A DNA stretch of 32,517 nucleotides. Source: Microcaldota archaeon (lineage in GTDB: Archaea > Micrarchaeota > Micrarchaeia > CABMEP01). The translations under genes were made by a program, and so were the position numbers. Each line of letters opens with the position of its first letter. The first letter of the stretch is position 1. Under the pieces are notes generated by a model that was not told the DNA's origin, ran no database searches, and saw only the letters and a list, made by a program, of their open reading frames with translations. The stretch spans positions 1 to 32,517 of the forward strand of contig JAOAKO010000008.1 in NCBI GenBank assembly GCA_026413625.1, written 5' to 3'. This document shows positions 1 to 32,517 of this stretch, piece by piece.

Positions 1-1
1 A

Positions 2-259
2 TATAGCATTCAAGTTAAAACAATAACAAAGAAACAAAATTATTGGCCGATTGGAAGAAAACCTGAAAATTCAAAATCACACTATTATATTTTCGTTCGT
101 GCTATAAGAAAAGATGTACCGGAGTTCTATATAGTTAAAAGTTCAAAGGTAATAAAGAATGCAGAAAGCAATAAATCATGGGGTCATGGCCAAATATACT
201 ATATAAAGAGAAATGCAATTGCAAAGGATAGAGAAAATTGGAAGCAGTTAGAAGGTTGA
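2..259 (+). CDS. C-terminal part of a probable PD-(D/E)xK-type protein, cut by left edge
   Basis: An open frame enters from the left edge and ends at TGA 257-259, giving 85 residues with no start in the window. It reads as real protein: it has IQVKT near the edge, then a tryptophan, YYIFV, a PEFYIV strand, a SSKV stretch and SWGHGQ. This order resembles a family of small nuclease-fold proteins in which QVK is the last part of the D/E-x-K catalytic motif and the strand carrying FYIV follows. The catalytic acids upstream lie outside the window, so activity cannot be judged. The gene converges on the AAA ATPase at 507-1715 and ends about 250 bases from it. It is likely accessory or defence-associated, but that is inference; the family call is moderate and the coding call good. 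Confidence 0.6.
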   Translation, partial: YSIQVKTITKKQNYWPIGRKPENSKSHYYIFVRAIRKDVPEFYIVKSSKVIKNAESNKSWGHGQIYYIKRNAIAKDRENWKQLEG

Positions 260-506
260 AAAGCTTTTTCGTCTCTAAAACGTCCGTATATGAGATTGAT
301 GGGTTTTACGTCGGTAGATGACGTTTTTGTGACGAATTTTTTTATATACTGAAATTTAGAATTCTATACCTGGCTAAGATATTAATGGATTTTCTAATAC
401 TTTTTGCTTAATTTTTTTATTGGAAACGACATGGCAGTTTATTTCTCATTTCCTGAATAATTTTTATTACTAATTATATCATGGAAATTCTAATACTATC
501 TAAGAA

Positions 507-1715
507 TTATTCAAAATGACTTAGGAATATATAGAACGGAAGCTTCATTGGGTCAGTGTTGATTATTTGGAATCCATCATATACAATATACTTTCTTTTA
601 TTTGCAAACTCTTTAAACTGCTCTATTCCTTTGCTTGGGCCACCGATCTCAAAAATTGTATCTCTCCATATGTAATCTGGTCCTGTTTTTAGATAAAATA
701 AATCATCAATATGCATAGCAAACATATCCTCTCTTGTCAACCCAACAATTCTTTCTTTTTCCCCTAGGATTTCAAGTATTGTCTGCCTTATTACTGGAGA
801 GGTAAACAAGTATTTTGGTTCCTTTCTAACCTTCCCCTTTCCACTGGAATAAGGATAAATTGACTTTATCACATTAGCTTTGATCAAATAATCTATCATT
901 TTAATAACAGTTCCCTTTCCCACACCAAGGTCACGAGAGATGGTTTCGTAACTGGTTCTATCTGAAAGTGCTAACAGATTTATTAAGGGTTTATACTTTT
1001 CAAGAATTGAGGAAGAGAAGGCAGCTGTTCCGCCTATGTCTTCATAGATTATTCTTTCCATTACGTCCAACAATGTTGATCTTGATCCCTCTATCAAATA
1101 AGGTAGATTCATTGTTTTATATTCATTTACCGCCCTTTCAATATCGCCTATTCTTTCCCTAGCGCTCATTTCTGTTTTCAGTGCTGCAGTTAATGGATCT
1201 TCGGAAAACGGATCAAAACGTTCAATTTCTTTTTGGTATCTCAATTTTAAAAATTCATTAAATGTCAAAGGTTTAAGATTTATAAACTCAGCTCTTCTTG
1301 CAAGGACTCTACGGGCCTCCTGCAAACCCACAGCTGAAGATCCTGTAATAACTATTTTTATTTTAGGATGCATATCAGACAATACTTTTAGTTCTTCTGC
1401 CCAATTCTTTAATTTTGTAATCTCATCTATAAATAGATATCCTTCGCTGAGTAAAAACTTAAGGACTGGTACTATATCTTTAATTGTAAATCCTGCCAGG
1501 CTTAAATGTTCACCATGGATAGCTAAAGCTTTATCTGATTCAAAATATTTTTGTGCTATAAGTGTAGTTTTTCCTGTACCCCTTAGACCATAAATTATTG
1601 TAATATCTGATCTTCCAATTTTATTGTATACATTTCTCTTAAGTGGGAATCGTTTTTCCGAAAGCATCTCTTCCATAAGGAATTTTTCTTCTTTTAAGAA
1701 ACTCAAAATATCCAT
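507..1715 (-). CDS. AAA ATPase, AAA_14/DUF4143 type, with winged-helix-like region
   Basis: This is a 402-residue P-loop ATPase of the large archaeal AAA_14/DUF4143 group. Walker A is GLRGTGKTT at about residues 43-51, Walker B is LFIDEI at 94-99, and a sensor-like ITGSS follows near 122. The middle (about 250-310) contains TSYETISRDLGVGKGT followed by a basic segment, which looks like a winged helix. The C-terminal part fits the DUF4143 nuclease-like domain typical of these proteins. Cellular role is not established for the group; members are abundant and variable in archaea and may be selfish or stress-related. ATG 1715 is supported by a TATA-like element (minus strand GTTAAAAAC, about 1737-1745) some 25 bases upstream, suggesting a leaderless message. 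An unusual dyad array lies directly above that element (see 1747-1876). The HTH raises the possibility of autoregulation; this is inference. Confidence 0.8.
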   Translation of the reverse strand: MDILSFLKEEKFLMEEMLSEKRFPLKRNVYNKIGRSDITIIYGLRGTGKTTLIAQKYFESDKALAIHGEHLSLAGFTIKDIVPVLKFLLSEGYLFIDEITKLKNWAEELKVLSDMHPKIKIVITGSSAVGLQEARRVLARRAEFINLKPLTFNEFLKLRYQKEIERFDPFSEDPLTAALKTEMSARERIGDIERAVNEYKTMNLPYLIEGSRSTLLDVMERIIYEDIGGTAAFSSSILEKYKPLINLLALSDRTSYETISRDLGVGKGTVIKMIDYLIKANVIKSIYPYSSGKGKVRKEPKYLFTSPVIRQTILEILGEKERIVGLTREDMFAMHIDDLFYLKTGPDYIWRDTIFEIGGPSKGIEQFKEFANKRKYIVYDGFQIINTDPMKLPFYIFLSHFE

Positions 1716-1735
1716 GAATTATAATAACAACAAAT

Positions 1736-1745
1736 GTTTTTAACT
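1736..1745 (-). promoter_or_regulatory. TATA-like promoter element of the AAA ATPase gene
   Basis: The minus strand reads GTTAAAAAC about 25 bases before ATG 1715, the spacing seen for most first genes of operons in this window. The dyad array begins immediately upstream, so a bound protein would touch the BRE/TATA region. Confidence 0.5.
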
Positions 1746-1746
1746 C

Positions 1747-1876
1747 TTTTGGTTGACCAAAAATAGGCAACTTTGGTCAACTAATTGACCAAAATAAAGA
1801 ATAATATTACAAATTTTCTATTTATAGTCAACATATTGACCAAAAATCATAATATTTGGTCAATGAATAGACCGAT
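1747..1876. promoter_or_regulatory. Operator-like array of TTGACCAAA / TTTGGTCAA half-sites
   Basis: Five exact 9-base half-sites occur in about 110 bases: TTGACCAAA at 1753-1761, 1785-1793 and 1836-1844, and its complement TTTGGTCAA at 1772-1780 and 1855-1863. They build dyads of the form TTTGGTCAA-N4-TTGACCAAA: perfect at 1772-1793, one arm degenerate at 1823-1844 (7 of 9) and at 1855-1876 (6 of 9). A further short palindrome with arms TTTTGGT and ACCAAAA around TG lies at 1747-1762. Read the other way, TTGACCAAA-N10-TTTGGTCAA occurs twice with identical spacing (1753-1780 and 1836-1863). Such repeated symmetric sites beside a promoter are typical for binding of a dimeric regulator. The only adjacent start is the AAA ATPase; the gene on the other side ends here. 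Confidence 0.75.
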
Positions 1877-1969
1877 ACTCTAAAAGTCATAATATCTAAT
1901 ATAAATAACAAAATTATATTAGAACTTCTAATATATTATTAAAATTATTACTTTCAACGGAGTAAAATT

Positions 1970-2362
1970 CTACCAGATTCCGCTTCTTGCCATGAAACAT
2001 GCATTTGCAGTATACCTAATTCCATATGCTTCTGCCTTCCTCATTGCATCTTCAGATTCAGAGCCTGGCTGAAACCAAATTTCCTTTACTCCTAGCTCTT
2101 TGCATTCCTCAACGATTTGTTCAGAAACTTCAGGTTTAACTACCAGCATGACCAAATCAGGCTTGATTTCCGATTTTATGAGCTCTTGAAGATTTCTGTA
2201 TATCTTATTTTCAAAAAGAACCCCATCTTTAGGATTTATTCCATAAACCCTATATTTGTTTGCAACTAAATCCCTGAATATTTTATAGCCGTATTTAGTC
2301 GGATCAGAAGAAACGCCGACCACTGCAATTATCTTGTTCTTATAGTCAATTGGCTTGAACAT
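1970..2362 (-). CDS. CoA-binding domain protein (YccU-like)
   Basis: A 130-residue stand-alone CoA-binding Rossmann domain. The N-terminus IIAVVGVSSDPTKYGYKI is the nucleotide-binding strand and glycine turn; GINPKDG, PDLVMLVVKP, IWFQPGSES and the closing NACFMA match the family order, including a late cysteine. The protein has the normal full length for this family. It is the same fold as the N-terminal domain of the ADP-forming acetyl-CoA synthetase alpha subunit encoded at 26303-27682. Members bind CoA and may be regulated by or involved in CoA thiol chemistry, but the physiological role is not settled. The gene is probably its own transcription unit: AT-rich TATA-like sequence lies near 2385-2392, about 25 bases above ATG 2362, suggesting a leaderless message. 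Confidence 0.85.
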   Translation of the reverse strand: MFKPIDYKNKIIAVVGVSSDPTKYGYKIFRDLVANKYRVYGINPKDGVLFENKIYRNLQELIKSEIKPDLVMLVVKPEVSEQIVEECKELGVKEIWFQPGSESEDAMRKAEAYGIRYTANACFMARSGIW

Positions 2363-2404
2363 AATTAACTATCTATAGAAAGTCTTTTATTTATTTTATC
2401 GTCA

Positions 2405-2426
2405 AACAATCGGCCGTTTAATTGTT
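2405..2426. other. Short inverted repeat downstream of gene 2470-2967
   Basis: AACAAT at 2405-2410 and ATTGTT at 2421-2426 form six-base arms around a 10-base loop that contains the self-complementary CGGCCG. It lies after the stop of the leftward operon and before the next leftward promoter. It may be a weak processing or termination structure; no clear T-run follows on the transcribed strand, so the role is uncertain. Confidence 0.25.
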
Positions 2427-2469
2427 CCAAAAAAGATTTGGATTTAAGAAACGTTTTTGTGACAGTTCT

Positions 2470-2967
2470 TCACTTTAAAAATGGAGGAGGCTCTAGTTTA
2501 TAATATAGTGTCTGGTTCGTCTCTATTTCCCAGATATAATGGTCTATTATTTTCTTTCTTACCTTATTTTCAATTGTATACAGAACAACCCCGCTTTTTT
2601 CGACGTCAAAAATAACCTTCCATCCATGCTTATGTGCATTACAAATAAAGCGCTCGCAGGAGATTACGGGAATTGAGCTCCTTACTCGCTTAAACAATTC
2701 AACCTTCATAAAATCTCTGATTGAAGGATGTATATCCGAAGCATAGTTTGAAATTATTGCAAGAGATATGTCGTATGACAACAAATCTCTGAATAGGCTG
2801 AACTTAAGATGGTGCTTTTTGTTGCTGAATTTTATCCATTCCAAAAGCTCGCTTGTAGTCCTTAGCTTTTCTAGCTTAGGTTCTTTTTTATTTATCATCT
2901 TGCTGAGCTTTACTGACTTCGCGATAATCAGATTTTTAGGATTATTTTTAAGATCCGAAATCGACAC
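2470..2967 (-). CDS. Unknown protein, paralogue of the protein at 7643-8095
   Basis: I do not recognise the family. The protein aligns along its first two thirds with the product of 7643-8095: both start SIS-x2-KNNP, share a basic helix with K-x2-KL, a later T-x-S-x-L, and the best match SLFRD(L/I)(L/I)S-x-D in the middle. It is soluble, with no signal or membrane segment, and looks mixed helical. The longest frame begins at a TTG at 2994, but GTG 2967 puts the N-terminus where the paralogue starts and has GGGTTGAGATC before it, so I use 2967 (165 residues). It follows E1 beta by about 40 bases with no promoter between, so it is likely the last gene of the RibB-E1 operon. No function is claimed. 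Confidence 0.65.
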   Translation of the reverse strand: MSISDLKNNPKNLIIAKSVKLSKMINKKEPKLEKLRTTSELLEWIKFSNKKHHLKFSLFRDLLSYDISLAIISNYASDIHPSIRDFMKVELFKRVRSSIPVISCERFICNAHKHGWKVIFDVEKSGVVLYTIENKVRKKIIDHYIWEIETNQTLYYKLEPPPFLK

Positions 2968-3010
2968 GATCTCAACCCAACAGAAATAAAGCAATTTCAG
3001 TATTTAATTC

Positions 3011-3931
3011 TTATTGTTTATAGGCATTTGAAATCGCATCCATGATCTTCTTTTCAGACAAAAGCACCTTTTCCTCCGACTCCTTCCCTGCAGGTATAAG
3101 CGCAGAATCAGCATGCAAGGTTTTTACATCTGCGTCTGCTTTGTTTATTATCTTTGAAGCTATGTAGCCGCTTACAAGGCCAGGTCCGTCTTCTATAATT
3201 AGAACTTTTCCGATTCTTCTCGCGGAAGATATTATTCGGTCCTCATCTAAGGGATTAAGAGACAGCAAATCAACAACCTCAATGTCCTTATCCTTTGCTA
3301 TGTCCAATATAATTGGCACTGTTCTTCCGTAACTTATTATTAAGAGCTTGTTTCCTTTTTTCTTGACTAACGATTTGCCAATAGGAATCATTCCATCCGC
3401 AAATTTGCATTCCTTTTTTTGCAGAACTCTATGTTCGATATATAACGTCGGCTTGTCGCTTCTTAATGCTGCCCGCATTATCTTGATGGCGTCCTCGGGC
3501 GTTGAAGGATACACGACATTTATATGCGGCATGAATATGTATTCTAGGTTTTGTGAGTGGGTGACCCCGTATCCAAGATGAGAGGAAAGAACGGCTCTAA
3601 ATATGACCGGCGAGCTCAGCTTATTGTCCGTGATATAGCTGGTCTTGGCAGTATGGTTTATTACTTGATCCGTAGCACAAAGAATAAAGTCAAAATATGA
3701 AAACTCAACGATGGGGCGTTTTCCCATCATGGCCATCCCGGTTGCTATTCCTACCGTAGCCGCCTCTGAAATCGGAGTGTTTATTACTCTTCCCTTGAAT
3801 TTAGCTGCCAGACCTCTATACAGCCCTCCGGATGCGCCCCACAATTCGACATCCTGCCCCAATATGCAGATATTCTTGTTTCTTTTCATTTCTTCTTCCA
3901 AAAGCATTCGCATCGCTTCGATGTAATTCAT
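3011..3931 (-). CDS. pdhB: 2-oxoacid (pyruvate-type) dehydrogenase E1 component, beta subunit
   Basis: A 306-residue E1 beta chain, slightly shorter than the usual 320-330. It carries the N-terminal pyrimidine-binding part with GQDVE, then NTPISEAATVGIATGMAM with the conserved glutamate that activates thiamine diphosphate, RPIVEF, and the loop GVTHSQNLE. The C-terminal transketolase domain contains KLLIISYGR and IEDG. With E1 alpha it would decarboxylate a 2-oxoacid and pass the acyl group to lipoyl E2. The start overlaps the E1 alpha stop by four bases (ATGA type), so the subunits are translationally coupled. No E2, E3, lipoyl ligase or ferredoxin oxidoreductase is in the window. The substrate (pyruvate, branched-chain or acetoin type) cannot be read from sequence alone, so the symbol is provisional. 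Confidence 0.85.
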   Translation of the reverse strand: MNYIEAMRMLLEEEMKRNKNICILGQDVELWGASGGLYRGLAAKFKGRVINTPISEAATVGIATGMAMMGKRPIVEFSYFDFILCATDQVINHTAKTSYITDNKLSSPVIFRAVLSSHLGYGVTHSQNLEYIFMPHINVVYPSTPEDAIKIMRAALRSDKPTLYIEHRVLQKKECKFADGMIPIGKSLVKKKGNKLLIISYGRTVPIILDIAKDKDIEVVDLLSLNPLDEDRIISSARRIGKVLIIEDGPGLVSGYIASKIINKADADVKTLHADSALIPAGKESEEKVLLSEKKIMDAISNAYKQ

Positions 3932-4845
3932 TTCTTCACCCTCTTCAGCAAGTAAGCAACGGCCTGGCTTATTTCATTCTCTGCGTCAGCTTTCAGTTTT
4001 TCCGCTTTCTCTTCCGAAATCAGCCTTCTGTTTATCAGATATCGCTCATATTTTTCAAGAGGATCGTTTCTCTGCGCTCCTTTCCTGTATTTCTCATCCA
4101 TATACGACATGTCCGGATCCTTTATTGAATGGCCGCAACTCCTATATGTAATCGCTTCTATGAAAAACGGCCTGCCTTTCCTTACTTTTGACAACGCATA
4201 GCGGGCAACCTTTCTCACTTCATTAATATCCGTTCCGTCGCACTTGACAGATTCTACTCCGTACGCCTCCTTCACTTTCTTTGAAATGTCAGTTACTGCA
4301 GAATGCTGTTTTATAGGGGTGCTTTGGGCAAAAAGATTGTTTTCGCAGACAAAAAGTATTTGAGCAGAATAGAGGGAAGCCATATTTAATGTTTCATGAA
4401 AAACGCCTTGCGTCGTGGCCCCGTCGCCAAGAAAAGTTATCACTACATTCTTTTTCTTTTCCTCTTTTAGCGCGAACGCAATCCCAGTTGAAATCGGGAG
4501 AGACGCGCCTACGATGCCGTTTGCCCCGTAGAAATTATCCTCTATAGACGAGAGATGCATTATTCCGGCCTTCCCTTTGTTATATCCTTCTTCCAATCCA
4601 AGCATTTCTGCAAGTATCCGCCTTGGCTCAAGGCCTTTAGCGATTGCAACATGATGGACCCTATGTCCGCAGGTGACGATGTCATCTTGCTTTGCCTCCG
4701 AAAGAATTCCGATTGGAATTGCCTCCTGTCCGGTTGAAAAATGGTCTGTCCCCCTGATTAAGCCTTCCTGGTGCAATTTCAAAACTGCTTTCTCCAGCTC
4801 CCTTATTGTATACATTTTTTTAAGCAAAGTCATTTCGTTTATCAT
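3928..4845 (-). CDS. pdhA: 2-oxoacid (pyruvate-type) dehydrogenase E1 component, alpha subunit
   Basis: A 305-residue E1 alpha chain. The thiamine diphosphate motif is visible as GDGATTQG (from about residue 140) with ENN about 28 residues later. GHRVHHVAIAKG, KGKAGIMHL and NGIVGASLPISTG match the family in order, and RSCGHSIKDPD near residue 235 is the conserved loop that carries phosphorylation sites in mitochondrial homologues. It forms the alpha2beta2 E1 with the next gene. The N-terminus is short compared with bacterial forms. ATG 4845 lies 26 bases inside the end of the RibB gene; a second ATG at 4833 would shorten the overlap. It is the second gene of the operon beginning at 5485. Confidence 0.87.
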   Translation of the reverse strand: MINEMTLLKKMYTIRELEKAVLKLHQEGLIRGTDHFSTGQEAIPIGILSEAKQDDIVTCGHRVHHVAIAKGLEPRRILAEMLGLEEGYNKGKAGIMHLSSIEDNFYGANGIVGASLPISTGIAFALKEEKKKNVVITFLGDGATTQGVFHETLNMASLYSAQILFVCENNLFAQSTPIKQHSAVTDISKKVKEAYGVESVKCDGTDINEVRKVARYALSKVRKGRPFFIEAITYRSCGHSIKDPDMSYMDEKYRKGAQRNDPLEKYERYLINRRLISEEKAEKLKADAENEISQAVAYLLKRVKK

Positions 4846-5485
4846 ATTTATTCATCCATTCTACCTTTATTTCTTCAGCCGATAACAAGGGGAGATCTTT
4901 AAGTACGTCATATCTCTTCAAATCTTTACTTTTTATTATTTTCCCCGTATGTGGATCCCTCAGGGTCGCGATTACAAATAAAGCATGTTCAACCTTAATC
5001 CCGGCAAGCATGGCTGCGGATATAAACAGTTCGGTGTGTCCCATCCTTTCATTAAGCAGCCCCTTTCTGCCTACAAAAAATTTGAGATGGCCCGGGACTA
5101 TTAATTTGGAACGCAGTTCTTTGTACTTTTTGTTCTTTGCTGTTTTGGCAAACTCCTTTATCAAAAGCAGTTTATCTTCGTCTCTTGAACCGGTAATGGC
5201 ATCTTTATGATCCAATAAAAGTGTAAGAGAAGAACGCTTCTTCTTAAACGGTAAGCGATCGTTTTCTATCAATTTATGGAGGTATGGAAGATTTATTTTT
5301 TCTGCAAACTGCATCGGCAGTACGACGCTGACATCGCTCGTTGCAAATTTTTTCATAAGGATTAATTTTTTCTTAGTTAATTTTTCAGCAAGTATTCCAA
5401 TGCTCAACTCGTCTTCATCGGCCTCATAAATCAATATCGGAATCCCTTTCTTAATTTTTTTCAATTCTGAAAGTGTTTTATTCAT
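4820..5485 (-). CDS. ribB: 3,4-dihydroxy-2-butanone 4-phosphate synthase homologue (RibB)
   Basis: The 221-residue protein matches RibB, which makes the four-carbon riboflavin precursor from ribulose 5-phosphate. Visible family features are LLLDHKDAITGS (about 90-100), RDEDKLLLIKEF, VPGHLKFFVGRKGL (130-143) and ERMGHTE (147-152). The N-terminal acidic loop is unusual: families have a pattern like REGExDL after the first strand, holding metal- and substrate-binding acids, but here the text is YEADEDELSIG (20-30), two residues shorter and with the pattern disturbed. The enzyme might be altered or specialised. Promoter: minus strand TTTTTAAT near 5511, about 25 bases above ATG 5485, leaderless. 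It heads the operon with E1 alpha, E1 beta and the unknown at 2470. No other riboflavin gene is here. Confidence 0.75.
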   Translation of the reverse strand: MNKTLSELKKIKKGIPILIYEADEDELSIGILAEKLTKKKLILMKKFATSDVSVVLPMQFAEKINLPYLHKLIENDRLPFKKKRSSLTLLLDHKDAITGSRDEDKLLLIKEFAKTAKNKKYKELRSKLIVPGHLKFFVGRKGLLNERMGHTELFISAAMLAGIKVEHALFVIATLRDPHTGKIIKSKDLKRYDVLKDLPLLSAEEIKVEWMNKYDKRNDFA

Positions 5486-5537
5486 GAAATTATTTTATAA
5501 AAAAAGTATTAAAAATAATTCGATTCGACTGAATAGG

Positions 5538-6476
5538 TTATTTGAATATCCAGCCGAGCAGTCCCTTTTCTTTCTTCTCCTTCTGCGCTATCTGCTGGAG
5601 CCTTTGCTGCTCCTGCTCCATAGTTTGGATTTGCTGCTGAATCATTGCTCTAGTTTCCTCGTCGCAATCGCACTTGTTGGCAAGCTGCTTTAAGTTCTGT
5701 ATTTTCTCAGAGTTTTGTCTTGTTGCATTTTCTATTTCTGCAGCTGCATTTTCATCTCCTCCGAAAAGGAATTTAAGAACAACGTTCCTTGTCTGTATTC
5801 TTTCCTCAGCGCGTATTGTCGATTTTACTGAATTGTTAAATTCTCTGGCGATCGCAGAGACATTCTTTCCTATTCCTCCTGTTAAATTCTCCATTTCAAG
5901 CAAAGCATGCACTGCTAACCTTACTCTATTTTGGTTTTCGTGAACAGTTCTTACTTCTGCTTTAACTTGCCTGATTTCCTCTGCTAAGCTGTCATTTATA
6001 GTTTGTATTTTTGACTTAACTCTAATTTTCAATTCTTCTCTCTCTTGGACGGTAAGCGGCGTTCCGAATCCGGATTCGTTTCTAAATTGACTTTGGTTTC
6101 TTATTATTTCTTGGATCCTTTCCCTTATTCGTGCGGCCATTTCATTAGAAATGTTGCATTCACCTTTGGAAATCCTCCACTCCTCGCATGTTGACCCATC
6201 TGGAAGGATGCATTTTCTATATCGGCTGCCGTTTTCATCGGTAATTATCTCTAGTTTTCCCCCCAATTCCGTGCATACTATAGATAGAAGATTTGACGCT
6301 CCAATTTGGTCTGATCTATTTCCAAGCTGAGAGACATAAGTCTGATAGGACTTTCTTATGTCTTCTGCGCTTGAATTGAGCTTTGTGGAGTATTGGCTTT
6401 GGGCCTGATTAGAAATATCGGCAAATACCAATCCAACGACCAATACAAGAAAGAATATGTTCAAGACTCTATTCAC
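5538..6476 (-). CDS. Secreted DUF333 protein with long coiled coil
   Basis: A 312-residue protein with an N-terminal hydrophobic signal or anchor (about 3-20, FFLVLVVGLVFADI). A DUF333 module follows at about 65-108: CTELGGKLEI, then KCILPDGSTCEEW and KGEC, with four cysteines in the family positions. Residues 110-310 are charged, helical and glutamine-rich with heptad-like patterns, ending in a short KGLLGWIFK tail. Several N-x-S/T sequons occur. DUF333 is found in small secreted proteins of bacteria and archaea; its function is unknown. The protein is probably outside the cell or on the surface. GTG 6476 is preferred because a GGGTGGT ribosome binding site lies just above it. It is a separate leftward gene with TATA-like sequence near 6494-6503. 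Confidence 0.75.
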   Translation of the reverse strand: MNRVLNIFFLVLVVGLVFADISNQAQSQYSTKLNSSAEDIRKSYQTYVSQLGNRSDQIGASNLLSIVCTELGGKLEIITDENGSRYRKCILPDGSTCEEWRISKGECNISNEMAARIRERIQEIIRNQSQFRNESGFGTPLTVQEREELKIRVKSKIQTINDSLAEEIRQVKAEVRTVHENQNRVRLAVHALLEMENLTGGIGKNVSAIAREFNNSVKSTIRAEERIQTRNVVLKFLFGGDENAAAEIENATRQNSEKIQNLKQLANKCDCDEETRAMIQQQIQTMEQEQQRLQQIAQKEKKEKGLLGWIFK

Positions 6477-6525
6477 AAGACCACCCTCACAACATAAATA
6501 TATAGATAGGCAAATTAATTTAAAT

Positions 6526-7041
6526 TTATTCGTTATTCTTTACTTCCAATCTAAGCGTATAAAATAAATTTTTAATGTTCTCTTTGCTTAGCCATTTCTC
6601 CGCCACTATATCTGGGAGATTTTTAGAATCAGGTCTAAACGTGTTTTCAAATCTGTGTTTAAAGTTGCTTAAGACCGCTATTTTAGGCGGAGCAAGCTCA
6701 TTCTTTAGGTATAAATCTTTTATTTCTTTTATATACTTAAACAAGAATTCCGGCTCGCATCTTTCTAAAACATTGTCGCATATGATGATCACATCAAAAT
6801 TTTTGATTGCACTTTTGTCAAGATCATTTATATTAGAAACTGCGGTCAAAGACAATGTCGGAAATGAGCTTTCCATTTCTTTCATTCTTCTTTTTTCGCT
6901 AAAAGAATTTGATATAAAGAGCGCCGAAATTTTTTCTTGCCTGTCTAATTTTTTAATCATAGGCTCCTCTTTGGGTTTGTTCCCTTTTTCTACCGGAGCA
7001 TTGTACCGATTCTGATTTTTATGAAGATCGCTAAATCTCAT
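6526..7041 (-). CDS. Receiver-like (CheY-fold) protein lacking the first acidic pair
   Basis: The 171-residue protein has a polar N-terminal tail (1-35) and then a likely response-regulator receiver fold. Strand 1 is ISALFIS, strand 3 is FDVIIICDN, strand 4 is KIAVLSN and strand 5 ends in WLSKENIKNLFYTL. The aspartate of IIICD fits the phospho-acceptor, the serine of VLSN fits the conserved T/S, and the lysine of LSKEN fits the conserved K before helix 5. The acidic pair at the end of strand 1 is missing (SNS), so Mg2+ binding is doubtful. There is no output domain. It is the last gene of a four-gene operon starting at 8353 and lies 8 bases from its upstream neighbour. The assignment rests on pattern reading only and could be a non-phosphorylated receiver-like fold. 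Confidence 0.5.
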   Translation of the reverse strand: MRFSDLHKNQNRYNAPVEKGNKPKEEPMIKKLDRQEKISALFISNSFSEKRRMKEMESSFPTLSLTAVSNINDLDKSAIKNFDVIIICDNVLERCEPEFLFKYIKEIKDLYLKNELAPPKIAVLSNFKHRFENTFRPDSKNLPDIVAEKWLSKENIKNLFYTLRLEVKNNE

Positions 7042-7049
7042 AAAACGAC

Positions 7050-7634
7050 CTAATTTTCATGTTTGTATTTTATCTTTTTAATCTGCCTATAAATGCCTTT
7101 TATTGCCTCCTTTTTATTTTTTGGAAGCATTTTCCTTATTATTCTGACGCGCTTGTTTAAATCCTTTAAATCGTCATACTTTAACATGTGGTTTGAGCGT
7201 TTTACAACTTTGTCCGAGGTATCTATGTACATCTTAAGCTCTTCAAATTTTAATATTTGGGACTTTTCCTTATAAATTATGCTAAGCGGCCCGTAATCGA
7301 TGACGGAATAAAAATCGACCCTCTCTCTGTCCATCCATCTCATGATCGCGCCTTTGCATTCATAGATGTTTTCCTGGCTTTTCTTTCTTCTCTTCCATAC
7401 CAGCCAAGATTTGTCTTCATATAAATCGGTGTACATGATCTCTTCAGGCTCAAGCAAATAAGATATTTCTTTATTTTTATAGTCGATTTCCATTACTGTT
7501 GCACTGATCTTGGAAAAATATAATACTCCATGATGCCTTTTGTCGATTATTTCTGCAATGGGCAAATCAAATTTAACACTAATATACTTCCAATACGCAT
7601 CGAAACCGACATTTGTTTTGATATTGTCAAACAA
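7050..7634 (-). CDS. Unknown protein, third gene of the 8353-6526 operon
   Basis: I do not recognise this 194-residue protein. It is soluble, with no signal peptide or membrane span. The first 130 residues look strand-rich, with repeated aromatic positions (FDAYWKYISVKFD, GVLYFSKI, SYLLEPEEIMYTDLY, SWLVWKRRKK, AIMRWMDRERVDFYSV), and the last 60 are a basic helical tail (NKRVRIIRKMLPKNKKEAI, IYRQIKKIKYK). A split beta domain with PilZ-like or SH3-like length is possible, but the RxxxR and D/NxSxxG motif of PilZ is not seen. It is tightly packed between the paralogue gene (8-base gap) and the receiver-like gene (8-base gap), so it is probably made with them and may act with them. Confidence 0.6.
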   Translation of the reverse strand: MFDNIKTNVGFDAYWKYISVKFDLPIAEIIDKRHHGVLYFSKISATVMEIDYKNKEISYLLEPEEIMYTDLYEDKSWLVWKRRKKSQENIYECKGAIMRWMDRERVDFYSVIDYGPLSIIYKEKSQILKFEELKMYIDTSDKVVKRSNHMLKYDDLKDLNKRVRIIRKMLPKNKKEAIKGIYRQIKKIKYKHEN

Positions 7635-7642
7635 GATTTCAC

Positions 7643-8095
7643 CTATTCGTTTTCGCCATAAAATCTTTTGGGAAGTCTTAACTTCATATTTCCTTCTTTT
7701 ATCTGTTTCAAATAGAAATTTACTATTTCTGTCTTGGTATCCTCGTTGAGCTGGAAAAGAATTGCATCCTTGAACCTAACTGCTTCAGTCTCAAATAATT
7801 TTCTCGCTGTTCCCATATCAATACTTGCCTTTACCAATCTAAATGCAATTTTTAACTCGATTCGAGTGTTCATGGAAATTGTTTTCGCAAAATCCATACT
7901 AATTATGTCTCTGAACAAGCTTATGCCTAAATCATCTCTTTTCTTCTCCTGTCGTGTCGCCTCTTTGAAAAGATCGGACGGCGTTTTGATCCTATCAAAA
8001 TCTAAGTGAAGTTTGCTTTCCAAGTGCATCAACTTTAACATTTTTTTCCTGATAAGCAAATCAGGATTGTTTTTATATTCGGATATAGATTCCAT
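7643..8095 (-). CDS. Unknown protein, paralogue of the protein at 2470-2967
   Basis: A 150-residue soluble protein. It shares with the 2470-2967 product the start SIS-x2-KNNP, a basic helix, a T-x-S-x-L stretch, GISLFRDIISMDFA in the middle (paralogue FSLFRDLLSYDIS) and a following helix with R-x-VKASI (paralogue R-x2-F-MKVEL region). The pair is divergent, perhaps a quarter to a third identical by eye. The fold looks mainly helical. It starts at ATG 8095, immediately after the stop of the preceding 85-residue gene, so the two are certainly co-transcribed. No function is known to me; two copies in one short region argue for a lineage-specific family. Confidence 0.65.
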   Translation of the reverse strand: MESISEYKNNPDLLIRKKMLKLMHLESKLHLDFDRIKTPSDLFKEATRQEKKRDDLGISLFRDIISMDFAKTISMNTRIELKIAFRLVKASIDMGTARKLFETEAVRFKDAILFQLNEDTKTEIVNFYLKQIKEGNMKLRLPKRFYGENE

Positions 8096-8353
8096 TTACT
8101 CTTCCTCACCAATTTTTTTCCAATTCTGATTATATATCTCTATTCTCTTTGTGAATATATTTCTTGCGAGATTATATTGGCGCTCATATATTCTTTTCTT
8201 TTCTTCGTCCGATTCTCTCTTCATTAGCTCTTCATGCAATATTTTTATTCTGCTAAAAGTCATGTATTCCTTTGTGTTTTTTATTTGCTGAATTATATAT
8301 TCATTATGCCTTTTCAGCTTGTCTCCACTTTTATCGGATTCATTAATTCCCAT
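8096..8353 (-). CDS. Small helical unknown protein, first gene of a four-gene operon
   Basis: This 85-residue protein is highly charged and predicted to be almost entirely helical: KLKRHNEYIIQQIKNTKEY, then ILHEELMKRESDEEKKR and a C-terminal basic/aromatic helix. It has no cysteine, signal or membrane segment. Its family is not recognised. The promoter is clear: TTTATATATAT at about 8372-8382 on the minus strand, about 25 bases above ATG 8353, so the message should be leaderless. It is directly followed, with no gap, by the paralogue-family gene at 8095 and then by genes at 7634 and 7041. Confidence 0.6.
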   Translation of the reverse strand: MGINESDKSGDKLKRHNEYIIQQIKNTKEYMTFSRIKILHEELMKRESDEEKKRIYERQYNLARNIFTKRIEIYNQNWKKIGEEE

Positions 8354-8371
8354 AATTATTTAACTTAAAAG

Positions 8372-8382
8372 ATATATATAAA
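8372..8382 (-). promoter_or_regulatory. TATA box of the 8353-6526 operon
   Basis: The minus strand has TTTATATATAT about 25 bases above ATG 8353. The spacing equals that of the other leaderless genes of this window, which identifies one transcription unit of four genes (8353 to 6526). Confidence 0.6.
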
Positions 8383-8405
8383 TCTTTGCTTTTTGGTTTA
8401 GAAAA

Positions 8406-8852
8406 CTAGTAAAATATGTCCATCTCTCCATTCTGCTTGTTTATGGTCGCGTCTGGCTTGACGGGATATTTTTTCATGTCGATGTTTCCATCGTGTGTAA
8501 CTATGATATCTATGTCGGATTTTGTTTTTTTCTCCAGCGTTCTGAATAGAGAAACCAGCATCGGCGCAAAACCTCCTTCTATTTTATCGTCTATTACAAT
8601 TGCAGAAAGAGTGCCGTTTTGTATTGCGATGCTCGCGAGTTTGACTCCGTCATTTTGTCTCCCTGCTTTTATTATGTCGCTGCTTGAAAAGAAAGTCTCG
8701 TAAAATTTATCTTCAGCAGGATTCGGATCTATTATTACAATCAATTTCTTCTTTTTGTTTCTTATTCTGTCTTCAAGAATCGGATCTCTATCGAGATAAT
8801 TGAATCTTTCGATGATATTCATAAGTGGATCTGTGTTTTTTTCTTTTTCCAC
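8406..8852 (-). CDS. Single-domain response-regulator receiver protein
   Basis: A receiver (CheY-like) domain of about 148 residues. Strand 1 is KKLIVIIDPNPAEDKF, where the IDPN aspartate fits the acidic pocket; AGRQNDGVKLASIAIQNG matches the family's A-x2-G-x-EAL-x2-L region; SAIVIDDKIEGG holds the likely phospho-aspartate (VID) and the glycine after it; DIIVTHDGN has the conserved threonine; ATINKQ could supply the lysine. Helix 5 appears short and no output domain follows. The longest frame begins at 8918 inside the HAD gene, but GTG 8852 is preceded by AGGTGAT that overlaps the HAD stop codon (8861-8863), so 8852 is very likely the true start. It is co-transcribed with the HAD gene. A soluble kinase gene lies 1.1 kb away. 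Confidence 0.7.
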   Translation of the reverse strand: MEKEKNTDPLMNIIERFNYLDRDPILEDRIRNKKKKLIVIIDPNPAEDKFYETFFSSSDIIKAGRQNDGVKLASIAIQNGTLSAIVIDDKIEGGFAPMLVSLFRTLEKKTKSDIDIIVTHDGNIDMKKYPVKPDATINKQNGEMDIFY

Positions 8853-8860
8853 CGAATCAC

Positions 8861-9520
8861 CTACTGCTCCAGCATCGATTCGTAATGCGAAATTATATGG
8901 AAATGAGAGATCGCGCATCTTGCTCTGTCTATATTTCTTTTGACGTACTCAAGCATTTTATCTTCATGGCTAAAGCTAAATTTAGTGGCAAGGCCGATAA
9001 ATTTGACTTCTGCATATGAAGAAGCCTCTCCGTCTGAAACGCAGTCTCCGACATAGATTATTTTTCCGTTGTATTTTTTTCTTATTTCCCTAAGCGCTGC
9101 CGGCTTTCCGTCGTGCGGAACTAGGATTTCGGAAAAAACATCGTTTACTAGCTTTTCTCCCAATTTATATACTGTATTTTCGTATAATTCAAGGCTGAGT
9201 ATCTTCATATCTACGCCTCTTGCTTTCAAGGCGTACAGGATATTTACAACGCTTGGTATCAATTGTGGTTTATTCTCTCTTATTTCTTTCTTAAAAAACT
9301 CATAAACCCAATAGTTGAATTCGTCTACGGAACCGGATGGAACCCCTATGGCCAATGCAGTGTTCCTAAATTTATTTGATTGGTCGTAATTAATTCTAAG
9401 CGTATCTAAAAGCGGTTCTTTTACCTTGAATTTTTCGCACGCAAGGCAATAACTCCTATAAATGTGCGGAAGAGTATTGACTAATGTGCCATCCACATCG
9501 AATATCATTAGCTCTCGCAT
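8861..9520 (-). CDS. HAD-superfamily hydrolase, phosphoglycolate-phosphatase-like
   Basis: The 219-residue protein has the HAD core. Motif I is FDVDGTLVNT at 8-17, with the nucleophile Asp and the general acid Asp. The cap domain is helical (about 18-90). Motif II is ILSLEL near 115, with Ser. The motif III lysine is in HDGKPAAL, and motif IV is GDCVSDGEA, with two aspartates. The form is the DVDGT-type phosphatase of small phosphometabolites; the substrate cannot be told from sequence. The last residues overlap the longest frame of the receiver gene, but with the GTG start they are merely adjacent. A TATA box (TTTATATATTT, about 9549-9559) lies about 34 bases upstream of ATG 9520, leaving a short leader. 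Confidence 0.8.
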   Translation of the reverse strand: MRELMIFDVDGTLVNTLPHIYRSYCLACEKFKVKEPLLDTLRINYDQSNKFRNTALAIGVPSGSVDEFNYWVYEFFKKEIRENKPQLIPSVVNILYALKARGVDMKILSLELYENTVYKLGEKLVNDVFSEILVPHDGKPAALREIRKKYNGKIIYVGDCVSDGEASSYAEVKFIGLATKFSFSHEDKMLEYVKRNIDRARCAISHFHIISHYESMLEQ

Positions 9521-9570
9521 ACTGATCAGAAAAATAAAACAGTAGAAATATATAAATTTTATTGGGCAAA

Positions 9571-9678
9571 TTACTCTTCCTTTTCTCTCAGTTTGCGAAT
9601 TTTAGCTCTTCGTTTTGACGCAAGAATCTTTTTATTTATTCTTAAAATCTTCTTTAGCTTTGGGTCGGAGGCCTTCAT
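9571..9678 (-). CDS. 35-residue basic peptide of unknown role
   Basis: A short open frame from ATG 9678 to TAA at 9571-9573 encodes 35 residues, starting MKASDPKLKKILRINKKIL and ending in KIRKLREKEE, with about 15 Lys/Arg. It has a good ribosome binding site (GGGGAT, 4 bases before the ATG) and shares the TATA-like region at 9708-9717 with the divergent membrane protein gene. The size and charge recall small ribosomal or RNA-binding peptides, but it does not look like eL41, and I do not recognise a family. The frame is clean and its start signals are good, which argues for a real gene; conservation would settle it. Confidence 0.5.
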   Translation of the reverse strand: MKASDPKLKKILRINKKILASKRRAKIRKLREKEE

Positions 9679-9707
9679 TTTATCCCCAAGTATTATTTCT
9701 GTAAAAG

Positions 9708-9718
9708 CTTTTTAATTT
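9708..9718. promoter_or_regulatory. Shared divergent promoter (9678 leftward, 9738 rightward)
   Basis: CTTTTTAATTT lies with its centre about 25 bases before ATG 9738, so the rightward gene is probably leaderless. The same AT core on the other strand would give the leftward peptide gene a leader of about 10 bases containing GGGGAT. Confidence 0.4.
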
Positions 9719-9737
9719 ATCCGATTAAATAGTAACG

Positions 9738-9950
9738 ATGGAACAACATTACGAAAAGCTAAAGAAAATATGGAAGATTGCGATCGCAGCAGTCATAATA
9801 GGGGTATTATTCTATCTTATGCAGCAGATATTGTCCGACGCAAGATGGTCTTTTGTAGAAGACGCCACATCAGTAATTTTATTTATAACCATCTTGATAA
9901 TCGTAGGCTACATTCTGAAGGAAAAAAGGAAGAAAACTGCTAAAAGATAA
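9738..9950 (+). CDS. Small two-span membrane protein
   Basis: A 70-residue protein with two hydrophobic segments, about 13-31 (IAIAAVIIGVLFYLMQQIL) and 43-60 (VILFITILIIVGYIL), separated by an acidic/aromatic turn (DARWSFVEDATS). Both ends are rich in lysine and arginine, consistent with both termini inside the cell. No known family is recognised. It is transcribed toward the histidine kinase gene, which begins about 40 bases after its stop but has its own TATA box, so the two may or may not be linked. The start is supported by the promoter distance (about 25 bases) and an uninterrupted frame. Confidence 0.6.
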   Translation: MEQHYEKLKKIWKIAIAAVIIGVLFYLMQQILSDARWSFVEDATSVILFITILIIVGYILKEKRKKTAKR

Positions 9951-9952
9951 TA

Positions 9953-9963
9953 TTTTTTAAATC
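9953..9963 (+). promoter_or_regulatory. TATA box of the histidine kinase gene
   Basis: TTTTTTAAATC here matches the element before 11168 (CTTTTTAAATC). With the same spacing, transcription would begin near 9983, so ATG 9993 would follow a leader of about 10 bases. Confidence 0.5.
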
Positions 9964-9992
9964 TTTACTTCGAATATAAATTGGCGACCGAT

Positions 9993-11123
9993 ATGGATGT
10001 TGTATTCAAACCACTTGGCCTACAGAGAGTGGCAACTCCACTCAATAGAGTTGATTTTGGAGGCATAGAGAAAGAGAGCCTTCCGTTTTTAAGAAGGAAA
10101 AGCGATACAAAAATTCTATCTGGCGATGTGAAAACAGAAGACATCGTTACTAAAGGAGATATTGAAAAACTCAAGGAAGACATTGCAAGAAAAGAGGAAG
10201 CGACAAAAAGGAAAATAGAGAGATTGAAAAAGGAATTTTCTTATTATCAGCTTGAGATGGATGTTGAATTGATGCTAAAAGACAGCAAGATAGCGGAGTT
10301 GGAGAATAAAATTAATCAACTGCAGCAGGAAATAATGAAGAAAGAAGAGATTATTGCAAAACAAAACCAGGAAATAGAAAATCAAAAGAAAGCGGTTATC
10401 GATCAGACGACAGAATACATGAAACGCTTGAACGAATTTGCAAGCGAAAAGAAAAAAGCAGAACAGGAATACAGCAAATCCCTGGCCAGGACAGTTCACG
10501 ACATGAAAAATCCGCTTACTGGAATAAAGTGCGGATTGGAAATACTTATAGAAGACGAAACGATAAATGAGCATCAAAGGCAGATTTTAAATCTTGCTTA
10601 TGCCTCTGGCTTAGAGCTTTCATACATGATAGAAGAGATACTGCTAAACAATAAGCTCGTTCACAACGCAATAGAGTTGAAGAAAGAAACAATCGATTTG
10701 GCTGAAGAGGTCAGGAATCTCTATGAAAGAAATAAAATAGCCGCAAGCAGAACTGGAAGGAAACTTTCATTTAGCTGCAAAGAGAAAATTGTTATAAAAT
10801 GCGACAAAAATAGAATGAAACGGGCGATAGAGAATATAATGCTGAATGCCATAAAATACTGCAATACTTCTGTTTCCATAAGCGTTGAAAAAATGCAAAA
10901 GGAAGTGCACATAAAGATTAGCGACGACGGAAATGGATTTGACGAAGATGTTAAAAGAAAAATTTTATGCGGCAAAGATATGACGACTAGCGATCTTATA
11001 AATGGAAACGGATTTGGCCTTACAAACGCAAAAAGGATAGTAGAGATGCACAATGGAAGGATATCCATAGACACGGGCAGCGGAAAAGGAACAAGCGTAA
11101 ACATCATATTGCCTGACGAATAA
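9993..11123 (+). CDS. Soluble sensor histidine kinase with coiled-coil N-terminus
   Basis: A full histidine kinase of about 376 residues. There is no membrane span or signal. About residues 45-165 are charged coiled coil (EKLKEDIARKEEATKRK onward). The HisKA helix carries SLARTVHDMKNPLTGIKCG with phospho-acceptor His169. The ATPase domain shows the N box (AIENIMLNAIKYCN), G1 (DDGNGFD), G2 (NGNGFGLTNAKRI) and the closing GKGTSVNIILP, all intact. It would phosphorylate receiver proteins in the cytoplasm; two receiver-like genes lie just upstream on the other strand. The frame can be extended to TTG 9981, but the TATA spacing favours ATG 9993. No PAS, GAF or HAMP domain is seen, so the signal is unknown; the coiled coil may dimerise or bind a partner. 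Confidence 0.87.
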   Translation: MDVVFKPLGLQRVATPLNRVDFGGIEKESLPFLRRKSDTKILSGDVKTEDIVTKGDIEKLKEDIARKEEATKRKIERLKKEFSYYQLEMDVELMLKDSKIAELENKINQLQQEIMKKEEIIAKQNQEIENQKKAVIDQTTEYMKRLNEFASEKKKAEQEYSKSLARTVHDMKNPLTGIKCGLEILIEDETINEHQRQILNLAYASGLELSYMIEEILLNNKLVHNAIELKKETIDLAEEVRNLYERNKIAASRTGRKLSFSCKEKIVIKCDKNRMKRAIENIMLNAIKYCNTSVSISVEKMQKEVHIKISDDGNGFDEDVKRKILCGKDMTTSDLINGNGFGLTNAKRIVEMHNGRISIDTGSGKGTSVNIILPDE

Positions 11124-11137
11124 GCGGAATATCTGCG

Positions 11138-11148
11138 CTTTTTAAATC
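11138..11148 (+). promoter_or_regulatory. TATA box of the secreted nuclease-like gene
   Basis: CTTTTTAAATC is centred about 25 bases before ATG 11168, predicting a leaderless transcript independent of the kinase gene that ends at 11123. Confidence 0.55.
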
Positions 11149-11167
11149 TTTTTGTCGTACTATTAGC

Positions 11168-11980
11168 ATGAAAAGGTTGCTGTTACTCGCTTTGTTTGCG
11201 CTAACAGTGGCAATCCTGATAATCTATTATCTTTCAAATTCAACCGATACGAAGGCACCCGCAGATGCGCAAGCCAGTGTAAGGGTAGCCGCATGGAACC
11301 TTCATTTCTTTGGAGACAAAAAAGCAAATAATGAAACATTGCTTGGCAAATATGCTGCAATTTTGTCAAAATATGACGTTATTTTTTTGCAAGAAATAAC
11401 CGATGAGGACGGGACCGCATTTTCAAACTTGTGCAATAAGCTTACCGGGTACAGTTGCTTTACCGGCAGCAGGGCGGGGAGAACAAACTATAAAGAAGAA
11501 TACGGCGTAATTTATAATAAAAGCAAGGTAAAAGTAACCCATGTGTGGGATTTTAATCCAGACATTCAAAACAGATGGGAGAGGCCCCCTCTTGCAATAA
11601 ATATGACAGCTGCAAATGCGCCGGATGGCGAGTCTAGATGGATAATTTTTTATGTAATTCATACAAAGCCGGCCGATGCGACAAATGAAATACGTAATCT
11701 AGAAATATTGCTTGAAAATGTTTCGTATCCTGCTGCCGTTATTGGAGACCTCAACGCCGATTGCTCTTTTTACGATCCCTCGCAAAGGCATTTCAAAGGC
11801 TGGCATTGGATTATAAAGGATGACGATGACACTACGGTAGGGAATACAAACTGCGCGTATGATCGGATCATTGCAAATAACAAAGCCTATCTGCAGTATA
11901 AATCTCATGGAATCGAAACTAACATATCTCGAGAGTTGTCGGATCATTATTTGATATGGCTTGAGATTTATGTTGACTGA
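11168..11980 (+). CDS. Secreted or anchored endonuclease/exonuclease/phosphatase (DNase I-like)
   Basis: The 270-residue protein begins with a basic, strongly hydrophobic signal or anchor (MKRLLLLALF to about 22), so the enzyme should act outside the membrane. The EEP fold motifs are complete: WNLHFFG (43-49), QEIT with the metal-binding Glu76, EYGVIYN (111-117), RPPL, HTKP with catalytic His165, GDLNADC (193-199), YDRII with Asp232 and SDH (258-260). Conserved order and the closing SDH suggest an active DNase I or endonuclease-type phosphodiesterase, rather than a phospholipase, although the latter cannot be excluded. Four cysteines (88, 97, 199, 229) could form disulfides. Its 3' end overlaps the convergent HTH/HEAT gene by 13 bases. 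A use in taking up nucleotides from foreign DNA is an inference. Confidence 0.85.
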   Translation: MKRLLLLALFALTVAILIIYYLSNSTDTKAPADAQASVRVAAWNLHFFGDKKANNETLLGKYAAILSKYDVIFLQEITDEDGTAFSNLCNKLTGYSCFTGSRAGRTNYKEEYGVIYNKSKVKVTHVWDFNPDIQNRWERPPLAINMTAANAPDGESRWIIFYVIHTKPADATNEIRNLEILLENVSYPAAVIGDLNADCSFYDPSQRHFKGWHWIIKDDDDTTVGNTNCAYDRIIANNKAYLQYKSHGIETNISRELSDHYLIWLEIYVD

Positions 11981-13317
11981 TTTTTTTCCGCCTCTTCGAA
12001 TGCATGCAAAATGCGATAGTGGTTGAATTTGCCTCCCCATGCGTCTCTTATCGTTTCGATTATCATTAACGCCTTCAGTATTTGTGGATCTTTTGTCTTT
12101 GTCAGGTAAAATTTCGTTCTCAGCCGTCTTTGTTGATTTAATGGTATCGGCAAAGTCGAGTTGTAATCAAAATTTGTTGAGTAAATTGCTTTTTCTTTGC
12201 AAATAGACAGGTTGGCCTCAGAATAAATTTTATATGCCTCTAGATAGTCTTCCTTTTTAAGCACTGAATTAGAAATGAGCTTATCGAGATATAAAGAAAC
12301 CACTTTGCCCCTCATTTCTTTTTTGGGATCTCTAAAAGAAAAGTTCGATATGCTCTTGGATAGGAAAATTTTTGTATGAAAATCTAGTTGCCTCTTTTTG
12401 AGATCCAAAAGCGCACGTAAAGCAGATGAAGTTCCGATATTGTGAATCGCACGAATTATATCGTTCTTAATGTCCGGGTCAGATTCATCAAATAAACTAA
12501 GAAGATAAGGTATAGACCTGTGCTCAGATTGTTCACCGAATGACCAGATTACTGCCTTTTTCAAAAAAAGAAGATCGCTATTCAAGTACTTTAGCAAAAG
12601 ATTGAATCGCTTCCTGTAGTGTCTTGCACCTATAGCGAGAATTGCTTCTTCTTTGGAGTAAGCGTTAGACGAGGGCGACAAAAGAATTTTTGCGTATTTT
12701 TCCGCCTCCTTTTCAATTTCACGGTATATCTCTTTTTTGGCTTCCGCTAAAAGCAAAAGGTAATCATTCTTTTTGATCTCCTCATTTCTCCTGACTTGCT
12801 GCTTTCTTTTAAGGCCGGATACGTAACGTTCTCTTGCTCTTTCTCTTATTTGCTGTAGATTTCTTGCGTAATACTGCAAATACGCCCGTTTTCGGCGTTC
12901 CGGATTTTTCATTCTATAATAAAGTGCAGAAAGAGAAATTCTATCCTTATTCAATTCTACATATCTGCGGACGTAGTCTTTCTTCCTTTCTTTTTTGCAC
13001 TCATCGGTAAATGGCATTGCCATTATTTTCTTCAATTCTTTTACTAATTCCGGATCTGCTTTTGCAATTTTTTTAAGTGCTGCTCTTTCATAATATTGAA
13101 TTGTGGAAATCGAGAGATTATGTTTTTCTGCTATTTCTTTGCGCTTCTTTAATTCCATCCTTTCCTTTAAAATTTCAAATTGCATTCCTTCAACTTGTAT
13201 TTCTTTTGCGATTTTCATTATTTTTTCCGCGACAGGTTTAAATAATCTTGAAACATTAGGGTCCGACATATACGCACGGCTTGATTCAAACTTTATTTCT
13301 TTTTTATAGTAAGCCAT
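11968..13317 (-). CDS. Unknown protein with N-terminal HTH and HEAT-like repeats
   Basis: A 449-residue soluble protein. Residues about 58-86 (KRKEIAEKHNLSISTIQYYERAALKKI) fit a helix-turn-helix similar to sigma-region-4-like or MarR-like folds. A basic helical linker follows (110-215), with KKRKDYVRRY-like and RKRAYLQYYARN stretches. About 215-335 contains HEAT-like units: EEAILAIGARHYRKRFNLL, LKKAVIWSFGEQSEHRSIPYLL and IKNDIIRAIHNIGTSSALRALL, each with the alternating helix pattern and a proline or aspartate cap. The C-terminus is helical. A DNA- or RNA-binding protein with a protein-binding repeat region is likely; no family name is certain. ATG 13317 has GGTGGAGAT just upstream. It follows the lysozyme-like gene by about 28 bases and could be its operon partner. 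Confidence 0.6.
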   Translation of the reverse strand: MAYYKKEIKFESSRAYMSDPNVSRLFKPVAEKIMKIAKEIQVEGMQFEILKERMELKKRKEIAEKHNLSISTIQYYERAALKKIAKADPELVKELKKIMAMPFTDECKKERKKDYVRRYVELNKDRISLSALYYRMKNPERRKRAYLQYYARNLQQIRERARERYVSGLKRKQQVRRNEEIKKNDYLLLLAEAKKEIYREIEKEAEKYAKILLSPSSNAYSKEEAILAIGARHYRKRFNLLLKYLNSDLLFLKKAVIWSFGEQSEHRSIPYLLSLFDESDPDIKNDIIRAIHNIGTSSALRALLDLKKRQLDFHTKIFLSKSISNFSFRDPKKEMRGKVVSLYLDKLISNSVLKKEDYLEAYKIYSEANLSICKEKAIYSTNFDYNSTLPIPLNQQRRLRTKFYLTKTKDPQILKALMIIETIRDAWGGKFNHYRILHAFEEAEKNQST

Positions 13318-13345
13318 ATCTCCACCAAATCCCTTGACAGGAAAG

Positions 13346-14578
13346 CTACCTTACGTTTTTATTTAATTTATTCATCTCTTTTTCAATTTTGTTAATTAAA
13401 TTTTTTATGTTCTGCAATTCTTTTTTGTATTCATCCTCTTCTGACTGATTATCCACGTTAACTTTGTTTTCCATATTAGAACCTGAATTTTCTTTATGTG
13501 GCTCTTTCTTTTTGCTTGAATTGGTTGCAGGGATTGCCTTTGTTTTCGCATCTTTCTCTGTTTTCTTTTTATGTGAATTGGAATATTCGTTCCGTGTTTT
13601 GCTTATTATCGAATTTGATTCTTCGTTCATTTTGATAAATTCATTTATGAAGTTTTCAATCTCCAGATATAATTTGAGATACTTATTCACGCAGGTTGCA
13701 AAGTTGTCTCCTTGCCACCAATTGTCAACAACGTAATTGTTGTGTCCTCTGTTATAGAAATGGTATATCATGAGCAATTCTTCCGCACTCAGCTGTTCTA
13801 ACTTTGTGTTGGCTGGCGCTACCGTGCTTATCCCGTCCCTCAAATAGTACAATGCAAGTATCACTTGGGCAGTAACGTCTTTCCTCCAATCTTTTCCTTC
13901 TTTCATCATATTCCTAATGTATTTGTCGTGCTTACCGTATCTGTTGAACATCAGAGCCATTGTTTTCGGCATGATCTGCATTGGCGAACGCTCGCCTGAT
14001 TTTCCGATTTTTTGTACGAATCTAGATTCCGCTACTGCAACCAAATAAGCAATCCTTGGATCTATGCCAAGCCTCATTGAGTGATATTTTATGTCTGGCC
14101 AATGTTCAAGCGCTCCCCTGAAAATTACTCTCTCTTCCTCGTTAAGGTTTCCATTAAGTTTTTTAATTAAATCTTCAAGCCTATCCTTGTCCCATTTTTT
14201 AAGGTTTGACTTTATTTTTTTCACAGTGTCTGAAGAATACTTTCTGCCTATATCTGGATTGAACTTCATCCCATCTTCAACCTTCTCTTGCATGTTCTGA
14301 ATTGTAATGTTTACTGCTCTTCCATCTTTTGTCCTACATTCAAAACACGAATTTTTCAGTCTCTCTCCCCTGCACTTTTGGCCTGGCTGGAGGGAAAAGA
14401 AATATGGATGACTATTTTTCGGACATATCTCGGAGTTTGAGATTGCTAAGCTAGCCGAGGCGATGAATATAGATGCTGAAACTAAGAGTTTGCTGAAAGC
14501 AAATCTTTTGGAATTAGAATTATCCTTAGTAACCGAATCATTACTATAGGTATTGGATTTCATTTCCCACTTGTTCAT
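13346..14578 (-). CDS. Secreted lysozyme-fold (SLT transglycosylase-like) protein
   Basis: The 410-residue protein has a hydrophobic stretch at about 28-46 (FSKLLVSASIFIASASLA) acting as signal or anchor, four cysteines soon after (52, 69, 78, 81), and a lysozyme-fold domain at about 155-320. Key residues match lytic transglycosylases: IAYLVAVAESRF with the catalytic-type Glu184, GERSPMQIMPKTM in place of GLMQIMP, and YHFYNRGHNNYV in the place of the AYNAGPG loop. The C-terminal 100 residues are lysine-, serine- and asparagine-rich with a coiled-coil end, perhaps a wall or surface linker. Archaea lack murein, so the target is probably foreign bacteria or another glycan. The frame extends to a TTG at 14590, but TTATATATA lies 25 bases above ATG 14578, so I use that start. 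Confidence 0.7.
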   Translation of the reverse strand: MNKWEMKSNTYSNDSVTKDNSNSKRFAFSKLLVSASIFIASASLAISNSEICPKNSHPYFFSLQPGQKCRGERLKNSCFECRTKDGRAVNITIQNMQEKVEDGMKFNPDIGRKYSSDTVKKIKSNLKKWDKDRLEDLIKKLNGNLNEEERVIFRGALEHWPDIKYHSMRLGIDPRIAYLVAVAESRFVQKIGKSGERSPMQIMPKTMALMFNRYGKHDKYIRNMMKEGKDWRKDVTAQVILALYYLRDGISTVAPANTKLEQLSAEELLMIYHFYNRGHNNYVVDNWWQGDNFATCVNKYLKLYLEIENFINEFIKMNEESNSIISKTRNEYSNSHKKKTEKDAKTKAIPATNSSKKKEPHKENSGSNMENKVNVDNQSEEDEYKKELQNIKNLINKIEKEMNKLNKNVR

Positions 14579-14598
14579 ATTAAAAGTCAAACAAAGGT

Positions 14599-14607
14599 TA
14601 TATATAA
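14599..14607 (-). promoter_or_regulatory. TATA box of the lysozyme-like gene
   Basis: Minus-strand TTTATATATA is centred near 14603, 25 bases above ATG 14578. This decides that start over the TTG at 14590 and suggests a leaderless message. Confidence 0.55.
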
Positions 14608-14652
14608 ATCTTTTGTTTTAAAAATTATACTGTCTGCAATTCTAAAGCGGCA

Positions 14653-15015
14653 TTATGCATTTTCAGGATTTCTAATTTTTTCAACCAAAGAAAGGTAATC
14701 CTTTTTAATTTCCCTGTAATCGCCCAATTCTGAAATTCGTTGCGAAATCTTTTCAAGCAGCTTAGAAAGCCTCGGATCTGTATCCCTGAATTTAGCTATT
14801 GAGAATGCAGTGGCGCTGTTATAAAAAATAGAATCGCATATTTCGTCCTTTGAAAGGCCTGTTTCTTTAGAAAGCTCTTCAAGAAGCCTGGCTTCGTCCC
14901 TTGTAAGCCTGCTGTACAAAAGATTGAAACGCCCGGATATTTTTTCTTCTTTATCAAATTTTTGCGAACCCAATGCCAAGAGATCACCGCAATGACAACA
15001 TAGCTGAATATTCAT
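14653..15015 (-). CDS. Small unknown protein with CxHC-type N-terminus
   Basis: The 120-residue protein opens with MNIQLCCHCGDLLALG, where CC-H-C looks like half of a metal-binding knuckle. The middle, about 36-75 (LTRDEARLLEELSKETGLSKDEICDSIF), reads as two helices with a helix-turn-helix-like glycine turn, and the last 45 residues are a charged helix (DPRLSKLLEKISQRI). No family is recognised. A second cysteine pair for a full zinc site is missing, so metal binding would require dimerisation. ATG 15015 is preceded by AGGTTAAATG. The divergent ZIP gene uses the nearby TATA box (about 15025-15036), which might serve both directions. Confidence 0.55.
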   Translation of the reverse strand: MNIQLCCHCGDLLALGSQKFDKEEKISGRFNLLYSRLTRDEARLLEELSKETGLSKDEICDSIFYNSATAFSIAKFRDTDPRLSKLLEKISQRISELGDYREIKKDYLSLVEKIRNPENA

Positions 15016-15024
15016 GTCATTTAA

Positions 15025-15036
15025 CCTTTATAAACT
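15025..15036. promoter_or_regulatory. TATA box between genes 15015 (-) and 15056 (+)
   Basis: CTTTATAAACTT lies with its centre 25 bases before ATG 15056, predicting a leaderless ZIP transcript. The element is nearly symmetric and may also drive the leftward gene, although the distance to ATG 15015 is shorter than usual. Confidence 0.5.
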
Positions 15037-15055
15037 TAATTTCGCAGATTAGGTT

Positions 15056-15808
15056 ATGGTCATACTTGAGATTCTCGTATCTGTCTTTATAGTAAGTCTG
15101 ATGTCGCTGTTAGGAATCGTTACACTTTATTTCAGAGAAAAGACAGTCGAAAAAAGCTTGTTCGCACTGGTAAGCCTGTCTGCCGGTGCGCTGCTTGGCG
15201 TTGCATTCTTAGACCTGATTCCCGAATCCTTTGAGTACATGGACGTAAAGAACGCGATGCTGCTCGTCCTTGCCGGGTTTCTTTTGTTTTTCATACTTGA
15301 GAAATTCATTCTTTGGCACCATTGCCATGACGCGCATTGCAGACATAAAGACAGAAAAACCGCACTCCCTTATCTCAATATAATCGGAGATGGCGTTCAT
15401 AACATATTAGACGGCATGGTTATCGCAGTTGCTTATCTGGCGGATCCTTCGTTGGGAGTGATAACCACCATTGCAGTTATCGCGCACGAGATACCTCAAG
15501 AAATAGGAGATTTCGGAATCCTGCTTTACTCAGGAATGGACAAAACCACCGCGCTATTGGTGAACTTCTTTACAGCATTGACTGCCATGCTTGGCGCAAT
15601 TGCAATATTGATATTGAATGTTTCTTTCGAAAGCATCACTTCTTTGCTTTTGCCGCTGGCAGCCGGACATTTCATATACATAGCTGCGGCAGACCTTATA
15701 CCTGAATTGCAAAAGACAGTAAGCAAAAAAGAATCAGTGCTTCAATTCGTATTTATTTTGCTTGGAATACTTCTTGTTGTCTTGATTGGCGAATTTTTCG
15801 CACATTGA
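15056..15808 (+). CDS. ZIP-family divalent metal transporter
   Basis: A 250-residue inner-membrane transporter with about eight hydrophobic spans. Characteristic ZIP features are SAGALLGVAFLDLIPES (about 41-57) in the first half, a histidine-rich loop HHCHDAHCRHKD between spans 3 and 4, GDGVHNILDGM in span 4 and AHEIPQEIGDFGI in span 5, where histidines and acids line the metal path. It should import zinc, iron or manganese into the cytoplasm; ZIP specificity is not readable. The length is that of bacterial and archaeal ZIPs. Start ATG 15056 is fixed by the TATA distance. It ends seven bases before the end of the convergent RMD1-like gene, so their terminators must overlap. Confidence 0.9.
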   Translation: MVILEILVSVFIVSLMSLLGIVTLYFREKTVEKSLFALVSLSAGALLGVAFLDLIPESFEYMDVKNAMLLVLAGFLLFFILEKFILWHHCHDAHCRHKDRKTALPYLNIIGDGVHNILDGMVIAVAYLADPSLGVITTIAVIAHEIPQEIGDFGILLYSGMDKTTALLVNFFTALTAMLGAIAILILNVSFESITSLLLPLAAGHFIYIAAADLIPELQKTVSKKESVLQFVFILLGILLVVLIGEFFAH

Positions 15809-15815
15809 TCAGAAA

Positions 15816-16907
15816 CTAGCTTAGATATATGATTATGTCCACTATGAACAACAATACAATCATAGCTTCCAATATCAGCATCCTGATGTTTTGTATCCTA
15901 TTGACAATTGTATTGTAGAATCCTTCGATGATGTCCAATTTGCCCCTGACGCTTTCCTTCCATTTGCTGAGTTTGAAAGAATCTGCCGCTGCGCTGTATA
16001 CTTTGGCAAGATAGGGATCTCCGACCAGCTTCAGCGCATTTTCCACCCTCTCTATTACTTGCGTGACGTCCAATTTGACTTCCTCAAGCTTATTCAATGT
16101 TTTTGAAAATGGATCCAAAGCGACAAACGCCAATGCAGATTTTGACGGCGATATTTCGTCATATGCGATATCTATCTCTTTGTCAAGCAAATCGTCGTAG
16201 GTTCTCAACTCAAGAAGCTCTATGTTCGCGTATTCTAAGACTTCCAGGGTATCAAAAGAATCTCTTGGGTCAAAAATAAAAGCCGCATTCCAGTCGACAA
16301 TTACGACATCGTCTTCAAAATAAGAGATGGAGGCTTTAAGGGTGTCTCTTACCTGAGAACTGCTGATCGTCTCAGTCTCTGCTCTAAGAACTGCAGCTAT
16401 TTTCTCACCGTATTCGCTTGTGATTTCGCTTACTTTTACTTTCTTTTCGAATTCCTTTATCACAAAGACAATGTAATCCTCGAAGTGCGGCTTTTCTATA
16501 GGTTTGATCAGCGCTTCCGATATTTCTTTTTTTATCCTCTCTATCTGCTTGTACGCCTCCTTCTCTAATGCCTGATTGTCAACCAATTCATTGCTTATTG
16601 TTGCCAATTCATCCAAGCTGCTTGAAATAGGAGTGGAAAAACGCAGACTGACCACTCCGAAATCGTAAAGCTTAGCGGTGATTTTAAACTGCATTTTTTT
16701 GTCTTTGCTTATTTCTATCTGCTTTTCCCCTATTGTAATCAAATAAGGGGGTTGCGTATACTGGATATATCTTGGGGTAAGTCTGGTGTACTGAATCTGA
16801 GATTCGACAGGCTTTTTGCCAAAAACCTTTTCTAATTTCTCAAGAAGTATTTCGCTTGCGATGTCAAATGCATAATAGATATATATTTTTCCATCTTTTA
16901 TTTTCAT
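15816..16907 (-). CDS. RMD1-like (DUF155-type) C-terminal membrane-anchored protein
   Basis: The 363-residue protein is soluble except for one C-terminal hydrophobic span (MLILEAMIVLLFIVDIIIYL). It resembles the RMD1/DUF155 family of eukaryotic mitochondria, bacteria and archaea. Support comes from LEVLEYANIELLELRTYDDLLDKE at about 222-245, a coiled segment LDIIEGFYNTIVNRIQNIR with R-x6-LE and the closing hydrophobic helix. The N-terminal 100 residues are strand-rich (KIYIYYAFDIA, PPYLITIGEKQIEI). Role in archaea is unknown; in yeast Rmd1 relates to meiotic division. Placement is membrane-attached with the bulk in the cytoplasm. A GGTGGGCGG ribosome binding site precedes ATG 16907 and a TATA-like stretch lies near 16934-16945. 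Confidence 0.65.
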   Translation of the reverse strand: MKIKDGKIYIYYAFDIASEILLEKLEKVFGKKPVESQIQYTRLTPRYIQYTQPPYLITIGEKQIEISKDKKMQFKITAKLYDFGVVSLRFSTPISSSLDELATISNELVDNQALEKEAYKQIERIKKEISEALIKPIEKPHFEDYIVFVIKEFEKKVKVSEITSEYGEKIAAVLRAETETISSSQVRDTLKASISYFEDDVVIVDWNAAFIFDPRDSFDTLEVLEYANIELLELRTYDDLLDKEIDIAYDEISPSKSALAFVALDPFSKTLNKLEEVKLDVTQVIERVENALKLVGDPYLAKVYSAAADSFKLSKWKESVRGKLDIIEGFYNTIVNRIQNIRMLILEAMIVLLFIVDIIIYLS

Positions 16908-16968
16908 CCGCCCACCGATTAATCATTGTTAGGTTAAATATTAAAATGAATAGTCAAATAGAAAGATT

Positions 16969-17059
16969 TATAAACTTTAACAACGTCATTAATAGCAACA
17001 GCAATATAAATCTAAGCATTTTGTATAGACGGTGATTTTCAAAATCTTAATTTTTTTCT
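16969..17059 (+). promoter_or_regulatory. TFB leader region: early TATA box, short hairpin and T-run
   Basis: TTTATAAAC at 16969-16977 is a TATA-like element too far from the TFB start for a leaderless message. About 55-65 bases beyond it comes GATTTT-C-AAAATC at 17034-17046 followed by TTTTTTT at about 17051-17057, which resembles a weak terminator. A second TATA-like element (TTTTTAAAAATC, about 17069-17080) then stands before the gene. The first promoter could make a short RNA of about 60 bases or be attenuated; the second alone could drive TFB. Confidence 0.3.
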
Positions 17060-17129
17060 ACGGGTAATTTTTAAAAATCTTTATAGATTTTTGCTTACTC
17101 GTAGCCATCCAGATCTTAGAGGTGTATGA

Positions 17130-18038
17130 ATGGTTAAAGAAAAATGCCCAGAGTGCGGCAGCGCAAAATTGATAAGAGACTATGAGCGAGGCGAAGTAGT
17201 CTGTGGAGATTGCGGATTTGTTATATCCGAAAATATGTTCGATTCAGGTCCGGAATGGAGGGCCTTCGACAGCGAACAAATGGAAAAAAGAGCAAGAAGC
17301 GGAGCTCCATTAAAGCTTACAAGACCGAATAAAGGATTGGTTACTGATATCGATCAGTATAATCGGGATGTAAGAGGAGTTAAAATCAGCTCTAAGAAGC
17401 AGGCTCAATTTTACAGAATGAGAAAATGGCACAAGAGGGCATCTGTCTCATCATCAATGGAAAGAAACCTTCAGATCGCGCTCAGCGAGCTTGCAAGAAT
17501 TTCCTCATACTTGGGTCTTTCTGATTCAATACAAGAAGCGGCAGCCTTGCTCTACAGAAAAGCTGTTGAAAAGGGCCTGATAAGAGGAAGGCTGATCGAA
17601 AGCGTGGTAGCTGCAGTAGTATACGCAGTATGCAGAGACTACGGAATACCGAGAACCTTAGACGAGATCGCGGAAATTGCCGGAGTTGAAAAGAAAGAAA
17701 TAGGAAGAACTTACAGGTTTATAATGCATGAGCTTGATATGAAAGTTCCATTGACAGACCCAAGAGAATACATATCAAGATTTGTAACAGCCCTTAAGCT
17801 CAGCGGGAAAGTTCAAGAGCTGGCAATAAAGCTGTTGCAAAAAGCGATGAGCAAAGGCCTCGTATCCGGAAGAGGGCCTACGGGTGTCGCAGCCGCCGCT
17901 GTATATATTGCATCAGCCATGATCGGAGAACGAAGAACGCAGAAGGAAGTGGCTGAAGTCGCAGGAGTAACGGAGGTCACAATAAGAAACAGATACAGAG
18001 AGCTGAAGGACGAACTCAAGATAGACGTTGATCTGTAA
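17130..18038 (+). CDS. tfb: Transcription initiation factor IIB (TFB)
   Basis: The 302-residue archaeal TFB recruits RNA polymerase to the TBP-TATA complex. The N-terminal zinc ribbon is complete (Cys6, Cys9, Cys25, Cys28 within CPECGSAKLI and CGDCGFVI). The B-reader/B-linker segment carries PEWRAF and RARSGAP and a basic stretch. Two cyclin repeats follow, at about 105-200 and 205-300, with GLIRGRLIESVVAAVVYA and GLVSGRGPTGVAAAAVYIA as the matching pieces. The C-terminal HTH (KEVAEVAGVTEVTIRNRYRE) should contact the BRE. The length is that of the full family. A GAGGTG ribosome binding site lies before ATG 17130, and the leader is unusually long for this genome. A small unknown gene follows 38 bases later. 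Confidence 0.96.
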   Translation: MVKEKCPECGSAKLIRDYERGEVVCGDCGFVISENMFDSGPEWRAFDSEQMEKRARSGAPLKLTRPNKGLVTDIDQYNRDVRGVKISSKKQAQFYRMRKWHKRASVSSSMERNLQIALSELARISSYLGLSDSIQEAAALLYRKAVEKGLIRGRLIESVVAAVVYAVCRDYGIPRTLDEIAEIAGVEKKEIGRTYRFIMHELDMKVPLTDPREYISRFVTALKLSGKVQELAIKLLQKAMSKGLVSGRGPTGVAAAAVYIASAMIGERRTQKEVAEVAGVTEVTIRNRYRELKDELKIDVDL

Positions 18039-18076
18039 GAAAAATTTCAATGAACAATCGGTAAAATGGTGAAAAT

Positions 18077-18520
18077 ATGGAAACATGCGAAAAGACATTC
18101 CAAAAAAGCGAGTATCTTAAATCGGTAGTAGAGCAATATTATTCGAAAAGGCATGAAAAGCCGTCTTCCGTCGGCTGGAAACTTCTCGAAGACGGAAGTG
18201 AGAAGACATTTGGCCAGCTCATGAAGGAATACAAGAAAATGAAAAGACAATCTGACAAGGCGTGCGTTTTGCTTAAGGCTGTTGAAAAGGCGGACAATGA
18301 GCAGAAAGTGAGCATCATCTGCAAAGAGATAGCGGCAAACTCAAGCGCAGCTGGAAAGCTGATAAACATGATAGATACTGCATATCCCGATAGCCAGACA
18401 GCCAGGAAGATTATAGAATCGGCGCACGCAGAGTGCTACGCCAGCATGATCAAAAAGACAAGCGAAATAGTTGAAAGGGCAAAAGAGCTTAGGCGAATAA
18501 TCAAATCTTTTGGCCTCTAA
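18077..18520 (+). CDS. Unknown helical protein downstream of TFB
   Basis: A 147-residue soluble protein, predicted mainly helical, that I do not recognise. The start segment is METCEKTFQKSEYLKSVVEQYYS; the middle has KTFGQLMKEYKKMKRQSDKA; the end has AECYASMIKKTSEIVERAKEL. There is no membrane span, zinc motif or coiled-coil repeat of great length. Four cysteines are scattered. GGTGAAAAT just above ATG 18077 is a good ribosome binding site, and the short distance from TFB (38 bases, no clear TATA) suggests a shared transcript. It converges on trm1, with a T-rich intergenic stretch at 18521-18547. Confidence 0.6.
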   Translation: METCEKTFQKSEYLKSVVEQYYSKRHEKPSSVGWKLLEDGSEKTFGQLMKEYKKMKRQSDKACVLLKAVEKADNEQKVSIICKEIAANSSAAGKLINMIDTAYPDSQTARKIIESAHAECYASMIKKTSEIVERAKELRRIIKSFGL

Positions 18521-18525
18521 ACATT

Positions 18526-18552
18526 TTGACTTTTAGTTTTGTTTTTTTTATT
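18526..18552 (+). terminator. T-rich terminator region between 18520 and trm1
   Basis: After the stop of the rightward gene, the plus strand has TTTTGAC followed by TTTTAGTTTTG and a run of eight T. Archaeal polymerase stops at such T-rich tracts without a hairpin. The run overlaps the convergent trm1 end. Confidence 0.4.
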
Positions 18553-19672
18553 TAGTGTTTTTTATTCCCATTGCCTGAAGCACATCCTTCAATCCTGCAT
18601 CGGTTTTTATCGCGGTCGGATTAAAATTCGTTCTTGAAACTGAAAAACCGTTTGCCATAAGACCGTTTACTACGTATTCAAATTTTGGGGAAGGAATCCC
18701 GTGCTTGTCTGAAATCGCATGAAGATCGTAATAAAAAGGGGGCATTTCCGTCTCAGACTTGATTAATTTAAGAAGGGAATCTATTTTTTGCTTGTTCGTA
18801 TAGCCCCTCACCGTGTTCAAGCCGATCATTTTGTCAACCAATTCAATGTCATAAAGTTTGCCAAGCCACAGGTCTCCCGCCCAATCAAGGGTTGAACTGC
18901 ACAATTCGCAACTCCTTTCTATGCTTGGCCGGTCGTATGTTTTGATGTTTCCGCATCTTTGGCACATTGATACAAAGCCGAGCTTTAGCATCGCATCGTA
19001 AGCTAATTTGGCTGATTTTTGAACTTTAAAAATAACTTTCATATAGTGCCGCTTTGAAAGCGAAAAAACCGGTATCGCGCCCAGATGCAAAGGGGCGGCA
19101 GTCTTGACTACATTGCTTATCAAAATTCTAATTCCCGTTTCATGGCAAATTGGGCCATTCATTGGCTTAGAGCCATAGTTTATAAGGCACGCCTTCGGAT
19201 GCGCGCCGCACAGAACTGCCGTGTCTGTTGCGGTAACAGAAAGAAATCCGTATTTCGAAGCTCTCAGGTTTAACAGCGCTGCTCTTATAAAGGGCACAGG
19301 AGAACCGAACGGATCCAATTCTACAAAATTATATTTGAATCCGCCCCTGTAAAGGTGGTGATTTATATCGTCATTAACTACTCTTGCGTCTATTCGGATG
19401 TTGTTCATGACGATATTCTTTTCTATCAACTTGCAGGCATTTGCATCCCCGTCGACAAAAGTTATCTTTTCAATGTTTTTATTTTCCATGGCATATCTTA
19501 TTCCCCTGATTCCGGAAGCGGACATGCCATCACAAACTGTTAGAGGAAAATCCGACACTGCCCCCACCACCAGCGATGATATGTCCCTGTTGAATTCCAT
19601 ATGGGGATTATAAAAAACAGAGTCTGTAACTGATAATGTCGCCTTACCTTCTTTAATTTCATTGAATTCCAT
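18548..19672 (-). CDS. trm1: tRNA (guanine26-N2)-dimethyltransferase
   Basis: Trm1 uses SAM to make m2,2G26 in tRNA. The protein has the typical archaeal start MEFNEIKEGKATLSV and VFYNPHMEFNRD, the SAM site DGMSASGIRGIRYAME, FVDGDANACKLIEKN, and the catalytic DPFGSPVPFI. TATDTAVLCGAHP is the conserved loop after it. The C-terminal domain has a zinc-type knuckle (CQRCG, then CELC) and AGDLWLGKLYD. The frame can be extended to a GTG at 19720, but this would leave three bases to the divergent Rieske gene and adds 16 residues that are absent from the family's usual start; ATG 19672 (374 residues) is therefore preferred, with moderate certainty. Confidence 0.9.
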   Translation of the reverse strand: MEFNEIKEGKATLSVTDSVFYNPHMEFNRDISSLVVGAVSDFPLTVCDGMSASGIRGIRYAMENKNIEKITFVDGDANACKLIEKNIVMNNIRIDARVVNDDINHHLYRGGFKYNFVELDPFGSPVPFIRAALLNLRASKYGFLSVTATDTAVLCGAHPKACLINYGSKPMNGPICHETGIRILISNVVKTAAPLHLGAIPVFSLSKRHYMKVIFKVQKSAKLAYDAMLKLGFVSMCQRCGNIKTYDRPSIERSCELCSSTLDWAGDLWLGKLYDIELVDKMIGLNTVRGYTNKQKIDSLLKLIKSETEMPPFYYDLHAISDKHGIPSPKFEYVVNGLMANGFSVSRTNFNPTAIKTDAGLKDVLQAMGIKNTK

Positions 19673-19723
19673 ATAAATATTTTTATCGGCAAAGTTAATA
19701 ATGTTTTTTGAATAATACACTGC

Positions 19724-20041
19724 ATGATAAAAATTGCTAAGCTAAGCGAAATTCCTATGAATGGATGTAAAAATTTTGAGATAAGCGGAAAGAAAATCGC
19801 GATTTACAACGTTTCTGGAAGGATATACGCTGCTGATTCGGAATGCAGCCATATGAAAGGGCCGCTTTGCAAAGGAAGAATACTATCGCAAGATGGAAAT
19901 CAATATGTGCAGTGCCCGTGGCATGGCGCAACATTCAATCTGGAAACCGGAGAGGCGATGAGCGGACCTACACGTAAGCCGATCAGAGTATATAAAATAA
20001 AAATAGAAAAAGATGAAATATTTGTCGAATTAACTGACTAG
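19724..20041 (+). CDS. Small Rieske-type [2Fe-2S] ferredoxin
   Basis: The 105-residue protein is one Rieske domain. The cluster ligands are visible as CSHMKG (about residues 42-47, Cys and His) and CPWHGATFN (66-74, Cys and His), followed by LETGEA and PTRKPIRVYKI, as in NirD-type or dioxygenase-type ferredoxins. It has no signal or membrane anchor, so it is a cytoplasmic electron carrier. Its partner is not evident; nothing adjacent is an oxygenase. Start ATG 19724 is close to the divergent trm1 start, with a shared AT-rich promoter region at 19672-19723. It ends exactly at the end of the convergent membrane protein gene. Confidence 0.9.
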   Translation: MIKIAKLSEIPMNGCKNFEISGKKIAIYNVSGRIYAADSECSHMKGPLCKGRILSQDGNQYVQCPWHGATFNLETGEAMSGPTRKPIRVYKIKIEKDEIFVELTD

Positions 20042-20518
20042 TTATAGGATTGAATTCGCTTTGTGCATTATCATAAACGCAACGACATACGCGGCAAATG
20101 CATGCAGCGATGTCCACCCTCCAGCATAGTTAAGCACTTCAAATCCGACAAGTATCGCTTCTATCGCTGTTCCTGCAGCTGCAATCCATACGCTGCTGAA
20201 AAATCCAAGCTGCCAGTCAAACCTCTTTTGGAAAAGTACTGCGTACGTAAATCCTGCGCAGAACGCGATTCCCATCACTTCTATCGGAACGGCCCCTATT
20301 TGAAGGATGCTTCCGGAGGTATTCCAATAACCTAGCAGCAGACCTGCGTTTTCAAAGACGAAGTCAAAAGCGAGTAGGAAAACCCCCAGTTTAACCGCTC
20401 TGGAAGTAAGCTCGCGCAACTTTGACTTTGGCGTTCTTTCCTTCGCGATCAGGTAAACAGTTCCCCATATACCCAATGCAGTGAACAAAAGAAAAACCCA
20501 TATGTTCATGCTAAGCAT
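20042..20518 (-). CDS. Multi-span membrane protein of unknown function
   Basis: The protein (about 158 residues) has five likely membrane helices: IWVFLLFTALGIWGTVYLIA, LGVFLLAFDFVFENAGLLLG, IGAVPIEVMGIAFCAGFTYA, FFSSVWIAAAGTAIEAILVG and FAAYVVAFMIMH. The FDFVFENAG...YWN...VPIEV order faintly recalls lycopene-cyclase-like CrtY/CruF domains, where W/D and P-x-E motifs sit in helices, but the match is too weak to name it. Start at ATG 20518 is chosen because GGGGTGA lies just above it; the longer GTG 20527 version overlaps that site. The gene follows TrpRS by about 45 bases on the same strand and may be in the same transcript. Confidence 0.55.
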   Translation of the reverse strand: MLSMNIWVFLLFTALGIWGTVYLIAKERTPKSKLRELTSRAVKLGVFLLAFDFVFENAGLLLGYWNTSGSILQIGAVPIEVMGIAFCAGFTYAVLFQKRFDWQLGFFSSVWIAAAGTAIEAILVGFEVLNYAGGWTSLHAFAAYVVAFMIMHKANSIL

Positions 20519-20562
20519 ATTTCTCACCCCGAATATTTATTGACAAATTTATGCAAGCGCAA

Positions 20563-21675
20563 TCAGTCTTTCATCAGATGGTCTTCTATCTCTTCAAGGT
20601 ATTTGCTAACCTTAGGCTGAAATTCGCTAAGATACTTTTCTACGTGGGACGCGAGCAATTGCTTTGTTTCTCCGTCTAAAATCTTTCCGGCCCTATAGTC
20701 GTCCTTAAGTTTCTGCAGCTCAGAGTCATCTTCTATAAAGTGAGCGCCGAGATATTCAATGACTACGGACTTCTCCGGATCTCCCCCGTATTTCCTCTGC
20801 TCCTCTATTGTAGGCTGTCCTCCGGTTAGTGCCTGCATGCATAATTTGGCAGCTCTTTTCGGGTCTTCGTCCAGGAAAATCGCGCTGCCTGGCTTGCTCT
20901 TTGACATTTTGCTTCCCCCCTTCAGACCGCGCAAAAATCGCATGTGAACCGTTGCTGGCTTTACCAATCCGACGCGGTCTGCGATGTCCCTTGCAAGCCT
21001 AAGATGCGGATCCTGATCGATGGCGATTGGAACGAGAACTTGATGGGGGCCGTCGAGCTCTTGCGGAAGAAGAATGTCCGCAGCCTGAACAACAGGATAA
21101 AACCACTGGCCCGGATTTTTTGACATGTCAAAGCCGTAGATGGCCTTTATCTCATTCATTGTGCAGTGGGTAGAAAGCTTTATTGCCAGATTGTATATTT
21201 TTGTATATTGCTGATGAATCAATATCCTAGTCTTTTTCGGATTGAATCCGAGCGCAAGAAGCTGCGCAGCTATCAATTTTGCGTTTTCAAGGGATTCAAT
21301 CTGGCTCTTCACTTTTCCAGTAACGTAAGCCTCGTCATCAGAAATCGTAAGAAGAACTGGGATGTCGTACTCCCTTTGAAGCGCGACGACCAAATCCATG
21401 GTCCATTTATGGCCCAAATGAAGCGAACCGGAGGCGTTGACTCCGGTTATTATCGAAGCCTTCTTTCCTTTCTCTACCGCAGTAAGAAATTTGTCAAAAT
21501 CCCTATGCGAAAACACAAAGCCTCTCCTAAACGCCTTATAGTTTGGCAGTTTCTTAACTGACGAAATTGGCTGGGTTCCGAATTCTTCTATAAGCTTCTG
21601 ATAGTTTATTGACTCGTCAGAAACGTCAAATGGATCTATATGTTGCATACGATCACGCCAACTGCATACGATCAT
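20563..21675 (-). CDS. trpS: Tryptophanyl-tRNA synthetase
   Basis: A class I synthetase of 370 residues, of the archaeal/eukaryal type. The HIGH-like motif is SGSLHLGHKW at about 82-91, and the KMSKS motif is GGSKMSKSKPGSA at about 250-262. GFNPKKTRILIH, YPVVQAADILLPQ and DQDPHLRLARDIA agree with archaeal TrpRS, while the RFLRGLKG loop precedes KMSKS. ATG 21675 overlaps the stop of the KaiC-like gene by ATGA, which favours it, but ATG 21648 (start MQHIDPFDVS) has GGCGTGAT just above and gives the usual TrpRS N-terminus; a small duplication makes the two starts look alike (see findings). Third gene of the operon from 22900. Confidence 0.93.
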   Translation of the reverse strand: MIVCSWRDRMQHIDPFDVSDESINYQKLIEEFGTQPISSVKKLPNYKAFRRGFVFSHRDFDKFLTAVEKGKKASIITGVNASGSLHLGHKWTMDLVVALQREYDIPVLLTISDDEAYVTGKVKSQIESLENAKLIAAQLLALGFNPKKTRILIHQQYTKIYNLAIKLSTHCTMNEIKAIYGFDMSKNPGQWFYPVVQAADILLPQELDGPHQVLVPIAIDQDPHLRLARDIADRVGLVKPATVHMRFLRGLKGGSKMSKSKPGSAIFLDEDPKRAAKLCMQALTGGQPTIEEQRKYGGDPEKSVVIEYLGAHFIEDDSELQKLKDDYRAGKILDGETKQLLASHVEKYLSEFQPKVSKYLEEIEDHLMKD

Positions 21676-22364
21676 AAATAAATATACTGGTTTGGATAAA
21701 CTTTAATTCCCTCCTTGCCAAGCTTGTACGGCACGGGCCTTTTGATAAAATCCATGCCTCTCATCTTCACTATTTCCAAGGTTTTTATTGTATAGCTTTT
21801 GTTTTGTATTTCGGAAAGCTTCAGCACGCCGTCGCACAGCGGCTCGATTCCGGCCGTTTCCGATCCGGACTTCGATTCCGAAATAAGAAGAGTCGTAGTT
21901 CCCCAGCTTCTGAGCGTATCCACAAGTTTCATCATTTCTTGCCTTCTCTTGTGCTCCTCCACATAAAGCATAGTCAAAGGGGTTATCGGGTCTATCACAA
22001 GCCTTTCGATTTCAAGCTCTACGATTAGATTGAAAAGCGTGCTCTCCTGCGAAAGAAATTCTTTTGCCTCATGTATCGGATATTCAATGAATATAAACTT
22101 CTTTTGGGCCTCATATGCTGAAAAGTTCCATCCGAATTTAGCAAGGTTCCTGTACATTGATCTTTTTCTCTCGTCAAACGAAATGTAAAACCCTGCTTCT
22201 TTAAAGTCAGTAATCCCTTTGTATAGAAACTGCGAAGCAAGGATCGATTTTCCTGAGCCGGTTCCCCCTGAGACTAGAACTACGCTGCCCTTTGGAATTC
22301 CCCCGTCTAACATTTTGTCCAAACCTTCTATCCCGGTTTGCGCTATTCCAGCTCGCGTTGCCAT
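21672..22364 (-). CDS. Single-domain KaiC/RecA-like ATPase
   Basis: About 230 residues forming one KaiC-type RecA ATPase domain. TGIEGLDKMLDGGIPKGS is the family opening. Walker A is SGGTGSGKSILASQF, followed by YISFDERKRSMYRNL, and Walker B is LVIDPITPL. TTTLLISESKSGSE and ACDGVLKL-type sequence follow, then the closing MRGMDFIKRPVPYKL. Proteins of this group are numerous in archaea and act as signalling or regulatory ATPases; substrate is unknown. The longest frame starts at GTG 22382, but AAAGGTGAAAA directly precedes ATG 22364, which settles the start. It sits between an unknown protein with only a few bases of gap and TrpRS (ATGA overlap). Confidence 0.85.
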   Translation of the reverse strand: MATRAGIAQTGIEGLDKMLDGGIPKGSVVLVSGGTGSGKSILASQFLYKGITDFKEAGFYISFDERKRSMYRNLAKFGWNFSAYEAQKKFIFIEYPIHEAKEFLSQESTLFNLIVELEIERLVIDPITPLTMLYVEEHKRRQEMMKLVDTLRSWGTTTLLISESKSGSETAGIEPLCDGVLKLSEIQNKSYTIKTLEIVKMRGMDFIKRPVPYKLGKEGIKVYPNQYIYL

Positions 22365-22387
22365 TTTTTCACCTTTCCACACCGAAA

Positions 22388-22900
22388 CTATTTCTTTTCG
22401 TCCTTCTGCATCAATTCTTTACCTCTTTCTGCCCTGGCATCCAATATCTTTGCAAGCTTCTTTCTTTCCTCTGGACTCATCGTTCTCTCTACGATCTCCT
22501 TAAGCAAATTTGATATTGTGTGCACATGATCTAATATCAGCGCTTGCGCTTCATGCTGCTTAATCACTATTTCATTCGGCTTAATTATTTCAATTCCTAT
22601 CGGCCCGTAATTGTCACATATCCTGGCAAGCGTAGGAAAGTTTTTCGTCAGAATTGTAACCTTTGCCGCCGCAGAATAGTCTCCCCCCTCTAACGGGATT
22701 GCCCTCTGTATGTCACCGACACAATATACGACATCCTTCTCGGCGTTCAGTCTGCCGACTAACTCGACAAGAAGCTGCTCTATCTTTTCCTTGTCCTTTC
22801 CTATCGCATCGAAATATATGACCGAAAGAATTCCTCCTTCTTCAATTGTCTTGTCCGTAAGCTGCTTGATATTCTTAATTTCCTTATTTTCATTAGGCAT
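22388..22900 (-). CDS. Unknown protein in operon with the KaiC-like ATPase
   Basis: A 170-residue soluble protein. The first part alternates strand and helix (LSVIYFDAIGKDKEKIEQLLVELVGRL; VVYCVGDIQRAI), and a second similar unit follows (AAKVTILTKNFPTLARI, YGPIGIEIIKPNEIVI). The end is a charged helix with HVHTISNLLKEIVERTMS. No catalytic motif or known family is seen by eye. It is the promoter-proximal gene of the operon with the KaiC-like ATPase and TrpRS; a TATA-like TTATATACT at about 22932-22940 gives a leader of about 10 bases with GGGTGTTATT before ATG 22900. Its constant company with a KaiC-type ATPase would suggest a partner or regulator, to be checked. Confidence 0.6.
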   Translation of the reverse strand: MPNENKEIKNIKQLTDKTIEEGGILSVIYFDAIGKDKEKIEQLLVELVGRLNAEKDVVYCVGDIQRAIPLEGGDYSAAAKVTILTKNFPTLARICDNYGPIGIEIIKPNEIVIKQHEAQALILDHVHTISNLLKEIVERTMSPEERKKLAKILDARAERGKELMQKDEKK

Positions 22901-22946
22901 AATAACACCCTATATCCATATGGCGACCAAAGTATATAATTGCTTT

Positions 22947-24170
22947 CTACTTCATCTTCACCAGCGCAATCGCATCCTTAATTGGAATCTGTTTTTCCTC
23001 GCCAGAAATCAAATTTCTTAGCGTTATTTTCTGCAACTCCATTTCCTTGGTTCCTACTATTGCTACATATTTTAGCTTCATTGAATTCGCATATTCGAGT
23101 TGCCTTCTAAGATCTCTTTCTGTCAAATTCAATGAAACGTTTAATCCGGCTTTCCTCATTATGGAAGCGACGCTAATGGCATACTTATATGTCTCTTCTT
23201 TTATGTTTGCAATGTAAATGTCTGCCTGGGAAAATGGGGCGTCGTCTTTGATTCCTTCCTTCTCTTTTATTATTTCCGCCAATCTGTCGATTCCCAGAGA
23301 CAATCCGACAGCCGGAGATGGGGCGCCGTAGAGTCCAAGCAAATCGTCGTATCTCCCACCACCGCCTATGCTGAACTGATATGATCCGCATTTAATCTCA
23401 AATATCGGTCCGGTGTAGTAGTCAAGGCCTCTTGCAAGCGAATAATCGACCTCAATGTTGCTTATTCCGTATTCCCGCACAAGCTCGATTATTTCGTATA
23501 GCTTATCGCTGCCTACAAATTCCTGCTTTTTATACTGTATCGACTTAAAGATTAATTTGATGGAGTCCTCAGAGATGCCGGAGGCAAGCATCTCTTCCTT
23601 CACCCCTCCCTCCCCTTTCTTGTCCAGTTTATCAAGTATTCTTATCGCAAGAGGTATTTTTTCGCTTTCGACTCCCGCTTTTTTTACCATGTCGAAAAGA
23701 CATTCCCTGTTATTGATCTTAAACTTTACTTCTCTAAACTCCAAGTCTTCAAGCGCAGAGCTAGCACATGCAATTAGCTCTGCCTCGCATTTCATACTTC
23801 CAGAACCTACGATGTCGATATCTGACTGCCAAAATTCTCTAAACCTCCCCTTCTGCGGCTCGTCTCTCCTCCAAACCGGCCCAGACCTGTATAGTTTTAT
23901 GGGCTTTGGGAGAGAGGTATTTGAAATGAATCTGGCAAGACCTACTGTAAAATCAAACCTGAGTCCCATGTCGTCTATTTGGTATATCTGCTTTTTTACT
24001 TCTTCTCCTGACTTTTTTCCCAGAACGTCCATATATTCCATAGCTGGAGTATCATACGGTTCAAAGCCAAACGACATGTAAGTTCTCTCAATTGTTGAAA
24101 CTATTCTCTTTCTAAGATTTGCTTCTATGGGATAAAAATCTCTCATGCCTCTTGGCGGTTGATTTACCAT
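22947..24170 (-). CDS. hisS: Histidyl-tRNA synthetase
   Basis: A class II synthetase of 407 residues, near the usual 410-430. Motif 1 region starts PPRGMRDFYP; motif 2 shows YRSGPVWRRDEPQKGRFREFWQSDIDIVG; the histidine-binding signature ARGLDYYTGPIFEI lies at about 256-269; motif 3 is PSPAVGLSLGIDRL. The anticodon domain ends the protein (ADIYIANIKEET; LEYANSMKLKYVAIVG). AAGGTGCT just precedes ATG 24170. The gene starts 11 bases after the KaiC-like gene at 24182, so the two are co-transcribed. Everything needed for activity appears present. Confidence 0.95.
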   Translation of the reverse strand: MVNQPPRGMRDFYPIEANLRKRIVSTIERTYMSFGFEPYDTPAMEYMDVLGKKSGEEVKKQIYQIDDMGLRFDFTVGLARFISNTSLPKPIKLYRSGPVWRRDEPQKGRFREFWQSDIDIVGSGSMKCEAELIACASSALEDLEFREVKFKINNRECLFDMVKKAGVESEKIPLAIRILDKLDKKGEGGVKEEMLASGISEDSIKLIFKSIQYKKQEFVGSDKLYEIIELVREYGISNIEVDYSLARGLDYYTGPIFEIKCGSYQFSIGGGGRYDDLLGLYGAPSPAVGLSLGIDRLAEIIKEKEGIKDDAPFSQADIYIANIKEETYKYAISVASIMRKAGLNVSLNLTERDLRRQLEYANSMKLKYVAIVGTKEMELQKITLRNLISGEEKQIPIKDAIALVKMK

Positions 24171-24181
24171 CTTAGCACCTT

Positions 24182-24976
24182 TTATCTCTTGACCACTAGC
24201 TCATTCTTAACAAACCTATAATCATGCCAATTGTTATCCCTTATAGTAGTATAACCTGATGCGCACAATTTGTTGTTGTTTAACTTGATTACGCATTCGT
24301 TCAAGGCCGAAATCGAAGCCTCTAGGTTTTCTCCATGAACTCCCAACTGCATTGTCGACACCACAGTTATTTGCTCTACTCTTAGTTTTCCCAAAAAGAA
24401 TTGAAGGAAAGAAAACACCTCATCCTTTCCAAACGTCTCCAATAAAGTCGAAATCGAGTGTAGAACTATCAAAGGCTCCTTTCCCTCCTTTTTTGCCTTT
24501 TGGACATAATCCGAAACAGCGATAGAAAGCGCGCTCAGTGTGAATGGCACTTCAAGGCACTTGACATTGCCTGAAACTAGGCAATAATTGAACTGCTGCG
24601 AATAACTGTCTACATAAAATATTTCACAATCTTTTTTCTTGCATAACCATCCGTTTTTTTCCGCCATCGATGTCCAATTTTTTACCCCTATATCTGTAAG
24701 TATGATTATCGGCTTGATTTCATATTTGCAGCAGTTGTCTGCAATCATTTTCATTATAATGGGTTTTTTGCCAGAATGCGGACTTCCGAGAATCAAAACA
24801 GATGTTCCTTTCACTATTCCTTTTCCTAAAAGCCTGTCAAGCGACTTGCTTCCGGTAGTCAGAAATAAAATCTTTTTTTTGTTTGCAGCACTGTCCTTTT
24901 TCAGCTTGGTAGAACGATTATGCGTCTTTGTGATTTTCTTTTTACTTTTATTTTTTTTCTTGCTTAATTTTTTCAT
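24182..24976 (-). CDS. KaiC/RecA-like protein with degenerate Walker motifs
   Basis: The 264-residue protein has a lysine-rich N-terminal tail (1-37, about half Lys), then a KaiC-like fold: TTGSKSLDRLLGKGIVKGTS is the family's opening. The P-loop reads LGSPHSGKKPIIMKM, with GKK instead of GKS/T, and the expected Walker B acid is replaced in PLIVLHSIS. The rest follows KaiC order (QITVVSTMQLG; KLNNNKLCASGY). It probably binds nucleotide poorly or not at all, so it may be a regulatory or nucleic-acid-binding pseudo-ATPase. AGGAGGGTAAAG precedes ATG 24976. It heads the operon with hisS and is divergent from the Mre11 gene, as the nearby KaiC-like ATPase heads toward trpS. Confidence 0.7.
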   Translation of the reverse strand: MKKLSKKKNKSKKKITKTHNRSTKLKKDSAANKKKILFLTTGSKSLDRLLGKGIVKGTSVLILGSPHSGKKPIIMKMIADNCCKYEIKPIIILTDIGVKNWTSMAEKNGWLCKKKDCEIFYVDSYSQQFNYCLVSGNVKCLEVPFTLSALSIAVSDYVQKAKKEGKEPLIVLHSISTLLETFGKDEVFSFLQFFLGKLRVEQITVVSTMQLGVHGENLEASISALNECVIKLNNNKLCASGYTTIRDNNWHDYRFVKNELVVKR

Positions 24977-25092
24977 TTCTTTACCCTCCTGTCTCTACCA
25001 ATCTAAACTTGTATTAATGATTATTGAACAGAAATAATTATAAATATGTTTTAAGGATATACAAACTAAACAATATAAATGAAGTGAAAAAA

Positions 25093-26298
25093 ATGAAAAT
25101 AGGGATTCTTTCAGATACGCACATCGGATATCCAAGATTCTACGAAGATTCGATAAGACAGGCAGATGAGGCTTTTAAAAAGGCATGCGACGAATCTGAC
25201 TTGGTGCTTGTTGCTGGAGACATATTTGACACCAAGACCCCTAAATTTGAGATAATTGCAAGCGCAATGGAAATATTCGCATACGGAAAGAAAGTAAACT
25301 GGAAAGGGAAGGGGATTATAACCGAAAGATTACCCGTAGTTGCCATACATGGGACCCATGACAGAAGGTCTAAGGGAATGGTGAATCCTGTAGAGCTTTT
25401 GGAAAGAGCCGGATTGATAACAAACGCTAGCGACAAGGTTGTTGTCTTCGAAAAGAAATCGGAAGATGGAAGCATAGAAAAGGTCGCAATCCACGGGGTG
25501 GGGGGGACGACAGAGGATTCGATACGCGAAACGCTAGGGAAACTTGACTTTAAGCCGATTGCTGGAGCTTACAACATTTTAATGCTGCATCAGACCATTA
25601 AAGAAGTAATTCCTATGGCTGAAGGAATTTCGCTTGAAGAACTTCCTTCTGGCTTTGATCTGTACCTGTGCGGGCATATACACAAAAGAATCGTGATTGA
25701 AAAAAACGGCAAAAAATTGCTGATCCCCGGAAGCACCGTTATAACGCAACTCAAAAAAGAGGAAGAAGAACCCAGGGCTTATGTGATTTTGGACACAAAA
25801 ACAAACGAATTGACTTTCAAAGACATTGATAGCAGGAAATTCTGCTACAGCGAAATTGAATTCAAAGACGCTGATCTGAATGAAGTAATTGACGCGATTA
25901 AGCGTAAAATCGATGAGCTGATTAAAAATGGAGAAAGTATAAATCAGCCCATCGTTAGAATCGTTGTTACGGGCACATTGAAGCAGGGCGTTAAAAGGGA
26001 AAATTTATCTTTGCAAGACATATACAAGGAATATGAAGAATCGTGCATCCTTCAAATCGACAACGAGCTTGGAGAACAGGGACTGAAGGAAAAGCTGGAA
26101 AGCCTAAGAAAAATGTATGAGCAAAAGCTTTCAGTAAGGGAGATAGGCGTTCAATCAATTAAAAAAAGGCTTGAAAATACAGAAGCAAACGGTCTAGACG
26201 TTGAGTTCCTTATGGCAGCTCTCCAAGACGACGAAAATATAGATCATGTTTTGAGCGAACTTGCCAAAAGAAAAGCCGCAGAATCGGAAAAAGGATAG
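25093..26298 (+). CDS. mre11: Mre11-like DNA repair exonuclease
   Basis: About 401 residues. The calcineurin-type phosphoesterase core has ILSDTHIGYP (6-15), LVAGDIFDTKTP (39-50), AIHGTHDRRS (Thr in place of the usual Asn), MLHQTIKE and LCGHIHKRIV, so two-metal chemistry should be intact. The C-terminal cap and Rad50-binding region is less conserved. Mre11 works with Rad50 in DNA end processing; no Rad50 is in this window (usually next to it), which is unusual. The longest frame starts at TTG 25024, but GAAGTGA lies just above ATG 25093, and the protein begins MKIGILSDTH as the family does. A TATA-like stretch lies about 30-50 bases upstream. Confidence 0.85.
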   Translation: MKIGILSDTHIGYPRFYEDSIRQADEAFKKACDESDLVLVAGDIFDTKTPKFEIIASAMEIFAYGKKVNWKGKGIITERLPVVAIHGTHDRRSKGMVNPVELLERAGLITNASDKVVVFEKKSEDGSIEKVAIHGVGGTTEDSIRETLGKLDFKPIAGAYNILMLHQTIKEVIPMAEGISLEELPSGFDLYLCGHIHKRIVIEKNGKKLLIPGSTVITQLKKEEEEPRAYVILDTKTNELTFKDIDSRKFCYSEIEFKDADLNEVIDAIKRKIDELIKNGESINQPIVRIVVTGTLKQGVKRENLSLQDIYKEYEESCILQIDNELGEQGLKEKLESLRKMYEQKLSVREIGVQSIKKRLENTEANGLDVEFLMAALQDDENIDHVLSELAKRKAAESEKG

Positions 26299-26302
26299 CG
26301 CG

Positions 26303-27682
26303 CTATTCTTTCCCGTATCTTCCTGCATACCACGCTAGTTTTGAAATTGCTTTAGTGGCAACGTAAGGTGATGTATAAGTCGGGACTCCTCCGTTTTCCA
26401 GGAGCGCACGATTCTGTTCGGTATAGCTGCCGCCGATTGTTATTACTGAGATTGGCTTTTCCATTTTCTGCGAATAAGAAACGATCAAATCAATGATGCT
26501 CGGATCAAGATGTACTGTCTGCATAAGAGGTGTAAGTATGATTATATCAACATTTTCATCTGCATAAAGGGCTTCAAGCGCTTGCCTGAACCTGCTTGCA
26601 TCTGCATCTCCGGCAAGATCCAACGGATTTGTAATGTTAACGTGCATCGGCATTGCCTCCCTAAGCTTTATCTTTGTTTCTAACTTGTACTCTGCAATTT
26701 CAAGTCCGTTTAGCAGCACTTGGTCCGCAGTGAGAACGCCTATTCCTCCCCCGTTAGTTATTATTCCGACCCTCTTTCCCTTTGGAAAAGGCTGGAGAAA
26801 TATTTTCGAAAAGTCAAATAAATCAGTAAGAGATTCAACTTCAATAATGCCCGCTTGCCTAAAGGCAGCCGAATAAACTGAATAATCACCAGCAAGCGCT
26901 GCAGTGTGCGATGCTGCCGCCTTTACTCCTGCTTCTGTTTTGCCGGCCTTGATCAGAATAATTGGCTTTTTCTTTGTCACCTTTTTGGCCACTTCAAGGA
27001 ACCTCCTGCCGTCTTTTACGCCTTCAATATACATTGCTATTACCTTTGTTCGCTTATCTTGATAAAGATGCTCTAAAAGGTCTGTTTCGTCCACAACCGT
27101 TGCATTTCCATAAGAGACAAACAAAGAGATGCCAACTCCCATTTTTGCGGCAAGATCCATGACGGCCGCACCTATTGCGCCGCTCTGACTGATGAACGCT
27201 ATTTCTCCTGCTTTTGGTCTTCCCAATTTATATACTGGATTAAAAACAGAATCAACCCTTGAGTAAGGATTGATAAATCCCATGCAGTTTACCCCTATGA
27301 TTGCCATTCCGTATCTCTTGGCGATTTCTCTTACTTTATTCTCATCTTCTACATTTCCAACTTCGGCAAATCCGCTAGTGATTATTACTATATTTTTTAT
27401 TCCCTTTTCTCCGCACTCTTCAAGAACTTTCAGAACTGCCTTCTGAGGGGTTGTTATAATCGCAAGATCGACTTGGGAGGGGATGTCCTTAACAGATGCG
27501 AATGCATGCTGATAAAGAATTATTTCCGCAGAAGGATTAACCGGATAAACCTGCCCTGAAAAACCGCCCTCTACAAGATTCTTAAGTATGACATGTCCTA
27601 TTTTATTCGGCTCTCTAGATGCACCGATCACTGCGATCGATTCCGGCTCAAACATTTTTTTAAGATCGCGCATCATAAGCAT
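26303..27682 (-). CDS. acdA: Acetyl-CoA synthetase (ADP-forming), alpha subunit
   Basis: A protein of about 459 residues, the alpha chain of ADP-forming acyl-CoA synthetase, which makes ATP from acyl-CoA, ADP and phosphate. It has the N-terminal CoA-binding domain (SIAVIGASREPNKIG, VYPVNPS, GVNCMGFINP), the middle succinyl-CoA-ligase-like domains (AFISQSGAIGAAVMD, VSYGNATVVDET) and the phospho-histidine region ASHTAALAGDYSVY (His). RVGIITNGGGIGVL is in place. Starts cluster: GTG 27685, ATG 27682 and ATG 27676; 27682 overlaps the beta stop as TGATG and GTGAT could serve 27676. It works with the beta chain encoded just before it. Energy conservation by acetate or other acid formation is likely. 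Confidence 0.92.
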   Translation of the reverse strand: MLMMRDLKKMFEPESIAVIGASREPNKIGHVILKNLVEGGFSGQVYPVNPSAEIILYQHAFASVKDIPSQVDLAIITTPQKAVLKVLEECGEKGIKNIVIITSGFAEVGNVEDENKVREIAKRYGMAIIGVNCMGFINPYSRVDSVFNPVYKLGRPKAGEIAFISQSGAIGAAVMDLAAKMGVGISLFVSYGNATVVDETDLLEHLYQDKRTKVIAMYIEGVKDGRRFLEVAKKVTKKKPIILIKAGKTEAGVKAAASHTAALAGDYSVYSAAFRQAGIIEVESLTDLFDFSKIFLQPFPKGKRVGIITNGGGIGVLTADQVLLNGLEIAEYKLETKIKLREAMPMHVNITNPLDLAGDADASRFRQALEALYADENVDIIILTPLMQTVHLDPSIIDLIVSYSQKMEKPISVITIGGSYTEQNRALLENGGVPTYTSPYVATKAISKLAWYAGRYGKE

Positions 27683-28311
27683 CACTCTATTACTCGAATA
27701 TCCACCACTTCGCAGCCCCCTCCGGATTCTTTTGAATGGACAATCACTGGATTGAGGTCGAGCTCCTTTATTTTTTCAGTCAATGCAATCGAATTGACCT
27801 TTAGTATGGTATTGATAAGCGCATCCAAATCGTATTCTTTTCCTCTTGCTTTGAAAATTTGGTATGATTTTAGTTCCATGACCATCTCTTTCGCATCTTC
27901 TCTATCTATAGGGCACACTCTAATCGCTACATCCTTGAGAATTTCAGCGTAAATACCTCCGGCCCCGACCACTATTATCGGGCCAAAAGTTTGATCGTGT
28001 TTCATTCCGACAATCATTTCTATTCCTGGCTTTGCCATTTGCTGGATTATGACGCCTTCGAATTCTATTCCTGCAGATATAGACGTTCTTAGCAAGTCGT
28101 TGAATGTCTGCTGAACAGCGTCATGCGGAATATTTAGTCTGACCCCTCCTATCTCTGTCTTGTGGATCGGCTGAGAGGAAGCAATCTTCATTGCAACCGG
28201 ATAACCTATGCTGTCTGCTATCCGCTGAGCTTCATCTGCGCTTTTAGCGATGGCATATTCCACAACTGGAATTTCATATTTGGAAGACAAATCAAACTGT
28301 CTCATACTCAT
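27682..28311 (-). CDS. acdB: Acetyl-CoA synthetase (ADP-forming), beta subunit
   Basis: The 209-residue ATP-grasp beta chain. DSIGYPVAMKIASSQPIHKTEIGGVRLN (about 39-66) is the ATP-grasp opening, followed by VIIQQMAKPGIEMIVGMKHDQTFGPIIVVGAGGIYAEIL with the nucleotide and metal-binding acids, and DLDALINTI and LDLNPVIV. The subunit lengths, 209 for beta and 459 for alpha, match the two-gene form of some archaea. The gene begins four bases downstream of the tail-anchored protein at 28315 and overlaps alpha by one base or more, giving a tight operon 29052 to 26303. The acyl substrate specificity is open. Confidence 0.92.
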   Translation of the reverse strand: MSMRQFDLSSKYEIPVVEYAIAKSADEAQRIADSIGYPVAMKIASSQPIHKTEIGGVRLNIPHDAVQQTFNDLLRTSISAGIEFEGVIIQQMAKPGIEMIVGMKHDQTFGPIIVVGAGGIYAEILKDVAIRVCPIDREDAKEMVMELKSYQIFKARGKEYDLDALINTILKVNSIALTEKIKELDLNPVIVHSKESGGGCEVVDIRVIE

Positions 28312-28314
28312 CTC

Positions 28315-29052
28315 TCAAAACGCTATATAACCTGTCAGATATAAGGCCAAAAGGATTAGCAGCAATATTACCACTATTATATACGGGGCGTATTTTCCTA
28401 CAAAATATGACAGTTTGCCTATAAACTTATCTAACGCACCGAGCTTCTTTCCTTCTTCACTAATTTCAGCGGGGGTGGCATCAGCAGAAGAAAGAACTGA
28501 CTTTATGTCGAGTTGCTTTGTTTGCTTCACCTCAATTGCCTTTGGCTGGATTTGGGCTGACTGCTTCTGCTCAACTTGAGCGTTTTGCTTTTTAGGAACA
28601 TATCCTGTAAGCTTAAAGCCTTTCTCGGTGATGTTTAGTGTAAGCTTCCCGGCGCGTATCTCGTAATCAGCATATCCCTGTTTTATCACCTTATACAAAT
28701 GGACTGCAAGATCGTCACTCCTTAGATTTAGGTCGTTTTTAACGCTTTCAAAAACTTTGTTTCCTCCTGCAATTGACTTCAATATTACATGGTCCAATCC
28801 GTCCAATGGCTCGGACGATTTTTCTTCTGCATACAAGAGCACCTTCTCCCCAAGCTCGCTTCTGTTTACTACGCTCCTTCCGATTGCAGAAGAAATGGAA
28901 ACAAGCTGTTTGACCTGCAACGTTCCCAATATGGAGGCTGTGTCGAAAAATGAAGAATAGAGCTTTCCGCTGAAGCTCTCCATAAGAGAGTCTTTCTCGA
29001 TTTTTTCAAGAACGATTAAATCAAGTATTGTTAAATCTTTCGGCATTTCCAT
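28315..29052 (-). CDS. Unknown tail-anchored protein with helical N-terminal domains
   Basis: The 245-residue protein has a soluble part of about 210 residues and one C-terminal span (YIIVVILLLILLALYLTGY), so it is probably held in the membrane with its bulk in the cytoplasm. The soluble part looks like two helical, winged-helix-like units: DLTILDLIVLEKIEKDSL to SELGEKVLLYAEE, then LDHVILKSIAGGNKVFESVKNDLNL to KLTLNITEKGFKL. A glutamine/lysine linker joins them to the anchor. Family is not recognised. CGAGGATAT precedes ATG 29052, and it lies first in the acd operon with a 3-base gap, so it may regulate or position the enzyme; this is inference. Confidence 0.6.
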   Translation of the reverse strand: MEMPKDLTILDLIVLEKIEKDSLMESFSGKLYSSFFDTASILGTLQVKQLVSISSAIGRSVVNRSELGEKVLLYAEEKSSEPLDGLDHVILKSIAGGNKVFESVKNDLNLRSDDLAVHLYKVIKQGYADYEIRAGKLTLNITEKGFKLTGYVPKKQNAQVEQKQSAQIQPKAIEVKQTKQLDIKSVLSSADATPAEISEEGKKLGALDKFIGKLSYFVGKYAPYIIVVILLLILLALYLTGYIAF

Positions 29053-29181
29053 ATATATCCTCGTTTAAGGTTCACACCTATATTTATCAATAAAACTTAG
29101 AGCTAATGATTTAAAAAATCTACTCTTAAATTCTATTTAGGCAGATATCCAAATTAGAAGCAGGATATCGGATGTGAGTCA

Positions 29182-30465
29182 TTGAAGATACATGTGCTTG
29201 GAGCTGGAAGAGAAGTCGGAAGATCCTTAATGCTTGTTGAAACAGAAGGAAAGAAAATCGCTCTGGATGCCGGAATTAAAGTAAAGGACCAGGATATGGA
29301 AGTAACTGGCTTGCCTAAATTAAGCACCGGCGTGCATGTCGATGCCGCTCTGATTGGGCATGCGCATCTTGACCATTCGGGCTTTTCGCCAGAGCTATAC
29401 AGAAGATACAATACTCCTTTCTTTATGACAATACCTACACAGGGGCTTGCAGACTTGCTTATTAAGGACGCAAAAAAGGTAGACCCTCAACTGCCCTATG
29501 AAAGAAAAGATATTGACGGCACATTCAACAAGACTGTAGGGGTTCCTTACGATATGGAACACTCGATAGGGAGCGTTAAATTCACATACTACGATGCTGG
29601 CCACATACCTGGAAGCGCAATGATGGAAATAAAAACTGGAAAGAAAAAATTGTTTTACACCAGCGACTTTAAATTAGACGAAACTCGTCTTCTTGCAGGG
29701 GCAACCGTTCCGGAAGGAAGATTCGATGCGCTAATAATCGAAAGTACATATGCTAAAAAGTATCATCCGCCAAGAAGAGAGATTGAAAGAAAAATAATCA
29801 ACATTATTAAAAAGACTCTAAAGGACGGCGGGCACGTGTTGTTCCCGACATTTGCAGTAGGAAGGACTCAGGAATTGGCGATGGTGCTCGCGGATTACCA
29901 AATAAACGCTCCGATATTCATAGACGGAATGGGCAAGACCGCTTCTGAAATAACAATGAGCTACCCGAGATACGTCAAGAATGCGGGAAAACTGAGAAAT
30001 GCGCTTGAGAATCTTAAGCCGGTTGGAAAGAATAAGAATGAGGTGCTGAAGGAGCCGTCCGTAATAATCGCAACTTCCGGAATGTTAGAGGGCGGGCCGG
30101 CAATAAGCTATCTTCTTGCCTTAAACGAAATGAAGAAGCAGGAGGACATTGATTCGTCGGTAGTGTTTACCGGATACTGCGTAGAGGGAACTGGCGGATG
30201 GCTTCTGCAGAATAAGCAAATGGTAAAGCTCAAGCCGAGAAAAGAGGGCCAAAAGGAAAAGCAAGTTCCGATCAACCTGAATGTATTTTACGAGCCTTTA
30301 AGCGCCCATGCCGGAAGAAACGAACTGTTTACATTCATAGAAAAGCTAAATCCGTCAAAAATAATCTGCGTCCATGGCGATGATTGCGAAGGATTTGCCG
30401 CAGAACTGAAAGAAAACGGATACGACGCAGTAGCACCGGAGATAGGGGAAGTTATTCAGATCTAA
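29182..30465 (+). CDS. aCPSF2-type metallo-beta-lactamase ribonuclease
   Basis: A 427-residue beta-CASP RNase without the N-terminal KH domains of aCPSF1. The metal site is HAHLDHSG (residues 60-67), GHIPGSAM, TSDF and the late SAHAGR with VHGD at the end. Beta-CASP pieces are ESTYAKKYHPPR, FPTFAVGRTQELA, TSGMLEGGP and GYCVEGTGG. Archaeal homologues act on RNA 3' ends and degrade or process transcripts; this is probably cytoplasmic. It begins at TTG 29182, preceded by GGATGTGAG; there is no nearby ATG in frame at the family start, MKIHVLGAGREVG, and the N-terminus fits the family exactly. A TATA-like region is at about 29107-29116. Confidence 0.9.
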   Translation: MKIHVLGAGREVGRSLMLVETEGKKIALDAGIKVKDQDMEVTGLPKLSTGVHVDAALIGHAHLDHSGFSPELYRRYNTPFFMTIPTQGLADLLIKDAKKVDPQLPYERKDIDGTFNKTVGVPYDMEHSIGSVKFTYYDAGHIPGSAMMEIKTGKKKLFYTSDFKLDETRLLAGATVPEGRFDALIIESTYAKKYHPPRREIERKIINIIKKTLKDGGHVLFPTFAVGRTQELAMVLADYQINAPIFIDGMGKTASEITMSYPRYVKNAGKLRNALENLKPVGKNKNEVLKEPSVIIATSGMLEGGPAISYLLALNEMKKQEDIDSSVVFTGYCVEGTGGWLLQNKQMVKLKPRKEGQKEKQVPINLNVFYEPLSAHAGRNELFTFIEKLNPSKIICVHGDDCEGFAAELKENGYDAVAPEIGEVIQI

Positions 30466-30529
30466 TTCTAGACAAAGGAAAAGTATAAAAATACCGGATG
30501 TTCTTCTTTTAATATTCTATAATCTTATA

Positions 30530-30542
30530 TAGAGGTGGACAG
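30530..30542 (+). promoter_or_regulatory. Strong ribosome binding site before 30543
   Basis: AGAGGTGGACAG ends just before ATG 30543. This is one of the best matches to GGAGGTGA in the window and supports that start. Confidence 0.6.
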
Positions 30543-30881
30543 ATGAAAATGAATAATAACCTGCCTAAGTTTAACAGAGAAAAAGAGCTTGAAAGATTTT
30601 TTGAGATGACAAAAGAATTTGACAGCATAGAGGAAATCAGAAAAACAATGGATAAAATGACGTATTTGCTTCCAAGCGAAAGGGAAAAGATAGAGAACAT
30701 ATTATTCGACATTCACATAAGGACGCTCAAAAATGCAGAATGGCAGAGAAAAATATTAGGCCTTTCAGAATCATGGGTTGGAAACGTTGAAGAGCTGATA
30801 GCCCAGGTAGAAGAGATGAGAAAAAGAGTGAAATCAAGATTGAAAGAAGGAAAAACAAAAACAAATGAGCTTTTTGAATAA
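30543..30881 (+). CDS. Small helical unknown protein
   Basis: The 112-residue protein is highly charged and apparently all-helical: REKELERFFEMTKEFDSIEEI, REKIENILFDIHIRTL and VEELIAQVEEMRKRVKSRL. No membrane or metal motif is seen, and I do not recognise a family. The start is set by the strong ribosome binding site. The gene stands 77 bases after aCPSF2 with AT-rich promoter-like sequence between (GTATAAAAAT near 30482). It converges on the prenyl synthase gene, leaving 22 T-rich bases as shared terminator. Confidence 0.6.
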   Translation: MKMNNNLPKFNREKELERFFEMTKEFDSIEEIRKTMDKMTYLLPSEREKIENILFDIHIRTLKNAEWQRKILGLSESWVGNVEELIAQVEEMRKRVKSRLKEGKTKTNELFE

Positions 30882-30903
30882 TTTACCTTTTGATGTTTTT
30901 AAA

Positions 30904-31944
30904 TTACATCTCTCTATTTATTACAAAATCAAATAGTCCATCGATAAATCTCTTTGCTTCGCTGTCTTTCATGAAGGCATAGTGTTTGTCAAAATTCTTT
31001 CTTGCCCTCTTTGCAAAGAATAGCGCCTTTTCCTTCGCATAATCGATGCTCCCGTATTTTTGCATTAAAGAAAGAACATATTCGACTTCCTTTTCTGTCT
31101 TATCTTCCCTTTCCTTGTTCATTATCTCGGTTATTTTTTTCCTCTCGTCATTTGACGCATTCTTTACAAGATGGATCAGCATGAGCGTTCTTTTTCCTTC
31201 ATAGATGTCCCCCGCAATTTCCTTTCCGTACTTGTCCTTTTCTCCCACTAGATTTAATATGTCGTCTTCTATTTGAAATGCAAGCCCGATGTCGTCTCCG
31301 ATATCAAAAAAAGGCTTTAGCTTGACTTCCTTGACTCCTGCTATGATTGCGCCGAGTCGAAATGGGGTTATAAACGTATATCCGGTGGTTTTTCCTTTGC
31401 ACATTTTGTAATAATCCTCTTCGCTTATGTCCCATCTCTTTTCGTGAACCCATTCCAATTCCATGGATTGTCCTTTCACGCATCTATCCATCATCTTAAT
31501 AAACTCATCCATAACTTTGAAAGTGAGCTCATCGCCTATTAGCTTTCTATTTTGGTAGAGAACCTCCCACATCTTTATGTGCAGCGCATCACCGGTATTG
31601 TTTGCAAGCGGCATCCCGTATATGTGATGTAGAGCTGGCTTTCCTCTCCTTTCCTCAGAATAATCCTCTATGTCGTCATGGATGAGTATCCAGTGCTGGA
31701 ACAGCTCTAATGCGATAGAAATATTCTTCATTTTTCTTGGATTTCCCCCAAAAGCCTTGCATGTTTCTAGCGCAAGGACGGAACGCAGGTGCTTTCCACC
31801 CCTTAGAGGGTAGTCCAGCATCATTTCCTTCAATTTCGAGTCAGGTTCTTTCTGCAAAAATGAAATCGTGTCTTTTTGGATTGATTCCCCGTCTCTCTTC
31901 AAAATTTGCATTATGTCAATTTCTTCTTTTGACTCTTTAGTCAT
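30904..31944 (-). CDS. idsA: Polyprenyl diphosphate synthase (GGPP synthase type)
   Basis: The 346-residue trans-isoprenyl diphosphate synthase makes C15-C25 chains for archaeal lipids. The substrate lysine/arginine region is RGGKHLRSVLAL, the first aspartate motif is HDDIEDYSEERRGKP (DDxxD) and the second is FQIEDDILNLVG, with Asn in the last Asp position, as in many archaeal/eukaryal-type enzymes. YGKEIAGDIYEGKRTLMLIH follows. Length is full and the residues before the first motif are bulky-free enough to allow GGPP, but chain length is not proven. The ATG 31944 start lies below TTTAAA at 31960-31965. It converges with the small gene at 30881. Confidence 0.92.
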   Translation of the reverse strand: MTKESKEEIDIMQILKRDGESIQKDTISFLQKEPDSKLKEMMLDYPLRGGKHLRSVLALETCKAFGGNPRKMKNISIALELFQHWILIHDDIEDYSEERRGKPALHHIYGMPLANNTGDALHIKMWEVLYQNRKLIGDELTFKVMDEFIKMMDRCVKGQSMELEWVHEKRWDISEEDYYKMCKGKTTGYTFITPFRLGAIIAGVKEVKLKPFFDIGDDIGLAFQIEDDILNLVGEKDKYGKEIAGDIYEGKRTLMLIHLVKNASNDERKKITEIMNKEREDKTEKEVEYVLSLMQKYGSIDYAKEKALFFAKRARKNFDKHYAFMKDSEAKRFIDGLFDFVINREM

Positions 31945-32028
31945 AAAATCACAAAAAGATTTAAACAGAAAAAAATAAAAAGTATGTTTAATATTGGTCT
32001 GTTTTCAGCGAAAATAGAAAATATTTAG

Positions 32029-32208
32029 CTATAGTCTGTCATAATCGTCTTCGTTCTGGCGATTGTCTCCTTTTGGCTTTCTTTTTCGTACCCATATTTT
32101 TTGTTTTCTGTCTTTTTCTATCATCATTTTCATGAATATTCCTTCTCCTCTATAGTTTCCCAGAGTTTTCTCTGACTTCTCAGCCCATTTTTCAGTCCAT
32201 TTTCCCAA
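32029..32208 (-). CDS. Small basic unknown protein
   Basis: A 59-residue protein rich in lysine, arginine and tryptophan (GKWTEKWAEKSEKTL; QKIWVRKRKPKGD). The longest frame starts at GTG 32286 with an unlikely cysteine-rich extension, but GGTGAT followed by TTAA precedes TTG 32208, so that start is preferred. Its function is unknown. The leader, about 60 bases long if the TATA element TTTATAAAC at 32291-32300 is used, contains a 21-base inverted repeat. A basic peptide with a structured leader is suggestive of autoregulation, but that is speculative. Confidence 0.45.
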   Translation of the reverse strand: MGKWTEKWAEKSEKTLGNYRGEGIFMKMMIEKDRKQKIWVRKRKPKGDNRQNEDDYDRL

Positions 32209-32225
32209 ATTAATCACCGTATTTC

Positions 32226-32246
32226 TAATGCAGCATTGCTGCATTA
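32226..32246. repeat. Perfect 21-base inverted repeat in the 32208 gene leader
   Basis: Arms TAATGCAGCA (32226-32235) and TGCTGCATTA (32237-32246) are perfectly complementary around one central T. It lies between the TATA-like element and the start of the small gene at 32208. It may be a protein operator or a stem in the mRNA that hides or exposes the ribosome binding site about eight bases below. Confidence 0.55.
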
Positions 32247-32290
32247 AAGTCCATATTATAGCTGCAAAATAACAATAAAACCACACATAA

Positions 32291-32300
32291 GTTATTTATA
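32291..32300 (-). promoter_or_regulatory. TATA-like element of the 32208 gene
   Basis: Minus strand GTTTATAAAT-like sequence here would start transcription near 32268, leaving a leader of about 60 bases that includes the inverted repeat. This length is unusual for this genome. Confidence 0.35.
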
Positions 32301-32344
32301 AACGTTATGATTAGCAAGTTTTTAGGAGTCCATAATGGATGAAT

Positions 32345-32515
32345 TTAAATCTGCCTAGCGAGTCTCTCATATGCGCGCTTTTGGATATCAAATCCATTTT
32401 CAGCTGCCTTAAGAATCATTTTGACCTCTCTCCTCTTCCTTCTGATTATTGTTTTCATGTCCTTTATGCTCAATTCTTCTTTATCGCATTTCTTTTTAAG
32501 TTTCTTTACTAAGCT
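32345..32515 (-). CDS. C-terminal part of an unknown basic protein, cut by right edge
   Basis: A frame enters from the right edge and stops at TAA 32345-32347, giving 56 residues: basic, helical (SLVKKLKKKCDKEEL; RRKRREVKMILKAAENG; QKRAYERLARQI). There is one internal Met at about residue 20, but the open frame to the edge suggests that the gene begins beyond it. Family is not recognised. It lies upstream of the small gene at 32208 on the same strand and could share its transcript. Confidence 0.5.
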   Translation of the reverse strand, partial: SLVKKLKKKCDKEELSIKDMKTIIRRKRREVKMILKAAENGFDIQKRAYERLARQI

Positions 32516-32517
32516 TC

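What the first reader, a model, noticed from the sequence alone, without database searches (positions are those of the whole stretch)
1747..1876. Repeated TTGACCAAA dyads at the promoter of an AAA ATPase gene
Five exact copies of a 9-base half-site form three TTTGGTCAA-N4-TTGACCAAA dyads (one perfect) and two identically spaced N10 pairs within 130 bases. Five exact copies of a 9-mer in so short a stretch cannot be chance. The array abuts the TATA-like element of one gene only, a AAA_14/DUF4143 ATPase that itself has a winged-helix-like region. This looks like a dedicated operator, possibly autoregulatory, for a family whose regulation is little known.
Basis: partly seen in the sequence, partly recalled or inferred. 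Interest (0 to 1): 0.75.

Follow-up and report, generated by a model that had tools for sequence, protein, structure and literature searches.

The report
Private operator repeats of mobile ATPase gene
The repeated TTGACCAAA sites are a real control element belonging to one archaeal ATPase gene; relatives of this gene carry the same layout (paired mirror-image sites exactly 32 bases apart beside the promoter), but each lineage has its own sequence, and the gene plus its sites behaves like a one-gene mobile unit that is often bordered by the same repeat at both ends.

Summary
In detail: five exact TTGACCAAA copies lie at 1753-1863, with only three others in the 484-kb draft genome. They form four dyads (9-N4-9) in two pairs, each pair exactly 32 bp centre to centre, ending at the TATA box of a 402-aa AAA_14/winged-helix/PD-(D/E)XK-like ATPase (PADLOC PDC-S01). 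In Micrarchaeota, 46 of 74 relatives have 32 bp as the best upstream repeat lag (not among the listed top lags of 124 control promoters), yet the sequence differs by clade. Similar pairs (32-35 bp) occur in methanogens, Diapherotrites and CPR bacteria. Operator similarity tracks the winged-helix and adjacent helical region of the protein, not the AAA or C-terminal parts, and good copies elsewhere in the genomes are absent or nearly so: a private, probably autorepressive operator. Unexpectedly, the unit moves. Close relatives at unrelated loci are alike only from the operator edge to the stop codon; relatives show an empty site for one member; and about a quarter to a third of Micrarchaeota members have the operator repeated directly at the stop codon (0 of 311 ordinary genes). 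The window's gene lacks that right-hand repeat. Self-binding, repression and self-mobilisation are inferred, not shown.

The parts
1855..1876 (-). dyad A, ATCGGTCTA-TTCA-TTGACCAAA (15/18 to consensus), upstream member of the distal pair
1823..1844 (-). dyad B, TTTGGTCAA-TATG-TTGACTATA (16/18), 32 bp from dyad A; followed by a second TATA-like TATAAATA
1772..1793 (-). dyad C, perfect TTTGGTCAA-TTAG-TTGACCAAA (18/18), 51 bp from dyad B
1740..1761 (-). dyad D, TTTGGTCAA-CCAA-AAGAGTTAA (13/18), 32 bp from dyad C; its weak half runs into the BRE/TATA region
1737..1744 (-). TATA-like box GTTAAAAA, starting 29 bp before the ATG (probable leaderless start)
   Evidence: sequence; TATA scan; most relatives have TATA at -28 to -31
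507..1715 (-). ATPase gene, 402 aa: AAA_14 domain, winged helix, DUF4143/PD-(D/E)XK-like C-terminus; PADLOC PDC-S01
804..995 (-). winged-helix segment, residues 241-304; recognition helix 267-279, wing strands 283-288 and 301-304; predicted binder of the dyads
   Evidence: AlphaFold2 model, mean pLDDT 93.7

Best explanation
The array is the private operator of the ATPase gene it precedes. The ATPase's own winged helix binds each dyad as a dimer; two dyads 32 bp apart (three helical turns, same face) are bound together, and the promoter-proximal one covers the BRE/TATA, so the protein represses its own transcription. Operator and gene form one unit that travels together: the operator is the left edge of a single-gene mobile unit, and in many relatives the same 45-73 bp repeat also forms the right edge at the stop codon. 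Shown by sequence: the dyads, the 32-bp rule, clade-specific sequences, near-exclusive occurrence at the own gene in the genomes checked, unit borders, right-hand repeats, one empty/filled site. Inferred: binding by the own winged helix, cooperativity, sign of regulation (repression), and that the protein (ATPase plus nuclease-like domain) acts on the repeats to move or maintain the unit.
For: Repeats upstream: 42/74 relatives vs 10/124 control promoters at p<=0.05, Mann-Whitney 2.5e-17. Lag: mean best 20-mer match 14.4/20 at 32 bp vs about 9 at other lags and 8.6 in controls; 46/74 have 32 as top lag; lag 31-36 significant at p<=0.01 in 46/74 Micrarchaeota, 24/36 Methanobacteriota, 14/34 CPR, 12/34 Diapherotrites, 3/124 controls. 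Private sites: GTWACAAAAATGTWAC copies with 0-1 mismatch in 12 genomes lie at the own gene except for isolated ones in G418:C17 and G161:C84, mostly paired 32 bp apart; the TTGTTC operator occurs 4 times in a 97%-complete genome, all at its own promoter. Operator similarity over 90 genes regresses on residues 241-305 (beta 0.30) and 161-240 (0.29), less on AAA (0.09) and not on the C-terminus (-0.10); label permutation 0/500 for the first two. Unit borders: close pairs at unrelated loci are alike from -98/-79 to the stop codon only; 164 close pairs show DNA similarity only at about -75 to -25 upstream. Right repeat: 20/80 Micrarchaeota genes at E<=1e-8 (most of these operator repeats, a few host-sequence repeats), 27/80 into or after the ORF end; 2/313 control ORFs, both proving to be AAA ATPases. 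In one clade the right repeat encodes the protein tail VQKTDQK-stop or a variant. Empty site: G146 has pyrophosphatase-ATPase-radical SAM, G124 and G143 have pyrophosphatase-radical SAM.
Against: No binding or expression data. The winged helix of STAND-like ATPases can be purely structural, and the region next to it (161-240) covaries with the operator as strongly. The window's own gene has no right-hand repeat and no syntenic relative to show its empty site. The empty/filled pair involves a member (L021) without a detected right-hand repeat, and loss in two genomes rather than gain in one is not excluded. Many members lack a right repeat. The exact 32-bp rule holds for Micrarchaeota; other phyla have 32-35 bp and in CPR and Diapherotrites under half are significant. 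No transposase- or integrase-like domain was found.
Confidence: 0.62

Rival explanations
1. The dyads are an operator bound by a separate host regulator (an Lrp- or MarR-like protein) that silences incoming ATPase genes; the ATPase does not bind them.
For: Dyads at BRE/TATA are typical targets of archaeal regulators; an AsnC-type regulator gene lies beside one member (L288:3999-4550).
Against: Operator sequence differs between clades and between paralogues of one genome, and follows the ATPase phylogeny across phyla; no conserved neighbouring regulator in 20 loci; few or no good copies at other genes.
Confidence: 0.14
2. The repeats are primarily the recognition ends of a new type of single-gene mobile element, whose ATPase/nuclease protein excises and inserts the unit; promoter control is secondary, as in insertion sequences whose promoter overlaps the left end.
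For: Unit borders at the repeats, right-hand direct repeats up to 100% identical over 58 bp, repeat built into the ORF end in one clade, empty site, absence of conserved neighbours, catalytic-type residues D347 and E356 invariant.
Against: No short target duplication outside the repeats was seen at the one member examined (L033, read from the sequences); no transposition in action; most members lack the right repeat; solo repeats left by excision were not found in the genomes searched, apart from two isolated weak copies.
Confidence: 0.3
3. The repeats are iterons of a minimal replicon: the ATPase is an Orc1/Cdc6-like initiator that binds its own origin and promoter, and integrated copies carry the origin at both ends.
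For: AAA plus winged helix; an Orc-like ATPase (L102:10821-11939) has the same flanking repeats.
Against: No episomal form seen; the family is AAA_14 rather than Orc; repeats are only two to four dyads at the TATA box.
Confidence: 0.08
4. Chance or low-complexity AT-rich sequence.
For: The genome is AT-rich.
Against: Shuffle tests and control promoters.
Confidence: 0.01

Closest known systems
PDC-S01 (PADLOC candidate solitary anti-phage gene; AAA_14/DUF4143 proteins)
   Same: The window protein and relatives match PDC-S01 models (E down to 2e-31 among five tested, 3e-26 for the window); the family is abundant in archaea and moved between domains (PMC12988326).
   Different: [quoted passage not shown] defence activity was not tested here.
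arCOG03166, AAA+ ATPase fused to HTH and RecB nuclease domains
   Same: Same stated domain order; listed in archaeal dark-matter islands as likely defence or plasmid gene (PMC4158269).
   Different: Membership of the window protein in this arCOG not tested; no repeats reported in the passages read.
Autorepressed archaeal promoters with dyads at BRE/TATA (Lrp-type regulators and others)
   Same: Dyads abut or overlap BRE/TATA of the gene itself.
   Different: Regulator would be an AAA ATPase; exact 32-bp pair rule; sequence private to each clade; same repeat after the stop codon.
Insertion sequences with promoter in the left end
   Same: Small mobile unit, one gene, promoter beside the left terminal repeat.
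   Different: Terminal repeats are direct (each internally symmetric), 45-73 bp and lineage-specific; no known transposase domain; no short target duplication seen in the member examined.
Integron gene cassettes
   Same: One ORF with a recombination-like repeat starting at the stop codon.
   Different: No integrase or attC noted; the repeat is also the upstream operator; each lineage has its own repeat.

Membership tests
AAA_14/DUF4143 ATPase | PF13173 AAA_14 domain | tested here: met
   E=1.4e-23, 83.8 bits vs cut-off 27
AAA_14/DUF4143 ATPase | PF13635 DUF4143 above gathering score | tested here: not met
   20.4 bits vs cut-off 28.1; C-terminal region conserved in the family but below threshold
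AAA_14/DUF4143 ATPase | PD-(D/E)XK-type acidic residues | tested here: met
   D347 and E356 invariant in 35 proteins, K362 in at least 90%; activity untested
PDC-S01 | match to PADLOC PDC-S01 model | tested here: met
   E=3.1e-26, residues 25-315
PDC-S01 | anti-phage activity | not testable with these tools
   -
Autoregulatory operator | dyad sites at own core promoter | tested here: met
Autoregulatory operator | specific binding by own product | not testable with these tools
   indirect only: covariation with residues 161-305
Mobile unit | same unit at unrelated loci with sharp borders | tested here: met
   (relatives; not the window gene itself)
Mobile unit | empty and filled site | tested here: met
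   one case, L021 in G146 vs G124/G143; gain vs loss not formally polarised
Insertion sequence | terminal inverted repeats and short target duplication | tested here: inconclusive
   terminal direct repeats in 27/80 Micrarchaeota members; outer short duplication looked for only at L033, none seen; absent in the window gene
Insertion sequence | known transposase domain | tested here: not met
   Pfam, NCBIfam and PHROGs show only AAA, DUF4143, HTH-type and replication-ATPase-like hits
Integron cassette | integrase gene and attC site | not tested
   no integrase noted among the few neighbours scanned, but not searched for systematically

The most novel reading that the evidence does not exclude
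A new class of single-gene mobile element in archaea: an AAA ATPase with winged helix and nuclease-like domain whose lineage-specific, 32-bp-period two-dyad repeat serves at once as promoter operator and as both termini recognised for mobilisation, making this abundant candidate defence gene primarily a selfish element.
Probability: 0.3. Interest if true: 0.92.

Novelty: new variant of a known kind. Interest (0 to 1): 0.76.

Why it matters
AAA_14/DUF4143 genes (PDC-S01) are reported as the fourth most common defence system across prokaryotes, with validation pending for most such candidates (PMC12988326). A rigid operator layout with clade-specific sequence predicts which protein binds which DNA, so self-binding, autorepression and specificity changes become directly testable with short oligonucleotides. 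If the repeats are also element ends, these genes would be autonomous mobile units, and their assignment as defence genes from genomic context would need rethinking. The set is also a natural collection of matched winged-helix/operator pairs.

Tried and rejected
Chance: rejected by shuffles and control promoters. Motif scattered through the genome: rejected. Empty site for L033 in its genus: failed, the neighbouring gene is not conserved. Empty site for the window gene: no ortholog of the neighbouring CoA-binding gene in genus or family, only 32-35% matches. First genome-contig scan and the viral scan found no relatives; an alignment of 35 members was too diverse for pattern search. Operator-type right repeats in other phyla: not found; repeats there are outside the operator or low-complexity. 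tRNA 3' ends as insertion targets: seen by eye beside L050, ARAGORN found no tRNA there, left open. Per-residue covariation: winged-helix columns are 10 of the top 30 (65 of 402 residues), suggestive but individual correlations weak. PDB sequence search gave nothing relevant; fold search best hit is P. abyssi ATPase 2qen. Literature: one paper in the library holds the word DUF4143 (paper not read); no paper on regulation of this family was found.

Full report
OBSERVATION. Five exact TTGACCAAA copies are at the stated positions. Sixty shuffles never gave more than three copies of any comparable 9-mer in such a span, and the rest of the 484-kb draft genome holds three. In gene orientation the array is four dyads of form TTTGGTCAA-N4-TTGACCAAA at 1876-1855, 1844-1823, 1793-1772 and 1761-1740 (15, 16, 18 and 13 of 18 positions). 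Centres are 32, 51 and 32 bp apart: two pairs of dyads, each pair three helical turns apart. The last dyad runs into the TATA-like GTTAAAAA 29 bp before the ATG.

THE GENE. The 402-aa product has an AAA_14 domain, matches PADLOC PDC-S01, and is modelled with mean pLDDT 93.7 including a winged helix at 241-304. The C-terminal D347 and E356 are invariant in 35 relatives. The host belongs to the phylum of Micrarchaeota MAGs that hold its relatives.

RELATIVES. 47 of 295 Micrarchaeota genomes hold relatives at E<=1e-20. The closest, L010 (60% identical, another family), has the same dyads in the same register; others have different dyads in the same layout: TTGTTC..GAACAA, GTTACAAAAATGTAAC, TTTCCGAAAAATCGGAAA, TTGTCCAGAAAAATGGACAA and more. 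Statistics: repeats in 42/74 relatives vs 10/124 control promoters; the direct-repeat lag is 32 bp as best lag in 46/74, with 33 in 7 more. In Methanobacteriota the lag is 34-35 bp and dyads often flank the TATA box; in CPR bacteria 33-34 bp, overlapping bacterial promoter-like boxes; in Diapherotrites 32-34 bp.

WHO BINDS. Copies with 0-1 mismatch lie almost only at the own gene, operator classes follow the protein tree, and across 90 genes operator similarity depends on the winged helix and the adjacent helical region rather than on the AAA or C-terminal parts. This favours the gene's own product as the binder. Covering BRE/TATA favours repression. Both steps are inferred.

THE UNIT MOVES. 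Loci of 20 members share almost no neighbours. Near-identical members at unrelated loci are alike from the operator edge to the stop codon and no further (L036/L050, L028/L038, L054/L055, L035/L071); averaged over 164 close pairs, upstream similarity exists only at about -75 to -25. Comparing G146 with G124 and G143 shows the ATPase with its operator lying between two genes that are adjacent in the other two. Diapherotrites members nest within Micrarchaeota clades.

DIRECT REPEATS. In 20/80 Micrarchaeota members a direct repeat at E<=1e-8 joins upstream and downstream flanks (29/80 at 1e-4; 27/80 when the ORF end is included); most are the operator itself, starting at or within about 20 bp of the stop codon. 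Among 313 ordinary ORFs two had such repeats, and both turned out to be AAA ATPases (an AAA_14/DUF4143 protein and an Orc-like winged-helix ATPase), leaving 0/311. In a clade including L020, L056, L070 and L075 the right repeat is part of the coding sequence and encodes the tail VQKTDQK or a variant, so it is integral there. A few members instead show 50-70 bp duplications of the 3' end of the neighbouring gene (L037, L019, L196). The window gene shows neither.

INTERPRETATION. The array is best read as a private autoregulatory operator that forms the left edge of a mobile single-gene unit. Whether the protein itself mobilises the unit through the repeats, or the repeats reflect another route of insertion, remains open. 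The two closest framings in the literature held are PDC-S01 (PMC12988326) and arCOG03166 (PMC4158269); neither, in the passages read, describes this operator or the terminal repeats.

LIMITS. Only one genome per species was available; the window genome is 54% complete; start codons were chosen partly by TATA position; the covariation test is correlative; some relatives' contig ends limit the downstream sequence; the promoter statistics used 124 control promoters from 20 regions.

Noticed in passing
window 1818-1826: A second TATA-like TATAAATA follows dyad B, so the distal dyad pair may mark a second promoter or a remnant of an earlier repeat copy.
   Followed up: no
L102:10821-11939 (G040): An Orc/Cdc6-like ATPase with winged helix has a 55-bp direct repeat (CAATTTTCACCTCTTTCAC...) upstream and at its stop codon, the same layout in a different ATPase family.
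   Followed up: partly
L090:725-1993 (G005): A canonical AAA_14/DUF4143 ATPase has a 64-bp direct repeat (GTAAAACT..AGTTTTAC) upstream and at its stop codon.
   Followed up: partly
L037, L019, L196 flanks: The last 15-17 codons or so of the upstream host gene are duplicated on the far side of the ATPase (51-70 bp, 91-94% identity), suggesting insertion at gene 3' ends.
   Followed up: partly
L050 upstream (about -100 from the ATG): A tRNA 3'-end-like sequence (GCGAGTTCAAATCTCGCCCCCGCCA) directly precedes the operator; L036 and L034 share part of it. ARAGORN called no tRNA there.
   Followed up: partly
L207, L208, L216, L224 upstream: In Methanobacteriota relatives the TATA box sits between two dyads 34-35 bp apart, a different geometry that would also fit repression.
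   Followed up: partly
L056, L070, L075, L020: The ATPase C-terminal tail VQKTDQK and variants are encoded by the terminal repeat itself.
   Followed up: yes
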